From Prochlorococcus sp. AG-409-P01 (GTDB lineage Bacteria > Cyanobacteriota > Cyanobacteriia > PCC-6307 > Cyanobiaceae): a DNA stretch of 64,000 bases. Location of the stretch: the NCBI GenBank assembly GCA_003215335.1, contig QCKM01000007.1, positions 1 through 64,000 of the forward strand, in the 5' to 3' direction. Below the pieces are notes generated by a model. It had not been told where the DNA came from and ran no database searches. It was given only the letters and a program-made list of their open reading frames with translations. Made by a program: the position numbers and the translations under genes. Positions 1 to 64,000 of the stretch are shown here, in pieces. How positions within the stretch are numbered: the first letter of the stretch is position 1; each line of letters opens with the position of its first letter.

Positions 1-537
1 TCTATAAATGCCTAGAGCCCCTAATAGTCCACCTATAAAGCCACTGAAATGTCCTATCCAGCTAATACCTTGAGGGACATTCCATGGCAGCAAAGATGGA
101 AGGAAATGGCCATACAGTCCAAAACAAATCACGGTGAGGGCAATTGCAAGAAAACGTTTTTCTAAAAAGCCAATAATCAACAAGTATCCAAGGAGGCCAA
201 ACACCACTCCTGAGATCCCATGTGCTGGAGCAGCCCAAAAGAACACTTGGAATATTTCGACAAACAAAACACATGCCCAGACAGAGATGTAATCACGTAG
301 TCCTTTTGAAAGGACGAGCCAACTCAAAGGAAGAAACAGAAGTGTGTTTGAGAGCAAATGACTAAATCCGCTGTGACTGAAAGGAGCGGTAAAGAGTCCC
401 CACCATGGATACCCCCCTCCCATTAGAAGATTCCAATTCCCACCAAACCAGATCTGATCAATTAGCTCCTGAACCCAAGCGATTCCAATTAAAACCAAAG
501 GAACTAAGAATCGCAGTGATTTACTAGCACTATTCAT
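1..537 (-). CDS. Rhomboid family intramembrane serine protease (3' end beyond window)
   Basis: The reading frame starts at the ATG complementary to 535-537 and stays open to the window edge, giving about 178 visible residues. It is rich in membrane segments. Rhomboid landmarks are visible: HxxxN at H60-N64 (SHLLSN), the nucleophile motif GISG with Ser109, and a late membrane helix with His163 in GHFSGFIGG, the expected partner of the Ser-His dyad. Rhomboids cleave membrane proteins within the bilayer; the substrate here is unknown. The gene lies 40 bp downstream of the RepA-like gene on the same strand and looks like ordinary chromosome rather than part of that cassette. The C-terminus is missing only because the window ends. 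Confidence 0.88.
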   Translation of the reverse strand, partial: MNSASKSLRFLVPLVLIGIAWVQELIDQIWFGGNWNLLMGGGYPWWGLFTAPFSHSGFSHLLSNTLLFLPLSWLVLSKGLRDYISVWACVLFVEIFQVFFWAAPAHGISGVVFGLLGYLLIIGFLEKRFLAIALTVICFGLYGHFLPSLLPWNVPQGISWIGHFSGFIGGLLGALGIYR

Positions 538-568
538 TTCAATACGACGTGTCTAATTAAAAGCATCA

Positions 569-585
569 CTACATACCCTATGTAG
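569..585. repeat. 17-bp palindrome, copy 1 (3' side of the RepA-like gene)
   Basis: CTACATA-CCC-TATGTAG is a perfect 7-bp inverted repeat with a 3-base centre. It overlaps the stop codon of the RepA-like gene (578-580). The reverse complement of 1549-1565 differs from it at one base of 17, and similarity continues into the flank (GGnAAAGT). It could be a recombination or protein-binding site, or a hairpin at the end of the transcript; the function is inferred only. Confidence 0.6.
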
Positions 586-1585
586 GGAAAGTCTTAGCCC
601 CATAAACCCACAACGGTCGTCCACCTCCTGAAGGACGCTGTTGTCGCTCAAGTTCACCTGTCAAATAAAGGTTTTTACAGATCCGGCGAGCATGTTCAGG
701 GTTACAACTGAGTGACATCCCTATTTGATTAGAAGTCAGCCATTCGTTTTCTGAACAAACCAAATCCAGGACTTGGGCGCTCAGTTCTTGTTTTTGTTGT
801 GGGAGAACGTCAGCATTGCCAACACTTTTTAATTGCCAGCTGAAATCCTCTAGTGAGCCTTGAAGGTTCCAGACTTGCCCGTGCTCGCAGTTTCGCTTCC
901 CAAGGCATTTCAAGATGTAGTGATCATCAAATTCAGGCTTAGGAGCGCTAGCGAGACCCCAAATATCTGATGCTGCACCAACTTGTGTTGTCGAGCCAAT
1001 CACATCATGAATACTGACTTCTTGTCTTGTTCCCTCTGGTTTACGTAGATGTGCATTGCAGACAATCAATACACCTAACTGACTGGCCAGATTGTTGATG
1101 TCATAGAGAGGTCTCGCGAATTCAGGATCACGCATTGAGTATCCCCTTTCAGTGAGCAATGTCGTCAGACTGTCGAGGAACAATGCTCCATAACCTCCTT
1201 TTTGAATCTCTTGACTAATGCGACTGACATCGAGAGTGTTCCAACCATCTTCAGCGAATAGAAAATCAAAGCCTGCATTGATTCCCATTAGCTGCAGCTT
1301 GTCAGCAGCATTGTTCTGACTTTCATCTGCTTGAACAATCAACACCTTGCTTTGAACGGTATTGAGTTGATCCATAAACAACTGACCTTTACTGATTGCA
1401 TCAGCCATCCGATAGAGGAACGATGTTTTACCTGCACCGCTATCACCAGCCAATAAAACGCAAGCACCTCTTGCGCCGAAACTATCGACGACCCATTGAA
1501 TCGGCCGCCGATTTGCTAACAGTTGATCAACTCCTTTGGGAACTTTTCCTACATCGGGTATGTAGCCATGTTGATTTGGTCTCAT
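578..1585 (-). CDS. RepA-like / AAA_25-type hexameric ATPase (putative replicative helicase of an accessory element)
   Basis: This 335-aa protein has a RecA-fold ATPase core. Walker A is GDSGAGKT (47-54) and a Walker B-like strand is ALFLDSL (134-140). The arrangement matches RepA/RSF1010-type and AAA_25 helicase ATPases found in plasmids, phages and satellites. The last about 60 residues (WLTSNQIGMSLSCNPEHARR and following) resemble a winged helix. The ATG overlaps the stop of the upstream 69-aa gene as ATGA (1582-1585), implying translational coupling in a four-gene operon running from 2331 to 578. A near-identical palindrome lies at each end of the gene (569-585 and 1549-1565). The ATPase fold is fairly secure; the helicase role and mobile origin are inferred from family and context. 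Confidence 0.75.
   Translation of the reverse strand: MRPNQHGYIPDVGKVPKGVDQLLANRRPIQWVVDSFGARGACVLLAGDSGAGKTSFLYRMADAISKGQLFMDQLNTVQSKVLIVQADESQNNAADKLQLMGINAGFDFLFAEDGWNTLDVSRISQEIQKGGYGALFLDSLTTLLTERGYSMRDPEFARPLYDINNLASQLGVLIVCNAHLRKPEGTRQEVSIHDVIGSTTQVGAASDIWGLASAPKPEFDDHYILKCLGKRNCEHGQVWNLQGSLEDFSWQLKSVGNADVLPQQKQELSAQVLDLVCSENEWLTSNQIGMSLSCNPEHARRICKNLYLTGELERQQRPSGGGRPLWVYGAKTFPT
1549..1565. repeat. 17-bp palindrome, copy 2 (inside 5' end of the RepA-like gene)
   Basis: CTACAT-CGGGT-ATGTAG is a 6-bp inverted repeat around a 5-base centre. Read on the minus strand it matches 16 of 17 bases of the copy at 569-585, so the two copies are in opposite orientation 964 bp apart. It encodes residues YIPDV near the N-terminus of the ATPase, so part of its sequence is constrained by coding. 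Confidence 0.6.
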
Positions 1586-1791
1586 CGGTAAAGCCTCCTA
1601 GCTGGAAGAAGCAGAATCCATTCCTCCATGGATTGAATTGCGTCCTGACACCAGGGCAGATAGTGATCTAGATGTGACTTAGCTCTCGCAATGCGAAGTT
1701 GCCAAATAACTTCTTCAATCGAGAGTTCTCTCGGTAAGCTGTAGCTATTGATGTTTGCTCCAGCCACCGTTTCCCCGGTGGCTTTTTTCAT
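1582..1791 (-). CDS. Small hypothetical protein of the RepA-like cassette
   Basis: This 69-aa protein is not recognised. It begins MKKATGETVAGANINSYS and has a central amphipathic stretch with several Trp, Arg and His residues. Its start overlaps the stop of the upstream HTH gene (1788-1791) and its stop overlaps the start of the RepA-like ATPase (1582-1585), both as ATGA. These tight overlaps on both sides are the main reason to accept it as real. It may be a replication accessory protein, but nothing in the sequence proves that. Confidence 0.6.
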   Translation of the reverse strand: MKKATGETVAGANINSYSLPRELSIEEVIWQLRIARAKSHLDHYLPWCQDAIQSMEEWILLLPARRLYR

Positions 1792-2060
1792 GACTTTTGC
1801 CTGCTAGGGAGACGATTGTTTTTGCCTAAATAGGTCTCAAATTGATCGCTCGTGAGGCGATGGAAATTCGTGAAAGACGACTCAGCGTTTGCCAAATGCC
1901 ATTGCAAATTTCCATTGGTGGTGAGGCCTGCCCATCTGAAATCAACTCCCTCACGAAATGGTGAGAGGTCGCTTCGACGAAGCTTGAGAATTGTTTGCGG
2001 GTGAATACCAAGATGCGTGGCCATGGCAGCCGTGCTGATCCAATCTTTTGTTGTTGTCAT
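1788..2060 (-). CDS. Excisionase-like helix-turn-helix DNA-binding protein
   Basis: The 90-aa protein begins MTTTKDWISTAAMATHLGIHPQ. The segment at about residues 7-30 (WISTAAMATHLGIHPQTILKLRR) fits a MerR/AlpA/excisionase-type helix-turn-helix, followed by a wing-like FREGVDFRW. Such proteins act as recombination directionality factors or small repressors in integrative elements. It is the second gene of the minus-strand cassette and is coupled by an ATGA overlap to the next gene. The HTH is visible; the excisionase role is inferred. No integrase is encoded within the window near it. Confidence 0.6.
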   Translation of the reverse strand: MTTTKDWISTAAMATHLGIHPQTILKLRRSDLSPFREGVDFRWAGLTTNGNLQWHLANAESSFTNFHRLTSDQFETYLGKNNRLPSRQKS

Positions 2061-2067
2061 ATCTTTC

Positions 2068-2331
2068 TCAGTCTTGGCCTAAAAATTTCTGTTGAGAGCC
2101 CTCAATCCCTAACTCTGGGTCTACCCAAAAAGCTCCTGAGACACTTGTGTAGTAATCCCGCTCCGATGCAACAGAAAGTAGAGCAAAAGTGGCTACCTTC
2201 TTTTCTCTAGACCAACTTGAATCGACGAAATTCTGCTGGCCTAATTCCAGTCGAGCGTCACCCCGCTTGATTTGTTTTGGACGATCAGCGTATTTATTTA
2301 CTGAGCGATTTTTGCCTTTTTTAGTTGGCAT
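2068..2331 (-). CDS. Small basic hypothetical protein, first gene of the RepA-like cassette
   Basis: This 87-aa protein has a very basic N-terminus (MPTKKGKNRSVNKYADRPKQIKRGD) and a mixed, acidic C-terminus. I do not recognise a family. The start is supported by a near-perfect ribosome binding site, AGGGAGGAG on the minus strand at 2336-2344, four bases from the ATG. It ends 7 bp before the HTH gene, so it probably opens the four-gene operon. The basic N-terminus would suit nucleic-acid binding, which is only a guess. Confidence 0.55.
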   Translation of the reverse strand: MPTKKGKNRSVNKYADRPKQIKRGDARLELGQQNFVDSSWSREKKVATFALLSVASERDYYTSVSGAFWVDPELGIEGSQQKFLGQD

Positions 2332-2570
2332 GAGACTCCTCCCTAAAACGGATGTTTTTCTTGGACAAGGAGGTTTGGTCTCTGTGTAGCGCCGAGGTTG
2401 TGTCCTTCCCTCAGAGCCACTCGGTCAAACTTGAAAACAAACTAGCAATATCGCGAGCTTTTGCAAACTAATCACACCACAGGTAGTGTTTTTTTGGTAT
2501 AAATTTTGGCATAGATGCTATTTAGACAAAAAACGAGAAACCCTAAATCTACTGCTATCAAAGAATTGAA

Positions 2571-2586
2571 GGGGCCTCGCAGCCCC
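2571..2586 (-). terminator. GC hairpin at the 3' end of tmRNA
   Basis: GGGGC (2571-2575) pairs with GCCCC (2582-2586) around a 6-base loop. On the minus strand it is followed by TTCAATTCTTTG, only a weak T-run. It may be a processing or termination hairpin, or part of the tmRNA 3' domain. Confidence 0.4.
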
Positions 2587-2866
2587 CACGGATCATTTGG
2601 GTGATAAGGCTGATCTGACCCCATCTCCCTTATTAGGGTCAGGCAGCAACAGGGGCTGACTGACGGGAGAAACGAACGATGTTGTTCGCAGTTACGAGTT
2701 TGCTCTTACCGAGCAGGCTTCAGTCACCCTCCTCATCCCCCGTCGAAACCATTGCAGCCCCTAGATAAATGAGAAATGGAGCTGAGCGGAATCGAACCGC
2801 TGTCCGAGACACTGGTGTGGATCACCTAGTCCATCAGATGATGAACATTCCCATTCTGGCAGTGTT
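2571..2866 (-). ncRNA. ssrA: Permuted two-piece tmRNA (ssrA)
   Basis: On the minus strand the acceptor piece comes first: a T-arm with GGTTCGATTCC and the 3' strand CAGCTCC plus discriminator A ending at 2777. The coding piece starts at 2761 with GGGGCTGCAATGG. GGGGCTG pairs with CAGCTCC to form the acceptor stem, so the gene is circularly permuted with a spacer of only about 15 nt (2762-2776). The tag frame (2639-2689) encodes ANNIVRFSRQSAPVAA then TGA, closely resembling picocyanobacterial tags. A hairpin (TGACCC/GGGGTCA) follows the tag. tmRNA rescues stalled ribosomes and tags nascent proteins for proteolysis. Both outer ends are approximate; the CCA is not encoded. A GC hairpin at 2571-2586 marks the likely 3' limit. 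Confidence 0.93.
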
Positions 2867-2939
2867 TATGAACTTAGGAACACAGCACTTAGTCCACTAA
2901 TTCCAACGGCAAAGGTATATACATGAATTCAAGGAAACC

Positions 2940-4064
2940 ATGCAAGTTTTAGCTGTATTGCCACCAGGTCTTGAGAAAGAAGGTGCCGAAGAATTAAGTG
3001 CCTTAGGAGCCAAAAATGTTACCCCTCTCAAACGAGCTGCTTCATTTGAAGCAGACTTATCCACCCTTTATCGAATTCATCTTTTAGCTCGTCTTCCTTT
3101 TCGAATATTGAGAGAAATGGCACGATTCTCTTGCCATTCACCGGAGACACTTTATCTAGGTGCACAAAACTGTCTCGAATGGGAGCGCTGGCTCAATCCA
3201 TCAATGTCATTCAGAGTTGATGTAAGCGGTCACTGTCCAGGACTAACCCATAGCCACTTCACAGCATTACAAGTAAAAAATGCCTTGGTTGATTTTCAAA
3301 AAAATTTTTTTGGAGAAAGATCTCAGGTAAATCTGAATGAACCTGATCTAAGCATTCATCTTCATCTCAATCTCAAGGGCGCCATCTTGAGCTTCAACGG
3401 CTCTGCCAAAAGCATGCATCGAAGAGGTTATAAAGCTGCTGTAGGTGACGCTCCTATAAAGGAAAACCTAGCTGCAGGTTTAATTCGCATAAGTCAATGG
3501 AATGGCTCAGTCCCCTTAATTGATCCGATGTGTGGCTCTGGCACCCTGCTTATCGAGGCTGCGAGTCTGGCTTTGAAGCTTGCTCCGGGGCTCAATCAAG
3601 ACTTCCTATTTACAAACTGGCCAGATTTCAACCTGAATCTTTTCAAAAAAGAACAAAAGCAAGCAAAAAGCAAAGAGAAAAGATCAACTCCACTCGCAAA
3701 AATCATCGGTTGTGAAAATAATCATGAAGTTGCAAATCAGGCCCAATCAAATGTTGAAGCCGCAGGCCTTTATAAAGAAATCAAAATTGAACCGATCCAT
3801 TTCAAAGACCTCCACAAACCTTGCTCTCCTGGAGTAATAGTCTGCAATCCCCCTTACGGGAAACGCATAGGTAAAGATGCAGATCTATATGAGCTTTATA
3901 AAGAGCTGGGAGATTTCGCGAAATCTTGCGGCTCAGGATGGCAGCTCTGGGTCCTAAGCGGGAATCCAACGCTGACAAAGGGCCTTCGACTGAAATGTAA
4001 CCGCAGGATTCCTGTAAGCAATGGTGGAATCGATTGTCGATGGCTGCATTACTTAATTCATTAG
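2940..4064 (+). CDS. THUMP-domain class I SAM RNA methyltransferase (RlmL N-terminal / UPF0020 type)
   Basis: The 374-aa protein has an N-terminal THUMP-like region (about 1-155) and a C-terminal Rossmann methylase. The SAM loop is DPMCGSGT (195-202) and the N6/N2-type catalytic motif is NPPYG (303-307). This is the architecture of the UPF0020 family and of the first half of RlmL, which makes m2G2445 in 23S rRNA, so an rRNA guanine-N2 methylase is likely. It starts at ATG shortly after the tmRNA region and reads divergently from it. It converges on the DUF1469 gene with one base between them. The exact RNA target cannot be read from sequence. Confidence 0.85.
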   Translation: MQVLAVLPPGLEKEGAEELSALGAKNVTPLKRAASFEADLSTLYRIHLLARLPFRILREMARFSCHSPETLYLGAQNCLEWERWLNPSMSFRVDVSGHCPGLTHSHFTALQVKNALVDFQKNFFGERSQVNLNEPDLSIHLHLNLKGAILSFNGSAKSMHRRGYKAAVGDAPIKENLAAGLIRISQWNGSVPLIDPMCGSGTLLIEAASLALKLAPGLNQDFLFTNWPDFNLNLFKKEQKQAKSKEKRSTPLAKIIGCENNHEVANQAQSNVEAAGLYKEIKIEPIHFKDLHKPCSPGVIVCNPPYGKRIGKDADLYELYKELGDFAKSCGSGWQLWVLSGNPTLTKGLRLKCNRRIPVSNGGIDCRWLHYLIH

Positions 4065-4065
4065 T

Positions 4066-4452
4066 TCAGGGCCTACCCAAGACCGCTTTAGTAGTTCGCG
4101 ATAAGCCTTCTAAGGTTTCAGGAAGATAAGGACCCTTTGCTAATTGTCCACCAATTCGCAAACTAATTCCTGCCAACAGAAGATCAATCACAGCCAAAAT
4201 AATTAATGAGTTAATAAAACTCCAACCCAAAGCATCCTTCATCCAAAGCACAAGAGTCACCTCTAGTGCCAACAAAGCTAAAAGCATCAATGTGCCGCCC
4301 ATCGCCAAAAAGACCCCTCCGCTAATAAGGCGTCTTTTCTCTCGATCAACCTCTTGAAGAGCAATACGCACGTGCAAATCCATCACTGAACCGGCTAGCG
4401 CAGTAACTCTTGCCGCAGCACCCAATCCTCTTGGCCGTTGTGATTCACTCAT
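4066..4452 (-). CDS. DUF1469 / phage-holin-superfamily membrane protein
   Basis: The 128-aa protein has two central hydrophobic helices (LISGGVFLAMGGTLMLLALL, then INSLIILAVIDLLLAGISL) framed by hydrophilic ends. This is the pattern of DUF1469 (putative actinobacterial holin-X/holin superfamily III) proteins, which in cyanobacteria are chromosomal genes, not phage lysis genes. Its start overlaps the stop of the upstream gene by one base (TAATG at 4450-4454), and the two are probably cotranscribed. The function is unknown. Confidence 0.7.
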   Translation of the reverse strand: MSESQRPRGLGAAARVTALAGSVMDLHVRIALQEVDREKRRLISGGVFLAMGGTLMLLALLALEVTLVLWMKDALGWSFINSLIILAVIDLLLAGISLRIGGQLAKGPYLPETLEGLSRTTKAVLGRP

Positions 4453-4991
4453 TAAGATCTTCTCCCCCCAGCCAATATCACTCCAAGGAGGACTCCAATA
4501 CCTGCAGCCATAGCAACTGAAAGAAGCGGTCTTTGACGCACAGGTCGCTCAATTCTTGGTCTAACAGAACTATTCAACTCATCAAGGAGATCCTCTAACT
4601 GTTTTTCCAAAGGCTCCAAGCTTTCTGCAAAGTCCCTAGTCCTATCCCCAGCCATATTGAACAACTCCTCAAGCTGTTCACGAATACCAGAACTGGATCC
4701 AGCAGTTGATTGCTGAGATATAACCCTGACTACTTCATCCAAACTCCCTTTGGTCGCTTCTAAAGTTTGCCTTGCGACATCTGGCCATCGTTCTTGAATC
4801 TTGGGCAAAAGGCTTTCAAAACGTTCACTGAACCACTTGTCAGATGATTCAGAAAGAGATGGCTCTGCAGTCTCAACTGGCGCATGTGGATCGCCGGATG
4901 CGGAATTCACTGATTCCATTTGATCCAGACGGTTACCCAAAGAATAGGGATACCTTGCCATCAGCGAAACCCCCCCAGCAGATCCAATCAT
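4452..4991 (-). CDS. DUF883/ElaB-like single-membrane-segment protein
   Basis: The 179-aa protein is hydrophilic and helical over most of its length, then ends in one membrane segment (LLSVAMAAGIGVLLGVILAGGRRS). That C-terminus resembles the GxxxGxxxG tail of YqjD/ElaB (DUF883) proteins, some of which sit in the inner membrane and bind ribosomes. It is paired with the DUF1469 gene, a frequent combination. The start is uncertain: in-frame ATGs also occur at 4961 and 4919, and none has a strong ribosome binding site. The assignment rests on shape more than on clear motifs. Confidence 0.6.
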   Translation of the reverse strand: MIGSAGGVSLMARYPYSLGNRLDQMESVNSASGDPHAPVETAEPSLSESSDKWFSERFESLLPKIQERWPDVARQTLEATKGSLDEVVRVISQQSTAGSSSGIREQLEELFNMAGDRTRDFAESLEPLEKQLEDLLDELNSSVRPRIERPVRQRPLLSVAMAAGIGVLLGVILAGGRRS

Positions 4992-5156
4992 CGCAATTAG
5001 AGGGAAAAAGCCACCCCAAAAGGCTTTTTTAGGTCATTTGAACTCAAATGCAAAGTCAAAAAATTTGCAACACCATGGCCTTTGATGACATTTATTACCA
5101 AGCAAATGCATTGAGTGCTTAAGCTCTAAAGGTTTTCAGTCTTCCACCTAGTAATC

Positions 5157-5300
5157 ATGGACGTCGGCCTGTCTGCACTGTTTTTTGCATCCTCGTATCT
5201 TCCCAACACAAATCAACAGTTCGGCGTCGCTTTTGCCGGTGCTGCAGGGCTGCTATTCATCGCCCTGAGATTTGCCAAATCCGACAAGGGCAAGATGTAA
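5157..5300 (+). CDS. Small single-span membrane protein, unknown
   Basis: A 47-aa frame from ATG at 5157 reads MDVGLSALFFASSYLPNTNQ and then a hydrophobic span FGVAFAGAAGLLFIALRF followed by a basic tail KSDKGKM. This looks like a small thylakoid or plasma membrane protein, but it does not match PsbX, PsbY, Psb30, PsaI, PsaM, PetG, PetL, PetM or PetN as I know them. A good rho-independent terminator follows 56 bp after the stop, supporting it as an expressed monocistronic gene. Confidence 0.65.
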   Translation: MDVGLSALFFASSYLPNTNQQFGVAFAGAAGLLFIALRFAKSDKGKM

Positions 5301-5355
5301 AGCCATCAAACAAATTCATCGGCCTGTATTAAGCAGCCAGCAGTTTTGAAAGCCA

Positions 5356-5389
5356 GGGCCTCTTAGCAAGAGGTCCATTGGATTTTTTT
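5356..5389 (+). terminator. Rho-independent terminator
   Basis: GGGCCTCTT (5356-5364) and AAGAGGTCC (5368-5376) form a 9-bp stem with one G-U pair and a 3-base loop, followed a few bases later by TTTTTTT (5383-5389). It lies downstream of the small membrane protein gene at 5157-5300. Confidence 0.75.
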
Positions 5390-5472
5390 GGTCATTTTCA
5401 TTCATTTAAAAACCAAATATAAAGTCTTCAAAAGCTTTATATTGTGAATGTACATCTGAGTAATTTATAAAT

Positions 5473-5703
5473 TTGTCTAAAAATCATCCGATCAAACCAA
5501 GTCTTCAAACACAGTTCGAAGCAGAAAAGTTAAGTAGGATAATACTAGAGTGCAATGACATCGATATCCTTAGAGATATAGCCCTTGAATTATTGCGTCT
5601 AAACCAAAAGAAAAGCGCAATAGCTCAATGGGCAACAAAAAGAGCTGCAGAAGCCGAGATCAGAGCCATCAGCAAGAAAACCAACCATAATGAAGACATT
5701 TAG
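5473..5703 (+). CDS. Small hypothetical protein
   Basis: This 76-aa frame starts at TTG. The sequence is helical and charged (RIILECNDIDILRDIALELLRLN), with an alanine-rich helix near the end (KSAIAQWATKRAAEAEIRA). No family is recognised. It stands alone, with AT-rich noncoding DNA on both sides and no strong ribosome binding site. It may be a lineage-specific gene. Confidence 0.5.
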   Translation: MSKNHPIKPSLQTQFEAEKLSRIILECNDIDILRDIALELLRLNQKKSAIAQWATKRAAEAEIRAISKKTNHNEDI

Positions 5704-5878
5704 ACTTCTGGACTACTTACAAAGACGGTTAAAACTTGAAACTATCGCATTCAAATACTTCTCAAATAAGGTAAAGTTGATTTTCAAAAATAGATCAACA
5801 TCATAAAAATCTCTAGCAAGACTAATTCTAACCGAGCAAATCTTTGCTCAAGTTAAATCATCCGATTCACCTATAGCA

Positions 5879-6301
5879 ATGAAATCCTTTGGAAACGGGA
5901 ATGAACTGCTGCGGCCTCTCAGCAAAACCACAACAAAGCGATGGGTCTTATTAATACATATTGGGGCTCCCGATGACCCAGTCGGGAGGCATTTCGATCT
6001 TCTTTTAGAAGATGGGCAAGGATGTAGAACGTGGCGATTAGCCTCAATACCTTCACTCGATGGCCCAGAAGTCGAAGCCACACCTACGAAAATCCATAAA
6101 CTGTCCTGGATAAATATCAAAACTGCAACACTCTCCAAAGGAAGAGGGCAAGTAGAACAAGTAGATGCAGGGAATTACCTTGGATCCTTACCAAATAATC
6201 AATCGAGAGCTGTAGAGATATACATTCAAGGTTCTCTACTGCAAGGGCACTTGCAAGTTCGCTTAAATAGCTGCCAATTAACTGCAATAAAACCTTCTTA
6301 A
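5879..6301 (+). CDS. LigD 3'-phosphoesterase-like small protein
   Basis: The 140-aa protein contains RHFDLLLEDGQGCRTWRL (about 37-54), which resembles the HYDLRLE...WAVP core of the 3'-phosphoesterase (PE) domain of bacterial NHEJ ligase LigD, with the His and Asp in equivalent spacing. Here it is a stand-alone domain, with no ligase or Ku gene nearby. It lies about 70 bp upstream of smc on the same strand. The PE-like fold is an inference from one motif; it could be an unrelated conserved cyanobacterial family. Confidence 0.55.
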   Translation: MKSFGNGNELLRPLSKTTTKRWVLLIHIGAPDDPVGRHFDLLLEDGQGCRTWRLASIPSLDGPEVEATPTKIHKLSWINIKTATLSKGRGQVEQVDAGNYLGSLPNNQSRAVEIYIQGSLLQGHLQVRLNSCQLTAIKPS

Positions 6302-6373
6302 ACAAATAAAGGTCAAGGCACTTGAGATTGGCTGATACTTCGCTAATCTTCGGACTCTTACAGCTGAGTCCTG

Positions 6374-9300
6374 TTGGTTCATATCAATCAGGTCGAGCTA
6401 ACGCATTTCAAGTCCTTCGGGGGGGCGATGACTATCCCCCTAGAACAAGGATTTACGGTTGTCACTGGCCCAAACGGTTCAGGTAAAAGCAATATTCTTG
6501 ACGGAGTTCTTTTCTGCCTTGGTCTTGCCACAAGCAGAGGCATGAGAGCTGACAGGCTCCCAGATCTAGTTAACAGTGGTGTGCTTAGGGATGGAAAATC
6601 CGCCGAAACAGTTGTAAGTGTGCGTTTTGACCTAAGCGAATGGGAGGCAGACCCTGCAGAGGATGGCCTGGAACTACCTGCTGAAGGACCATGGATCAAG
6701 CCAGGGCAAAAAGAATGGACTGTCACCAGGCGCCTCCGAATAATGCCAGGTGGCTCATATAGCAGTAGTTACTCCGCTGATGGTGAGCCTTGCAACTTGC
6801 AACAACTGCAAACTCAGCTGCGTCGATTAAGGGTCGACCCTGAAGGTAGCAATGTAGTGATGCAGGGGGATGTGACAAGAATAGTTTCAATGAGCAATAA
6901 AGATCGCAGAGGCCTTATCGATGAATTGGCAGGTGTCGCTCTTTTCGATAGTCGCATCGAACAAACTCGAACAAAGCTAAATAATGTTCAAGAAAGTGAA
7001 GATCGTTGCAGAATCGTTGAGCAAGAGCTTCTAAGTGCAAGACAACGCTTAGAGAAAGACTGTGAAAAAGCCAGGAAATACAAGGATTTCAGAGAACAAC
7101 TTCAAATTGGCAAGCAACAAGAAATGGTTTTAGCTTTTGAAACCGCAGACAAAGGGCTTCAGGACTTAAGAACCAAAAACAACCAACTTGCAGAAAAGGA
7201 AGTTGAAGATACAGAAAATCTCACCAAAGCAGAAGCCTTGCTTGGTCAAGCAGCTTCCCAGCTCAAGATTCTTCAAGATGAAGTTAAAGCTTTAGGCGAA
7301 GACAAGCTCCTAGCTGTCCAAGCTGAAATAGCCAAGACAGAAACTCAAGCTAGAGAGCTTGAACGTCAGGCCGGTCAACATCAGCATGAAGGTGAAAACC
7401 TTCAAAAATTAAGACAAGATTTATCTCAAAAGCGCCAAGACCTTTATCTAGAAAGTCAAAACCAAGAGAAAGATCCTAAAAAAGAACTATTAGCTGTTGC
7501 TGAGAAAAATTGCGTTGAAGCTGAAGCAGCTGTGGAGGTATCCCGGAGAAGATTGGGTGATGTTGCTGGTCTTTCCAGCGCTTGGCTTGAAGATCAAAAA
7601 CAACGCAGTGCTGAGCGACAAGATCTACAAACCTTATTAAGGCCTCTTCAAGAAGAACAGCAAAAACTTCAAGAACGCCTATTTCAAGACGGGCTCCGTC
7701 AGAATGAACTCAAGGTTGAACAAGACCGTGACACGGCTGAAAACCAGCAGGTTCATGAACAGCTAAATCACCTAGAAAAAGAGTGGCAAGGACTACTTAA
7801 AGAAATCAAACAAGCAAAAGAAGACATAGAAAGAAACACAGGCGATTATTCAATCCAGGACCGAACTCAGAAAAGGCTTGAGCTAGAAAAATCTCAACTT
7901 GAGCGTGAAATTGCGAGGATTGAAAGTCGCCGAGAGGCCCTACAAGAAAGCAGAGGAACACGAGCCCTCAAGCTGCTTCTAGAAGCAGGACTTGATGGCA
8001 TTCATGGTGCTGTAGCTCAACTTGGCGAAGTACACGAAGAGCATCGACTGGCCCTAGAAGTGGCCGCAGGCGCAAGGCTGTCTCATGTAGTAGTTGATAA
8101 CGACCGAATTGCAGCAAAAGCTATTGAAATCCTCAAAAATCAACGCGCTGGGCGGCTCACCTTTTTACCACTGAATAAAATCCAATCAAATAAAGGAATT
8201 AATAGAAGCGCCTTACAAAGAGGACACTCTCCAAAAGGAGCAGAGAAAGAACAAGGGCAAATCGCAAGGGCAATAGATCTCGTCGAATTCGAAGCGATCT
8301 ATACAGATGTTTTCGCTTATGTATTTGGCGAGACACTAGTTTTCACAGATTTGAACTCAGCAAGGTTGCAACTTGGAAGAAACAGGCTAGTAACCCTTGA
8401 TGGTGAACTCTTGGAGAAAAGCGGGGCAATGACAGGAGGGAGCTTCTCAGGGAGAAGCAATGGTTTGAGTTTTGGGATCAATAATGAAAATGACGAGTCA
8501 GCGCCTCTTCGCAAAAGACTTCTAGAGATAGGAGAAGCCCTTGTAAGTTCTAAGCAAAAGAAAGCTCAAAAAAATAAGCTTCTTGAAAACGCTAGACCTC
8601 TTTTAAGGAGATTGGAACAAAGGCAAGCAGCCCTCGAAGCAGAAAGGAATACAGCTCGCCGCCTAAACAGTCCTCTTATAGAAAGGCATAATGCTCGTTC
8701 GAAGAAATTGAGCTCTCTTGAACAAACAAATAAAATAGATCAAAACCGTCTCTTGGAAATCAATCAAGAGTTAAAGCCACTCATCCTGAAACTAGAAAAG
8801 TTGGAGAAAGAAGAAAGATTGCTGCATAAAGATGGAGATGTTGAAAGTTGGAAACAATTACAAACAGATCTTGAAATCTCAGACTCTAAACTTATCTTGG
8901 CCAGGAAAAATAGAGATGAATTACTCAGTGAGCAACGTCAGCGCCAGCTTTCACTTGAGAGACTTCAAGATCAACAAAATTCACTCTTAGTTGAAGAAGA
9001 AAGATTGAAACTAGCTGTCGAAAATCTTGCTTCTGCTCATCGAGAACGGCGTCAACAGCAAAAGTCTCTAAACATCAAAAGCCAAGATCTTCAAAGACAA
9101 CAAGAAGACTTACAAACAAAGTTTGGCAATCAACGGCGTGCCAGAGATGAAGCAGAAGCGAAAGTTGCTGACTACCGTCAAAAACTGCAAGAAGCACAAT
9201 GGAACCTCGAACGTCTTAAAGAAAACCGTCAGTCATTAGCAGAAGAAATTAGAAATGGAAATATTCGACTCCAAGAATTAAAACAAGCATTGCCTAACCC

Positions 9301-9982
9301 CCTTCCAAATATTCCTGAAAAGGTACGTGAAGCTGGTTTAGATGAACTTCAAAAAGACTTGCAGAGAATACAAAACAACATGGAATCTCTTGAGCCTGTA
9401 AATATGCTTGCTTTAGAAGAGCTTGAAGAACTAAATCTACGATTAGGTGATTTGGGCCAAAAGCTTGATGTGCTATGTGAAGAGAGAGCAGAACTCCTTC
9501 TTCGCATTGAAAATGTAGGAACTCTTCGTCAAGAAGCGTTTATGGAAGCCTTCGAAGCTGTAGATATACATTTTCGAGAAATATTCGCCAGTCTCTCTGA
9601 AGGAGATGGTCATCTTCAGCTTGATAACCCCGAAAATCCACTTGAAGGAGGTCTTACATTGGTAGCACATCCCAAAGGCAAAACAGTAAGACGTCTTGCG
9701 GCAATGTCAGGCGGAGAAAAGTCTCTTACCGCATTGAGCTTTCTCTTTGCACTCCAACGTTTCCGACCTTCGCCTTTTTATGCACTTGATGAAGTGGACA
9801 GTTTCCTAGATGGTGTAAACGTAGAACGTCTTTCTGCGCTAATAGCCCAACAAGCCAATGAAGCCCAATTTCTTGTTGTCAGTCACCGACGCCCAATGAT
9901 TGGAGCATCTGGACGCACAATCGGTGTGACTCAAGCACGTGGAGCTCATACACAAGTTGTGGGGCTTCCTGATGCAGCTTGA
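6374..9982 (+). CDS. smc: Chromosome segregation protein SMC
   Basis: The 1202-aa protein has the full SMC plan: N-terminal ATPase half with Walker A GPNGSGKSN (32-40), a long coiled coil, a central hinge (about 535-700, including DGIHGAVAQLGEV and GAMTGGSFSGRSNG), a second coiled coil, and a C-terminal half with the signature MSGGEKSLTALSF and Walker B FYALDEVDSFLD. SMC dimers organise and segregate chromosomes with ScpA/ScpB. The start is TTG at 6374, giving VHINQVELTHFKSFG directly at the family's usual N-terminus. A PRC-barrel gene follows 62 bp later on the same strand. Confidence 0.97.
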   Translation: MVHINQVELTHFKSFGGAMTIPLEQGFTVVTGPNGSGKSNILDGVLFCLGLATSRGMRADRLPDLVNSGVLRDGKSAETVVSVRFDLSEWEADPAEDGLELPAEGPWIKPGQKEWTVTRRLRIMPGGSYSSSYSADGEPCNLQQLQTQLRRLRVDPEGSNVVMQGDVTRIVSMSNKDRRGLIDELAGVALFDSRIEQTRTKLNNVQESEDRCRIVEQELLSARQRLEKDCEKARKYKDFREQLQIGKQQEMVLAFETADKGLQDLRTKNNQLAEKEVEDTENLTKAEALLGQAASQLKILQDEVKALGEDKLLAVQAEIAKTETQARELERQAGQHQHEGENLQKLRQDLSQKRQDLYLESQNQEKDPKKELLAVAEKNCVEAEAAVEVSRRRLGDVAGLSSAWLEDQKQRSAERQDLQTLLRPLQEEQQKLQERLFQDGLRQNELKVEQDRDTAENQQVHEQLNHLEKEWQGLLKEIKQAKEDIERNTGDYSIQDRTQKRLELEKSQLEREIARIESRREALQESRGTRALKLLLEAGLDGIHGAVAQLGEVHEEHRLALEVAAGARLSHVVVDNDRIAAKAIEILKNQRAGRLTFLPLNKIQSNKGINRSALQRGHSPKGAEKEQGQIARAIDLVEFEAIYTDVFAYVFGETLVFTDLNSARLQLGRNRLVTLDGELLEKSGAMTGGSFSGRSNGLSFGINNENDESAPLRKRLLEIGEALVSSKQKKAQKNKLLENARPLLRRLEQRQAALEAERNTARRLNSPLIERHNARSKKLSSLEQTNKIDQNRLLEINQELKPLILKLEKLEKEERLLHKDGDVESWKQLQTDLEISDSKLILARKNRDELLSEQRQRQLSLERLQDQQNSLLVEEERLKLAVENLASAHRERRQQQKSLNIKSQDLQRQQEDLQTKFGNQRRARDEAEAKVADYRQKLQEAQWNLERLKENRQSLAEEIRNGNIRLQELKQALPNPLPNIPEKVREAGLDELQKDLQRIQNNMESLEPVNMLALEELEELNLRLGDLGQKLDVLCEERAELLLRIENVGTLRQEAFMEAFEAVDIHFREIFASLSEGDGHLQLDNPENPLEGGLTLVAHPKGKTVRRLAAMSGGEKSLTALSFLFALQRFRPSPFYALDEVDSFLDGVNVERLSALIAQQANEAQFLVVSHRRPMIGASGRTIGVTQARGAHTQVVGLPDAA

Positions 9983-10044
9983 GATGATGCTGTCATGGCG
10001 TTGCGTCAAAATGGCTCGATTCGCCCACTATTGAGGGCCTAAGT

Positions 10045-11079
10045 TTGACAACTACACAATCCAACGACCCATTACAAACGATCCCAAGTGATCGCCTTTG
10101 GCTTCGCTCAGAGTTGATGGGAACTCAAGTTATTACCCGAGATACAGGTAGGCGGCTTGGAGTAGTAGGAGAAGTTGTTGTGGATATCGATCGGCGTGAA
10201 GTAATTGCGCTTGGACTTCGAGACAACCCTCTTACTCGTTTCCTCCCAGGCCTTCCTCGATGGATGCCTCTTGATCGGATCAGACAAGTTGGAGATGTAA
10301 TCCTTGTCGATTCAGCTGACTCTCTTAGCGAGGGGTTTAGTCCTGAGAGATATAGCCGTGTAATCAACTGCCAAGTTGTTACCGAATCAGGCCAACAATT
10401 AGGCCGAGTTCTTGGTTTTTCGTTTGACATAGAAACTGGTGAGCTCACAACCCTTGTAATGGGTGCTGTGGGAGTACCACTTCTGGGCGAAGGAGTTCTA
10501 AGCACATGGGAAATCCCTGTTGAAGAAATTGTCAGTAGTGGTACTGATCGAATAATTGTTTATGAAGGAGCTGAAGAAAAGCTCAAACAACTCAATAGTG
10601 GTTTTCTTGAAAAACTTGGCGTTGGGGGCACAAGTTGGGAAGAGCAAGAACGCGAACGCTATCGAGTGAATCTTGTACCAGTTGAGAACCAACTTGCATC
10701 TGGTCAACCCAGCGAGCAAGAGCAAAGATTGCTTCAAGCTTCTTCTAATGAGACTTTTCAACCTGAAGAAGAACTCGAATACGTCGAACTTGATGAAAGA
10801 CGGCAAGAGGAGTTAGCCCAGCAGCGTTATCTTGACGATTACTCACAAAATTCTGGGAGATACAGAGATATCGATATACCCCAACAAGATCAAAAATTTG
10901 ATGGGCTCGAAGAGGTTGAAATTGCAAACCAAGAAAGTCCAAGACCTGCATCACGCAGAAAAGTTCAAGCCCAACAGGCTCCTCTTGATGTTGAGCCTGT
11001 TGAATTAGAGAGCAAAGAAAAAGATTGGCAGCCGCCAGCGCCACGTCTAAAAGGGGAAGAAGTCGAAGACCCCTGGTAA
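10045..11079 (+). CDS. PRC-barrel domain protein
   Basis: The 344-aa protein has two tandem PRC-barrel domains: about 18-95 (RSELMGTQVITRDTGRRLG...) and about 100-180 (SRVINCQVVTESGQQLGRV...). A long acidic, Gln/Glu-rich tail (190-344) follows and looks disordered. PRC barrels occur in photosynthetic reaction centre H subunits and in RimM, where they mediate protein or RNA contacts. Start is TTG at 10045. It lies just downstream of smc on the same strand. No enzymatic residues are evident; the role is unknown. Confidence 0.85.
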   Translation: MTTTQSNDPLQTIPSDRLWLRSELMGTQVITRDTGRRLGVVGEVVVDIDRREVIALGLRDNPLTRFLPGLPRWMPLDRIRQVGDVILVDSADSLSEGFSPERYSRVINCQVVTESGQQLGRVLGFSFDIETGELTTLVMGAVGVPLLGEGVLSTWEIPVEEIVSSGTDRIIVYEGAEEKLKQLNSGFLEKLGVGGTSWEEQERERYRVNLVPVENQLASGQPSEQEQRLLQASSNETFQPEEELEYVELDERRQEELAQQRYLDDYSQNSGRYRDIDIPQQDQKFDGLEEVEIANQESPRPASRRKVQAQQAPLDVEPVELESKEKDWQPPAPRLKGEEVEDPW

Positions 11080-11095
11080 GAAGTCGCTATTTAAA

Positions 11096-11524
11096 TTATT
11101 CATTCACCTTATGGAAATTTAAAGAAGCACTATTAACGCAATATCTCTTTCCAGTAGGAGAAGGTCCATCATTAAAAACATGTCCCAAATGAGCGCCGCA
11201 TCGAGCACACTTGATTTCTGTACGCGTCATTCCATGACTGAAATCGTCTTGGGTGGCAATAGCTCCTACAGAACTGCCATCAGAAAAACTCGGCCATCCC
11301 GTTCCTGAATCAAATTTGGCCGAAGAACTGAATAATAGAGCATCACAACAGATGCAGTGATAAGAACCAACCGCCTTATGGTTCCAATAAATTCCTGTAA
11401 AAGCTCTCTCAGTTGCTCCACCTCGTGCAACTTCATATTGCTCTGGAGACAACCTTTGCTTCCACTCTTCTGATCGGATATGCATCCAACCATCTGAAGG
11501 GTCTTCAATAGCCATCAAATTCAA
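11096..11524 (-). CDS. msrB: Peptide-methionine (R)-S-oxide reductase MsrB
   Basis: The protein (142 aa, or 139 if the second ATG is used) carries both zinc CxxC pairs (CICC and [12 protein letters not shown]), the GTGWPSF motif and the catalytic RYCVNSASL cysteine near the C-terminus. It reduces methionine-R-sulfoxide in proteins, a repair function suited to photosynthetic oxidative stress. It is convergent with the PRC-barrel gene, 16 bp apart. The ATG at M4 ([10 protein letters not shown]) is an equally plausible start. Confidence 0.95.
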
Positions 11525-11575
11525 CCAACCAAAACTTTTTAAAAACTTACCTAGGCAAACCCACGAAATAACTTT

Positions 11576-12865
11576 TTACGCTCTTTTCAAAAGATCTTCG
11601 ATCTCTTTCGCAAGCATTTCCACAGCTCCAGGCTTTCCACGCAAGCCGCGCAAATCCTCACGAAGACCTTCCAACCGTTGAGGTGAAGCAAGCCACTCGG
11701 CAGCCTCCTCTGCAATTTCTTTTGGAAAGATCTTCCCTACCCTTTCAGGAACAATCATCCGACCTGCTGAGATATTGGGCCAAGCCCAAAAATTCCTCTT
11801 ACGAAGATGCCAACCACTTAGCAAAAGACCAATACACCATCTCAAAAATGGCAAGCGGCCAAATATGCCCAAAATCCCGTCCCAAGCTTGCATAACTGCT
11901 AAATGCTGGGTTGGAAGAATCACAATCATGGGGACTCCTAAAGCACCCAATTCAGCGGTATTAGCTCCAACAGTAGTTAGAGCCAAATCACACTGACTCA
12001 AAAAACCATGAGCTGGCTGCTCCTCTTGAAGAGTGATTTCTGTTCCTGAATTGGTGACTAATGCATACCATCGGCAATCATCTTGAGAGGCACTTATGGC
12101 AGCAACGGATGAAGAATATTTCTTGGAAATTGGGTTGCAGGGACTGCTCAAAATTCTAATTTCTTCAAGAGTTGTTGTAGCTGCTACTGGTAAAAAGAAT
12201 CGGCAGCCTGGCCTTAATTGGGATAAGCGATCTGCTACTTCTAAAAGAAAAGGCACCCCTACCTTCAACTTGGCCCTTTTGGATCCTGGCAACAAAGCAA
12301 CCCATTCACCTTTAGGCAGTGGCTCTTTAGACCTTGCTAAACAAGCCAAATCAGCCATCAAGTCCCCAACCACCTTGCAGCGCCCCCTAAGGCGCTTAGG
12401 GAGCCTTTCACGCACCGCTGGGGACATGGCGGCTATGCGGTCATTCCACCCTGGCCACCGCGCCACCCACTCGGCATAAGTCAGGTGTCTATAACCAAGC
12501 CGAGCTGAAAGTAAAACACTCCAAAACTGATCTCCACCCAGAAACACCACCAAACCCTTTTTAGGCAAATCCACATAACTACTTGGTCTAATCAAAAGAT
12601 CCCAAAAAAGACTTGCAGGCTGAATATGCTCAAACTGATTCCACCCATTAGCAACTTCAGCTTCTTTGCCAGTGGCATTTGGACAAGGAACCAAAACTAA
12701 ATGCAAACTGATTGCTGAGCTTGAAACACGAGGACGCATCAACAGCCTTCCATGCAAAGTGTCTGCTAAAGGCCTAACCCAAGTGGCCAATTCACCAGGG
12801 CCATTGGAGACAAAAACAACCCCCAACAAAGAATCCCTCATTTCAACTGGAGGTTGTGAAGTCAA
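11576..12865 (-). CDS. Lipid-A-disaccharide synthase-related glycosyltransferase-like protein
   Basis: The 429-aa protein has a GT-B-like layout: an N-terminal VVFVSNGPGELATWVRPLAD segment and a C-terminal half with TTVGANTAELGALGVPMIVILPTQ, the nucleotide-sugar-binding-like part of LpxB. It belongs to the cyanobacterial/plastid LpxB-related family rather than to true LpxB, from which it differs in length and motifs. The substrate is unknown; a role in cell-envelope or thylakoid glycolipid metabolism is possible. It reads away from the tRNA-Leu gene on the same strand. Confidence 0.8.
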   Translation of the reverse strand: MTSQPPVEMRDSLLGVVFVSNGPGELATWVRPLADTLHGRLLMRPRVSSSAISLHLVLVPCPNATGKEAEVANGWNQFEHIQPASLFWDLLIRPSSYVDLPKKGLVVFLGGDQFWSVLLSARLGYRHLTYAEWVARWPGWNDRIAAMSPAVRERLPKRLRGRCKVVGDLMADLACLARSKEPLPKGEWVALLPGSKRAKLKVGVPFLLEVADRLSQLRPGCRFFLPVAATTTLEEIRILSSPCNPISKKYSSSVAAISASQDDCRWYALVTNSGTEITLQEEQPAHGFLSQCDLALTTVGANTAELGALGVPMIVILPTQHLAVMQAWDGILGIFGRLPFLRWCIGLLLSGWHLRKRNFWAWPNISAGRMIVPERVGKIFPKEIAEEAAEWLASPQRLEGLREDLRGLRGKPGAVEMLAKEIEDLLKRA

Positions 12866-12879
12866 GTTGTAAAAAAAAG

Positions 12880-12961
12880 TGCGGATGGCGAGACTTGAAC
12901 TCGCAAGGCCGAAGCCACACGCCCCTCAAACGTGCGTGTCTACCAATTCCACCACATCCGC
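12880..12961 (-). tRNA. trnL-GAG: tRNA-Leu(GAG)
   Basis: The minus strand folds as a class II tRNA of 82 nt. The acceptor stem is GCGGATG/CATCCGC with discriminator A. The anticodon stem CACGT/GCGTG encloses TTGAGGG, anticodon GAG. The extra arm is GTGGCTTCGGCC-like and the T-loop is GTTCAAGTC. The 3' CCA is not encoded. Confidence 0.96.
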
Positions 12962-13084
12962 GATCCCGACTACTCCTATAGGACTGAGTCGAAAACTGAT
13001 CATAACGTTCTAAGAGTGATACCTCCTCTGAAAGGTGGGGGCATGATCACTGATACGATCCGCAGAAAGGCTGGATGATACGGG

Positions 13085-14431
13085 ATGCCAATTGGCAAAG
13101 TTCTTATCGCTAACCGCGGGGAAATTGCTCTAAGAATTCTTCGTAGCTGCAGGGAGCTTGGCATTGCCACTGTTGCGGTCTACAGCACTGTTGACCGAAA
13201 TGCATTACACGTTCAATTAGCAGATGAAGCCGTTTGCGTTGGGGATGCTCCTAGCAACAAAAGCTATCTGAATATTCCAAATATCCTTGCAGCAGCTACT
13301 TCCCGAGGGGTAGATGCTATTCATCCTGGATATGGCTTCCTTGCAGAAAATGACAGATTTGCAGAGATCTGTCATGACCATGGGCTGATCTTTATAGGCC
13401 CTTCGCCCCATTCGATCCGCTCTATGGGGGATAAATCAACTGCAAAAACAACAATGCAGGGTGTAGGAGTTCCGACAGTCCCTGGAAGCGAAGGCTTACT
13501 TAAAAGTATCGAAGAGGCTCGAAAGTTGGCTCAAGAGATGGGCTATCCAGTAATGATCAAAGCAACAGCAGGTGGCGGTGGCCGTGGGATGCGTCTCGTA
13601 AATAAGCCAGAGCAACTAGAAAACCTTTATAAAGCTGCTCAAGGAGAAGCTGAAGCTGCCTTTGGAAATGCTGGGCTATACATGGAAAAATTCATTGATC
13701 GACCGCGGCATGTCGAAGTGCAAGTCCTAGCTGATACGCATGGGAATGTTGTTCACTTAGGTGAGCGTGATTGTTCAATTCAAAGAAGGCATCAGAAACT
13801 TCTTGAGGAATCACCTAGCCCAGCTTTAGATATCAAACTCAGACATCGCATGGGCGAAGCTGCAGTTGCTGCGGCTAAAAGTATTAACTATGAAGGAGCC
13901 GGAACCGTCGAATTCCTCTTGGACCGCAATGGTTCCTTCTATTTCATGGAGATGAACACTCGAATCCAAGTCGAGCATCCCGTCACAGAGATGGTTACTG
14001 GTGTCGATCTAATTGCTGAGCAACTGCGAATTGCTGGAGGTGAATCCATCAGCTTCAAACAAGAAGATATTCAATTAAGAGGCCATGCCATCGAATGTCG
14101 AATCAATGCAGAAGATGCCACTCGTAACTTCCGACCCTCTCCAGGGAAAATAACTGGATGGCTCCCTCCAGGCGGGCCAGGAGTAAGAGTCGACAGTCAC
14201 GTGTACACGGGTTATGACATACCACCTTTTTACGACTCTTTAATTGGAAAGTTAATTGTCTGGGGTGATAACCGCGAAGCAGCACTGAAACGAATGAAAA
14301 GGGCTCTCAACGAATGCGCAATCACTGGCATCCCTACGACTATTGATTTCCATTTGAATCTGCTCAATCGAAAAGAATTTTTAGTTGGAGACGTACACAC
14401 CAAATTTGTTGAGCAAGAAATGCTTGATTAA
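13085..14431 (+). CDS. accC: Biotin carboxylase subunit of acetyl-CoA carboxylase
   Basis: The 448-aa protein is full length. It starts [26 protein letters not shown] and shows the ATP-grasp glycine loop GGGGRGMR and the conserved [14 protein letters not shown]. It carboxylates the biotin of AccB using ATP and bicarbonate, the first half of the acetyl-CoA carboxylase reaction in fatty acid synthesis. It stands alone; other acc subunits are not in this window. Confidence 0.98.
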
Positions 14432-14455
14432 AAAAGCTTCAACTAATAATTTTTT

Positions 14456-14788
14456 TTACTTTGTCAATGTCAATAGTTGAGTGATTAAACCTTGTTGACC
14501 AACCAAGAGTTCACGAGAAAGGCTAATCAAGCCAAACCAAATCACAGGAGTGACATCTACGCCCCCAATGGGAGGGACAAACCTTCTTGTAAAAGCTAAA
14601 AGCAGCTCAGTAGGCAAAGCCACCAATGGCCAAAAACCCTTTTGCAAATTAACTTCTGGATACCAAGTCATCACTATCCGAACCAAAAATGTGACAGACC
14701 ATATCGCAAGGGCAAAGGCCAAGAAAAAATGGATGGCTGGCAAAGCCTTAAACAGAATTGGCATCACAAAGCTCAAAGGATCTGGCAA
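14456..14788 (-). CDS. YggT family membrane protein (Ycf19-like)
   Basis: The 110-aa protein has two to three hydrophobic segments and the YggT features FLVRIVMTWYPEVN and PTELLLAFTRRFVPPIGGVDVTPVIWF. YggT/Ycf19 proteins are integral membrane proteins linked in cyanobacteria and plastids to nucleoid distribution and to cytochrome b6 haem attachment. It is convergent with accC, separated by 24 bp. Confidence 0.85.
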   Translation of the reverse strand: MPDPLSFVMPILFKALPAIHFFLAFALAIWSVTFLVRIVMTWYPEVNLQKGFWPLVALPTELLLAFTRRFVPPIGGVDVTPVIWFGLISLSRELLVGQQGLITQLLTLTK

Positions 14789-14851
14789 TGCATCGTAGAA
14801 AAGTCCTAAAGATCATTAGTATCGTGTTGGCCATGCCTTAGTAAGCAGCTA

Positions 14852-14965
14852 ATGACCCCATCACTCATAAATTTGTTGCTCAGTCTCGTTGGAGCCATTG
14901 TTTTATTGGTCCCAGCCGTTATTGCCCTGGTTTGGGTCAGCCAAAAAGATCAGCTTTCACGCTGA
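14852..14965 (+). CDS. psbX: Photosystem II protein PsbX
   Basis: A 37-aa frame reads MTPSLINLLLSLVGAIVLLV and ends WVSQKDQLSR. This is the PsbX pattern: one membrane helix with the family's terminal SQKDxxxR. PsbX is a small thylakoid subunit near the QB side of photosystem II. It is monocistronic, divergent from YggT and 102 bp before Ycf66. Confidence 0.93.
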   Translation: MTPSLINLLLSLVGAIVLLVPAVIALVWVSQKDQLSR

Positions 14966-15067
14966 ATTAGTTGCATAGGACCTAACAACCCCTGACGCAC
15001 TTCTTAGACTGGACTTCAATCAGGCTTATCAAAAGCCTCATCTCCGGACTTCACTAGGTGGCGAACT

Positions 15068-16048
15068 GTGGTTAATGCCAGTCTGAACTGGGCAAGCATT
15101 GTTGGAATAGTGCTTGCCGTGTGCGGTGCAGGCCTGTACTTCATGCGCAGCTTCAAACCTGCGCTTGCAAGGGACTATGACGTCTTTTTCGCCGCTATAG
15201 GACTCCTTTGTGGAGGGATCCTATTTTTTCAAGGCTGGCGTCTTGATCCAATTCTTCAATTTGGACAATTCCTCCTGGCCGGTACAACAGTCTTTTTCGC
15301 CTACGAAAGTGTCCGTTTAAGGGGCATAACCGCAGATCAAGCTAGACGGTCATCATATTTTGATGACGAGCCTGCCGCCCCTCGTATGCCTACTGGCAGA
15401 CAGGGTGGAGGTTGGGATGAATCTTATGGAAACTATGACCGTTTCGAAGAGGCCCCTCCTCTTCGTCGGCGCTTTTCCAGTCAGGACAGGAATCAAGAAC
15501 AAGGAGCCGAAGAAGACTTCTACCAACCAAATCGTTCTTCCAGAGCCGCGATTCCAGAACAAGCAGCAAGCAGACGTAGACGCGCTAGAAATGATGAGAA
15601 TCGTTCATGGGATCAGAGCCCTGACAGGGCTAGAAGAATGGCCAGGTTTAGTAGACAAGATGAAGAGTCCAATAGTGGCGGATCCTTCGGAGAAAGACGC
15701 AACCGTCGTCAAGAGCAACGTAGAGGCAGTCGGCCATCAATCAATGAACAAAACAGATCCAGGACCTCTTCTGAGAACAAGTCTCAACCCTCTAGAAGGA
15801 GCCAGTATTCCAACTCTCCAAATCCTGGAATCCCCAAAGGCAGTCCTATAAGAACCGAAGCGGAAGATGCTGCCTTCTCTTCAAAAATGCCTAAGCGCAC
15901 TGGTTCAACAAGACCGAACCGCAGCAGAAGCTCCTCCCCCAGATCTAATGAAGAAGCCCCTAATCAACGATCTACTAACACACCATTAGATCGTCAAAGT
16001 TCTAGAGAATACAAACCTAGAGACAATAGTTCCAGGTTTGACGATTGA
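15068..16048 (+). CDS. ycf66: Ycf66 family protein with a long basic low-complexity tail
   Basis: Of the 326 residues, the first about 90 form the Ycf66 membrane domain (three hydrophobic segments, MRSFKPALARDYDVFFAAIG, FFQGWRLDPILQFGQ). The remainder is rich in Arg, Ser, Gln and Asn with no hydrophobic core and looks disordered. The start is GTG at 15068, placed directly at the conserved N-terminus. Ycf66 is conserved in cyanobacteria and some plastids; its role is not established. A second open frame across the tail (15360-15851) is a composition artefact. Confidence 0.88.
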   Translation: MVNASLNWASIVGIVLAVCGAGLYFMRSFKPALARDYDVFFAAIGLLCGGILFFQGWRLDPILQFGQFLLAGTTVFFAYESVRLRGITADQARRSSYFDDEPAAPRMPTGRQGGGWDESYGNYDRFEEAPPLRRRFSSQDRNQEQGAEEDFYQPNRSSRAAIPEQAASRRRRARNDENRSWDQSPDRARRMARFSRQDEESNSGGSFGERRNRRQEQRRGSRPSINEQNRSRTSSENKSQPSRRSQYSNSPNPGIPKGSPIRTEAEDAAFSSKMPKRTGSTRPNRSRSSSPRSNEEAPNQRSTNTPLDRQSSREYKPRDNSSRFDD

Positions 16049-16275
16049 GTGGTCGAATACAAAACAAAAATCATTAGAAGGTGAAAGCCTAGCTCTAGAA
16101 AAAAGAAGAAAAATAAGTTGTTGATTAGCTAATGTTTTTCTCACTAACTAATTAATGTTGCTGAAGACCAACCTCAGCCTTAAACAATTCATAGTCTTCA
16201 ATTAACTCTAAACAGCCCAAAGTACACTCGAAATATCCAAATGAAGTCAGATTTATGTTGAATTGATAGAGGCTA

Positions 16276-16497
16276 TTAATTGATTAAACCAGACCAGTGA
16301 AGGAATGAATCATTGCTTATAAGTTCAACTATCAAAATCGATAAAAAACCGATCATTGCAAACCTGCCATTAACCCTTTCAGCATAAGAACTCCATCCAA
16401 ATTCAGGCTTATCTCCAGTGGTTGCAGTAGTTGATGGTGTCTCAACCTGATTTTCTACTTGAAGATCTGTATCAGAGTTGTCAGAAGATGTAGTCAT
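16276..16497 (-). CDS. hli: High-light-inducible protein (Hlip, CAB/ELIP/HLIP superfamily)
   Basis: The 73-aa protein has an acidic Thr/Ser-rich N-terminus and the Hlip chlorophyll-binding helix AERVNGRFAMIGFLSILIVE (ExxNGRxAMxGF). Hlips bind chlorophyll and carotenoid and protect photosystems under light stress. Its ATG overlaps the stop of the upstream ABC transporter gene (16494-16497), an unusual operon partner. It lacks the last part of longer Hlips but is a normal length for the family. Confidence 0.94.
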   Translation of the reverse strand: MTTSSDNSDTDLQVENQVETPSTTATTGDKPEFGWSSYAERVNGRFAMIGFLSILIVELISNDSFLHWSGLIN

Positions 16498-18479
16498 GAG
16501 AAATTTGCCCCATAATTGAAGTCATAGGAAGTGGAGGGCATTAATTTCCACCCACCATTACCGTCTAATTCAAGAACAGTATCGTGAAACTCTCTCAAAG
16601 TGGGGCGATGGCCAACGCTCACAAAAGCCATTTCTCTATCAGAAAGTAGATTATATAGGTGTTTCTCAGTATTTACATCAAGAGCACTAGTCGCTTCGTC
16701 AAGCACAACAAAGCTTGGAGAATTTAATAGCAAGCGGGCAAAAGCAAGGCGTTGTTGTTCACCAAGTGAGAGCAAGCGAGGCCAATCTTGTTTGATATCA
16801 AAATCAGGATACCGTTTGGTAAGTTCTGGCAACCTGACTTCTTCTAAAACACTTCTAAGATGTTGATTGCTAAAGCGAGATGAATCCTGTGGATAACAAA
16901 GTTGTTCTCGCAAGGTGCCCAAAATCATATAAGGCTTCTGAGGGATAAACAATAACTCTGAGAATGCAGGTCTTTGTACTTCTCCTGATACAGGTTGCCA
17001 CAACCCACTTACCATTCTCAAAAAAGAAGTCTTTCCACACCCACTAGGTCCGACGACCAAAACCCTTTGCAAAGGAGCAACTTCCAAGCTTAAATCTTTA
17101 ATAAGAAGACGATCACTTTGTGGTGGCGCCAAGTCAATATGATTCAACAATATTGAATTGTTTCTAGATTCGACAACATCATCACGCTTATTAGCTATTT
17201 CTCCAATCTGATCAACCTTTCCTTGAAACGCCTCAAGCCTGCTAATTGAAGCCGAGAAAGCTGATAATCGATCAATGTTGTTAACTATATAACTAACAGA
17301 GCCAAGTACTTGGCTAAAAGCTATAAATGCTTGGCCAAATACTCCAAAATCAACCTGCTTAGCGAAATAAATTGGTGCAATCACCAACCACGGCAAAAAC
17401 CTAGAAAAGTAATCGTAGGACCTCTGAATGACACTGATAAGTGCCTCCCAAATAATAAGACGATCATAATTCTTAATAGCATCTCCCAGTCTTCTATTTG
17501 CCTCTTTAGCCTCCTGATTTTCACCTCTATAAAAAGCTATCGACTCTGCATTATCTCTTATATGAACTAAACCATAACGAAAATCTGCCTCAAGTTTAAG
17601 CTGCTGATTATTCAATGCAACTAGCTTTCTACTTGCAAAGACAACAATAGTTGTTCCGCCCAAAGAATAAATTAGTAGCCATAAAGCCAATTTAGAACTT
17701 ATACTCCAAAGTACAATAATGAAACTAAAAAAAGTTAAAAATGCAGCAAGGATTTCTACGGTGACACTAAGGCTAGTATTGGTAAAACTAGCAGTGTCCT
17801 GGGATATCCTTTGGTCTGGATTATCTATCTCCTCAGCATCTTCATCATTAGGATTTAAAAGATAATAAGCTCTGTTTTCAAGATATCTCCCTAACATTTT
17901 TCCACTTAACCACTCACGCCAAAGCAAGCCCAACTTAGGAACCAAATAGCTCTGAAAAGCTCTTATAGGAAGTGCCAATACAAGGCAAAAGGCATAAATA
18001 GCTACTATCTTCCAAAAACCATCTGGATCATAAGCAACTAGTGCATTTTCAACATTCCTTGCTACAAAACTAATTCCAACATTTATTCCATTTATAACAA
18101 GAATTAGCAACAAGATCACACCCAGCATCAACCAGGGGACCCATCTTCCATTCCTAAGCTTGTTACGGACCACTCCAAAACAAGAAAGACCAAGCATCAT
18201 CAAGAAAGTGATTGCAGGCCCTGCCGGGCCCCTCCAAAGGCCAGTCACTCTCTCTGGAACTCCAGGCAAAAAGCGAGTCTGAAATTCCGGAATAAAAGCA
18301 CCACTAAGCGCGACAATAAAAGTCAGCAATAGCAAAGTTGTGCCAACTACAACTGCTAAGAGTGCAACTATCAACAACAAAAATTGCCAAGCACTAGTCT
18401 CCTCAACTGGAAGAAAATAGGGCTGAGCAAGCCGCTGCAGCTTCACTAGCTGACTGCGAAAGGCCTGCAAGATTTTCAT
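16494..18479 (-). CDS. ABC transporter with fused permease and ATPase (YddA/ABCD-like, ABC_membrane_2)
   Basis: The 661-aa half-transporter has an N-terminal membrane domain of about six helices (30-360) and a C-terminal ATPase. Walker A is GPSGCGKTS, the signature is LSLGEQQRLAFARLLL and Walker B is FVVLDEATSALD. The membrane domain resembles the ABC_membrane_2 / YddA / peroxisomal ABCD type rather than the usual exporter type. The substrate is unknown; in eukaryotes and bacteria relatives move acyl-CoA, cobalamin or peptides. It is translationally coupled to the downstream Hlip gene through ATGA. Confidence 0.88.
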   Translation of the reverse strand: MKILQAFRSQLVKLQRLAQPYFLPVEETSAWQFLLLIVALLAVVVGTTLLLLTFIVALSGAFIPEFQTRFLPGVPERVTGLWRGPAGPAITFLMMLGLSCFGVVRNKLRNGRWVPWLMLGVILLLILVINGINVGISFVARNVENALVAYDPDGFWKIVAIYAFCLVLALPIRAFQSYLVPKLGLLWREWLSGKMLGRYLENRAYYLLNPNDEDAEEIDNPDQRISQDTASFTNTSLSVTVEILAAFLTFFSFIIVLWSISSKLALWLLIYSLGGTTIVVFASRKLVALNNQQLKLEADFRYGLVHIRDNAESIAFYRGENQEAKEANRRLGDAIKNYDRLIIWEALISVIQRSYDYFSRFLPWLVIAPIYFAKQVDFGVFGQAFIAFSQVLGSVSYIVNNIDRLSAFSASISRLEAFQGKVDQIGEIANKRDDVVESRNNSILLNHIDLAPPQSDRLLIKDLSLEVAPLQRVLVVGPSGCGKTSFLRMVSGLWQPVSGEVQRPAFSELLFIPQKPYMILGTLREQLCYPQDSSRFSNQHLRSVLEEVRLPELTKRYPDFDIKQDWPRLLSLGEQQRLAFARLLLNSPSFVVLDEATSALDVNTEKHLYNLLSDREMAFVSVGHRPTLREFHDTVLELDGNGGWKLMPSTSYDFNYGANFS

Positions 18480-18510
18480 AGGGTCATTCTGATTAAGCCG
18501 TTCTTACTGT

Positions 18511-18852
18511 TCAGCCTGGCGGCCAGGTTAAAGCACGACCACCAATTACATGCAGATGTAGATGAAAGACTGTCTGACCTGCGTCCTTTCCACTATTGAT
18601 TACGGTTCTCCAACTCTCTAAACCCTCCTTTTGTGCAACCTCTGCTGCTACCAACAACAAATGTCCAAGCAACTCTGAGTCCTCTCTGTTCGCTGCAATC
18701 AAACTTTCAATTGGTTTACGAGGGATTACCAAAAGATGCACAGGCGCTTGGGGCTGTAAATCTCGAAAAACCAAACATCTGTCATCACTAAAAACCTCAT
18801 CACAAGGAATCTCCCCTTTAAGAATCTTTCCAAAGATAGTTTCACCGGGCAT
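18511..18852 (-). CDS. HIT family hydrolase (HINT-like)
   Basis: The 113-aa protein has the histidine triad HLHLHVIGG (about 96-104) and the family N-terminus TIFGKILKGEIPCDEVFSDD. HINT-type proteins hydrolyse AMP-linked substrates such as AMP-lysine and aminoacyl-AMP. The length is normal. It lies upstream of the ABC transporter/Hlip pair on the same strand, 31 bp away, and may be cotranscribed with them. Confidence 0.93.
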   Translation of the reverse strand: MPGETIFGKILKGEIPCDEVFSDDRCLVFRDLQPQAPVHLLVIPRKPIESLIAANREDSELLGHLLLVAAEVAQKEGLESWRTVINSGKDAGQTVFHLHLHVIGGRALTWPPG

Positions 18853-19150
18853 AAGATACGGTTAATAGAAGAGAGTGCGTTTCAAGGGTAAGAAAAGCAA
18901 GTCAAGAAATTCAGCAATCAAGCCAACTTTTTTAAAAGTTTTTATAGAGATTTGACTCTTAATAAAATGATCCTGCTGTTCCTTTTAAAGGATTCCAAAG
19001 TTATAAAAATATCTCAAGGTTTTAGTCCTTCGAGAGGCTTCTGAATCCAAAGACGCCTACCAAAGTAATCAAACCACCCAATAGGACGAATCTGATGAGC
19101 TTAGGTGGAGCCTAGGCCATAAAGAAGTTAAAGCTGCTTAGTCAACGCAA
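18853..19150. other. Spacer between HIT gene and rpsU with a possible broken small ORF
   Basis: This 298-bp stretch holds no gene with a canonical start. On the minus strand, 19022-19111 is an open frame encoding APPKLIRFVLLGGLITLVGV and then FGFRSLSKD, typical of a one-helix membrane protein. The only ATG in frame (19118-19120) is followed by GCC TAG. It may be a decayed or atypically started small gene. Confidence 0.35.
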
Positions 19151-19321
19151 TTAACGACGACGCCTGCGCTGTTGGGCCTTGCGCTTGTATTTTTCTATTG
19201 GAGTCTCATGGTGACGCAAGCGCTTGAGATCAGCAAAAATGCCAGCTTTAGATACCTGTCGTTTAAAGCGACGTAGGGCTGATTCAATGCCCTCATTTTC
19301 ACCAACCGTAACCTGAGTCAT
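19151..19321 (-). CDS. rpsU: 30S ribosomal protein S21
   Basis: The 56-aa frame reads [20 protein letters not shown] and ends in KAQQRRRRR. It matches bS21, which helps in mRNA selection on the small ribosomal subunit. The start ATG is at 19319-19321. It was recovered from a stretch too short for most gene callers. It lies 106 bp downstream of def on the same strand. Confidence 0.96.
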
Positions 19322-19427
19322 TAAAGATGATTTACACGGCCTCCGAATTTAGCAAGTTATCTGTCCCTATCGAGTTTTATTCGTACTTCAGGAGTCAAGA
19401 GCCACAATTAATTATTAAACGCCTAAC

Positions 19428-20033
19428 TCACGACACCCCTTGTACAAAGTCTCTATTGAAGCCATTTTCTCGTAATTCGCGCGTCAAATCTTCCTGATCG
19501 GTAACCCTATCAACAAAAAGTACTCCGTTTAAATGATCCATCTCATGCTGGATGCAACGAGCGACAAGCCCATCCGCATTCATCTTTCTAGGCCTGCCCA
19601 TCTCATCACGAAAACTAAGCCGAATCGCTGAAGGGCGAACGACATTTAAATAAACACCTGGGATACTCAAGCAACCTTCTTCATAAGTTTCTAGAGTTGC
19701 ACTAGATCCAATGATTTCTGGATTGATCAAAACAATTGGTGGAGTACTTGCTGTTTCTAGATCAATATCAATTACTAAAAGCTGTTTATGGACTCCTACC
19801 TGTGGAGCAGCCAAGCCAATACCCTTAGCTGTATACATACTGCGAAGCATATCTCTAGCCAAATCTCTTATTGGCTCGTCCACTTTGCTAATGCGCCGGG
19901 ATGATTGGCGCAAAACCCTATCTCCGAACTTATGAATCTCAAGTGGAGCAACATCCAATGCCTCCTTTGCAACATGAATTGCAGCCTTGGTCTTTTCAGC
20001 ACTTCGTGCTAATTGAGCAAAGCTTCTAGGCAC
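19428..20033 (-). CDS. def: Peptide deformylase
   Basis: The 201-aa protein has all three deformylase motifs: GIGLAAPQVG (71-80), EEGCLSIPG (118-126) and QHEMDHLNG (162-170), which supply the metal ligands Cys, His and His and the catalytic Glu. It removes the formyl group from nascent chains. There is an N-terminal extension of about 30 residues, as in other marine picocyanobacteria. It is divergent from the S9 peptidase gene (64 bp). Confidence 0.97.
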   Translation of the reverse strand: MPRSFAQLARSAEKTKAAIHVAKEALDVAPLEIHKFGDRVLRQSSRRISKVDEPIRDLARDMLRSMYTAKGIGLAAPQVGVHKQLLVIDIDLETASTPPIVLINPEIIGSSATLETYEEGCLSIPGVYLNVVRPSAIRLSFRDEMGRPRKMNADGLVARCIQHEMDHLNGVLFVDRVTDQEDLTRELRENGFNRDFVQGVS

Positions 20034-20097
20034 GGAAGAGTCTCGGGAATTAATAATTAATTTTAATCAATGGCAATCACTCCTTGGGGAAAACACC

Positions 20098-22062
20098 ATG
20101 GGATTTAATAAGACAAGCTCTGAACCCCCTGACCAAATAGAAAAAGAACTCTCAGTTCATTTTGCTCTTAGCCATACAACCACAATCAAAGAGCCACACT
20201 TGATTGGGAACTGGGTACTGTGGCTCGAACAGCGTCCTCATGAATCAGGCCGAACAACAGCTCTTATAAGGCCCTGGGGGGAATTGAAACAGAAGGGACA
20301 AGAGCTAACCCCTTCACCCAAAAACTTGAAGACACGGGTACATGAATATGGAGGAGGAGTCCTTGCCGCCGCAGAAAAAAACAATGAGCTGATAATGACT
20401 TGGATAGATGATCAAGATGGTTGTCTATGGGCACAATGGTGGAAAGGCATGGATCAAGAGAAAGGATCCTCTCCTAGTGTTCTTAAGCAAAAACATCCTC
20501 CAAAGCGGCTGTCCCAATCAGGGATAGCCCCACTTGCTGACGGAATAATTGATCTGTCTAGAGAGCGCTGGATTGGATTAATGGAACAAGGTGGGAAAGA
20601 TTTTTTGGTGACGTTCTCGCTCAGAGAAGAAAACCAATCGCCAAAAATTCTTCATTGCGCAGAGGATTTCGCTGGTTATGCCTGCCTTAGTCCAGATCAA
20701 AGTCAACTTGCATGGGTGGAATGGCAAAAGCCTTGTATGCCATGGGATGCGAGCCAACTCTGGTTGGGGTGTTTTGATAATTGTGGTGAGATAAAGGAAA
20801 AGGCTCTTATTGCAGGCGACATTAATAATCAAAACACTGATATTTCCGTCTTCCAACCAACTTGGTCTCCCGAGGGCCAACTAGTAGTTGCTGAAGACAG
20901 TAGCGGTTGGTGGAATCCAATGATTTCTTCTAAACCAATAACTAATTGGGAGACACCTTGTTGGACTAGGCCATGGGGAATGCATGCTGAAACTGCAATG
21001 CCACAATGGGTATATGGAATGAGAACATTTGCCTGGTCTGGCAACAACTTATTGGCTCTTTCATGTGAACAAGGGCTATGGCACCTAAAAGAACTTTCTT
21101 GTGACGGAAGCATTAATGAGATTGCTCAACCCTTTGACGATTTAGCTTATTTGCAAGCACAACCTGGACGCGCATTAGCTATTGCGAGCAATCCAACCAC
21201 TGGCACTGGAATACTTGAGATAGAACTCGATAGCGGAGCCTGGAGACATTCTCCGGCAAATATTGAAGTTATTAAAACAAATCAGATCAGCATCCCAGAA
21301 CCCTTCTTTTTTAAGGGATACCAAGGGAAAGAAACTCAAGCTTGGTACTACCCACCAATAGAAAAGGGGGGGGATCTAGTTGCTCCTTTATTAGTAAAAA
21401 GCCACAGTGGTCCTACAAGCATGGCGCGACATGGACTCAACCTTGCCATCCAATTCTGGACATCAAGAGGATGGGGAGTGGTTGATGTGAATTATGGAGG
21501 CTCAACCGGCTTTGGCCGCGCATACCGAGAGCGTCTGAAATATGGATGGGGTGAAGTCGATGTTCAAGACTGTGCTTCAGCAGCCCAAGCTCTTATAGAT
21601 TTAGGCAAAGCAAAAAAGGAACATATTGCAATCGAAGGAAGCAGTGCAAGTGGATTCACAACGCTAGCTTGTTTGTGCTTTCAAGATTTATTCAAGGTTG
21701 GTGCATGTCGATATGCAGTTAGCGACCTTGCAAGTATGGCGAAAGATACGCACCGCTTTGAAGCACATTATCTAGACAGCCTGATAGGACCTTTGCCGAA
21801 AAACAAAAAGCTCTATGAAAGTCGCTCGCCAATATTGCATGCCGACAAAATCACTTGTCCAGTGATCTTTTTCCAAGGCTTAAAAGACAAAGTTGTTCCT
21901 CCTGCTCAAACGGAGAAAATGGCTAATACACTTAAAAACAACAACATTCCTGTAGAGGTTTATACCTTCCCAGACGAGGGGCACGGATTCCGGGACTCCA
22001 AGGTTCAAATAAAGGTACTAGAAGCAACTGAAGTCTTTTTCAAGAAGCATCTCTTGCTTTAA
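20098..22062 (+). CDS. S9 family prolyl oligopeptidase / acylaminoacyl-peptidase-like protein
   Basis: The 654-aa protein has an N-terminal seven-bladed-propeller-like half with repeated Trp-rich strands and a C-terminal alpha/beta hydrolase. The nucleophile elbow is GSSASG (514-519, likely Ser516), the acid lies in LKDKVVPP and the His in DEGHGF. GGSTGFGRAYRERL is also typical of the S9C group. It would cleave oligopeptides or acylated peptide ends in the cytosol. Its stop overlaps the stop of sufS by 4 bp (convergent). Confidence 0.92.
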   Translation: MGFNKTSSEPPDQIEKELSVHFALSHTTTIKEPHLIGNWVLWLEQRPHESGRTTALIRPWGELKQKGQELTPSPKNLKTRVHEYGGGVLAAAEKNNELIMTWIDDQDGCLWAQWWKGMDQEKGSSPSVLKQKHPPKRLSQSGIAPLADGIIDLSRERWIGLMEQGGKDFLVTFSLREENQSPKILHCAEDFAGYACLSPDQSQLAWVEWQKPCMPWDASQLWLGCFDNCGEIKEKALIAGDINNQNTDISVFQPTWSPEGQLVVAEDSSGWWNPMISSKPITNWETPCWTRPWGMHAETAMPQWVYGMRTFAWSGNNLLALSCEQGLWHLKELSCDGSINEIAQPFDDLAYLQAQPGRALAIASNPTTGTGILEIELDSGAWRHSPANIEVIKTNQISIPEPFFFKGYQGKETQAWYYPPIEKGGDLVAPLLVKSHSGPTSMARHGLNLAIQFWTSRGWGVVDVNYGGSTGFGRAYRERLKYGWGEVDVQDCASAAQALIDLGKAKKEHIAIEGSSASGFTTLACLCFQDLFKVGACRYAVSDLASMAKDTHRFEAHYLDSLIGPLPKNKKLYESRSPILHADKITCPVIFFQGLKDKVVPPAQTEKMANTLKNNNIPVEVYTFPDEGHGFRDSKVQIKVLEATEVFFKKHLLL

Positions 22063-23315
22063 CTATGCTCACGCAAAAAGGCAATTGTTGAAATCAATTC
22101 ATCAACAAAGTTATCAATCTCCTCAATTGTGGTTATAAAGCTTAGGCTCGCTCTAGCCGTTCCAGCCAAACCATAATGCCTATGAAGTGGTTGACAACAA
22201 TGATGACCACTACGAATAAAAATGCCACTTGCATCTAATAGTGCAGCGATGTCATTAGGATGAAGGTCACTAATGTTGAATGTTGCCAACACTCCACGGT
22301 CAGGTTGTCGTGAAGGTCTCGGCCCCAAGATCTGTAGTCCCTTGATACTTTCTAATCGCTGGAAAAGATGCTGCGTCAACTGCTGTTCCCAGTTCTTAAT
22401 TGAGTCCAAGCCAATCTTCTGTAGATAATCAAGAGCCGCACCCATGGCAATTGCTTCTCCAATAGCAGGAGTACCTGCTTCAAACTTATGAGGCAATTCA
22501 GCCCAACTACTCTGATCAAGGTATACATCCTGAATCATTTCACCACCCCCCAAAAATGGAGGCATCGACTCTAAGACCTCTTCATGAGACCACAGAAAAC
22601 CTATTCCAGTTGGACCACAAAGTTTGTGGGACGAGCCCACAAGAAAGTCGACTCCCAAAGAAGCCACATCAACAACTTGATGAGCCAAACTTTGGCAAGC
22701 GTCAACCATCACTAATGCTCCCTTGCCATGAGCTAATGCAGCAACCTCGGAAATAGGATTACAAGTCCCGAGTGTGTTGCTTATGTGTACCAAGCTCACT
22801 AGCTTGGTACGTTCATTAAGCTTGGTACAAAAATCATCAAGATCCAACTCACCGCAAGTTGTCAAGCCAACATATCGAATTACGCAGCCTGTACGTTGAG
22901 CTAATAACTGCCAAGGAACAATATTGCTATGGTGCTCCATCAAACTAATCAAGATCTCATCGCCCTCCTTTAATACTGAATCTCCCCAAGTTCGGGCTAC
23001 AAGATTGATACCTTCACTAGCATTGCGCGTAAAAACAATTTCTTTTGGAGTCTTTGCATTTATAAAGCCAGCCGTAATTTCACGAGCACCCTCAAAAGCA
23101 TCTGTAGCTCTAGCACTCAATTGATGAGCTCCGCGATGAACATTTGCATTATTGTTGATGTAGTAGTTATTTAAAACATCAAGAACTTTTTGAGGCTTCT
23201 GACTAGTGGCTGCATGATCAAGATAGATAAAAGACTGATCATCTGATTTATCAGAAGCAAGCATAGGGAAATCCCTACGTGTTATCTCTGCCAGAGTCAT
23301 CGTCCCCATATCCAT
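22059..23315 (-). CDS. sufS: Cysteine desulfurase SufS
   Basis: The protein is 418 aa from the ATG at 23315, close to the family length. It has the PLP-lysine motif GSSHKLCGPTG and the active-site Cys loop RSGHHCCQP. SufS takes sulfur from cysteine for Fe-S assembly on SufBCD. The open frame extends upstream to 23363 but would then overlap the end of sufD, so the ATG 4 bp after the sufD stop is preferred; ATGs at 23309 and 23300 are also possible. It is the last gene of sufBCDS. Confidence 0.95.
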   Translation of the reverse strand: MDMGTMTLAEITRRDFPMLASDKSDDQSFIYLDHAATSQKPQKVLDVLNNYYINNNANVHRGAHQLSARATDAFEGAREITAGFINAKTPKEIVFTRNASEGINLVARTWGDSVLKEGDEILISLMEHHSNIVPWQLLAQRTGCVIRYVGLTTCGELDLDDFCTKLNERTKLVSLVHISNTLGTCNPISEVAALAHGKGALVMVDACQSLAHQVVDVASLGVDFLVGSSHKLCGPTGIGFLWSHEEVLESMPPFLGGGEMIQDVYLDQSSWAELPHKFEAGTPAIGEAIAMGAALDYLQKIGLDSIKNWEQQLTQHLFQRLESIKGLQILGPRPSRQPDRGVLATFNISDLHPNDIAALLDASGIFIRSGHHCCQPLHRHYGLAGTARASLSFITTIEEIDNFVDELISTIAFLREHS

Positions 23316-23319
23316 CGTT

Positions 23320-24552
23320 TTAAACGGAGACCAATTGATCAAGAAGGGTCCAGCGCTCACCATTAATAGGCAAGCATTTGATTATCTCCTGACAATATCC
23401 CTGCAAAAGTAATTTCATAGATCGGTCGGAAGAGATGCCCCTACTCCTCATATAAAACAATTCATCCTGCTGCAACTGACTTACAGTTGCGCCATGAGCA
23501 CAGCGCACATCATCAGCAACAATTTGCAGTTCAGGCTTTGTGTCAATCCGTGCTCGACCAGAAAGCAACAAATTCCTACTCAACTGTGCAGCATTAGTTC
23601 TTTGTGCTGCTCGAGGGACATCAATGGCACCATTAAATATGGAATGCGAGCTATCAGAGGCCACAGCTTTCTGCAGTTGATCCAAATCACCTTCAGGGCC
23701 ATCAAATCGAACAAAAGAATGAGTAGCCAATTGCTCACTCTTACTAGCAATCTGTAAGCCACGAAGAACAGTTTTGGCCTGGCCATTAACTTGAACTAAA
23801 CGAGGTTCTAATCGGCCAAACAACCACCCCTGTTGAACAGACGTCAACTCATAGTTACTACGCGTTTCCTGCTCAACGGCAAGATGAGCCATCAAACTCG
23901 CATCCCCTCCTCCAAGAGCGACCCAACCATGATTAAGAGAGGCTTCCTGCCCTAAATGAATTTCGAGCAAATGACTATGAGCTGAATGTCTAGAGCCCAA
24001 AACCACCTGAAGAAGATCCAACCGAGCATTTTCTTCTAGAACCAGGACCACTCTGGTTGCAGATAGCTCACTAGGTCTTGCATTGATTACCAGCTCAAGC
24101 GGCGGCAAGTCCGAACCATCCACTTTCAACGCCAAAACATTCATTGCACAAGCATGGTTTATTGCTATAGGCCATGTGGCGTTGCATTCACACACATCAA
24201 GAGTATGTCCAAGAGTTTGCTCCAATTCCTCTGAAGTCAATGGAGTAATTCCATTCGGTAAAGAGATGGACTCCAAAGGATCACGAAATGGATCTAGCAC
24301 CACTCTCAAAGATTCACTTTGAGGTCTAGGCCATTTATCTTGTCCATAATCATGCACATCAGTTTGCTGAGAAGAAACAGGCAACTTCAACAAAGCTTCT
24401 AAACGCGCCAAATCACATAAACGCCAAGACTCCTCAGCAAAATCTGGCAATCCCAAACTTGCCAAATACTGGCGGCCACGCCTTTGTACTGACTCAAGGA
24501 CCCCATAAGGAGCTGGCAAAGAAACCAGCCATTCAGGAGCTGACATTGTCAC
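23320..24552 (-). CDS. sufD: Fe-S cluster assembly protein SufD
   Basis: The 410-aa protein has a divergent N-terminal half and a C-terminal beta-helix domain typical of SufB/SufD ([48 protein letters not shown]). With SufB and SufC it forms the scaffold complex. The start ATG overlaps the sufC stop as ATGA (24549-24552). Confidence 0.96.
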
Positions 24553-25337
24553 TCACCCTCCTGATCAAGAGAAGGATCATCCAACCAGTCATATCCAGCT
24601 TGTTCCAGTTTCAATGCTAATTCTGGCCCGCCCGTACGCAGGATCCTGCCTGCAGCCATGACATGCACAAAATGTGGTGTTATCTCATTCAACAATCTTT
24701 GATAATGAGTGATCAACAAAGTGGCATTATCAGGGTTAGCTAGTTGCTTAACACCAGAAGCCACAACCCTTAAAGCATCAATATCAAGACCAGAGTCTGT
24801 CTCATCAAGAATTGAGACTATTGGTTCTAGTAAGGCCATTTGAAGAATCTCATTTCGCTTTTTCTCTCCCCCAGAAAAACCCTCATTAACGCTTCGCTCT
24901 AGAAAAGCAGGGTCCATTTGCACAATCTTCAAGCGATCAATCACAAAATCTTCAAAGTCAAACAAATCCAGCTCTTCCTCGCCTCGACATTGACGGCGGG
25001 CATTTGTAGCGACACGAAGAAACTCAAGGTTGCTAACTCCTGGGATCTCAATGGGATATTGGAAACCTAGAAATACTCCTAAGCGAGCACGCTCTTCAGG
25101 TTCCATCGCCAAAAGATCTTGTCCACAAAATAAAACTTGCCCAGAGGTCACTTTGTAGGAGGGATGACCAGCAAGGATTTTTGCAAGTGTGCTTTTTCCA
25201 CAGCCATTGCGCCCCATCAAAGCGTGGATTTCCCCAGAATGTACTCGCAAATTCACCCCTTGAAGAATTGGTTGATCTTCAACAGATGCATGGAGATCGG
25301 AAATGTCAAGAATCAACTTGGTGTCTTTAGAAATCAC
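24549..25337 (-). CDS. sufC: Fe-S cluster assembly ATPase SufC
   Basis: The 262-aa ABC-type ATPase has Walker [10 protein letters not shown], signature [15 protein letters not shown] and Walker [19 protein letters not shown], the SufC-specific form. It powers the SufBCD scaffold. It is coupled to sufD by ATGA and lies 50 bp after sufB. Confidence 0.97.
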
Positions 25338-25387
25338 ATCAGAAGAACAGAGAGCGTTTTAGAGAAAAGAAGGAAATGTTTGAGTGG

Positions 25388-26851
25388 TTAGCCCACTGAA
25401 CCTTCCAGCTTTAAAGCAAGAAGCTTGTCTGCCTCTGCCGCAAATTCCATAGGCAACTGATTAAAAACATCACGGCAGAAGCCACTAACCATCATTGAGA
25501 CAGCCTCCTCTTGGCCTACACCTCTACTCTGAAGGTAGAACAATTGATCCTCTGAGATGCGGCAGGTACTAGCCTCATGCTCAATGTTGGCTTCAGTTTG
25601 CTGTGAGCGAATATATGGGTAGGTATTCGCAGCGGCTTGATCACCTATCAACATAGAGTCACACTGACTGTAATTACGTGCTCCTTTGGCTTTAGGGCCC
25701 ATCTGAACCAGTCCCCGGTAACTATTAGTTGAATTACCTGCACTAATACCTTTGCTGACAATTGTTGATCGAGTTCTTGGACCAACATGAAGCATCTTTG
25801 TTCCAGTGTCAGCCTTTTGAAGGTTATTTGTTAACGCTACTGAATAAAATTCACCGACTGAATCTTGGCCTTGCAATACACAACTAGGATATTTCCATGT
25901 AATCGCCGAGCCAGTCTCAACCTGTGACCAACTGATTTTGCTGCGGTCTCCCCTACAATGACCTCGCTTAGTAACAAAGTTGTATATCCCTCCAATACCT
26001 TCTTCATTACCTGAATACCAGTTTTGCACTGTCGAATACTTAATTGAGGAATCATCTAGTGCTACTAATTCGACCACTGCTGCATGAAGTGTGTTTGTAT
26101 CAAACATTGGAGCAGTACAACCTTCCAAATAGCTGACAGATGACCTCTCTTCTGCAATGATTAGTGTCCTTTCGAATTGCCCAATATCCCCTGAATTAAT
26201 TCTAAAATATGAAGATAGTTCCATAGGGCACTGAACATCTTTGGGAATAAATACAAAAGATCCATCACTAAATACAGCTGAATTTAGTGCCGCAAAAAAA
26301 TTGTCATTTGAAGGCACAACAGTTCCTAAATACTTTTCAACTAAGTCTGGATACTCATTAACCGCTTCGCCAATTGAGCAAAATATAACGCCAGATTCTG
26401 CAAGCTTTTCTTTATAGGTAGTCGCTATCGAAACGCTATCAAAAACTGCATCTACGGCAACATTAGACAATCTCTTCTGCTCACTTAATGGTATCCCTAG
26501 CTTGTCAAAGGTCTCAAGCAGCTTTGGGTCAACTTCATCCAAGCTGGCTTTCTTTTGATCTTTTTTTGGTGCCGCATAATAAATAATATCCTGATAATCG
26601 ATAGATTTATAGCCAAACTTAGCCCAATCAGGCTCTTTCATCTTCAACCATTGCCGATAAGCACGCAATCTAAACTCAAGCAAAAACTTTGGCTCTTCCT
26701 TTTTGGATGAGATCAATCTAATAACATCTTCATTAATACCTTTGTCAATCTTTTCGGTCTCAATATCAGTAATAAAGCCATATTTATATGGCTGAGATAC
26801 AACTTCTTGAACTGGATTTTGACTACTCATACCTTGTAGTAGGAGGAACAA
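25388..26851 (-). CDS. sufB: Fe-S cluster assembly protein SufB
   Basis: The 487-aa protein has the SufB landmarks: [35 protein letters not shown] and the C-terminal [17 protein letters not shown]. It is the cluster-building scaffold of the SUF system. It is the first gene of sufBCDS, transcribed divergently from sufR across a 443-bp spacer. An ATG 4 codons downstream of the first Leu-rich stretch (MSSQNPV) is an alternative start. Confidence 0.97.
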
Positions 26852-27294
26852 AAATTTAACTTGACTAGTGTCGCTTCAATAAGCGCACTGATTGCTCTAG
26901 CAAGGCGCATTACGAGCTTGGGGCATGAAGCCTCAGCAAGGAGCAAGCTTAGGAATATGCTCTAAACCAATAGGCAGGAGCAGCAGCAAGGAAATACTCT
27001 TGGTAATACGAAACCAAGTTGTTTCCTATTTAAGAGCCTAGAACACAACCTTATCGGTAGAGGCTTCTTGTAATTTTCCCCAAACTGACCAATTACAGAA
27101 CAAACCAATCCATAAAATCTTAAATGCAAGTCACCCTCTAGGCTTTAGCAAAGAATCCATGCATGAACACACAGTTGCTAGTTTTTCCAATTAAAGAATT
27201 GAAAAGCAGCAACATTGGAATTAGAAAGATGAAATTTCAATTTCTTCCCCAAGCGCACTATGTTCATGGCATGGTTAGGTCAGGCTTATAAAAA
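26852..27294. promoter_or_regulatory. Divergent sufB-sufR control region
   Basis: This 443-bp gap separates the divergent sufBCDS operon and sufR and must hold both promoters. I see inverted repeats near sufR: CAATT-AAAG-AATTG (27188-27201) and TTCCAAT (27185-27191) with ATTGGAA (27214-27220). A CAAC-N6-GTTG box, described for SufR in Synechocystis, was not found by eye. No protein-coding frame is convincing. Confidence 0.5.
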
Positions 27295-27942
27295 ATGCTT
27301 AAAGAGGTGCTAGCCCCCACTCGCCAAGCAACATTAACTCTCTTGCTAAGGGAAGGTGAAAGTAGTGCGTCGAGTCTTGCGAACTCTTTGGGAATATCAG
27401 TTCAAGCAATGCGGCGTCATCTAAGAAGCCTTGAAGAAGATGGTTTAGTCAAAGCAAATCAAGTGTCAATAGGGCCAGGCCGGCCATTCAATCTTTGGGA
27501 ACTAACACAAGAAGGTGAAAATCGATTTCCCAATAGCAGCGAGAACTTTGCAATAGAGCTATTGAACTCACTCGAAACCTCTTTTTCAAAAGAGTCAATA
27601 ACAACGCTTTTCAGCATGCAAGCTCAAAAAAAAGCAGCCAACTATCACAAAAAAATCGGGCCAGGCAGTGTCAAAGATCGCTTGAAGAAGCTCGTTGAAT
27701 TACGCAGATTAGAAGGCTATATGGCTGAATTAAAACCTCTGGAGGAGAAAGTTGGTTGGTACTTGAGTGAATTCCACTGCTCTATTAGACGAATTGCTGA
27801 AGAGCATCCTGCTATATGCGATCAGGAGTTAAAGCTCATTCGACACATGTTTCCTGAATGTCACGTAGAACGAGTCAAGTGGAGGATTGATGGTGGCCAC
27901 TCTTGTGGCTTCCAAGTCACTCCAAAAGAAGGCTATGAATAA
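27295..27942 (+). CDS. sufR: SUF operon transcriptional repressor SufR
   Basis: The 215-aa protein has an N-terminal winged helix (residues about 5-60: LLREGESSASSLANSLGISVQAMRRHLRSLEEDG). Near the C-terminus four cysteines have the spacing CX12CX13CX14C, exactly the Fe-S ligand pattern of cyanobacterial SufR. It binds a 4Fe-4S cluster and represses the suf genes when clusters are sufficient. Its position divergent from sufB fits autoregulation. No clear ribosome binding site precedes the ATG. Confidence 0.95.
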   Translation: MLKEVLAPTRQATLTLLLREGESSASSLANSLGISVQAMRRHLRSLEEDGLVKANQVSIGPGRPFNLWELTQEGENRFPNSSENFAIELLNSLETSFSKESITTLFSMQAQKKAANYHKKIGPGSVKDRLKKLVELRRLEGYMAELKPLEEKVGWYLSEFHCSIRRIAEEHPAICDQELKLIRHMFPECHVERVKWRIDGGHSCGFQVTPKEGYE

Positions 27943-28330
27943 CTCAACTTCTTTTGAGGAGTCCCTACTAACTAAAAAAGAACTTGATCAAATAGAAGAC
28001 ACCCAGCTACCTATACGTGAACGCCACCATCTAAGACTCTTGGCACATTGCCTCGCATGTTTTCATTCAATTGCAGGCGATATAAAAGAAGGTCCTCTCC
28101 CAACTGAAAGCGAACAAATTCAATGGTGCTTGGAACAACCCATGCTGTCCAAAGATAAAGAATTTATACCCGTTTTAGTAGCTCAATTAAAGAAGGCAGG
28201 GCAACAACTGGAAGAACTGGCAACCTATGCAAACACATCTCCTCTAGAACTGAAATTGAAGGATTTGATTACGTCAAGCATCAAATATCATCACCAACAA
28301 GGCAGTCATCCGATCAAACGCCCTGACTGA
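27935..28330 (+). CDS. Conserved hypothetical protein downstream of sufR
   Basis: From the ATG at 27935 (MNNSTSFEESLLTKKELDQ) the protein is 131 aa, overlapping the sufR stop by 8 bp. It is helical, hydrophilic, with no membrane segment or recognisable active site (LRLLAHCLACFHSIAGD). The frame continues upstream to 27887 but the overlap with sufR then seems excessive. Cotranscription with sufR suggests a link to Fe-S control, which is only positional inference. Confidence 0.65.
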   Translation: MNNSTSFEESLLTKKELDQIEDTQLPIRERHHLRLLAHCLACFHSIAGDIKEGPLPTESEQIQWCLEQPMLSKDKEFIPVLVAQLKKAGQQLEELATYANTSPLELKLKDLITSSIKYHHQQGSHPIKRPD

Positions 28331-28520
28331 ACTGAAGAAAACAGGTGTTTTTAAAAAACAACTCCTAAAATTAAAGCTTCTCAAAAGCCTCATGCTGACG
28401 TCCAAAAAACAATTTTTTTGGGTCTGGAGTCAGTAGATCCTGACCACTTGGGTTATATACGACCGGAATAAGTGAAAATTGCCGTCGATTGATCCCAAAC
28501 AAAATCGGAGTTTTTAAGAC

Positions 28521-29615
28521 GTGATCGAAGACCAATCCCAATTATCACGTCTCACCCTCCGTCAACTGCGTTACATGGCAAGTGACTTGGGAGTCCCGCT
28601 CTACAGCAGAAAAAGCAAAGAATCACTTATTAAAGCGATTGGCCTCTACAAAAGCAAAAGAGAAGCCGATCAACAAATACTTAGGAACAACAAGGAAAGT
28701 AACTTTGAGCCCCAAGAGGGAAGCACAGTCGTTTTTCTCCCAAGAGATCCGCAATGGGCTTATGTCTTTTGGGAAATCTCTGAATCGGACCGTAAAAAAG
28801 CTCAAGAGCAAGGGGCTAACCGAATTTACCTTCGCCTAGCAGATGTAACAGGAATGACAGCGGGCACCGCCCATCCTCATACTCTTCAAGAAGTTCCTGT
28901 TGATAGCCACAGTACTGAATGGTATCTACCGATTCCTTTGTCAGATAGAGAATATCGCGTAGAGCTTGGTTATAGGTTTTCCAATAAGTGGAAATCTCTA
29001 GCATTTTCATCGGCAGCACTAGTTCCTTCTTTACATCCAAGCGATCAGATCCTCGACCAATTTGTTCCTTTTAGCCTGGAAGAAGCCACTACGAGTCCTA
29101 TCACCACGCTCCAATCCTCCACTTCCTCCACTGTTGCCGAACCTGAGACAAGAGACAACCAACTTCACGAGCGTCTTTATCAGACTGCTACAAAGCACTT
29201 TCGGGAAACCCGAGTTGGTTCAGAAGCTTTCCAAGAGCAAGACAATCTTGCCAATAGAAAGAAGAATCTGAACGATTCAGGCATAGGTCTATGGGCAAGT
29301 GGTCGTAACGAGTCCGGCATTGGCGGAATAGCTCCTCGCGAAAGGTCCTTCTGGCTAGTGGCAGATGCAGAGCTGATTGTTTATGGTTCAACTGATCCCG
29401 CCGCTCGCCTAACCATTGGTGGAGAAGAAGTCCCCCTTTCCAAGGACGGTACCTTTCGTCTACAAGTCCCATTTAGAGATGGTCAACAAAAATATCCAAT
29501 AACAGCAATCTCTTCAGATGGAGAACAAAAGCGCAACATCACTCTTAACTTTGAACGCAACACTCCAGAAGACAACACCATCACCAAGCAACATGCCAAC
29601 TCTGAATGGTTCTGA
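28521..29615 (+). CDS. SAP/Rho-N-like plus DUF4912 domain protein
   Basis: The 364-aa protein starts at GTG with a SAP/Rho_N-like helical motif (LTLRQLRYMASDLGVPLYSRKSKESLIKAI, about 10-40), which often binds nucleic acid. A DUF4912 domain follows (about 65-175: VVFLPRDPQWAYVFWEIS...). After a variable linker comes a second beta-rich repeat (YGSTDPAARLTIGGEEVPLSKDGTFRLQVPF, 295-330). DUF4912 proteins are widespread in cyanobacteria and of unknown function. The stop overlaps the start of the next small gene. Confidence 0.8.
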   Translation: MIEDQSQLSRLTLRQLRYMASDLGVPLYSRKSKESLIKAIGLYKSKREADQQILRNNKESNFEPQEGSTVVFLPRDPQWAYVFWEISESDRKKAQEQGANRIYLRLADVTGMTAGTAHPHTLQEVPVDSHSTEWYLPIPLSDREYRVELGYRFSNKWKSLAFSSAALVPSLHPSDQILDQFVPFSLEEATTSPITTLQSSTSSTVAEPETRDNQLHERLYQTATKHFRETRVGSEAFQEQDNLANRKKNLNDSGIGLWASGRNESGIGGIAPRERSFWLVADAELIVYGSTDPAARLTIGGEEVPLSKDGTFRLQVPFRDGQQKYPITAISSDGEQKRNITLNFERNTPEDNTITKQHANSEWF

Positions 29616-29808
29616 TCAAAACTCACAGTCTTTAAGCAGATTGCGCTTTTTCGTGGCAATCACACCAGTTGCAGGAGCTTTGATATTTCCCCTAGTAGTA
29701 CCACTTGTAATGACCTGGCTTGGAATTTCTAGTGGTGTATTAATCGCCTTGGCACTTAGCACTGTTTGGTTCGTTGCCATGCTCAGCACCTCAGAGATGC
29801 CCCATTAG
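29593..29808 (+). CDS. Small two-helix membrane protein
   Basis: The 71-aa protein begins MPTLNGSDQNSQSLSRLRFF and has two hydrophobic spans (FVAITPVAGALIFPLVVPLV and GISSGVLIALALSTVWFVAM) and an acidic tail. Its ATG lies inside the end of the DUF4912 gene (23 bp overlap), so the two are likely coexpressed. An upstream ATG at 29518 in the same frame overlaps too far to be preferred. No function is recognised. Confidence 0.65.
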   Translation: MPTLNGSDQNSQSLSRLRFFVAITPVAGALIFPLVVPLVMTWLGISSGVLIALALSTVWFVAMLSTSEMPH

Positions 29809-29912
29809 CTGCCAAAAGTCAAATTTTTAGAAATTTATAGAAAAAAGTTCAGCAATAATTAAAAAACAAAGGATTTGGCGATCAATTCATAAGAATCAGA
29901 ATAGAGGTTCCT

Positions 29913-30320
29913 ATGAGCATCAACAAAGTTCATTCCATATTGGCTGTCATCAGCCTTTGCGTTCTGCCCGCACCTGCGGCAAGGAGCGATTGGTACAACA
30001 TTCCAATGCCAACAAAGAGTGAACTTCAAGCGATACAACTAGAAGCTTATATTTGCTCACGTGAAAACAATGCACAGTCTTGCGAAAGGACTCGACAATT
30101 AGCCGATCCCCTAATGGATCACCCCAGATTGCCCAGTATATGCAAAGACACGGTTTGGCAATTACTCCAAAGCTCAAAAAAAGCAGAGAATAATAATTAC
30201 ATTCGTAGAGATGCTATAGATCTACCAGCAAGAAGAATTGCAGTGGTTTGTATAAAGCGAATCAAGCCATCATCTCCTGCCATGATGAAGAATACATCAG
30301 CGAGCAGACGTCAAATATAA
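29913..30320 (+). CDS. Secreted or periplasmic hypothetical protein
   Basis: This 135-aa protein starts with a signal-peptide-like segment (MSINKVHSILAVISLCVLPAPAARS, cleavage near residue 25). The mature part has four to five Cys (YICSRENNAQSCERTR, ICKDT, AVVCIKR) that could form disulfides outside the cytosol. No family is recognised. It stands between the DUF4912 pair and pgm. Confidence 0.65.
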   Translation: MSINKVHSILAVISLCVLPAPAARSDWYNIPMPTKSELQAIQLEAYICSRENNAQSCERTRQLADPLMDHPRLPSICKDTVWQLLQSSKKAENNNYIRRDAIDLPARRIAVVCIKRIKPSSPAMMKNTSASRRQI

Positions 30321-30398
30321 CTAATTTTGAATTAATCTCTTATTGCCAAAAAGGAATAGCTTTATAGAAATAAAGCGATAAACAACAAAAAACATGCA

Positions 30399-30524
30399 AT
30401 GATTTCATATAAATTCCGAAAAGAAATCTTCCTATTCAACCTCTTGATGCATAAGAAAAGATTCGAAGGTCCAAATGCATCCACATTATCGACTGGACCA
30501 AATTTCTTATTAGCAGTTGCTTGA
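30399..30524 (+). CDS. Possible small ORF upstream of pgm
   Basis: An ATG frame of 41 codons ends FEGPNASTLSTGPNFLLAVA before TGA. The Pro/Asn/Ser-rich start and hydrophobic end are unusual for random sequence, and a second ATG at 30447 would give 25 aa. There is no clear ribosome binding site. It fills part of the 263-bp gap before pgm and may be chance. Confidence 0.25.
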   Translation: MISYKFRKEIFLFNLLMHKKRFEGPNASTLSTGPNFLLAVA

Positions 30525-30583
30525 TGAAGAATGATATTCATTATATTGAATCTTTGAGTTCGCTTTAGAAGAACTCTTTTCTA

Positions 30584-32242
30584 ATGACTCCGTCAAATCA
30601 TTCAGAATCCATTAGACGCAAAGTGCGTTTAAATAAAACCTTTACCGACCAAAAACCTGGCACGTCAGGTCTTAGAAAAAGCAGCAAAGAATTCGAACAA
30701 CCTCAATATCTAGAAAGCTTTATCGAAGCTGTTCTTCGAACCTTACCTAATGTTTCTGGAGGAACGCTAATCGTTGGCGGAGACGGACGCTACGGCAACT
30801 TACCTGCAATTGATGTCATCCTGAAGATGGGAGCTGCCCATGGGCTAAAGCGTGTTATCACCACTACGAGTGGGATTCTCTCAACACCAGCAGCCTCTCA
30901 TCTGATTCGTACACATAAAGCCATTGGAGGGATAATCCTCTCAGCAAGCCATAACGCCGGAGGTCCAGACGGCGACTTTGGAGTCAAAATAAACGGTGCT
31001 AATGGTGGCCCTGCTCCAGAATCACTAACGAACGCGATATTTGAATGCACAAAAGAACTAGAGGAATACTTCTTATTAGAGGGGCCATCAATCTCTTTAA
31101 AGATTCCTGGAATGCATTACATCAATGCTATGGCTGTTGAGGTAATTGATGGCATTGAAGATTACACAACATTGATGCAGAGAATATTTGACTTCGACCG
31201 CATAGAGACCTTAATCAAAAATGATTTTCCTATTATTTTTGACGCACTTCATGCGGTAACTGGTCCATATGCCAAACGAATTTTAGAAGGTCTATTGGGT
31301 GCCTCAACCGGCACAGTCCGAAATGGCATCCCACTTGAAGACTTCGGTGGTGGACATCCAGATCCCAACCTCACATACGCGCATGAGTTAGCAAGTCTTC
31401 TATTAGATAGTAATAAATATTGCTTTGGAGCAGCTTGTGATGGTGATGGTGATAGGAATATGATTCTAGGTAAAGGTTGCTTCGTAAATCCAAGTGATAG
31501 CCTCGCAGTTCTCACAGCTAACGCCCACCTAGTTCCTGCTTATGCCAATGGTCTAACGGGTGTCGCACGTTCTATGCCTACAAGTGCTGCTGTAGATGTA
31601 GTGGCAAAAGATCTTGGCATCAATTGCTTTGAGACACCTACTGGTTGGAAATTCTTTGGAAATCTACTCGACGAAAATCTAATAACACTTTGCGGTGAAG
31701 AAAGTTTTGGGACAGGAAGCAATCATGTAAGAGAAAAAGATGGTCTCTGGGCCGTATTATTTTGGCTCCAAATACTTGCAGAGAAAGGTTGCTCAGTCTC
31801 AGAGTTAATGACAATGCACTGGAGTCATTATGGAAGACACTACTACTCTCGTCATGACTATGAGGAAATAAAATCAGAAGCAGCGAATGATCTTTATGCC
31901 CGTCTCAAAAAAATGTTGCCTACACTTGTAGGGCAAGCATTCGCCGGGAGCGAAGTCAGTCTGGCCGATGACTTCAGCTATAACGATCCAGTAGATAACT
32001 CTATTACAACAAATCAAGGCTTAAGGCTTATTTTAAAAGATGGCAGCCGTGTAATCATGCGCCTCTCAGGGACAGGGACAAAAGGGGCAACCTTACGCGT
32101 ATACCTAGAAAGGTACGTTCCCAAAACAGGGGATCTCACCCAAGATCCTCAGCGAGCTCTTTCAAACTTAATAACTGGGATCAATAACCTTGCAGAAATC
32201 AAACAACGCACTGGGATGAGCAGGCCAACAGTAATTACTTAA
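30584..32242 (+). CDS. pgm: Phosphoglucomutase (alpha-D-glucose-phosphate specific)
   Basis: The 552-aa protein has the phosphoserine loop LSASHNAGG (about 127), the metal loop DGDGDRNM and the sugar-binding loop CGEESFGTGSNHVREKDG. It interconverts glucose-1-phosphate and glucose-6-phosphate, linking glycogen synthesis and breakdown with central metabolism. Length and motifs match the eukaryotic-like alpha-PGM family. It precedes the RarA fusion gene. Confidence 0.96.
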   Translation: MTPSNHSESIRRKVRLNKTFTDQKPGTSGLRKSSKEFEQPQYLESFIEAVLRTLPNVSGGTLIVGGDGRYGNLPAIDVILKMGAAHGLKRVITTTSGILSTPAASHLIRTHKAIGGIILSASHNAGGPDGDFGVKINGANGGPAPESLTNAIFECTKELEEYFLLEGPSISLKIPGMHYINAMAVEVIDGIEDYTTLMQRIFDFDRIETLIKNDFPIIFDALHAVTGPYAKRILEGLLGASTGTVRNGIPLEDFGGGHPDPNLTYAHELASLLLDSNKYCFGAACDGDGDRNMILGKGCFVNPSDSLAVLTANAHLVPAYANGLTGVARSMPTSAAVDVVAKDLGINCFETPTGWKFFGNLLDENLITLCGEESFGTGSNHVREKDGLWAVLFWLQILAEKGCSVSELMTMHWSHYGRHYYSRHDYEEIKSEAANDLYARLKKMLPTLVGQAFAGSEVSLADDFSYNDPVDNSITTNQGLRLILKDGSRVIMRLSGTGTKGATLRVYLERYVPKTGDLTQDPQRALSNLITGINNLAEIKQRTGMSRPTVIT

Positions 32243-32378
32243 CCAAGCATTCCTTCTTCGATGCACTATGCAAAAGGCCTAACACCTCTTATAAAAGAAC
32301 TCAATAGAAGTTTTGATTGCTTCTATCAATGCTTTTCAAAATTCACCATTCAATCAAGAGAGAATCATTTAGAAGGTA

Positions 32379-34610
32379 GTGAAGAACGTGAGTCAAGATC
32401 TTTTTAGTTTTCATGGCGATCAAGAGATCCAACGTCACGCTCCTCTGGCAGATCGACTTCGACCTGAAACCTTAGACGAGTTTGTTGGGCAGAGTGCAAT
32501 TCTTGCAGAAGGTCGTCTACTTCGCAGAGCGATTACAACCGATAGGATTGGCAACTTACTTTTACATGGACCACCAGGGATTGGCAAAACGACTTTAGCC
32601 AGAATCATTGCCAGACATACACGTGCACATTTCAGCTGTCTAAATGCTGTTCTTGCAGGAGTCAAAGAACTCCGACAGGAAGTGGCCGATGCAAGGAAAA
32701 GGCTGGAGCAACATAGTCTGCGCACTATTCTTTTCATCGACGAAGTACATCGATTCAACAGTGCCCAGCAAGATGCTCTCTTGCCATGGGTCGAGAATGG
32801 GACCGTGACACTTATAGGTGCTACAACAGAAAATCCATATTTCGAAGTAAACAAAGCTTTAGTTAGTCGCTCACGAGTCTTCAGACTGCAAGCACTTCAA
32901 ACTAATGATCTACATCAGCTCCTTTCACGTGCATTAAAAGATCGTGCAAGAGGTTATGGAGACCTGCAGGTAGACATCTCTAATGATGCCGCCAACCATC
33001 TAGTTAACGTAGCCAATGGGGATGCAAGAAGTCTTCTTAATGCCTTAGAGCTCGCGGTAGAAAGTACACCTGCTAATGAAGCAGGAGAAATAGAAATCAA
33101 CCTATCTATTGCAGAAGAATCGATACAAGAGCGCGCTGTTCTCTATGACAAGCAAGGTGATGCACATTTCGACACCATCAGTGCATTTATCAAGTCACTT
33201 CGTGGTTCAGATGCTGATGCTGCAATGTTTTGGCTGGCAAGGATGGTAGCAGCGGGAGAAAGTCCGAGATTTATCTTTCGGCGCATGCTTATTGCAGCTG
33301 GAGAAGACGTTGGTCTTGCTGACCCTCAGGCGATCGTAATAGTCGAAGCCTGCGCTTCAGCCTACGAGCGAATCGGCCTACCTGAAGGGCTTTATCCTCT
33401 CGCTCAAGCAGCCCTTTACCTGGCCTGCGCAGACAAAAGCAATAGTGTAATGGGATTCTTTGATGCATTAACGGTTGTACGAGATAGCGAACGCCAAGAA
33501 ATACCCAGTCATATACGTGACTCCCATCGTGATAAAGAAGCAATGGGAGATGGCCTTGGATACCGATATCCCCATGCCTATGAAAATCACTGGGTTGCGC
33601 AACAGTATTTGCCGAACGAATTGCAGGGAGAAGTTTTTTGGAAGCCCAGTCTTAATGGGTGGGAAGGGGAACGAAGATCCAGCCTATTCAAAAGAAGAGC
33701 TGCACAACTTGCTTCATTGACAGAATCAACTCAAGAACATCCGCTAGTTGTCAGCCATGGCCCAACCACCCCTCAACTAGAAAGGTGGTTACAACGCCAA
33801 CTCAATCAAGAAGGTGAAAGACTGCTTGAACTTCGAAGAAGACTTTGGTCGGAAGTCTCATGGCAACGTCACCATCGAGTATTGGTAATAGGTGCGCAAT
33901 CACTCTTATGGTCCATCGACCCATTAGAAGAAGTCCCCGAGGGCGGAGTGACTATCCTATATAGAACATCTCAAGAACAAGGTCGTCTAACAGCGGAAAT
34001 CAATCTTCTAGATCCACTAATACGACCAAAACTTCTAAAATGGGACGAAAAATCACTCGACAAATTGCCATCTGATCACAACTTTGAGTGGGTAGGAGGT
34101 CGTATATCCAACCAAGACCTTACCAATCTAGAAATAGACGGGCTTTGGGCAAAGATCAGTCATCGCTGCACATCTCATGCAGAGTTAAGACTCCTAATCA
34201 CACGAGCAGAAGCTGGTCCAGCAACAAGTCTACTTAAATTAGTCAATACAGAAGAAACCACTACCAAAGAGCGTACTCTTCTCAACAAGCTTGTTGCGCT
34301 TGAATCCAAATGGCTAAGCGATCAACAGCATGAAGCAAAACTAAAACAAAAGCTCATGGAACTAAAATGGAACACAAGATTAAAGCAATGGAACGAATCA
34401 CTCTCTTATCTCATTGACGAGAGTTTTGAGGATCGGTTACTCGCAGAAGGCAGGCCATATCGCCAATTGCTATCTAAAAATGGTGGCTCAGAGTTCCTAG
34501 AAGGTCTTCATAAGCTTCTTAAGCGAAATCGAGGTAAACACCTACCTCAAAATCTTATACATCAACTCCTTATTGGCAATAAAAACAATCACAGTCAAAA
34601 TTCCAACTAA
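32379..34610 (+). CDS. RarA/MgsA-type AAA ATPase with a fused C-terminal domain
   Basis: The 743-aa protein has an N-terminal RarA clamp-loader-like ATPase (Walker A GPPGIGKTT, DEVHRFN Walker B, GATTENPYFEVN sensor) and RarA C-terminal helices to about residue 430. A further about 300 residues follow, containing a Rossmann-like segment (HRVLVIGAQSLLWSIDPLEE) with a methyltransferase look but no clear SAM motif. RarA acts at stalled replication forks. Start is GTG at 32379. E. coli RarA is about 450 aa, so this is an extended form. Confidence 0.9.
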   Translation: MKNVSQDLFSFHGDQEIQRHAPLADRLRPETLDEFVGQSAILAEGRLLRRAITTDRIGNLLLHGPPGIGKTTLARIIARHTRAHFSCLNAVLAGVKELRQEVADARKRLEQHSLRTILFIDEVHRFNSAQQDALLPWVENGTVTLIGATTENPYFEVNKALVSRSRVFRLQALQTNDLHQLLSRALKDRARGYGDLQVDISNDAANHLVNVANGDARSLLNALELAVESTPANEAGEIEINLSIAEESIQERAVLYDKQGDAHFDTISAFIKSLRGSDADAAMFWLARMVAAGESPRFIFRRMLIAAGEDVGLADPQAIVIVEACASAYERIGLPEGLYPLAQAALYLACADKSNSVMGFFDALTVVRDSERQEIPSHIRDSHRDKEAMGDGLGYRYPHAYENHWVAQQYLPNELQGEVFWKPSLNGWEGERRSSLFKRRAAQLASLTESTQEHPLVVSHGPTTPQLERWLQRQLNQEGERLLELRRRLWSEVSWQRHHRVLVIGAQSLLWSIDPLEEVPEGGVTILYRTSQEQGRLTAEINLLDPLIRPKLLKWDEKSLDKLPSDHNFEWVGGRISNQDLTNLEIDGLWAKISHRCTSHAELRLLITRAEAGPATSLLKLVNTEETTTKERTLLNKLVALESKWLSDQQHEAKLKQKLMELKWNTRLKQWNESLSYLIDESFEDRLLAEGRPYRQLLSKNGGSEFLEGLHKLLKRNRGKHLPQNLIHQLLIGNKNNHSQNSN

Positions 34611-34671
34611 GGAAAATCAACTTTTATAATAAAAATAAGACAACTTACATGAAGATTTCGTCAATCAAAGA

Positions 34672-35307
34672 TCAACAAAACTTTCGAAAGGCATTACTTC
34701 TATCAGGAATATCCTTTTGGCCAGCCTGAAGGCATGCTGGCAAAAATATAAACACGGAAAAAATCTTATTGCAATTCATTTGCTCACATTTATCAAAGTT
34801 AAGTGAACCTGTTTCCATGCGCTTTAAAATCCCACGCGAAGAGATAGTCCCATTAGCAGAATCTAAAATAATTGCAGATCTTAATGCCATCCAAACCCTA
34901 TCTCCAAAGATATTTACAGGGTAATAAGGTTTAGTATTCTTCTTTAGCAAAGCAGTACCTTCTGATGAATACAGGAATCTTGCAAGCCTAATTGGATCAA
35001 CTTTATATAGCTTAAGCATACTTTTGCGAATTTCTTTCCCACTCCAACCAGAGTTTAAAATTGCTGAGTTCAAGTCAGAGTTTCTAGTTTCACCTGAATC
35101 AAAGAATTCATCTAAAGGACTTGATTGAGCAAGATACAGGATTGAGCTCCTTTGATGATATAGAGCTTGCTTAGCACTTACCTCAAAAGAAGCAAAATAA
35201 CTCAAAAAAGGTATAAACATTATCCAACTAACTGTAATTCGAACAGGCCTAGGAAAAGGCAACCGTGGCATTTGCAAGAGCCTTCTAATAATTACAAGCA
35301 TTGTCAA
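34672..35307 (-). CDS. DUF1400-like exported protein
   Basis: The 211-aa protein has an N-terminal hydrophobic segment (VRITVSWIMFIPFLSYFASFEVSA), likely a signal anchor. The next region (about 60-165: LDEFFDSGETRNSD..., RFLYSSEGTALL, ALRSAIILDSANGTISSRGILKRM) resembles DUF1400, normally the N-terminal part of a family of exported alpha/beta hydrolases. The catalytic hydrolase half is absent, and the last 45 residues look unrelated. It may be a truncated member or a stand-alone DUF1400 domain. It lies 1 bp from the PPTase gene, in the same direction. Confidence 0.6.
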   Translation of the reverse strand: MTMLVIIRRLLQMPRLPFPRPVRITVSWIMFIPFLSYFASFEVSAKQALYHQRSSILYLAQSSPLDEFFDSGETRNSDLNSAILNSGWSGKEIRKSMLKLYKVDPIRLARFLYSSEGTALLKKNTKPYYPVNIFGDRVWMALRSAIILDSANGTISSRGILKRMETGSLNFDKCEQMNCNKIFSVFIFLPACLQAGQKDIPDRSNAFRKFC

Positions 35308-35931
35308 TCAAGCCAGGCAAATTATGGGGCTATTTGCCAATTCTGACTTCATAGCCACTACTGCAATACTCCAATTTCTACAATGAAGTCTATTAACACT
35401 AAGCTCATAACCCAAAATCTTATGGCGAATCAATAACGCATCTGAACTACAGCACCAATTAACTAGGTCCTCAGCAAGGCTTCCTCGTTGCCACTTAATT
35501 GCAGCTTCCTTACACAACCATCTATCTAAAACTGCTTTCCTCAGAGCTTCTCCTTGCAAGGACACAAGAGCAATGTTCTCCTCCTCAGAGTAATAACGAT
35601 CTGCCAGTGCACTGGCAGAAAAAGCCCTGTCTGTTCGCTCTAGATCAACTCCCAATTTCTGTTGAGACCATCCAATGAGCAATGCATCTCGACAATGACT
35701 AAAACTGATGTAGCCCCAACCTTCTTCCAGTTCAGGCGGCTTCCCTGGATTGGCCTTAAGAGGAATATCTAAAGCTGGTACATTCCACAAATCAGACAAT
35801 GCCTGTCTCGCATAACCTCGAGAGTGGCGGAATTGCCTGGAACGCATTTTGGGCAAGCTAGCTGCTATGTCCTCCTCATGCTGAGTAATTGACTGAATAG
35901 GAGCGTCCGTGGAAAACAACCAGAACGCCAT
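35308..35931 (-). CDS. 4'-phosphopantetheinyl transferase (Sfp/HetI type)
   Basis: From the ATG at 35931 the protein is 207 aa. It has the PPTase motifs GVDLERTDR and WLCKEAAIKW with the metal-binding Asp and Glu. It transfers phosphopantetheine from CoA to acyl carrier proteins. The frame runs upstream to 36009 but that extension overlaps bcp; MAFWLFSTDAP at 35931 gives a sensible 32-bp divergent gap to bcp. Confidence 0.9.
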   Translation of the reverse strand: MAFWLFSTDAPIQSITQHEEDIAASLPKMRSRQFRHSRGYARQALSDLWNVPALDIPLKANPGKPPELEEGWGYISFSHCRDALLIGWSQQKLGVDLERTDRAFSASALADRYYSEEENIALVSLQGEALRKAVLDRWLCKEAAIKWQRGSLAEDLVNWCCSSDALLIRHKILGYELSVNRLHCRNWSIAVVAMKSELANSPIICLA

Positions 35932-35963
35932 TACTCTTGATCCAGGAACTTCTAAATCAATCA

Positions 35964-36431
35964 ATGACTTTACAAATCGGTGATCGAGCGCCTGATTTCG
36001 CACTCCCAAATCAAGATGGGGAACTTGTCAAACTTGCCTCTTTTAAAGGGCAACGAGTTGTTATTTACTTTTACCCCAAAGACGACACACCGGGATGCAC
36101 TAAAGAGGCGTGTAACTTCCGAGATCATTGGGAACTCTTCAAAACAAATAAAATTGCTGTCATTGGCATCAGTAAGGACAATGGCACTTCTCACACCAAG
36201 TTCATTAACAAGCACCAACTACCCTTCACTTTATTAAGTGATCCCGAGCCTTGCCCAGTGGCAAGTTCTTATGAAAGCTATGGGCTAAAAAAATTCATGG
36301 GGCGTGAATACATGGGAATGATGCGCCATACCTTTGTAATTGACCCCAGTGGCAATTTGGAATTGATTTATACGAAGGTCAAAGCCGCCACTATGGGCAC
36401 ACAAATCATCAATGATCTAGGTCTCGATTGA
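35964..36431 (+). CDS. bcp: Peroxiredoxin, BCP/PrxQ type
   Basis: From ATG at 35964 (MTLQIGDRAPDFALPNQDGE) the protein is 155 aa. It has FYPKDDTPGCTKEACNFRD, with the peroxidatic Cys in TPGCT and the resolving Cys five residues later, the PrxQ pattern. It reduces peroxides using thioredoxin. A TTG frame start at 35937 is possible but would leave little room between the divergent genes. The 3' end overlaps the end of coaX by 23 bp. Confidence 0.95.
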   Translation: MTLQIGDRAPDFALPNQDGELVKLASFKGQRVVIYFYPKDDTPGCTKEACNFRDHWELFKTNKIAVIGISKDNGTSHTKFINKHQLPFTLLSDPEPCPVASSYESYGLKKFMGREYMGMMRHTFVIDPSGNLELIYTKVKAATMGTQIINDLGLD

Positions 36432-37119
36432 TAAGGCCCTCAACATCCACCAATCCTTCAAGAGCCAAGTGAGGGAAATGATTTACATCAACATCTAAGT
36501 CACGAAGTGGCTCAGCAAGAACAGGGGCATCCCCGCCACATAACCAAAGGGGGAGCTTTGCTTCACGTTGAGCCACTACCAGGGTTCCTATTAAAGACTG
36601 AATTGCCCCTTTCCTCATGGCATCAGCTGTCCTGGAAGGGAAAGCTTCTTGAGGAGAAGGCCCCAAGCCTGGATCATCCAAATCTTTAGCTCCAAGGGAC
36701 ATTGCAGAAAGCTGCAATCTCAATCCTGGAACTAGCTGACCACCGGCAAATGCACCTTCCTCATTAACTTTAGTAAGACTTAAGACTGTTCCAGCATCCG
36801 CAAGCAGTAAGCCAGCGAATGCATTATCAATTTGCTTTGCTCTTCTCAAAGCACCCCAAGCTCCTAACGCACGATCTATACCAAGCCATGGAGGAGATTT
36901 TCTAAGGGGAATATGCTTAAGAGCAACACGAAGTGAAGGATCTAAATTTGATTCTTCAGGCAAAGGTCCTACAGCGGCCCAAGCCTTGAGGGGATTATCC
37001 AGAGAGGCAAGTCTTTTCGAATCTGGAGAAGTATGGCTAAATTTCCATTTTTGTCCAACAAATTCGGCCCAATGCCAATGTGTGTTACCTATCAATAGAC
37101 ATCGCCTAGTACTGGTCAC
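36409..37119 (-). CDS. coaX: Type III pantothenate kinase
   Basis: From GTG at 37119 the protein is 236 aa and begins TSTRRCLLIGNTHWHWAEF, the cyanobacterial form of the ASKHA phosphate-1 motif. DRALGAWGALRRA and DAGTVLSL are further landmarks. It phosphorylates pantothenate in CoA biosynthesis. The GTG lies 2 bases after the cysH stop, giving tight coupling; the ATG at 37164 would overlap cysH by 43 bp. The 3' end overlaps bcp. Confidence 0.85.
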   Translation of the reverse strand: MTSTRRCLLIGNTHWHWAEFVGQKWKFSHTSPDSKRLASLDNPLKAWAAVGPLPEESNLDPSLRVALKHIPLRKSPPWLGIDRALGAWGALRRAKQIDNAFAGLLLADAGTVLSLTKVNEEGAFAGGQLVPGLRLQLSAMSLGAKDLDDPGLGPSPQEAFPSRTADAMRKGAIQSLIGTLVVAQREAKLPLWLCGGDAPVLAEPLRDLDVDVNHFPHLALEGLVDVEGLINRDLDH

Positions 37120-37121
37120 TT

Positions 37122-37844
37122 TTAAATTCCCTCTCCCATCGTCCCAGAGAGATGTATTCCGCATTCCTGTTTGAGCCCTCCAAATCTTGTGTCTCTTCCT
37201 TTCACATCCCCATCATCAGGTGCACTTGAATGCCAATCCCCAACCGTTGAATAGCCCTTTTCAAAAAGAGGATGTTGCGGCAGTTGATTCTCCTGCATGT
37301 AATAAAAAACATCCTTAACTGTCCATTCCAGTAGAGGTCTTAATGAAAAGCGCTCCCGTATAGGGTCAAGCCAAGTCATAGTACGTCGATGATTGGTTTG
37401 ATTCCCTCTAACCCCACTAGCCCAACAACTCACCTTTAGACCATCTAAAGCCTGATCAAGTGGTCTAACTTTTCTAATTAAGTGATATTTCTCTAAATCC
37501 TTAGCGGAATTTGTCTCCCATAAACGTCCATATAGTGCCTCCATCCTTGCAGGAGATAAAGAACTCTGCACAACCTTTATGTCTAAATCAAACTTGTTGA
37601 TCAACTGATCGGCATAGCAATAAGTCTCAGGCGGAAGATATCCAGTGTCAACCCAAATCACGGGAATAGCGATTTTCGCAGTATGGGCCATATGCAACAA
37701 AACAGCAGATTGAATGCCAAAACTCGTAGTCAAAGCAAAGCTCGAGTCAAATGTCTTATATGCCCAACCAAGTCGATCCTGAGGACTCAGACTGGCTAAA
37801 TAAGATCTTGCTTCTTCAATCGAAAAATCACTACTAGAAGTCAT
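37122..37844 (-). CDS. cysH: Phosphoadenylyl-sulfate reductase (thioredoxin)
   Basis: The 240-aa protein has the PAPS-reductase core SFGIQSAVLLHMA, CWASGVRGNQTNHR and the C-terminal ECGIH with the single catalytic Cys. It lacks the extra Cys pairs of the Fe-S APS reductases, so it should use PAPS. It reduces activated sulfate to sulfite in assimilation. It is coupled to coaX downstream and divergent from the NDH-2 gene. Confidence 0.94.
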   Translation of the reverse strand: MTSSSDFSIEEARSYLASLSPQDRLGWAYKTFDSSFALTTSFGIQSAVLLHMAHTAKIAIPVIWVDTGYLPPETYCYADQLINKFDLDIKVVQSSLSPARMEALYGRLWETNSAKDLEKYHLIRKVRPLDQALDGLKVSCWASGVRGNQTNHRRTMTWLDPIRERFSLRPLLEWTVKDVFYYMQENQLPQHPLFEKGYSTVGDWHSSAPDDGDVKGRDTRFGGLKQECGIHLSGTMGEGI

Positions 37845-37956
37845 CTTGAGTCCCTGGCAAAAATCTGCCGCAATCTACGTAGATGAAAATACAATCAATC
37901 ATGTCCAAATCATCCGAAGCCATAGGTGAAGGCGATTTGTTTCAGTTCCAAAAATA

Positions 37957-39144
37957 ATGACAGGGCCTTCCCCTATGGCCAGAAACCTTTCAAACTCTGC
38001 TCCTGTAATTCTTATAGGAGGAGGGTTTTCAGGACTTACCACAGCCTTAGCACTTAGCCGCTTCAAAAATAGACCTCCGATTTTGGTAATAGAACCAAGA
38101 CGGAAATTTGTTTTTTCACCACTGCTATACGAACTCTTAAGTGGTGAACTTAAAAAATGGGAAATAGCTCCAACTTATGAATCTTTACTAACCCCAAAGG
38201 GAATAGCCCTAATACAAGAAAGAGTGACCAAAATTGATCCAAGCTCACAAACCGTCGAAACCAGCTCAGGGCTTAAAGTCGCCTTCTCATACCTAATCAT
38301 AGGTACTGGATCAGAATTAGAAGATTTTGGCATAAAAGGAGTCAAAGAATATGCTTTAAAGTTTCAATCTCTTGAAGATGTTTGCACTCTAAGAAAACTG
38401 GTCACAAGCCTAAAACAATCAACAGAGTCTTCAAAAGTTCTTACAGTGGTCGGCGCAGGGCCTACCGGCGTGGAGCTTGCATGCAAACTTGCAGATCTTT
38501 TAAAAGGTGCTGCAAAAATTCAACTTATAGAGCTTGGAGGAAAGATTCTTGCAAGCTCAAAAGCTTTCAATAGAGAGCAAGCAGAAAAAGCTTTGACAAA
38601 AAGATCTATAATGGTTAATCTATATACTAAAGTAATCGAAATAACGGCGAATGAAATAAAAGTAGAATCCAATTCTTCATACAAAAAGGTGGTCTCATCG
38701 TTTATCCATAATGGAGTCATATGGACAGCAGGTACTAAGCCAGTGGTTCCGTTATTTACCAATTTATCTGTTAGTCAAAAAAATCGAATTAGTATTAATT
38801 CCTGCCTACAAGTCCAAGGATTCAAAAATATTCTTGCCCTTGGAGATGCCGCCTTGAATAAAGAGAATGACTGGCCTTTAACGGCTCAAGTAGCTATTCA
38901 ACAAGGAGAGTCGGCCGCTCAAACCGTCATGGCATTACGCGCAGGCAAAGTCCCATCATCATTTAAATTTAATGATCTTGGAGAAATGCTCAGCCTTGGT
39001 TTGGGAGAAGCAACAATTACAGGAATGGGTTTAACTATCTCTGGGCCTCTAGCTTTTCAAATTCGAAGAATGGCCTATTTAACTAGGCTTCCTGTGCTTT
39101 CCCTAGGGTTGAAATCCGCTAGTGCCTGGTTACTAGACAGTTAA
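37957..39144 (+). CDS. Type II NADH dehydrogenase-like FAD/NAD(P) oxidoreductase
   Basis: The 395-aa protein has an N-terminal FAD fold (VILIGGGFSGLTTALAL, about 15-31), a second dinucleotide fold (TVVGAGPTGVELACKLA) and the FAD tail motif NILALGDAALN. There is an amphipathic C-terminus suited to membrane attachment, as in NDH-2. It would pass electrons from NAD(P)H to plastoquinone without proton pumping, or act in redox sensing. Demethylphylloquinone reductase (NdbB-like) is a possible alternative. Confidence 0.85.
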   Translation: MTGPSPMARNLSNSAPVILIGGGFSGLTTALALSRFKNRPPILVIEPRRKFVFSPLLYELLSGELKKWEIAPTYESLLTPKGIALIQERVTKIDPSSQTVETSSGLKVAFSYLIIGTGSELEDFGIKGVKEYALKFQSLEDVCTLRKLVTSLKQSTESSKVLTVVGAGPTGVELACKLADLLKGAAKIQLIELGGKILASSKAFNREQAEKALTKRSIMVNLYTKVIEITANEIKVESNSSYKKVVSSFIHNGVIWTAGTKPVVPLFTNLSVSQKNRISINSCLQVQGFKNILALGDAALNKENDWPLTAQVAIQQGESAAQTVMALRAGKVPSSFKFNDLGEMLSLGLGEATITGMGLTISGPLAFQIRRMAYLTRLPVLSLGLKSASAWLLDS

Positions 39145-39233
39145 AAGGTCCTACCAAGTGAATTTTCTCGAGAAAAACAACCTTGCCAAGAAACAAACAA
39201 AACCAATCTTGAGCATCAAAACGAAATCAACTT

Positions 39234-41060
39234 ATGAATGAGCTAAGCGACGCTCTTCAAAACCCCCAGGCACTCATCACCCTCGCAATTTTATTGCTGG
39301 CCGTGGTGCTGTTCATTACTGGAGCGCTTGCACCAGAGCTAACAGGATTATTAAGTGTCTCGCTGCTAATGGCATCAGGAGTCTTGACTCCTCAAACTGC
39401 ACTTGCTGGATTTGGCAGCCCTGCACTGATAACACTGATGGGACTGTTTGCAGTGTCAGCAGCTCTGTTTAGGAGTGGTGCCTTAGATCGTCTTCGAGAA
39501 CTTATCGCCTCAGAACGCATCAAAACACCACGGCGCTTAATCGGTCTGCTCGCCTTGGTTGTCGCACCCATTTCGGGAGTAGTGCCAAACACTCCAGTAG
39601 TGGCATCGCTATTACCAGTCATTGAAGCTTGGTGTAATAAACGACGAATATCGCCTTCAAGAGTCCTATTACCTCTGTCATTCGCAACAGTCCTAGGAGG
39701 GACACTAACTCTGCTGGGAAGTTCAGTAAATCTATTAGTCAGTGATATCAGCGAACAGCTTGGCTATGGCTCTTTGGAACTTTTCAGTTTCACCGCGATA
39801 GGAATTCCTATCTGGCTCGCTGGAACTGCCTACCTTTTACTGGCACCTCAGTCACTTTTGCCAGATCGTGGAAGAAATAGCAATTTGTTGACCAGCAGCA
39901 AGGACCAAACCAGTTACTTCACTGAAGTAACCATCCCAGCCGACTCTCACCTAGTTGGACAATCAATTAGGAATAGTCGCTTGCAACGACGTTTTGATGT
40001 TGATGTCCTCGAACTTCAAAGAGGTGCCGAGAGGCTCTTGCCACCACTAGCAGACCGCAAACTTGAGCCTGATGATCGATTATTGCTTCGAGTGACACGT
40101 GCTGACTTACTGCGACTTCAACAGGAACATACTGTTCAACTAGCCGCCAAAGAATTCAAAAGTTCAAGAGACTTTTCCTTATCTAAAACCAAACCAGAGG
40201 AAGGTCAGAAAACTGTTGAGGTACTTCTTCCAGCAGGCTCAACCCTGGCAGGGGCCAGCCTTCGTGAGTTACGGTTTCGTCAACGACACAATGCAACGGT
40301 TCTTGCCCTAAGACGTGGGCAACAAACCGTACAAGAGCGATTAGGTCAAGCTGTCTTAAGAGAAGGAGATGTATTACTGCTTCAAGCCCCGTTGGATTCA
40401 GTTCGCGGACTACAAGCCAGTAATGACTTACTTGTACTTGACCAGTTAGAAAACGATTTGCCAACAGTTAGAAGAAAGCCTCTAGCAATTAGCATTGCAA
40501 TTGCCATGCTAATTGTGCCAACCATATCGCCAATCCCTCTTGTATCCGCAGTACTACTAGCAGCAATTGGAATGGTAGTGAGTGGCTGTCTAAGGCCAGG
40601 AGAATTGCAACGATCTATTCGCCTAGATGTAATTCTCCTCCTGGGATCATTGTCCAGCTTCAGTGTGGCTATGCAGAAATCTGGACTGGCCGATGCTTTA
40701 GCAACAAGTCTTCAGAATTCTTTGGATGGATGGCCAACATATCTGGCATTGCTAGTGATCTTTCTTGCAACCACAATGTTGACTCAGGTAATTAGCAACG
40801 CCGCCTCTGTTGCACTACTAGCTCCAGTTGCCATTCAACTATCTACTGGAATGCAATTGCCGCCCACAGCTCTTCTCATAACTGTTTTGTTTGGAGCAAG
40901 CCAATCTTTTCTTACACCAATGGGTTATCAAACCAACCTCATGGTTTTTGGACCAGGTCGCTATCGTTTTCTTGATGTCACCCGTTACGGTGCAGGTCTA
41001 ACTGCCTTAATGACCTTGATGGTCCCCGCTCTAATTATTTGGCACTTTGGAAACTCTTAA
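39234..41060 (+). CDS. SLC13-type permease with two cytoplasmic RCK-C (TrkA_C) domains
   Basis: The 608-aa protein has about 11 hydrophobic segments in two blocks (1-200 and 415-605). Between them lie two TrkA_C domains (about 232-300 and 325-395, each with the GxSLRxxxxRxRxxxxVLxLxRG-like pattern). This is the SLC13/ArsB-like sodium-coupled anion transporter design with a regulatory insert; sulfate or dicarboxylate are possible substrates. It begins a plus-strand run with KtrB and KtrA, so regulation by the same ligands is possible. Confidence 0.9.
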   Translation: MNELSDALQNPQALITLAILLLAVVLFITGALAPELTGLLSVSLLMASGVLTPQTALAGFGSPALITLMGLFAVSAALFRSGALDRLRELIASERIKTPRRLIGLLALVVAPISGVVPNTPVVASLLPVIEAWCNKRRISPSRVLLPLSFATVLGGTLTLLGSSVNLLVSDISEQLGYGSLELFSFTAIGIPIWLAGTAYLLLAPQSLLPDRGRNSNLLTSSKDQTSYFTEVTIPADSHLVGQSIRNSRLQRRFDVDVLELQRGAERLLPPLADRKLEPDDRLLLRVTRADLLRLQQEHTVQLAAKEFKSSRDFSLSKTKPEEGQKTVEVLLPAGSTLAGASLRELRFRQRHNATVLALRRGQQTVQERLGQAVLREGDVLLLQAPLDSVRGLQASNDLLVLDQLENDLPTVRRKPLAISIAIAMLIVPTISPIPLVSAVLLAAIGMVVSGCLRPGELQRSIRLDVILLLGSLSSFSVAMQKSGLADALATSLQNSLDGWPTYLALLVIFLATTMLTQVISNAASVALLAPVAIQLSTGMQLPPTALLITVLFGASQSFLTPMGYQTNLMVFGPGRYRFLDVTRYGAGLTALMTLMVPALIIWHFGNS

Positions 41061-41157
41061 AAGAAAGCCATGTCAACATCAAAGCTAATAATTGAGTTCA
41101 TACAAAGCTCACTAACAGCAAGGTCTTTGACCGTCAGATCGCAAAAACTGGAACCCT

Positions 41158-42576
41158 GTGGTGCCCTTATCTAAAGCACTAAATCGCTCACAAGAGTGGA
41201 ACCGGCGCCTTACGGTTCCACAATTCACTGTGATCACTGGTTTATTAGTTATCATTTCAGGCACATTGCTACTCGCAACTCCTATCTGCTCAACCCCTGA
41301 AGTTGGCTTATGGGAAGCTCTTTTTACAGCCACTTCTGCAGTCACAGTCACGGGGCTAACAATCATTGATATTGGAAGTGATCTAACTGCTTTTGGACAA
41401 AGTGTCCTAGCAATAATGTTGCTGGTTGGAGGGCTGGGCTTGATGGCTATCACCACCTTCCTCCAAGGTTTCGTAGTAAGAGGAACAGAACTCAGATGCA
41501 GGCTTGATCGAGGCAAAACCCTTGATGAATTTGGGGTGGGCGGAGTAGGCAGAACCTTTCGAGGGATAGCCCTGACAGCAGCAATTTTGATTCTTATAGG
41601 AGCAGTAATCCTTTATTACTTCGGCTTCAATGACATTCCTAACCATATGGAAAGGCTTTGGGCTGCTTTATTTCACAGTATCTCTGCTTACAACAACGCA
41701 GGCTTCAGCCTTTGGTCCGACAGCATGCAGCAATACAGAACCAATTGGGTGGTAAATGTCGTAATAATCATGTTGATTGTGCTTGGTGGTTTGGGCTGGA
41801 GAGTTACTAGTGATCTATGGACTCATAGGAAAGAGCTTTTCAGCAAGCGTTCACGTCGAAATCTCAGCCTGCACACACGCCTCGTGCTAAGGACATCTCT
41901 AGTTCTTCTTATCGTTGGGACAGTTGGCCTCGTAATAACAGAGTCACTAAGCAACGGAGATTTCTTTTCAACCATCAGTTGGCCTGAACGTCTTACAAGT
42001 TCACTTTTCGGATCGGTAAGTGCAAGAACAGCTGGATTCAGCACAATGCCTTTGTCGCTTGAAAGCATTTCTGATTCAGGGCTACTACTCTTGATGGCAT
42101 TGATGTTTATAGGAGCTAGTCCAGGTGGCACAGGTGGAGGAATTAAAACGACTACTTTGGCCGCATTAATGGCCGCAACTCGTTCAACCCTTCGTGGACA
42201 GAACGATGTGGTTATTAGAAATCGTCAAATTTCAGACAAAGTGGTTCTTAAAGCTGTCGGGATAACCGTTGGCTCATTACTTTTCGTTTTAGGAATGGCT
42301 TTACTTCTAGGCATGACAACAAACCTCGGAGGTAAAGAGCCCTTTTCATTTCTTGAAATGCTATTCACGTGTATTTCAGCATTTGCGACAGTGGGCTTCG
42401 ACGTCGGAGTAACTGAAAAACTTGGCCATTTCGGTCAATTAGTTCTAATTGTTGGAATGTTTGTTGGAAGGCTGGGCATTCTTCTACTACTAAGTGCAAT
42501 CTGGGAAGCAATTAATCATGAGAGACTTCACCATCAAAATCGCATTGGATATCCACGAGAGGATCTCTATGTCTGA
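41158..42576 (+). CDS. ktrB: KtrB/TrkH-type potassium (Na+-dependent) transporter subunit
   Basis: The 472-aa protein starts at GTG. It has repeated membrane-pore-membrane units with filter-like segments (TATSAVTVTGLTIIDIG, SISAYNNAGFSLW, SVSARTAGFSTMPL, CISAFATVGFDVGVT), the Gly of each pore present. KtrB forms the K+ channel-like transporter gated by KtrA. It lies 98 bp after the SLC13 gene and 24 bp before ktrA. Confidence 0.93.
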   Translation: MVPLSKALNRSQEWNRRLTVPQFTVITGLLVIISGTLLLATPICSTPEVGLWEALFTATSAVTVTGLTIIDIGSDLTAFGQSVLAIMLLVGGLGLMAITTFLQGFVVRGTELRCRLDRGKTLDEFGVGGVGRTFRGIALTAAILILIGAVILYYFGFNDIPNHMERLWAALFHSISAYNNAGFSLWSDSMQQYRTNWVVNVVIIMLIVLGGLGWRVTSDLWTHRKELFSKRSRRNLSLHTRLVLRTSLVLLIVGTVGLVITESLSNGDFFSTISWPERLTSSLFGSVSARTAGFSTMPLSLESISDSGLLLLMALMFIGASPGGTGGGIKTTTLAALMAATRSTLRGQNDVVIRNRQISDKVVLKAVGITVGSLLFVLGMALLLGMTTNLGGKEPFSFLEMLFTCISAFATVGFDVGVTEKLGHFGQLVLIVGMFVGRLGILLLLSAIWEAINHERLHHQNRIGYPREDLYV

Positions 42577-42600
42577 ACAAATATCTACTGAGGAGAAATC

Positions 42601-43305
42601 ATGAATCAATGGTGGAAATGGTTGCCCAAACAAACATCCAATCAAATGGGTTTTGCAGTAATTGGGGTAGGCCGATTTGGCAGTGCAGTTTGCAAAGAGC
42701 TTCTTCGCAATGGAGTCGATGTACTTGCAGTGGACTCCTCGGAAAAAGCAATCGAAGAGCTTCGCCAAATGGAGCCTTCCATTGAAGCGAGAGTAGTCGA
42801 CTCAACTGATGAAGAATCAATGCGTGAAGCAGGTGTCCTTGAAATGGGCACAGTGGTTGTAGGAATTAGTGAGCCAATTGAAGCAAGTATTACCACAACA
42901 CTAATTGCTAAAGACAGTGATGGCAGTCGTGTGGAACAAGTCATTGCTCGAGCGACTAGTGATCTGCACGAAAAGATGTTGAAAAGAGTCGGAGCTGATC
43001 GAGTTGTGTTCCCATCAAGAATGCAAGGGGAAAGACTTGGGCTGGAATTGGTTCGACCCAATCTCATGGAACGTCTGGAATTAGATGACCAGACTTGTAT
43101 CGATGAAATCAAAGTCCCTGAATTATTTGTTGGTCGCTCTCTTCGCGATCTCAATCTTCGAAAAAACTACCTTGTCAATGTTCTTGCAGCAGGGCCTACT
43201 CAAGGCCTAACTGTGAACCCACCAGCAACCTATGTGCTTGAGAAAGATCACGTTCTAGTAGTAATGGGATTAATAGAAGACCTGCAGAAACTTCCTGAGA
43301 CCTGA
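42601..43305 (+). CDS. ktrA: KtrA/TrkA-type RCK regulatory subunit
   Basis: The 234-aa protein has an N-terminal Rossmann RCK-N domain (FAVIGVGRFGSAVCKEL, about 18-34) and a C-terminal RCK-C domain (about 155-225). It is cytosolic, binds nucleotide and gates KtrB. A good ribosome binding site (GAGGAG) precedes the ATG. It sits between ktrB and anmK; anmK starts 5 bp after its stop. Confidence 0.93.
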   Translation: MNQWWKWLPKQTSNQMGFAVIGVGRFGSAVCKELLRNGVDVLAVDSSEKAIEELRQMEPSIEARVVDSTDEESMREAGVLEMGTVVVGISEPIEASITTTLIAKDSDGSRVEQVIARATSDLHEKMLKRVGADRVVFPSRMQGERLGLELVRPNLMERLELDDQTCIDEIKVPELFVGRSLRDLNLRKNYLVNVLAAGPTQGLTVNPPATYVLEKDHVLVVMGLIEDLQKLPET

Positions 43306-43310
43306 AGCGA

Positions 43311-44450
43311 ATGCTTGTATTGGGTCTAATGAGTGGGACTAGTGCTGATGGTGTTGATGCGGTACTTACTGAATTCCATGGCCCCGCTGATCAACCCAAA
43401 TGGTCACTCCTAAATCTTGTCTCTATTCCCTACCCAGATGACCTCAGAGCAACTGTTATCGGATTAGGGCAAGGGATGACTCTAAGTAGTAAAGATTGGC
43501 TGGAACTAGCTGAAACTATTACCGAAATACACGCACAAGCAGCAAAAGAATGTGATCCACAAAGTAAAAGTCAACTAGTTGGCTGTCATGGCCAAACTGT
43601 TTGGCACCGTCCACCAAAGAACAATAAATACGGTGCAAGCTGGCAAATGCTTCGAGCGCCACTTCTAGCCAAGCTATTGCAACAACCAGTAGTTCATGAC
43701 TTTCGAGCCGCAGACATGGCACTTGGAGGACAAGGGGCTCCTTTAGTCCCCATGCCAGATGCTGCTTTGCTTGGCAAAACAAATGGGTGGCAGGCAGTCC
43801 TAAATCTTGGAGGGATTGCAAACCTGACACTTATTCCACCGCTAAAAGGTCCGGATAGATCCAAATCTGTTATCGGATGGGATTGTGGACCAGGCAACAC
43901 CCTTGTTGATCTAGCCATGCAAACAATAAGCGGTGGCCAACTTTCTTTTGATCGTGATGGAGTAATGGCAGCAAACGGAATTCCAGACAATGAATCAATC
44001 AAATCCTGGCTAAAAGAATCCTTCTTCCAGCAACTCCCACCAAAATCTACGGGCCGTGAAGAATTCGGCATGAATTATTTAGAACGCCTATTAAAAACAA
44101 CGCCTACTTTGGCAAAAGAAAATCTGATTGCCACCTTAACTGCCTTTACAGCTGCCACAGTCGCGCAAGACCTAGAAACCCTTTATGAAATGCGCTCAAT
44201 TAAACCTATTAATCTTTTTATCGCAGGAGGAGGAAGCAAAAATCAAACAATGGTCCATGAACTAACTAGGCGGTGCAAAGGGATTCAAGTGCTGCAAATT
44301 GAAGAACGCGGAATCCCATCGCAAGCACGAGAAGCATTGGCATTTGCACTATTGGCTTGGTGGCATGTTTTGAAGCATCCAGGAAACGCACCCGAAATCA
44401 CGGGTGCTAAACGTAAGACAGTCCTTGGGGTTAAAGCTAATTACTACTAG
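43311..44450 (+). CDS. anmK: Anhydro-N-acetylmuramic acid kinase
   Basis: The 379-aa protein has the AnmK start LVLGLMSGTSADGVDAVLTEF, an ATP loop GLMSGTSADG, DFRAADMALGGQGAPLVP and GWDCGPGNTLVD. It phosphorylates 1,6-anhydro-MurNAc in cell wall recycling. It is 5 bp downstream of ktrA, so likely in the same transcript. Confidence 0.95.
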   Translation: MLVLGLMSGTSADGVDAVLTEFHGPADQPKWSLLNLVSIPYPDDLRATVIGLGQGMTLSSKDWLELAETITEIHAQAAKECDPQSKSQLVGCHGQTVWHRPPKNNKYGASWQMLRAPLLAKLLQQPVVHDFRAADMALGGQGAPLVPMPDAALLGKTNGWQAVLNLGGIANLTLIPPLKGPDRSKSVIGWDCGPGNTLVDLAMQTISGGQLSFDRDGVMAANGIPDNESIKSWLKESFFQQLPPKSTGREEFGMNYLERLLKTTPTLAKENLIATLTAFTAATVAQDLETLYEMRSIKPINLFIAGGGSKNQTMVHELTRRCKGIQVLQIEERGIPSQAREALAFALLAWWHVLKHPGNAPEITGAKRKTVLGVKANYY

Positions 44451-44466
44451 ACAGTTTGATCACTAA

Positions 44467-44763
44467 CTAAGGGCGATAGAAGCGAAAACGACGCGGAGCC
44501 CCTCTCAAGCGCTTCGTCTGTTGCGCTTCCAAAACAGACCGAAAGCCTTCAGTAGTAGTCATCTGATCAGTTGGAGCCGCTGTGTTATTTCGCTGCTCAT
44601 AACGCAATATTCCTTCCTGAATCAAAACCTTCGCCATATTGCTAACTGTACGAGATTCGGTCTCCGCCAAAGTAGCGAGCCTTTCACACAAGTCTTCAGG
44701 AAGAACTACCTGCACCCTTGGAGATTTGGCCTTACCGCTTGTGGATATTTGGCGGGTAGCCAC
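44467..44763 (-). CDS. Ribbon-helix-helix (CopG-like) DNA-binding protein
   Basis: From GTG at 44763 (ATRQISTSGKAKSPRVQVVL...) the protein is 98 aa. The region PRVQVVLPEDLCERLATLAE followed by SRTVSNMAKVLIQEGILRYEQ fits a ribbon-helix-helix: one beta strand then two helices. The tail is basic (TKRLRGAPRRFRFYRP). RHH proteins bind DNA as dimers, often as antitoxin or small repressors; no toxin gene is adjacent. The frame extends to 44871, but that stretch reads like leader DNA. Confidence 0.7.
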   Translation of the reverse strand: MATRQISTSGKAKSPRVQVVLPEDLCERLATLAETESRTVSNMAKVLIQEGILRYEQRNNTAAPTDQMTTTEGFRSVLEAQQTKRLRGAPRRFRFYRP

Positions 44764-44911
44764 AACTCTAAAAAAGTAACTGATATTAGATAGTGTACAG
44801 AGATGTGCAAGGATAGTATCCAGGAGTATGCTCTTAGTAAACCGCCCGCTCTCCTGTCTGATGGAGAGCATCAGAGCTCACCCCCACCCAGAAGTTCACC
44901 TGGAGCGTCCT

Positions 44912-45259
44912 ATGAAAAAGCCAACTCTTCCAAACCCACCAAGGTCTCAGGAAAATATTCGTAGCAATTACAAAAGTCGTAATAGACGAAGAATGCTTCG
45001 ACGAAACCCAGAGAAAAGTGATGTGCTTGTTTCAGCTGTGATAAGTAGTTATCTGCTTACACATCTCCACCATATTCTCCAAAATGCAGAATATGGGGCC
45101 ACCAAAAAAGGGCACCAATCCCAAGCAGCTAACTTTGCTCAACTAAGGAAAGTACTCTGCATGGATGCCCGCAGCATGGAGGATGCCTCGGCAGTAGGGA
45201 CATTGGATTCAGATTTAAATCAAATCCATGGCCAACCAAACGAGTCAAATGCTGCATAA
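44912..45259 (+). CDS. Small basic hypothetical protein
   Basis: From ATG at 44912 (MKKPTLPNPPRSQENIRSN) the protein is 115 aa. It has a strongly basic stretch (NYKSRNRRRMLRRNPEKS) followed by a helical segment (VLVSAVISSYLLTHLHHIL). The frame continues upstream to 44828. A GGAG precedes the 44912 ATG. No family is recognised. It is divergent from the RHH gene, whose start is 148 bp away. Confidence 0.55.
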   Translation: MKKPTLPNPPRSQENIRSNYKSRNRRRMLRRNPEKSDVLVSAVISSYLLTHLHHILQNAEYGATKKGHQSQAANFAQLRKVLCMDARSMEDASAVGTLDSDLNQIHGQPNESNAA

Positions 45260-45292
45260 CTGATTCACGTTTCCTGAACCTCTTTTTTTCAA

Positions 45293-45523
45293 ATGAGTAG
45301 CAATGCCTCAAAGCTCTACCAATACATCAAAAACAATCCTGAGCATTCTCAAGCCTTATTCAGACAAGCACTTCAGGATCCCCATGGAGCACTTGAAGCA
45401 ATCTGTGATCTAGGAAGAAACCTTGAATTACCAGTGACCGCAGAAGAGGTCAAAGCTCATCTGGAAACAATTGATGATGAACAAACCAAACAATGGGTGA
45501 TTAAAGCCCGAGGCGGGCTTTAG
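45293..45523 (+). CDS. Nif11-like small protein
   Basis: The 76-aa protein (MSSNASKLYQYIKNNPEHSQ...) has the helical layout of Nif11-type leaders: N-terminal helix with KNNPEHSQALFRQALQD, then a central AICDLGRNLELPVTAEEV. This motif is used as leader for prochlorosin-type peptides, but here the chain ends KARGGL with no core peptide. The last codons also form a GC-rich hairpin (45503-45521). No lanthionine synthetase is in the window. It may be a stand-alone Nif11 protein; assignment is tentative. Confidence 0.55.
   Translation: MSSNASKLYQYIKNNPEHSQALFRQALQDPHGALEAICDLGRNLELPVTAEEVKAHLETIDDEQTKQWVIKARGGL
45503..45521 (+). terminator. Hairpin overlapping the stop of the Nif11-like gene
   Basis: AAAGCCC (45503-45509) and GGGCTTT (45515-45521) pair perfectly around GAGGC. 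A T-rich stretch TTATTTTT follows 11 bases later. It may act as terminator for the Nif11-like gene, or for the small convergent gene at 45533-45700. Confidence 0.55.
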
Positions 45524-45532
45524 GGGCTCACG

Positions 45533-45700
45533 TTATTTTTCTCGTTTAGTCGACTCATTCAACTCTTCAATATGAGTCTGCTCTTTATGCCCGCGTCGAT
45601 CGTAACCACCACCCCCAGCCAAACTCCAAAAGAACCAATAGCTAGGAATAGCCAATGCAGCGGCCAAAACCAGAGCCGTAAGTTGTTCCAGTTTCACCAT
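45533..45700 (-). CDS. Small single-span membrane protein
   Basis: A 55-aa frame starts at ATG 45700 (MVKLEQLTALVLAAALAIPS) and reads through one membrane helix (LTALVLAAALAIPSYWFFWSL), then a Gly-rich turn and a hydrophilic tail (GGGGYDRRGHKEQTH...). It is convergent with the Nif11-like gene. I do not recognise a photosystem subunit. The clear membrane topology with a short charged tail supports a real small protein. Confidence 0.55.
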   Translation of the reverse strand: MVKLEQLTALVLAAALAIPSYWFFWSLAGGGGYDRRGHKEQTHIEELNESTKREK

Positions 45701-45778
45701 AACTACGCTCTGGAAAGGGTTGAATCAAGTCTGCCCTAGCTAAAAACAACATAATGGTCTTTAGGTTGGAATCAACTA

Positions 45779-47506
45779 GTGCTCCGACTTGAGCGCGTTA
45801 GCAAGGTTTACCCTACGAGCGAAGTCCTCAAAGATGTCACCTGGGAAGTCAAACCAGGAGACCGTATAGGACTTGTAGGAGTTAATGGAGCTGGCAAATC
45901 AACTCAACTAAAAATAATTGCTGGACTTGAAGAAGCTACCAGCGGAGAAGTCTTGCGACAGGGCAACCCAAGGATTGCCTACCTACAACAAGAATTTGAT
46001 GTTAACCCCAATAATTCTGTCCGCGAAGAACTTTTCCAGGCGTTTGCGGATGCAGCAAACATACTTAACCAACAACGCGAAATAGAAGAAGCAATGGCTT
46101 CTGAAAAAGCGTCTACCGACTCACAATATTTGGACACACTTATTAAAAAGCTAGGCAACTTGCAAAGTCAGTTCGAAGCCTTGCAAGGCTACGAACTTGA
46201 AGCTCAAGTAGAAAAACTTCTCCCTAATATTGGCTTCAACTCCCATTCTGCCAATCAACTTGTCAAAGAATATTCGGGCGGCTGGCAAATGCGAATTGGA
46301 CTAGGAAAGATACTTCTACAAGAACCAGATCTGCTACTGCTGGATGAGCCAACAAATCATCTAGATATTGAAACAATTCAATGGCTTGAAGGATATCTAA
46401 TCAAACAAAATGCAGCAATGGTTTTGATCAGCCATGATCGAGCATTTTTGGATCGAGTCTGTACACAAATAGTAAGTACAGAAAGAGGCTTATCACGAAC
46501 TTATCTTGGAAATTACAGCGCTTATATAGAGCAAAAGAACCTTGAAATCGCATCAAATCAAGCTGCTTTTGACCGTCAACAAAAAGAGCTTGCTTCTCAA
46601 CAGAGCTATATAGATCGTTTTAGGGCAAGTGCTACCAGAAGCACCCAAGCAAAAAGCAGAGAGAAGCTTCTTGAAAAAGTAGATCGAATAGAAGCGCCAA
46701 TAGAAAGTATTCGAAGTCCAAAGTTTCGTTTCCCAACTGCACCGAGATCAGGTAGTCAGGTGGTCAAAATTGATGACCTAACTCATAGTTATGGAGACAA
46801 AATTCTATTTTTAGGAGCCAATCTAGAGATAGAACCTGGCAACAAAATTGCGTTTATTGGACCAAATGGCTGTGGCAAATCAACACTTTTAAGGTTAATT
46901 GTTGGACTTGAATCACCTGACGAAGGAAAAGCAGAGCTCGGCGCCCACAACGTAATACCTGGTTACTTTGAACAAAACCAAGCAGAAGCCTTAGACCTAA
47001 ACAAAACCGTTCTGGAAACTATGTTCTCAGCTGTACCAACTTGGACACAAACTCAAGTGAGAACACTACTTGGAAGCTTTTGTCTAAGCGATGACGCAGT
47101 TTTTAAAGAAGTTAGCCAATTAAGCGGAGGTGAAAAAGCACGGCTTGCACTCGCCCTGATGCTAATCAAGCCATGTAATTTACTGGTGCTAGACGAACCG
47201 ACAAATCATCTAGACATTCCAGCCAAGGAAATGCTTGAGAACGCATTGAGAGACTATGCAGGTGCAGCCTTAATCGTTTCTCATGACCGCTACTTCATTT
47301 CTAGAGTCGCAAACCATATTGTTGAAATCAAAGATGGAGAGCTTGTTCTTTATCGAGGAGACTATGCCTACTACCAGGAGAAGAAAAAAGAAGAAGACGC
47401 TTTAGCTGCTGAAGAAATCGCACTTGCTGAGCGAGAAGCCAAAAGACTTGCTAATCGAGATCGACAAAGGAAGCGAAAAGCACGAAAAAAGGCTGAAACT
47501 GATTAA
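45779..47506 (+). CDS. ABC-F family ATPase
   Basis: The 575-aa protein has two ABC domains and no membrane segments: Walker A GVNGAGKST and GPNGCGKST, signatures YSGGWQMRIGL and LSGGEKARLAL, and LLLDEPTNHLD / LVLDEPTNHLD. A charged linker and basic C-terminal tail follow (RKRKARKKAETD). ABC-F proteins act on the ribosome (EttA, Uup, energy-sensing or antibiotic-type). The basic tail suggests Uup-like or similar. Start is GTG at 45779. Confidence 0.93.
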   Translation: MLRLERVSKVYPTSEVLKDVTWEVKPGDRIGLVGVNGAGKSTQLKIIAGLEEATSGEVLRQGNPRIAYLQQEFDVNPNNSVREELFQAFADAANILNQQREIEEAMASEKASTDSQYLDTLIKKLGNLQSQFEALQGYELEAQVEKLLPNIGFNSHSANQLVKEYSGGWQMRIGLGKILLQEPDLLLLDEPTNHLDIETIQWLEGYLIKQNAAMVLISHDRAFLDRVCTQIVSTERGLSRTYLGNYSAYIEQKNLEIASNQAAFDRQQKELASQQSYIDRFRASATRSTQAKSREKLLEKVDRIEAPIESIRSPKFRFPTAPRSGSQVVKIDDLTHSYGDKILFLGANLEIEPGNKIAFIGPNGCGKSTLLRLIVGLESPDEGKAELGAHNVIPGYFEQNQAEALDLNKTVLETMFSAVPTWTQTQVRTLLGSFCLSDDAVFKEVSQLSGGEKARLALALMLIKPCNLLVLDEPTNHLDIPAKEMLENALRDYAGAALIVSHDRYFISRVANHIVEIKDGELVLYRGDYAYYQEKKKEEDALAAEEIALAEREAKRLANRDRQRKRKARKKAETD

Positions 47507-47620
47507 AGATGCTCCCTATTCGCCCAAAAAACTTCACAAAGGCTTAGGCAGGAAGACTCATTTTTCTTTACCAGTGGCAAAAATGTGCATAGGCTGACAG
47601 AACCCATTTAATAGTTTCTA

Positions 47621-47779
47621 ATGAACTCTGCACCGCTTTCAGGCGAACATGGCCAGAGCCACTCGCAAACTTGGGATGCAGTAGAAACCTACTTTGAGTG
47701 CATAACAACTTGTTCTCTCGATGACGGTGAATGCATCACAAAGTGTGTTCAAGAACTAAGAGAGTCAGAAGACCAATAG
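47621..47779 (+). CDS. Small protein with twin CX3C motif
   Basis: A 52-aa frame (MNSAPLSGEHGQSHSQTWDA...) ends in YFECITTCSLDDGECITKC and a short acidic tail. The Cys pattern is CX3C-X6-CX3C, compatible with a helical hairpin held by disulfides or with metal binding. The DNA lies between the ABC-F gene and the HtrA gene with AT-rich flanks. No family is recognised. Confidence 0.65.
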   Translation: MNSAPLSGEHGQSHSQTWDAVETYFECITTCSLDDGECITKCVQELRESEDQ

Positions 47780-47983
47780 ACAACAACCCTATATAAGTAA
47801 AACTGCTCAAGAAAAATATTTTCAACAGCAAAAAACAAAGATGAAAGCACCTCGAGTGAATAATTATTGAAGTCAATATTTGACCATAAAGAGTACACCT
47901 TGAGATTTATATAGCTAATTTATAAATAGGCTGTTATAAGTAGCAAAAAGATTTCGACTAAATATTTCTTTGGGTCAAATGAA

Positions 47984-49219
47984 CTATCTAGTACCTATTT
48001 TATTCATTTCGATTGGTTTAATCAAAAATTCAAGAATCCTTTTTTTTCTTCGAATACCAAAACTAAGAGGTTTCCCAACCCCATGACGATTAATAGCAGT
48101 AACTACAGCAGCTGGATCATCCATTGGTTTTCTGCCAATAGAAATAATTACATCTCCCTCCCTCAAACCGCCAATTTCAGCAGGTCCACCAGGTGCCACA
48201 TACCTAATCATTGCCCCAGGCAAAACCGCTCCTCCTGGCTCAGATGACGGGACTCTAGAGAGACTTATCCCTACCACAGGATGACTAGCACGTCCTCGCT
48301 CTACAAGCTGCTTTGCGATTGTCCTCGCGCGGTTAATGGGTATTGCAAAACCAAGTCCAGCCCCTGGACCAGAACGCACAAGAGTATTAATGCCAATAAC
48401 CTCACCATTCGCATTTAATAAAGGGCCTCCTGAATTTCCTGGATTAATAGCAGCATCTGTTTGGATCAAATCCAAACGCTTACCCGAAATACCTAATTGG
48501 GAAACATTTCGATTGAGATTGCTAATAATTCCAAGTGTCACAGTGTTTTCAAGGCCAAACGGATTCCCAACTGCTATAGCCCAGTCTCCGACACTCAGTT
48601 GATCGGAGTCACCCATTGGCGCTGTAGGCCAAGGACCAGGTCCATCAAGACGAACTACTGCGAGATCAGTAAGAGAATCCTGTCCAACCACTCTTCCCGA
48701 GAACCTTCGACCATCTGAAAGGCCAACCGTTAATCGATCCATTTTCTCTACAACATGTGCATTAGTAAGGACCAACCCATCTACAGAGAAGATGACACCA
48801 CTACCCTGTCCTCTTTCAATTCTTGAACGCGGAGTTCCCAGACCTCTCATCCCAAAAAAACGTTCGAGCGCAGGGTCCATTAACAATCCAGGTGGCAAAG
48901 AGCGTGAGCTTCTACTACGGACCGTTCTCTGAGTGTCGACTGTCACAACCGCTGGTCCACTTCGTGCAACCGCAGCAGCAACAAAAGATTTCTCAGCCAA
49001 AGGCTTTCCTAGAGGAGACGCACTTAAGGAGCCAACAAATGTTCCTTGGAAGAAAGGAAGACATAACAGACCCACTCCAATTGCCAAAGATGTGCTCCAT
49101 GGCTTGCCATGTTGCTTGGATCTCCATCCAAGACTGCATATTCCCGTTGAATCCTCCTCAGAAGTCACGCTCATGCGACAAGAAAGCAACAAAATCAAGA
49201 ATGAAGGAGTCCTCTTCAT
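47984..49219 (-). CDS. HtrA/Deg-type trypsin-like serine protease with PDZ domain
   Basis: The 411-aa protein has an N-terminal hydrophobic segment (about 44-68), then a trypsin-like domain with His in TNAHVVE, Asp in LTDLAVVR and Ser in INPGNSGGP, and one C-terminal PDZ domain (about 310-395: GGAVLPGAMIRYVAPGGPAEIGGLREGDVIISIG). It degrades misfolded periplasmic or thylakoid-lumen proteins. Cyanobacterial HhoA/HhoB/HtrA cannot be told apart here. M16 is an alternative start. Confidence 0.93.
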   Translation of the reverse strand: MKRTPSFLILLLSCRMSVTSEEDSTGICSLGWRSKQHGKPWSTSLAIGVGLLCLPFFQGTFVGSLSASPLGKPLAEKSFVAAAVARSGPAVVTVDTQRTVRSRSSRSLPPGLLMDPALERFFGMRGLGTPRSRIERGQGSGVIFSVDGLVLTNAHVVEKMDRLTVGLSDGRRFSGRVVGQDSLTDLAVVRLDGPGPWPTAPMGDSDQLSVGDWAIAVGNPFGLENTVTLGIISNLNRNVSQLGISGKRLDLIQTDAAINPGNSGGPLLNANGEVIGINTLVRSGPGAGLGFAIPINRARTIAKQLVERGRASHPVVGISLSRVPSSEPGGAVLPGAMIRYVAPGGPAEIGGLREGDVIISIGRKPMDDPAAVVTAINRHGVGKPLSFGIRRKKRILEFLIKPIEMNKIGTR

Positions 49220-49488
49220 CTAGGAGCAAAACCCTATGCAAAAGAACCATTTAATGGCATAGCACCCAACTCAAAGCAATAGAATCAATGGAATTGATCA
49301 ATGCCTGGCATAATTTAAGTATTGTGACAAATGTAAATCTTGCTTGTGATGGTCCGATCTTGCCTCAACTTGCTTGAATTGCCTGTTTTGACAAGACATT
49401 TCATTGAACACAAAAGAAACAAAGAGAAGCAATCTGAAAAAAACCTTTTTTACAGACAAAAAGTCCTCTTAGGGAGCATAGTGAATCA

Positions 49489-49761
49489 ATGCTGAGCTCT
49501 CTATTCCCACTGCTCTACGCCACAGTTTTATTTGTCTTGCTATTGCAAGCGTTCCGTGTAATGGCAAAGGGATATAGCTCTGCAAATTCGCCTAACAAAA
49601 GTAAATATGACCCTCAAAACTCAAGTGAAGACCGCACTGGACGACTAACTATTCACCCCGAACTACTCGACCAAGATGGAAGGATTACGGATGAAGAATT
49701 ACTCACGGTTCGTTTCTCAGGAGACAATGAGCCACCCCATCCACCTAACCCCCCGGCTTAA
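49489..49761 (+). CDS. DUF2973-type small membrane protein
   Basis: The 90-aa protein has one N-terminal hydrophobic helix (FPLLYATVLFVLLLQAFRVM), a flexible linker, and the conserved segment GRLTIHPELLDQDGRITDEELLTVRF. This fits DUF2973, a cyanobacterial family of unknown function. It lies 60 bp before the next gene on the same strand. Confidence 0.75.
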   Translation: MLSSLFPLLYATVLFVLLLQAFRVMAKGYSSANSPNKSKYDPQNSSEDRTGRLTIHPELLDQDGRITDEELLTVRFSGDNEPPHPPNPPA

Positions 49762-49821
49762 TAAGTTATAAGGAGTATGCCCAAGGGCGGTACTGAATAG
49801 GAATCAAAGGAGGATGCCTTT

Positions 49822-50205
49822 GTGGATCAAAGAACGCGAATCGTTGCAGCAGTAATCAAATCTGTGAAATTACCTCCCAGATTTCGACTGCGCCTCTTAA
49901 AAGAAGAGCCTGTGAGGCTAGAACTAAGTCTTACTCCTGCCTATGGGAAAAAGCCAATTCAAGTTGGTTTAGTCGAGTCACTCGATCTTGTAGCGAGGCG
50001 AGATCGGGAAGGACGAATCCCACGAGACCTTCAAGGCACATGGGATTGGACAGTCCGTCATGGCAAGGTAAGCACAGGTGGCTGGAATCCATACCTAAAA
50101 GAAGCTCTTCAGACCATGTTTGAGACTGGTCTTCCAGCAATCATCTACGAAGAGCTAACTGGAGACGAATACCATCCTGTTGACGGCACCAAACATGTCC
50201 GGTGA
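49822..50205 (+). CDS. Conserved cyanobacterial hypothetical protein
   Basis: The 127-aa protein starts at GTG after GGAGG. It is basic, beta-rich and without membrane segments (RLRLLKEEPVRLELSLTPAYGKKPIQVGLVESL, WDWTVRHGKVSTGGWNPYLKEAL). I do not recognise a named family. It follows the DUF2973 gene and is probably cotranscribed with it. Confidence 0.7.
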   Translation: MDQRTRIVAAVIKSVKLPPRFRLRLLKEEPVRLELSLTPAYGKKPIQVGLVESLDLVARRDREGRIPRDLQGTWDWTVRHGKVSTGGWNPYLKEALQTMFETGLPAIIYEELTGDEYHPVDGTKHVR

Positions 50206-50328
50206 CATGAAGCATTTTTTGCATTCGCTAGGTATAGTTCATCCTTCAAAAACCAAAAAGAAAACCTAAAGGGAAATTACTTGCGATGGACAAATTCTTC
50301 TTTAACTTAGCTTTGATCTGAGGTTTTC

Positions 50329-50475
50329 ATGTCAGACCCCACACAGCCCCGCTTTGGATTCGTCAATTTTGCTGAAACATGGAATGGGCGCCTAGCAATG
50401 ATCGGCATACTTATTGGACTAAGCACTGAGCTCTTAACCGGACAGGGAATACTTGTGCAATTAGGCATTGGCTAA
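50329..50475 (+). CDS. hli: High-light-inducible protein (short Hlip)
   Basis: A 48-aa frame reads MSDPTQPRFGFVNFAETWNG then RLAMIGILIGLSTELLTGQG. The Hlip chlorophyll-binding motif ExWNGRLAMIG is intact and the length suits the short picocyanobacterial Hlips. It is monocistronic and would protect photosystems under excess light. The start ATG is at 50329. Confidence 0.95.
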   Translation: MSDPTQPRFGFVNFAETWNGRLAMIGILIGLSTELLTGQGILVQLGIG

Positions 50476-50570
50476 ATAAAGCTTGTAAATAAGGTCCTTG
50501 TCTTGTTTTTCGGACCATTCCGATGCATCTCTAGGTGAACAACATCCAATTGACTTTCAAATAAGCGAAA

Positions 50571-50771
50571 GTGGTTAGTAGTTACCTCAATCATTTGGCT
50601 CCTTTTTACGTGAACAATCGACGAGATGGAGCCAGGCTTCTAAGTATGTCCCTGGTTATTGTTGCAATCTCATTTACGCAACTAGCTCATTCTTGGGGCA
50701 AATTACTAGCCGTAGTTGCATGCGCTATCTCTATCTATTGGGGAATCTCCTACAGACGCCTTGACCACTGA
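50571..50771 (+). CDS. Small membrane protein upstream of xseA
   Basis: The 66-aa protein starts at GTG and has two hydrophobic segments (SLVIVAISFTQLAH and LLAVVACAISIYWGIS). Its stop overlaps the likely xseA start (50761-50771). No family is recognised; the overlap supports it being real and coupled to xseA. Confidence 0.55.
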   Translation: MVSSYLNHLAPFYVNNRRDGARLLSMSLVIVAISFTQLAHSWGKLLAVVACAISIYWGISYRRLDH

Positions 50772-51921
50772 AGCGATCAAAACCTATTCAGTCAGTGAAC
50801 TAGTAGTAGCAATTGGGAATCTGCTGGAAAGAGGTTTTGCACCGCGTTTTCTTGTTGAAGCCTCCATCTCGAAAGCACAACTCAAAAAAGGCCATCTTTG
50901 GATGACCTTAAGTGACGGGAAGGCAAGCATCACAGCAGTCGTTTGGGCATCCAGGCTTAAGCAAATTGCTTATATCCCCAAAGAAGATGATGGAGTGATT
51001 GTCGTCGGCAAGATCAATTTTTGGGCCGCGAGAGCTAGTCTTGCCGTGCAAGTTTTGGACATGCGTCCTAAGCGCTCCACGGTTCTGAGACAATTTGAAC
51101 AAGTCAGGTCAGAACTTCTCGATGAAGGGATTATTGACGAAGCAAACAAAAGACTCCTCCCTCCTTACCCCAACTCGGTAGCAATCCTCACAAGCAGTCC
51201 CAGTTCTGCTCTAGCAGACGTCTTGAGAACTTCAAAAGAGCTTTGGCCATTGACCAAATTAATTATCGTTCCCATTCCAGTACAAGGCAATGTGGCCATT
51301 AAGATTGAGCGCTGTTTGCATTATCTTGCTCAAAAACATAAGGAACTTGGATTTGAAGCAATTGTGCTCGCTAGAGGAGGAGGATCACGAGAAGATCTAA
51401 TGGTTTTCGATAACAAAAGCCTTTGTTTGAAACTGTCAAAATTTCCATTGCCAGTAGTCACTGGAATTGGTCATGAAGATGACCTGACTGTTGCAGATTT
51501 AGTAGCTGATTACCGTGCAGCGACTCCAACAGCGGCGATATTGGCACTTCTTCCTAGCCGAAAAGCAGCACTTAGCCAGTTAAAAGAACGAAAAAAAAGG
51601 CTCGCAGACCATTCCAAATGGTTAGTTCGAAAAGAGCGCAAACAACTGTCGGAGCGCAAAAGCAAATTAAAAGAAGCTTCACCAATATTGTTAATAGCAA
51701 ATCAGAGACATTCACTCCAAAAGAAACATGATTTTCTCAAGGCTCTTTCACCAACCCTTTGGCTCAAAAGAGGTTTCGTAATCTTAAAAAATCAAAAAGG
51801 AATTTGTATAACAAGCATCAAAGATGTTTCCATTTCTGAAATAATCAATGCAGAACTTATTGACGGAGAAATCGAAGCAAAGGCTACAAAAATCCTCTCA
51901 AAGAAAGATCATTTAAACTAA
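50761..51921 (+). CDS. xseA: Exodeoxyribonuclease VII large subunit
   Basis: From TTG at 50761 the protein is 386 aa. It begins near the family N-terminus (YSVSELVVAIGNLLERGF, an OB-fold) and has the conserved VLARGGGSREDLMVFDNKSL and TGIGHEDDLTVADLVADYRAATPTAA of the XseA catalytic domain, then coiled coil. With XseB it degrades single-stranded DNA. A second in-frame TTG at 50716 would extend it by 15 residues. xseB follows 2 bp later. Confidence 0.92.
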   Translation: MTTEAIKTYSVSELVVAIGNLLERGFAPRFLVEASISKAQLKKGHLWMTLSDGKASITAVVWASRLKQIAYIPKEDDGVIVVGKINFWAARASLAVQVLDMRPKRSTVLRQFEQVRSELLDEGIIDEANKRLLPPYPNSVAILTSSPSSALADVLRTSKELWPLTKLIIVPIPVQGNVAIKIERCLHYLAQKHKELGFEAIVLARGGGSREDLMVFDNKSLCLKLSKFPLPVVTGIGHEDDLTVADLVADYRAATPTAAILALLPSRKAALSQLKERKKRLADHSKWLVRKERKQLSERKSKLKEASPILLIANQRHSLQKKHDFLKALSPTLWLKRGFVILKNQKGICITSIKDVSISEIINAELIDGEIEAKATKILSKKDHLN

Positions 51922-51923
51922 AA

Positions 51924-52238
51924 ATGTCAGCTTCGAATAAATTACCAAAAAGCAATAAAGCCAATAATACAAAGCCTAACCGCAAAGATCATGAAAACAC
52001 GCAAAAAAAGCTTTTAATCAAATTACGCCAAGATGTCGAAGTATTGAGCTATGAAGAAACTATTTGTGCACTAGATCTTCTTCTTACTGAATTACAAAAC
52101 GAGAATATACCAATCCACGAAATCCAACATAGCTATTTAAAAGGCAAGGTATATGTTGAACATTGCGAAGAACTCCTCAATAATATTGAGCAGGAGGTTC
52201 TGGAAATGAATCCAGAAGCAATGGAATTAGATTACTAA
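51924..52238 (+). CDS. xseB: Exodeoxyribonuclease VII small subunit
   Basis: The 104-aa protein has a basic, Asn/Lys-rich N-terminus and the XseB helical domain (VEVLSYEETICALDLLLTELQNENIPIHEIQHSYLKGKVYVEHCEELL). It binds the XseA coiled coil. The long N-terminal extension (about 30 residues) is unusual relative to E. coli XseB (about 80 aa). Confidence 0.88.
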   Translation: MSASNKLPKSNKANNTKPNRKDHENTQKKLLIKLRQDVEVLSYEETICALDLLLTELQNENIPIHEIQHSYLKGKVYVEHCEELLNNIEQEVLEMNPEAMELDY

Positions 52239-52346
52239 AACAAATTAATGTATAGAATCCTTCCCCAAAAAACTAGTATTTACCTAGAAAACTTTCAAGG
52301 AAGTCGCTTAAAAGTCCCGCAAGTTCAAGATAGATGCAAAGAACAC

Positions 52347-52694
52347 TTACGATTCAGAGCCTTCATCCTTAGCGATAACATCAATAGTTGCCGAACTGGC
52401 ATCAGATGAACTCTGGGAGGACCCGCCAGAATCGGATGATCGATTAAGCCCTGATCCGCAGACAGGGCATTGACCTGCCGATCCAAAAGTACGCATACCA
52501 CACACTTCACAAACAACCATGCGGGACTGAATTACTCGCCAACCAATCCAACCAACCCCTGTCAATAAAAGTGGAAGGACCAAAGCCGCAAGCAACAAGC
52601 CCCCAGCAAGATCCAGCAAAAACCTCCCAGCTGCTGTTGGCAGCAAAAAAAGAAGTAAAACTCCCAAAAAGAAAAGAGGTGATGGCCTATTCAT
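52347..52694 (-). CDS. Membrane protein with zinc-ribbon tail
   Basis: The 115-aa protein has two adjacent hydrophobic segments (FLGVLLLFLLPTAAG and LLLAALVLPLLLTGVGWIG), then a zinc-ribbon CEVCGMRTFGSAGQCPVC (CX2C-X10-CX2C), and a Ser-rich acidic tail. It is probably a membrane-anchored ribbon protein. No named family recognised. Confidence 0.7.
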   Translation of the reverse strand: MNRPSPLFFLGVLLLFLLPTAAGRFLLDLAGGLLLAALVLPLLLTGVGWIGWRVIQSRMVVCEVCGMRTFGSAGQCPVCGSGLNRSSDSGGSSQSSSDASSATIDVIAKDEGSES

Positions 52695-52952
52695 TTAATT
52701 TTTGCCAACATGGTGTTCCCTCTATAAAACCTGAGTACCCAAAAATGCAGTCCTAATGAATGCATCCATAAATCGAACCATATTGAGCAAATTAACAGTT
52801 GAAGAAGTCAATATGATTATCAACTAGCTGAATTAATTATATCCAAATAAGAACAAGGTCTGTAACCACATTACTTAGAGTAAAATTACTCTGAAAAATC
52901 AACGCCTATAGGAACAATAAGAAGGGTTTGCAGAGTATCTCACTAATAGATC

Positions 52953-53888
52953 TCATGCTTTCAAAAGGTCTTGATCTCTTCGATGCTGAATCCTCATACT
53001 TGCCAAAACAACACTCCAACACTGCCCGTAATAAAGAATCACGCCAATCATCCAAACCCAAAGAGTTAAAACCAAAACTCCACCAATGAAACCATATGCT
53101 TGGAAACGAGATCCAAGAGAAAGGATACTTCTACTAACAGTCAAATTAAGGGTCGTTAGCAAAATACCGATCATCAAAGCACCTGGGATCAAGGGTCTTA
53201 AAGGAACACGGCGACTTGGCAGAAATACTTGCAATAACAAGGCCATGCAAGACAAACCAAGCCAAGGAATCACGAACTTGCCTACTTGTAAAACTGGAAT
53301 ATGTACCAACCAATCACCTAGCCAAGGAATTGTCACAACCAATTGGTCTAACAAAGCACCAGGAATCATTCGGACATTTGCACTAATCTGATCCAAAACA
53401 ACCAACAGTCCAACAACAATTACCACTACAAAAGCTTCAATCCGTGTTCGCAAAAAACGGAAAGCTTGACTTTTCCATGGAGCAGGTGATGTGGGCATGG
53501 GCAGGACATCTGCCCAAAGACGATCTGCACCCCTTTGCAAAGTTAAGTAAGCATTTCCAGCAGTAACCATTAAAAAGATTGCGCCAAGCAAACCAGCTCC
53601 AAATCCCTGTTGAACAAGCTTGACAAGAGTTGCCTCAACCAAACCAACAACAGATGGAGGCAACACTTGAGCCGCAAAATTAATAATCTGCTGATCCAAA
53701 CCATTCTGTCTTCCTAAAAACCATGAAGCCACAGAAAGAGATATCAGCAGGATTGGGAAAAATGATTGCAGCGTGTAATAGGCAAAAGCAGCACTAAGGT
53801 CTACACAATCAAGGCGATTCCAACGCTCATAGGCCCGCCATAAAGTCCCTATCAACCAGCTCGCTCTACGCCTCCAACGAAGTCCCAC
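52953..53888 (-). CDS. YihY/BrkB family membrane protein
   Basis: The 311-aa protein has six hydrophobic segments. The N-terminal DLSAAFAYYTLQSFFPILLI and central LILGAIFLMVTAGNAYLTLQRGADRLW and C-terminal GSRFQAYGFIGGVLVLTLWVWMIGVILYYG fit YihY/BrkB (formerly mislabelled RNase BN). The function is unproven; the family is a candidate lipid or small-molecule transporter. Confidence 0.88.
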   Translation of the reverse strand: MGLRWRRRASWLIGTLWRAYERWNRLDCVDLSAAFAYYTLQSFFPILLISLSVASWFLGRQNGLDQQIINFAAQVLPPSVVGLVEATLVKLVQQGFGAGLLGAIFLMVTAGNAYLTLQRGADRLWADVLPMPTSPAPWKSQAFRFLRTRIEAFVVVIVVGLLVVLDQISANVRMIPGALLDQLVVTIPWLGDWLVHIPVLQVGKFVIPWLGLSCMALLLQVFLPSRRVPLRPLIPGALMIGILLTTLNLTVSRSILSLGSRFQAYGFIGGVLVLTLWVWMIGVILYYGQCWSVVLASMRIQHRRDQDLLKA

Positions 53889-54034
53889 TCTTGGCTCAAT
53901 CGGTTGGCTAAAACGCTAGCTCCTGTATTAAAGATTAGCTTTAATTAGTAATGCATGTTGAGAACAATTTTGTCAGTCCATTGCATTGGAAATCTCCGCA
54001 AGTCTGCGTAAAATCGATGAAGATTTTAGATTGA

Positions 54035-54850
54035 TTACTTCCTTGTTAGAGCCTCTCCCCATGACAAAAGACGGTGCAATTCTTCTCTTGAACTAGCTGT
54101 TAAAACAGGAAATGCTTTGGAGCTTAAATTTTGCCCAGGGGCAAGTCTAGAAGGATCTTCTTCGAGCCATTTAATAGGGCAGCCAAGCTCACTCAAGACA
54201 AGCCAAGCCGAAGCAAGGTCCCATATTTTCGGGGTAGCTTCTAAAGCAGCCGTTGTTTGTCCAGTAGCGACACCAACCATATTCAAACTAGCCACTCCTA
54301 ATAGTCGAATCTTCCCAGGAAAAGGCTGAGTGGGCCTTCGTTGCAAAACTCGAATCGAACGACTGCAAAAAGATACACATTGACTTCCCGAGTTTAAACG
54401 AGCCTTTTCAGTAAGTGGCTCCCCATTACGCCAAACCCCCTGGCCTCGAATAGCAACAAATCTCTGCCTAAGTGGAGGTATGTCCAAAAAAGCACTCTCT
54501 GGCCTACCCCCAACAAAGCGAGCAACAGATATAGCCCAATGAGGAATACCAGCAGCAAAATTAGTAGTCCCATCTAATGGATCAACAACCCAGTAAGCAC
54601 TTGAACTAGGGACTATTTGCGAACCCTCCTCACTTAAGACTCCCTCTTTGGAAGCTATATCCTCAAGCCCTCTCACAATTGTGAGATCACTCCATCGATC
54701 ACAAGAAGTTATCAATGTTCCATCCTCTTTAACGTCAGAAGCAATCTGACCAAAGTCATGGCGCTGTCTATCAGCAACCCTATCTAATAGTGTATGTACT
54801 GCATCAATCTGAGAAGGTTTTAAAGATTCAGACACAGATCTTCCACTCAA
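54035..54850 (-). CDS. Inositol monophosphatase family phosphatase
   Basis: The 271-aa protein has the IMPase metal motifs LSEEGSQIVP, WVVDPLDGTTNFAAGIPHWAISV and the C-terminal KIWDLASAWLVLSELG. It may act on inositol-phosphate, 3'-phosphoadenosine-5'-phosphate or a histidinol-like substrate; sequence does not decide. The start ATG overlaps the tolC stop (54847-54850). Confidence 0.92.
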   Translation of the reverse strand: MSGRSVSESLKPSQIDAVHTLLDRVADRQRHDFGQIASDVKEDGTLITSCDRWSDLTIVRGLEDIASKEGVLSEEGSQIVPSSSAYWVVDPLDGTTNFAAGIPHWAISVARFVGGRPESAFLDIPPLRQRFVAIRGQGVWRNGEPLTEKARLNSGSQCVSFCSRSIRVLQRRPTQPFPGKIRLLGVASLNMVGVATGQTTAALEATPKIWDLASAWLVLSELGCPIKWLEEDPSRLAPGQNLSSKAFPVLTASSREELHRLLSWGEALTRK

Positions 54851-56445
54851 GCCTGATCATCATTTCGAGAAACGAAACAAACAGAATTTGGTGGAGCCTG
54901 AGTATTAGGCAAATCTGAGGGTTGGCTGGTTGGTGTCATTTTATCTAAAAGCAAGTCAATACTGCCGCACAGATTAATCTTATCTAAGCCCGTCCTACGA
55001 CGTAATTGAAGAAGACTTTTATTGTAATTCGCAATTGCATCTGCATGATTCAATTCAGCTTGTGTCAGATCACGCTGATTATTAATCACTTCCCGTTGTG
55101 TTGAGATACCAGCATCAACCCTCAAACGAGCCAATCGAAGAGCCTCTCTTTGAGCCATAACCTCCATAGATGTAGTTTCTATATTTTGAGTAGCAGAAGA
55201 AAGGTTAAAAAAACTATCTTCAACATCTTTTCTAATCCGGTTTCTTTCTGCGATAAATGCGTACTCACTTTCCTTCGCCTTCTCCTTATTATAACGGTAC
55301 ATTGCTCTAGCATTTCCACCATCAAATAGTTTCCAGGTCGCAGTTATTCCTACAGTATTAGTTGTATTCCAACTATAATCTTTTGGCTCTACTGGCGCAA
55401 CTACATTAACTTGCCCATCAGTCCGATATGTACTCAAAGTATTAAAAATACTGATTACTGGCTGAGTCGCTGCAAGGGCTTCATTGGCCTTACTATTGTT
55501 TATAGAAACATCAAGAATTAAACGATCCAACTCTTCTCTATATGTATAAGCTCCAATCAAACTTTCCTGCAATGTAGGCTCCCATTCACCAAAAACCTTA
55601 AGAGGAGACTCAGTAATTGGTGCAACATTCTGAGGGAGATTGACTATTGACGCCAAATGACTTCTAGCATTTTTTTGCTCTAAAATAGATCTACTTAAGA
55701 TACTTTTGTCTCTAAGAAGCTGTGTTTCCGCCTGTAAAACCTCAAACTTACTAGCAATACCTGCATTAAAACGAACTTCAGCATCTTTCAAACTCGTAGC
55801 TGAAGATTTAACTGAATTTTCTGATATTTGAACTCCTTCATCGGCTCTTTGTAATTGAAAGTACTGTATTGTCCCTTCGAGAACTAAGTCCCTTAATTGA
55901 ATCAAATAAGAATCTCTAGCTCTTTCATAATTAGCTCTTGCCAAAGCAATCTGAGGAACACGAGCTGGATCAATTAAATTCCACTTAATCTTTGCTGAGA
56001 AATCTCTTTTCCACTGGCTACTAGTTAAATCAGGAGTTGTTGAATATTTTGAGTTGCTGTGATGATCTGCAGAAAGATATTGGGGCAAGCCATTGGACGA
56101 TAAATCCAATGATGGATACCAAGATGAAATGGAAGCCAGTAATTTTGATTTCGCCTGGGCAACCTGCATAGCAGATGCTTTTAAGCTGTAATTATTAGTC
56201 TTAATCAATTTCTCTATCTCAAGTATTGATATTGGTCGAAACTCAGTCACCTCTACCTCAGAAGGTTGATTAGGCAAAGCCAAGCTTCCTAAGCCAAGAG
56301 AAGAAAGCTTGGACTTGGACAGATTTTCTGAAGGAAAAGGTCTTAAAGACTCATGAGAAGGAGGTAACTGCTTTGCAGAGGCCTCAGAAACTCCTTGAGC
56401 AAGCAATGCTGCAAGAAAAACAATTCTTACGTTCGTCCTAGACAC
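54847..56445 (-). CDS. TolC family outer membrane efflux protein
   Basis: The 532-aa protein has an N-terminal signal segment (MSRTNVRIVFLAALLAQGVSEASA), then the two repeated helical-barrel halves of OEP/TolC (VQISENSVKSSATSLKDAEVRFNAGIASKFEVLQAETQLL and RLARLRVDAGISTQREVINNQRDLTQAELN). It would form an outer membrane export channel. It lies in a run with a radical SAM gene and the IMPase gene, all minus strand. Partner pump not in this window. Confidence 0.92.
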   Translation of the reverse strand: MSRTNVRIVFLAALLAQGVSEASAKQLPPSHESLRPFPSENLSKSKLSSLGLGSLALPNQPSEVEVTEFRPISILEIEKLIKTNNYSLKASAMQVAQAKSKLLASISSWYPSLDLSSNGLPQYLSADHHSNSKYSTTPDLTSSQWKRDFSAKIKWNLIDPARVPQIALARANYERARDSYLIQLRDLVLEGTIQYFQLQRADEGVQISENSVKSSATSLKDAEVRFNAGIASKFEVLQAETQLLRDKSILSRSILEQKNARSHLASIVNLPQNVAPITESPLKVFGEWEPTLQESLIGAYTYREELDRLILDVSINNSKANEALAATQPVISIFNTLSTYRTDGQVNVVAPVEPKDYSWNTTNTVGITATWKLFDGGNARAMYRYNKEKAKESEYAFIAERNRIRKDVEDSFFNLSSATQNIETTSMEVMAQREALRLARLRVDAGISTQREVINNQRDLTQAELNHADAIANYNKSLLQLRRRTGLDKINLCGSIDLLLDKMTPTSQPSDLPNTQAPPNSVCFVSRNDDQA

Positions 56446-56469
56446 AGTGATTCAGATACTCGATGAAGC

Positions 56470-57867
56470 TTAGTGAGTCCCCTCACTAACTCCTATTGCG
56501 GCGGTAACGATATCAGCAACCCCATTCACAATCCTGATTGGGACGTTTAGAGCCAATCCAACAGCATCAACAGTCATGTCATCTAAAAAGAGTGCCTTTT
56601 CAGGATGCAACATCATTGACGGCAAAAGCAGCTCCTCACCAAGGTTCTTATCTCTCAGTCCGTCAATAAGGTCATGACCCGTCAGAAGGCCCGTCACAAC
56701 TTGGTCTTGCCCCCAATATGGACTTGACAACCCATACAATCTGAATGTCAAGCCTTCAATGGAATTGAACCTAAAAGAGGCTGGCCTCAAAGCTTCTACT
56801 ACTAAATTTCCAACCACCCAACTGCAGTCTCTTGGGCAGGTCAATCGTTTAGGAAGATCAATCGTGGCATGGTTCATAGCTTCTAAAAAAGCTCTGATTG
56901 TGCCAACTCCATTCTCTTGTTGAGGCAGATCTTCATAAGAAGGCCTTTGAGGCAAAGTTTTTTTCGCAATCAAATACCACTCATCAGCAAGCCAAGCAAA
57001 ACGGGTCCCTAAAAGGCTGAAAAAATGTCTCTGAAAATGCTCGACAATTGATATCACTTTCTTTGCAGAAGCTTGATCAACTGGCACTAATCCATCTTCT
57101 TCAGGTCGAAAACGAGTCAACCCAACCGGAACCACCGCGACTGAAAGCACCGCGGGCCAATCGGCTTTTGCAAACTCAGCTAAATCTACAAGCGTTTTTT
57201 CTAAAGCCTTTCCATCATTAAGCCCCGGGCAGACAACAACTTGTGCGTGAATTTGGAGGCCATTTCTGGAAAACCAGTTGAGCTGGTCCACGATTAGACC
57301 GGCCCTGGGATTCTTTAATAATTTAGCCCTCAAAGAAGGTTCAGTTGCATGTACCGAAACGTAAAGAGGGCTAAGACGCTGAGCCTTTATTCTCTGCCAG
57401 TCTGACTGTTTGAGATTTGTCAATGTCAAATATGATCCATAAAGAAAACTCAAACGAAAATCATCGTCCTTTAAATAAAGAGTTGACCTTTTTCCAGGTG
57501 GTTGTTGATCAATAAAGCAAAAAGGACAATGATTGTTGCACTGCTTCAAGCCATCAAATAAAGCTTCTGTAAAAACCAATCCCAGTCCATCATCAAGATC
57601 TTTCTCGAGATCAACTATATGAATCTTCCCCTCTGCATCAATAACTTCAAGTTGCAACTCTTCCTCAACAATCAAATAACGATAATCAATAAGGTCTCGT
57701 GGCCGAACTCCATTAATAGTGAGCAATTGGTCCCCAGCTTGAAAGCCCAACTCTTCCCCAATTGATCCCTTCTCAACAGATTCCACCACTGCAGGTATTG
57801 GGCAAGTAGCCAAACCTTCAATTTCCAATGGTGTCGACTCGACACCTGATGAAAGCTCATTCCACAC
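56470..57867 (-). CDS. PDZ / radical SAM / DUF512 protein (TIGR03279-like)
   Basis: The 465-aa protein has an N-terminal PDZ-like domain (about 23-66: PIPAVVESVEKGSIGEELGFQAGDQLLTINGV), a radical SAM CX3CX2C at Cys110, Cys114 and Cys117, and a C-terminal DUF512 domain (about 300-450: FSLLGTRFAWLADEWYLIA..., GNLVVEALRPASFRFN). This is the cyanobacterial/clostridial TIGR03279 family; the reaction is unknown. It is 24 bp upstream of tolC and 21 bp downstream of uppP. Confidence 0.9.
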   Translation of the reverse strand: MWNELSSGVESTPLEIEGLATCPIPAVVESVEKGSIGEELGFQAGDQLLTINGVRPRDLIDYRYLIVEEELQLEVIDAEGKIHIVDLEKDLDDGLGLVFTEALFDGLKQCNNHCPFCFIDQQPPGKRSTLYLKDDDFRLSFLYGSYLTLTNLKQSDWQRIKAQRLSPLYVSVHATEPSLRAKLLKNPRAGLIVDQLNWFSRNGLQIHAQVVVCPGLNDGKALEKTLVDLAEFAKADWPAVLSVAVVPVGLTRFRPEEDGLVPVDQASAKKVISIVEHFQRHFFSLLGTRFAWLADEWYLIAKKTLPQRPSYEDLPQQENGVGTIRAFLEAMNHATIDLPKRLTCPRDCSWVVGNLVVEALRPASFRFNSIEGLTFRLYGLSSPYWGQDQVVTGLLTGHDLIDGLRDKNLGEELLLPSMMLHPEKALFLDDMTVDAVGLALNVPIRIVNGVADIVTAAIGVSEGTH

Positions 57868-57888
57868 AGTCGAAAAGAGCGCTTTTTC

Positions 57889-58788
57889 TCAATTTGATAG
57901 CACAGATCTCCACCAGACCAAAAGAACCATTCCAAAGAACAATCTATAAGCTACAAATATCCAAGCGCTATGTCGTTCTAAATAACTCAAAAGCCAATCA
58001 ATGGAAAGCCATGAAACCACAGTTGCAGAAGCAATCCCCAAAACAATAGGCAAGAAACCATGAGTCGAAGAGACCTCAAAAGCATCTTTAAGCTCTACTA
58101 AACCCGCAAGAGTGATTGCGGGGATGCCAAGAAGAAAAGAAAATCTTGCAGCCTCCTTGCGCTCCCATCCATCCAGCAAAGATGCAGTCAAGGTAATTCC
58201 AGAGCGTGAGACACCAGGAATTAAAGCCAAAACCTGTCCCAAACCAACAACTAAACCATCTCTTCCTTTGACCATTCTCAAGGTCTTTAAACGTGGCCCA
58301 AACCGCTCGGCCAATGCAAGCAACAATGCCATCAAAATCGAAACCGACGCAATAGCAGGAATACCTCTTAAAAAAGAAGTTTCATAACCAGTCCAAAAAA
58401 GCTTGACGGCCATCCCACCGAAAATAATGGGCAAAGTTCCAACAAATAATGCGAGGCCTAACTGAGCTTGAGGTTCCCTCCACTGGCTTTGCCTAATACC
58501 TAAACCAATGCCCTTCAAAACACCCTGAATATCTCTGCGAAAATATGCAATTACCGCGAAAATACTTCCCAGTTGCAATACAGCCGTCACAGAAACACCG
58601 GGGTCACCCCAACCGAGTGCAATAGGTACAACCTTCAGATGAGCTGTACTGCTAATAGGCAAGAATTCTGTAAGTCCTTGAATTGCCCCAAGAACCAAGT
58701 ACCTCAAACAGTCTTCAAGCAAATTCGATGTTTCAGTCAGGAAAATCATTAACTGCATGTGGACCATACAAAAGAAAGCCATTGCCAA
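57889..58788 (-). CDS. uppP: Undecaprenyl-diphosphatase
   Basis: The 299-aa protein has about eight membrane segments and the BacA/UppP motifs GLTEFLPISSTAHL and LALIPGVSRSGITLTASLL. It dephosphorylates undecaprenyl pyrophosphate for peptidoglycan and glycan synthesis and can give bacitracin resistance. ATGs at 58758 and 58749 give a closer match to the usual N-terminus. It is the first gene of the uppP, radical SAM, tolC, IMPase run. Confidence 0.95.
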   Translation of the reverse strand: MAMAFFCMVHMQLMIFLTETSNLLEDCLRYLVLGAIQGLTEFLPISSTAHLKVVPIALGWGDPGVSVTAVLQLGSIFAVIAYFRRDIQGVLKGIGLGIRQSQWREPQAQLGLALFVGTLPIIFGGMAVKLFWTGYETSFLRGIPAIASVSILMALLLALAERFGPRLKTLRMVKGRDGLVVGLGQVLALIPGVSRSGITLTASLLDGWERKEAARFSFLLGIPAITLAGLVELKDAFEVSSTHGFLPIVLGIASATVVSWLSIDWLLSYLERHSAWIFVAYRLFFGMVLLVWWRSVLSN

Positions 58789-59022
58789 GAATGAATACTC
58801 TTTCTTGGATCAGCAGCTTCTGGATAGTCTTCTAAGGTTCTTTGGTTTGATTGAGAAATCACTTATGTGCATTAAATAGCGGAAACCAAAACACCAGTCG
58901 GAGAACAAGAACCAATCGCTAAAGATCAAATCCTGAGTAATTCAACCCCATCACAGGCACCTCAAAAGGTTAGTGAAGCTTATCTTTCAAAGCCTAGGAG
59001 CCTCCAGTTTTGGTCAAGTGCC

Positions 59023-59661
59023 ATGGTGGTACTACCTGTGTTTTTGCAGGCTCCATGGGTTCACTTACATCCCTTCTCTGCATGCCTTTTTACATCAATA
59101 ATTCTTGGGATAGGCATTTACTTAGTTGAAAGCAAGCATCAAAGATGGGGCAATCCAGGCTCACTACTAGTTGGCGTTAGCGGCAGCTGGTTGGGAGGGT
59201 GCCTTTTTTGGGGATGGCTTCGTGGACATCCTCTGCTTCATCTTCCAGTAGAAGCTATAGCTCTTCCACTTGCATTAGGTGGACTAAATACACGCTGGCG
59301 AATTGGTTCATCCTTCTATTTAGCTTGCTTATTGGGTACAGCCTTCACCGATCTAATGATGGTCATCACTGGAGTAATGCATAGCTGGCCTGTAGTTGTA
59401 AAAGCTTCCATGCAAGAAGCTCCAACCGTTTTACATAAAACAGCAATAGAACTTCTTCATCCAATACCTTTTGGCTGCCTTATTGCTGCAGGAGCCATAA
59501 TCTTGTTGCTTGCCCGTGAGATGAATAAAAAAGCCGCGCTTGGACATAGCCCAAATCAAACTTGGCTTGTAGCTAGCGCAGCACTAACAACAACTTTATG
59601 GATCGATGGACTTTTCTTTCTTTCTGCCCTCTTTCAACCCAAACTCAGTGGTCTGATCTGA
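59023..59661 (+). CDS. DUF3120 membrane protein
   Basis: The 212-aa protein has about six hydrophobic segments and DUF3120 features (PVFLQAPWVHLHPFSACLF, LPVEAIALPLALGGLNTRWRIGSSFYLACLLGTAFTD). The frame is open for about 49 codons upstream of this ATG with no ATG, GTG or TTG, so the N-terminus is uncertain. Function unknown; it is often cyanobacteria-specific. It is divergent from uppP. Confidence 0.8.
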   Translation: MVVLPVFLQAPWVHLHPFSACLFTSIILGIGIYLVESKHQRWGNPGSLLVGVSGSWLGGCLFWGWLRGHPLLHLPVEAIALPLALGGLNTRWRIGSSFYLACLLGTAFTDLMMVITGVMHSWPVVVKASMQEAPTVLHKTAIELLHPIPFGCLIAAGAIILLLAREMNKKAALGHSPNQTWLVASAALTTTLWIDGLFFLSALFQPKLSGLI

Positions 59662-59908
59662 AACAAACTGCAAAAGCTGAGCACATTCATCTAAATACTC
59701 CTTCTCCTAAATTGTAAAATTTGAATCAAGGCTTCTTTAAAAGCTTTGAGTTCCAATAAAGCCATTTATCAAAGACACTTCTACACCAATTGACTTAAAC
59801 CAATGGATTAAAACTCTCAGCAACAGACAATACGCTTATTTCACTGCTATTTTCACAATCAACCCAACCGCAAGCAGTCGATGAAGTAAACGACTTTTTG
59901 CAGGTTTC

Positions 59909-61579
59909 ATGAGGATTACCCCACCAACAAGTTCTATTCCTCAACTCCAATGGGATGTGATTGTCATTGGAGCTGGAGCGGCAGGTCTAATGACATGTCT
60001 CGAACTGCCATCACAACTCAAGGTGCTTTTGCTTAATCGCAACACTAGTCGTCGTTCATCTAGTCGGTGGGCTCAAGGAGGTATTGCAGCTGTCACTCGT
60101 TCAGAAGACAGCCCAGAGAGTCATGCCGAAGACACTTTTAAAGCAGGGTGTGGACTATGCGATGGGGACTCAGTACGTCAGATGGTTCAAGAAGCACCTC
60201 GCTGTGTTCACAGATTGCAAAAGCTTGGGATGGAATTTGATCGAGAGGGAGATTCTTTGGCAACAACTCTTGAAGCCGCTCATAGTCATAGACGAGTACT
60301 TCATGTTCAAGACAGAACAGGGCGTGCACTAATAGAAGTACTTCAAGATCAAGTCGACCAACGGGCAAATCTTCTTCATCGAAGAGGTGTACGAGTAACG
60401 CAACTCTGGGTTGAGAACAATCGATGCTATGGCGTGCAAGTTTTAGATGGGCCACTCCTTCATTGGATTTCATCAAGAGCAGTTGTGCTGGCAAGCGGCG
60501 GCGGTGGACATTTATTTGCAAATACAACTAACCCTGCACAAGCATGTGGAGAAGGCCTTGCACTTGCATGGAAAGCAGGGGCAGCCATCGAAGATCTTGA
60601 ATTCATTCAATTCCACCCCACAGCATTAATGCTAGAAGGAGCCCCTTCTTTCCTCCTAACGGAAGCGTTACGTGGAGAAGGAGCAGTCTTAGTTGATGCG
60701 AATGGGGATAGCCCGGTTTCCAAATTAAAAGGAGGTGATCTTGCCCCGCGTGATCAAGTAAGCAGAGCTTTGGTAGAAACAATGAGGGCACAAAAAGTTC
60801 AACATCTTGGGTTGGATCTCACAAAAATCCCTCAAAAAAGATTGGAAGCGCGATTCCCAAACATCCTTGAAAGATGTAAAGAGTTCGGTCTCGATCTTCC
60901 GAAAGAGCCCATACCAGTTGCACCAGCAGCGCACTACTGCATGGGAGGAGTAGCAACAAACTTGCAAGCCGCAACTACTCTCAAAGGGCTCTACGCAGTA
61001 GGGGAAGTAGCCTGCACAGGGCTTCATGGAGCCAACCGTCTGGCCAGTAACTCTTTAATGGAATGTCTTGTATTTGCAAGACAAATGGCCTCAATCGAAT
61101 TAGGCAGCGGAAAACCAGGCCTAGTCAATAACATTGAGATGAATCCACAGCCTTGTTCAGAAAAGCTGCATGGGATTGAAACAGATGCATCTCTAGCAAA
61201 GGCAATCGAATCTCTTAGAGGACTTTGCTGGCGTGAAGTAGGAGTAAACAGAACTGCCAAAGGCATGCAACAAGCTCTTAAGGAGATTCAGCAAGATCTA
61301 CAGGCAATTCGCTCACAACCATTACTCAACTTGCTTAATAATCAGAGCAAAGATATTTGCCATAGGCTTGACAATATTGGTCGCAAGAATCTCAATTTGC
61401 TTTTAGATCTCAGTCATCGTCAACTAACAAGTTCATTACTTTTAGAAGCATGCTTATTCAGAGGTGAAAGTCGAGGAGGACATTTCAGGTCAGATGTGCC
61501 AACAACCCTTCCCCAATGGAAATGTCACACCCGTCAAAAAATTGGAGAGGGTCTTTCTACTAGACCTGTAAAGGAATAA
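59909..61579 (+). CDS. nadB: L-aspartate oxidase
   Basis: The 556-aa protein has the FAD fold (VIVIGAGAAGLMTCLEL), SSRWAQGGIAAV, GEVACTGLHGANRLASNSLMECLVFA and the succinate dehydrogenase-like domain. It oxidises aspartate to iminoaspartate, the first step of NAD biosynthesis with NadA. It is convergent with the VKOR gene, 6 bp apart. Confidence 0.96.
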   Translation: MRITPPTSSIPQLQWDVIVIGAGAAGLMTCLELPSQLKVLLLNRNTSRRSSSRWAQGGIAAVTRSEDSPESHAEDTFKAGCGLCDGDSVRQMVQEAPRCVHRLQKLGMEFDREGDSLATTLEAAHSHRRVLHVQDRTGRALIEVLQDQVDQRANLLHRRGVRVTQLWVENNRCYGVQVLDGPLLHWISSRAVVLASGGGGHLFANTTNPAQACGEGLALAWKAGAAIEDLEFIQFHPTALMLEGAPSFLLTEALRGEGAVLVDANGDSPVSKLKGGDLAPRDQVSRALVETMRAQKVQHLGLDLTKIPQKRLEARFPNILERCKEFGLDLPKEPIPVAPAAHYCMGGVATNLQAATTLKGLYAVGEVACTGLHGANRLASNSLMECLVFARQMASIELGSGKPGLVNNIEMNPQPCSEKLHGIETDASLAKAIESLRGLCWREVGVNRTAKGMQQALKEIQQDLQAIRSQPLLNLLNNQSKDICHRLDNIGRKNLNLLLDLSHRQLTSSLLLEACLFRGESRGGHFRSDVPTTLPQWKCHTRQKIGEGLSTRPVKE

Positions 61580-61585
61580 GACTTC

Positions 61586-62581
61586 TCAAAACCTCCTCTT
61601 GCCGTTATATCCACTTAAATCTGCAAGTCTCTCAAGTGATTTAACCCCAGAAAAAAGTTCACCATTAATTTCCCATGTAGGGAAGCCTTCAATTTCTTTA
61701 CTTAAGCAAAGAGCTCTTTGACTATTCTGGCCATCTTCAGCACACTCAATAACACGAAGTTGAGAAGTAGCTTGCTTCCCAAACATTTCCTTCTGGTCAT
61801 GACAATGAGGACACCAATATGCGCTATACATAACTACACCTTGTTTTGACAAATGCTGGGCAAGATTAATTTCATATGAAGTACTAATACTCTCAACAAC
61901 TGGCGGTACCCCCTTGCCCACCTGAAAATCATCAGGAGATTTCGGATCAACAGCTGAAACCCAAATAAATCCAGCGAGGAGAGTTCCTAGAGAAAGCAAA
62001 AAGCCCCTAAAAAACAATTGGCCAAGATCATCCCACCCGCCACCAATAACAGAAACAATCAAAAGAGCAATGGAAATACAAGCTGAGAGAACACAAAAAA
62101 AGCAAAATGCATCAATCCTAAAAACCATTAGACCGATCAAAAGCAAGCTAAAAACAGCCATGCAACACGAAGACAAAAACATTCCCCACCAAGTTCGGCG
62201 TGTTATCTCCAACTTGCGCTCCGCTATTCCAGGCAAAAAAGGAATGATTGCCATTCCAAGCACAGCGAAATAAGCAATCGCCCCAAAAAATGACAATGGA
62301 AGCAATAGAGCATCGCCTAAGGGGACTGTTCCCCATGCACTGTTCAGTACCTTGTCACATCCATCCGAGCCGCCAGGACATGAGAGGGTTCCTAGCCAAC
62401 CCCATCTATGCAAGGTAATTGAGCCAGTATCAATAAGGCCTACTGTTGCAAGGATTGCCATGACAATCCTTGCCCATTTGGATCCAAGATCCTGGCGGCG
62501 ACGACTAAAAAGGCGAGATGAACCCATTACCAGGGAATATTTTTGATGATTCTTACAGTTCTTGAGGAAAAGGTCTTTCAC
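61586..62581 (-). CDS. VKOR-thioredoxin fusion disulfide-forming protein
   Basis: The 331-aa protein has an N-terminal VKOR domain with about five helices (loop Cys in CPGGSDGCDK and the redox CxxC in FCFFC) and a C-terminal thioredoxin-like domain with CPHC (YWCPHCHDQ). This fusion makes disulfides in the periplasm or thylakoid lumen, the cyanobacterial counterpart of DsbAB, and is linked to photosystem biogenesis in plastids (LTO1). It is divergent from rimO. Confidence 0.94.
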   Translation of the reverse strand: MKDLFLKNCKNHQKYSLVMGSSRLFSRRRQDLGSKWARIVMAILATVGLIDTGSITLHRWGWLGTLSCPGGSDGCDKVLNSAWGTVPLGDALLLPLSFFGAIAYFAVLGMAIIPFLPGIAERKLEITRRTWWGMFLSSCCMAVFSLLLIGLMVFRIDAFCFFCVLSACISIALLIVSVIGGGWDDLGQLFFRGFLLSLGTLLAGFIWVSAVDPKSPDDFQVGKGVPPVVESISTSYEINLAQHLSKQGVVMYSAYWCPHCHDQKEMFGKQATSQLRVIECAEDGQNSQRALCLSKEIEGFPTWEINGELFSGVKSLERLADLSGYNGKRRF

Positions 62582-62637
62582 TAATGTGATTTATGGATCC
62601 AACTATTAGCGGGAAAGCAGTTTTAGCGAGAAAATCA

Positions 62638-64000
62638 ATGCACCAAAACCAGTCTCAATCAAAAATCACTCCTGAGAAAGGGCAATTGGATTCCAATAGC
62701 AAACCATCTGTAGCTTTTACGCATCTTGGCTGCGAAAAGAATCGAATAGACACTGAACATATGTTGGGTCTACTAAAGCAAGCTGGTTACAAAGTCAGCA
62801 GCAACAAAGCAGATGCTGCTGTTGTTGTTGTAAATACGTGCAGTTTTATCCAAGATGCAAGAGAGGAGTCTGTGCGCACTCTTGTAGAACTAGCAAATGA
62901 AGGGAAAGAACTCATAATTGCAGGCTGTCTAGCCCAACACTTCAAGGGAGAACTTCTGGAATCACTCCCTGAAGCCAAAGCAATTGTTGGGACAGGCGAC
63001 TATCAACACATTGTGGAAGTTCTTCAAAAAGTTGAAGCTGGAGAAAGAGTCAACAAGGTCAGTACCACTCCCTCGTTCGTAGGTGACGAGAATCTTCCAC
63101 GTCTGCGAACAACTAATCAAGCAGTCGCTTACCTAAAAGTTGCAGAAGGTTGTGACTATAAATGTTCCTTCTGCATCATTCCAAAGCTGAGAGGCATACA
63201 AAGAAGCAGACCAATCGAATCAATAGTTGCTGAGGCACAGCAACTAGCTCTTCAAGGAGTTAAGGAGCTGATCTTAATCAGCCAAATCACGACTAACTAC
63301 GGATTAGACCTTTACGGAAAACCCTGCCTCGCAGAATTACTTCGAGCACTTGGAGAAGTTCCGATTCCCTGGATACGTATTCACTATGCATATCCGACTG
63401 GTTTGACTTCTGAAGTATTAGATGCATATAGGGAGGTCCCTAACGTTTTGCCATACCTTGACCTTCCCTTGCAGCACAGTCATCCAGAGGTTCTCAAAGC
63501 GATGAATCGTCCCTGGCAAAAAACAATTACTTCTGATCTAATGAGCCGAATACGAGACCAGCTTCCCGACGCCATTCTTCGTACAAGCCTCATAGTTGGA
63601 TTTCCAGGGGAAACCGAGATGCATTTTGATCATCTTGCCTCATTTATCGAAGAGCAGCGCTTTGATCACGTAGGAATATTTACTTTCTCATCTGAAGAAG
63701 GAACAGCAGCATCAAGTCTCCCAAATCATGTCCCTCCTGCAATCGCACTGGCACGCAAAGACAAATTAATGGCGCTTCAACAACCAATATCGGCTGCATG
63801 CAACAGCTCTTGGATTGGTCGAACTGTTGATGTTTTAATTGAAAAACAAAACCCACAAACTGGGGAAGTGCTAGGTCGCTGTGCCAGATTTGCTCCTGAA
63901 GTGGATGGAGAAGTACATCTCGAACAAAGTAAGAAGATTGAGGCTGGAACAATGGAGCCCGTTCTGATCACTGGAGCCGATCTGTATGACCTGACAGGGG
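62638..64000 (+). CDS. rimO: Ribosomal protein S12 methylthiotransferase RimO (3' end beyond window)
   Basis: From ATG at 62638 the frame is open to the window edge, about 454 residues. It has the UPF0004 start [20 protein letters not shown], further Cys in VNTCSF and AGCLAQHF, the radical SAM CX3CX2C ([13 protein letters not shown]), and a C-terminal TRAM-like segment. RimO methylthiolates Asp88 of S12. GLDLYGK favours RimO over MiaB. An in-frame ATG at 62593 would add 15 residues. Truncation is only the window edge. Confidence 0.93.

Follow-up and report, generated by a model that had tools for sequence, protein, structure and literature searches.

We consider it likely that a mobile element of about 18.4 kb, probably still complete, is integrated in the tmRNA gene of Prochlorococcus sp. 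AG-409-P01, and that the four-gene cassette downstream of this gene forms its tmRNA-proximal end. The element would carry an ssrA-specific integrase, a putative replication module and cargo genes. The window, that is the whole 64,000-nucleotide stretch of DNA analysed here, comprises positions 1 to 64,000 of contig QCKM01000007.1 (assembly GCA_003215335.1; hereafter contig C7 of genome G000). This genome is assembled in 31 contigs and is 99.5% complete with a contamination estimate of 0.1%; the named relatives among the compared genomes are likewise Prochlorococcus sp. Because the window and contig C7 begin at the same base, the left edge of the window is an assembly edge, and this contig edge cuts through a rhomboid protease gene.

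The genome contains a single tmRNA gene (ssrA; 2548..2866, minus strand), the integration target, which was identified as permuted and intact by both ARAGORN and the Rfam cyano_tmRNA model (302.8 bits, full model length), confirming that the cassette lies beside ssrA. The downstream ORFs encode p87, a basic protein of 87 aa (2068..2331), HTH90, an excisionase-like winged-helix protein of 90 aa (1788..2060), p69 of 69 aa (1582..1791) and a RecA-fold ATPase of the DnaB/RepA type of 335 aa (578..1585), all on the minus strand. The rhomboid gene (1..552, minus strand; Pfam Rhomboid, 1.2e-16) is the next ORF after the ATPase, as the initial annotation had stated. That annotation had also described the four cassette genes as overlapping: all four ORFs exist on the minus strand, but overlap is limited to HTH90, p69 and the start of the ATPase, 7 bases separating the 87-aa ORF from the HTH90 ORF. 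When the four proteins were compared with profile libraries, as had been suggested, the only clear Pfam match was that of the ATPase (AAA_25, E=1.9e-18); HTH90 gave weak matches to HTH_17, DUF1233 (putative excisionase) and the excisionase family phrog_66, and no family match was obtained for p87 or p69.

The structural model of HTH90 is a winged helix of moderate confidence (mean pLDDT 74.5), and its best structural matches are the putative excisionase 2kvv and RdfS, 8dgl (Foldseek E 0.011); HTH90 is thus likely, as judged from the model, to be an excisionase or recombination directionality factor. The ATPase model (pLDDT 81.9) has Walker A and B motifs, and its residues 14-257 match DnaB, G40P, RSF1010 RepA and T7 gp4 with VIA-align Z scores of 21-24; the scores of KaiC and RadA are almost equal to those of the DnaB/RepA group. 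With hexameric helicases of the RSF1010 RepA and DnaB type the window ATPase shares the RecA-fold core (Z from 21.9 for 1g8y to 23.8 for 3bh0) at 15-17% sequence identity. Unlike them, it is predicted to carry an additional C-terminal domain (residues 262-329, modelled as three helices and two strands), which we read as a winged helix, and its gene lies between inverted sites at both ends. A sequence search of the PDB returned nothing useful, and phage and plasmid records yielded remote ATPases alone, at 22-29% identity. Its fold and position suggest that the ATPase, together with the inverted sites, may act in replication.

The cassette had initially been described as being without an integrase. 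As a query we used a divergent tyrosine recombinase that neighbours an ATPase homologue in locus L067 of a relative and was recognised by its R...SFRH...MGH...Y motifs. This search revealed an intact divergent tyrosine recombinase on another contig of the same genome, C1 (ORF C1:13784-14983; search match 13796-14983). The protein is too divergent for a Pfam match; its catalytic residues are conserved, and the conserved columns include R269, K294, R380, H403 and Y412. A maximum-likelihood tree of 21 recombinases placed the six tmRNA-linked sequences, four of which are identical, in one clade with 100/99 support. The check for direct repeats of the tmRNA 3' end, which the initial annotation had also suggested, gave a positive result: the attL segment of the tmRNA gene (2568..2606, minus strand) is repeated at C1:15119-15157 as a 39-bp attR with 90% identity (E=4.3e-8 genome-wide), the sole other strong tmRNA match in the genome, located about 136 bp upstream of the recombinase match. 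When attL and attR of four genomes (G000, G078, G011 and G111) were aligned, similarity started sharply at TATCACC and extended over about 36-40 bp, and the sequence outside the G000 attR (CCCCCTCTTTAATTGCA) resembles the native tmRNA-downstream sequence of other genomes. Past attR, the first feature is what is left of an ATPase gene from a different kind of element, namely its 3' end (C1:15185-15315, locus L107; 82%), and genes that we read as trxB, sbtB and sbtA come next. This remnant belongs to the tRNA-Pro element type and points to previous insertions into this island.

The recombinase, attR and their orientation are consistent with an element that runs from the tmRNA (C7:2568) leftward to C7:1 and then from C1:1 to C1:15157. 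In locus L083 of genome G183, the homologues of C7:1 and C1:1 follow each other as expected, at a distance of 0.67 kb; since other relatives have them in other orders, this spacing counts as support for the join and not as proof. From these sequence comparisons we infer that the two contigs join into one element, whose size, with a gap of about 0.67 kb, would be the 18.4 kb given above. The cassette would then not be minimal, as had been supposed, since contig C7 breaks inside the element; nor would it lack cargo, since the joined contigs place the rhomboid gene between the att sites and hence in the element. The possibility that the rhomboid gene is a chromosomal flank was rejected on this ground and by its presence elsewhere within islands in relatives. 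C1 contributes a DnaB-like helicase of 308 aa, an HTH_17 protein and SNase, SPFH, TPR and zinc-peptidase genes. Neither packaging or capsid-redirecting genes nor relaxase or conjugation genes were recognised among the proteins scanned, which represent the sequence on either side of the 0.67-kb gap except for some of its small ORFs.

A related element is present whole on one contig in genome G078 (Prochlorococcus sp. AG-363-O16, locus L031), where the tmRNA is followed by p87 (73%), HTH90 (67%) and the ATPase (46%) and, about 17 kb further on, by the recombinase (61%) and attR. The same pieces were found in G006, G019 and G011, and a diverged version of 27 kb is present in G111, a genome of 2.3 Mb assembled in one contig. 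Instead of occupying the same place in all related genomes, the p87-HTH90 pair beside the tmRNA is patchily distributed: it is present in G000, G006, G011, G019, G020 and G078 and absent in G003, G012, G013, G030, G051, G052, G056, G072, G092, G099, G128, G183 and G271. Vertically inherited core genes were rejected on this pattern. The order tmRNA-island-trxB was observed on one contig and in the same relative orientation in G099, G030, G072 and G078, with distances of 6.3 to 29.4 kb; tmRNA and trxB are separated by at least 80 kb in G003, G051, G052, G092 and G129. A second, nearly full tmRNA copy with 78% identity lies 3 kb downstream of the tmRNA in G013 (L071:10428-10681, G013:C8), and the two copies enclose sugar genes of the SIS-domain, HAD and cytidylyltransferase types.

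Comparison of the individual genes revealed a mosaic. Homologues of p87 (73%) were found beside the tmRNA (L031-L034 and L089) with no further hit in the loci searched, and HTH90 homologues (67% beside the tmRNA) above 45% identity are almost all tmRNA-adjacent, the exception being a 45% homologue without a tmRNA within its 4-kb locus (L014). Homologues of p69 (71-78%) instead precede the ATPase in tRNA-Pro-linked elements (L072, L096 and L081). DNA identity to the tRNA-Pro-linked islands of other species amounts to 80-86% for p69, 88% for the final 325 bp of the ATPase gene and at most 97% for the rhomboid gene; the core rlmK protein of those species is about 55-61% identical. Since p87, in the loci searched, and for the most part HTH90 are confined to positions beside the tmRNA, while p69, the ATPase 3' end and the rhomboid gene match tRNA-Pro islands, we regard the element as modular and tycheposon-like, which agrees with the original proposal that the cassette is the replication and control end of such an element inserted at the tmRNA. 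The junction between the ATPase end and the rhomboid gene recurs in G049 (92% over window positions 1-618) and is therefore probably not an assembly artefact. The rhomboid gene of G099 directly follows a 3' fragment of tRNA-Pro (L085, G099:C18); the same cargo gene thus borders tRNA-Pro in one species and sits in a tmRNA element in another. In L067, a full ATPase gene precedes genes for type I restriction-modification (HsdM and HsdR by Pfam), and genes of this type begin right after the end-side inverted site, site E, in both L067 (by Pfam) and L068 (by similarity and size). Many decayed ATPase pieces are held in the relatives' islands.

Three other explanations of the locus were weighed against these data. 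A minimal element mobilised in trans by an integrase elsewhere, as suggested initially, would agree with a window devoid of an integrase and with an integrase gene on another contig; we judge it highly improbable, because the C1 integrase belongs to the ssrA-specific clade and is found, at what would be the other end of the element, beside the only other copy of the tmRNA 3' end and upstream of trxB, and because all corresponding parts lie on one contig in G078. A chimeric contig edge, by which contaminating DNA bearing the rhomboid end was joined to the tmRNA locus, could likewise be imagined from the contig ending inside the rhomboid gene and from the near identity of this gene to that of genomes with a distant rlmK protein. 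The same junction in G049, the low contamination estimate and the first gene of C1, which by comparison with L083 is the one expected after the rhomboid gene, leave this explanation a very small probability as well. Somewhat more weight, though still little, is given to an inactivated remnant fixed in the lineage: decayed ATPase pieces are abundant in relatives and a remnant of another element type follows attR, but no damage is apparent in the ORFs for the integrase, HTH90, the ATPase and the DnaB-like helicase or in either att site, and the term remnant used at first is for this reason not retained.

The ATPase gene is bracketed by two locus-matched inverted sites, which is a new finding here; we know of no prior description of a bracketed ATPase of this kind. 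Site S (CTACATACCCGATGTAGGAAAAGT; 1542..1565, minus strand) lies at the start side within the ATPase ORF, and site E (CTACATACCCTATGTAGGGAAAGT; 569..592, plus strand) overlaps the stop codon. These inverted sites of 13-33 bp match within a locus and differ between loci, and the same inward-pointing arrangement was observed in most ATPase homologues down to about 37% identity (the window, L067, L068, L031, L098-L100 and L022 being examples). The bracket co-varies: L022, L015, L016 and L011 have other site sequences, yet the two sites of each locus match. An inverted-repeat score of at least 12 was obtained for 15 of 24 ATPase loci as compared to 3 of 93 control genes, and none of 20,000 random pairings attained the summed score obtained when the start of each locus was paired with the end of that locus (permutation p<5e-5, a guide only since related loci are not independent). 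The start-side copy is translated in frame (VGK), so that part of the constraint on it comes from the protein. In L098 and L100 the end-side copy is found beyond the gene, which makes selection at the DNA level likely. The outer palindrome CTACATANGGTATGTAG, searched with at most one mismatch in 300 genomes, occurred 13 times, 11 of these at ATPase ends or associated DLH/rhomboid junctions, with 4 control matches. Site E is the breakpoint between the ATPase and varying downstream genes. DLH is joined to the rhomboid gene in G183 via a perfect palindrome, GCATCACTACATA-GGG-TATGTAGTGATGC (L083:3725-3753, G183:C21), which equals the outer half of site E; in G049 the same core, with no ATPase, occurs at another DLH junction (L090:6900, G049:C2). 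Such palindromes suggest recombination at site E. A lone copy of the bracket motif occurs in the tmRNA element of G111, far from the ATPase (L127/L130, G111:C1:422096).

We propose that S and E are initiator sites of the element, which may serve in replication or its control. The chances are about even that they have another function, for which three candidates can be named. An operator for autoregulation by HTH90 or the ATPase would explain the site overlapping the gene start; a copy at the 3' end, noncoding in L098 and L100, would be unusual for an operator. The core of a site-specific recombination system at the cargo boundary would account for gene partners that switch exactly at E (ATPase/DLH, ATPase/rhomboid and DLH/rhomboid), but the motif is missing from the att/int region of L107 and the breakpoints may merely mark the end of a module. 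Pairing of the gene ends in the mRNA is conceivable, as S and E are complementary there; the window pair, however, sets A opposite C inside the core. An integrase arm site is disfavoured, as no bracket motif was found near attR and the integrase gene. A broader form of the initiator proposal, which we hold only tentatively, treats the ATPase with its pair of end sites as a self-contained cartridge for replication (or rearrangement): the protein's own winged helix would read a private inverted pair, site and reader would evolve together, and elements that differ in integrase and target (tmRNA, tRNA-Pro and tRNA-Val) would exchange the cartridge as a whole.

For the element as a whole we envisage recombination between the tmRNA 3' end (attB) and the copy carried by the element (attP), catalysed by the ssrA-specific tyrosine recombinase encoded at the far end; attL would retain a working tmRNA and attR the 39-bp repeat. 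HTH90 would act as the excisionase, and the excised circle would be replicated or maintained by the ATPase as helicase or initiator, probably with the DnaB-like helicase of 308 aa and by means of the two inverted sites around the ATPase gene. The rhomboid, SNase, zinc-ribbon, SPFH, TPR and zinc-peptidase genes would be cargo. Movement between cells may involve vesicles or phage particles. The suggested search for virion or vesicle DNA retrieved no relative from IMG/VR with the ATPase, an ATPase alignment, the integrase or p87 as queries, a result that is still compatible with either route, and no sign of an excised form was encountered.

Tycheposons, reportedly described by Hackl et al. in 2023 (Cell 186:47-62), are the closest comparison. 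As far as their features can be gathered, partly via citing papers (PMC10872708, PMC10187409), the element resembles them in its divergent tyrosine recombinase, in having entered a tRNA-type gene at the 3' end with a direct repeat as the outcome, in its genomic-island position with variable cargo, in its marine picocyanobacterial host and in having replication-type genes of its own. Relative to these accounts, ssrA as the target is a possible difference, as is the fact that no capsid or packaging gene was recognised among the proteins scanned. Islands targeting tmRNA (Williams 2002, as cited in PMC2784084 and PMC4131195) are described there as using a tyrosine recombinase at the tmRNA 3' end and restoring the gene, as is the case here; compared with those summaries, our element differs in its Pfam-divergent recombinase, the cyanobacterial permuted tmRNA and its gene content.

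An apparent integrase-less oddity has thus become a delimited and testable element, and the case illustrates that contig edges can fake minimal elements. For the most abundant phototrophs of the ocean, it defines an integrase clade specific for ssrA along with the att sites, and it provides evidence for an exchange of core modules, across species, between elements that differ in target. The bracketed helicase gene is a candidate for the replication of such elements after excision.
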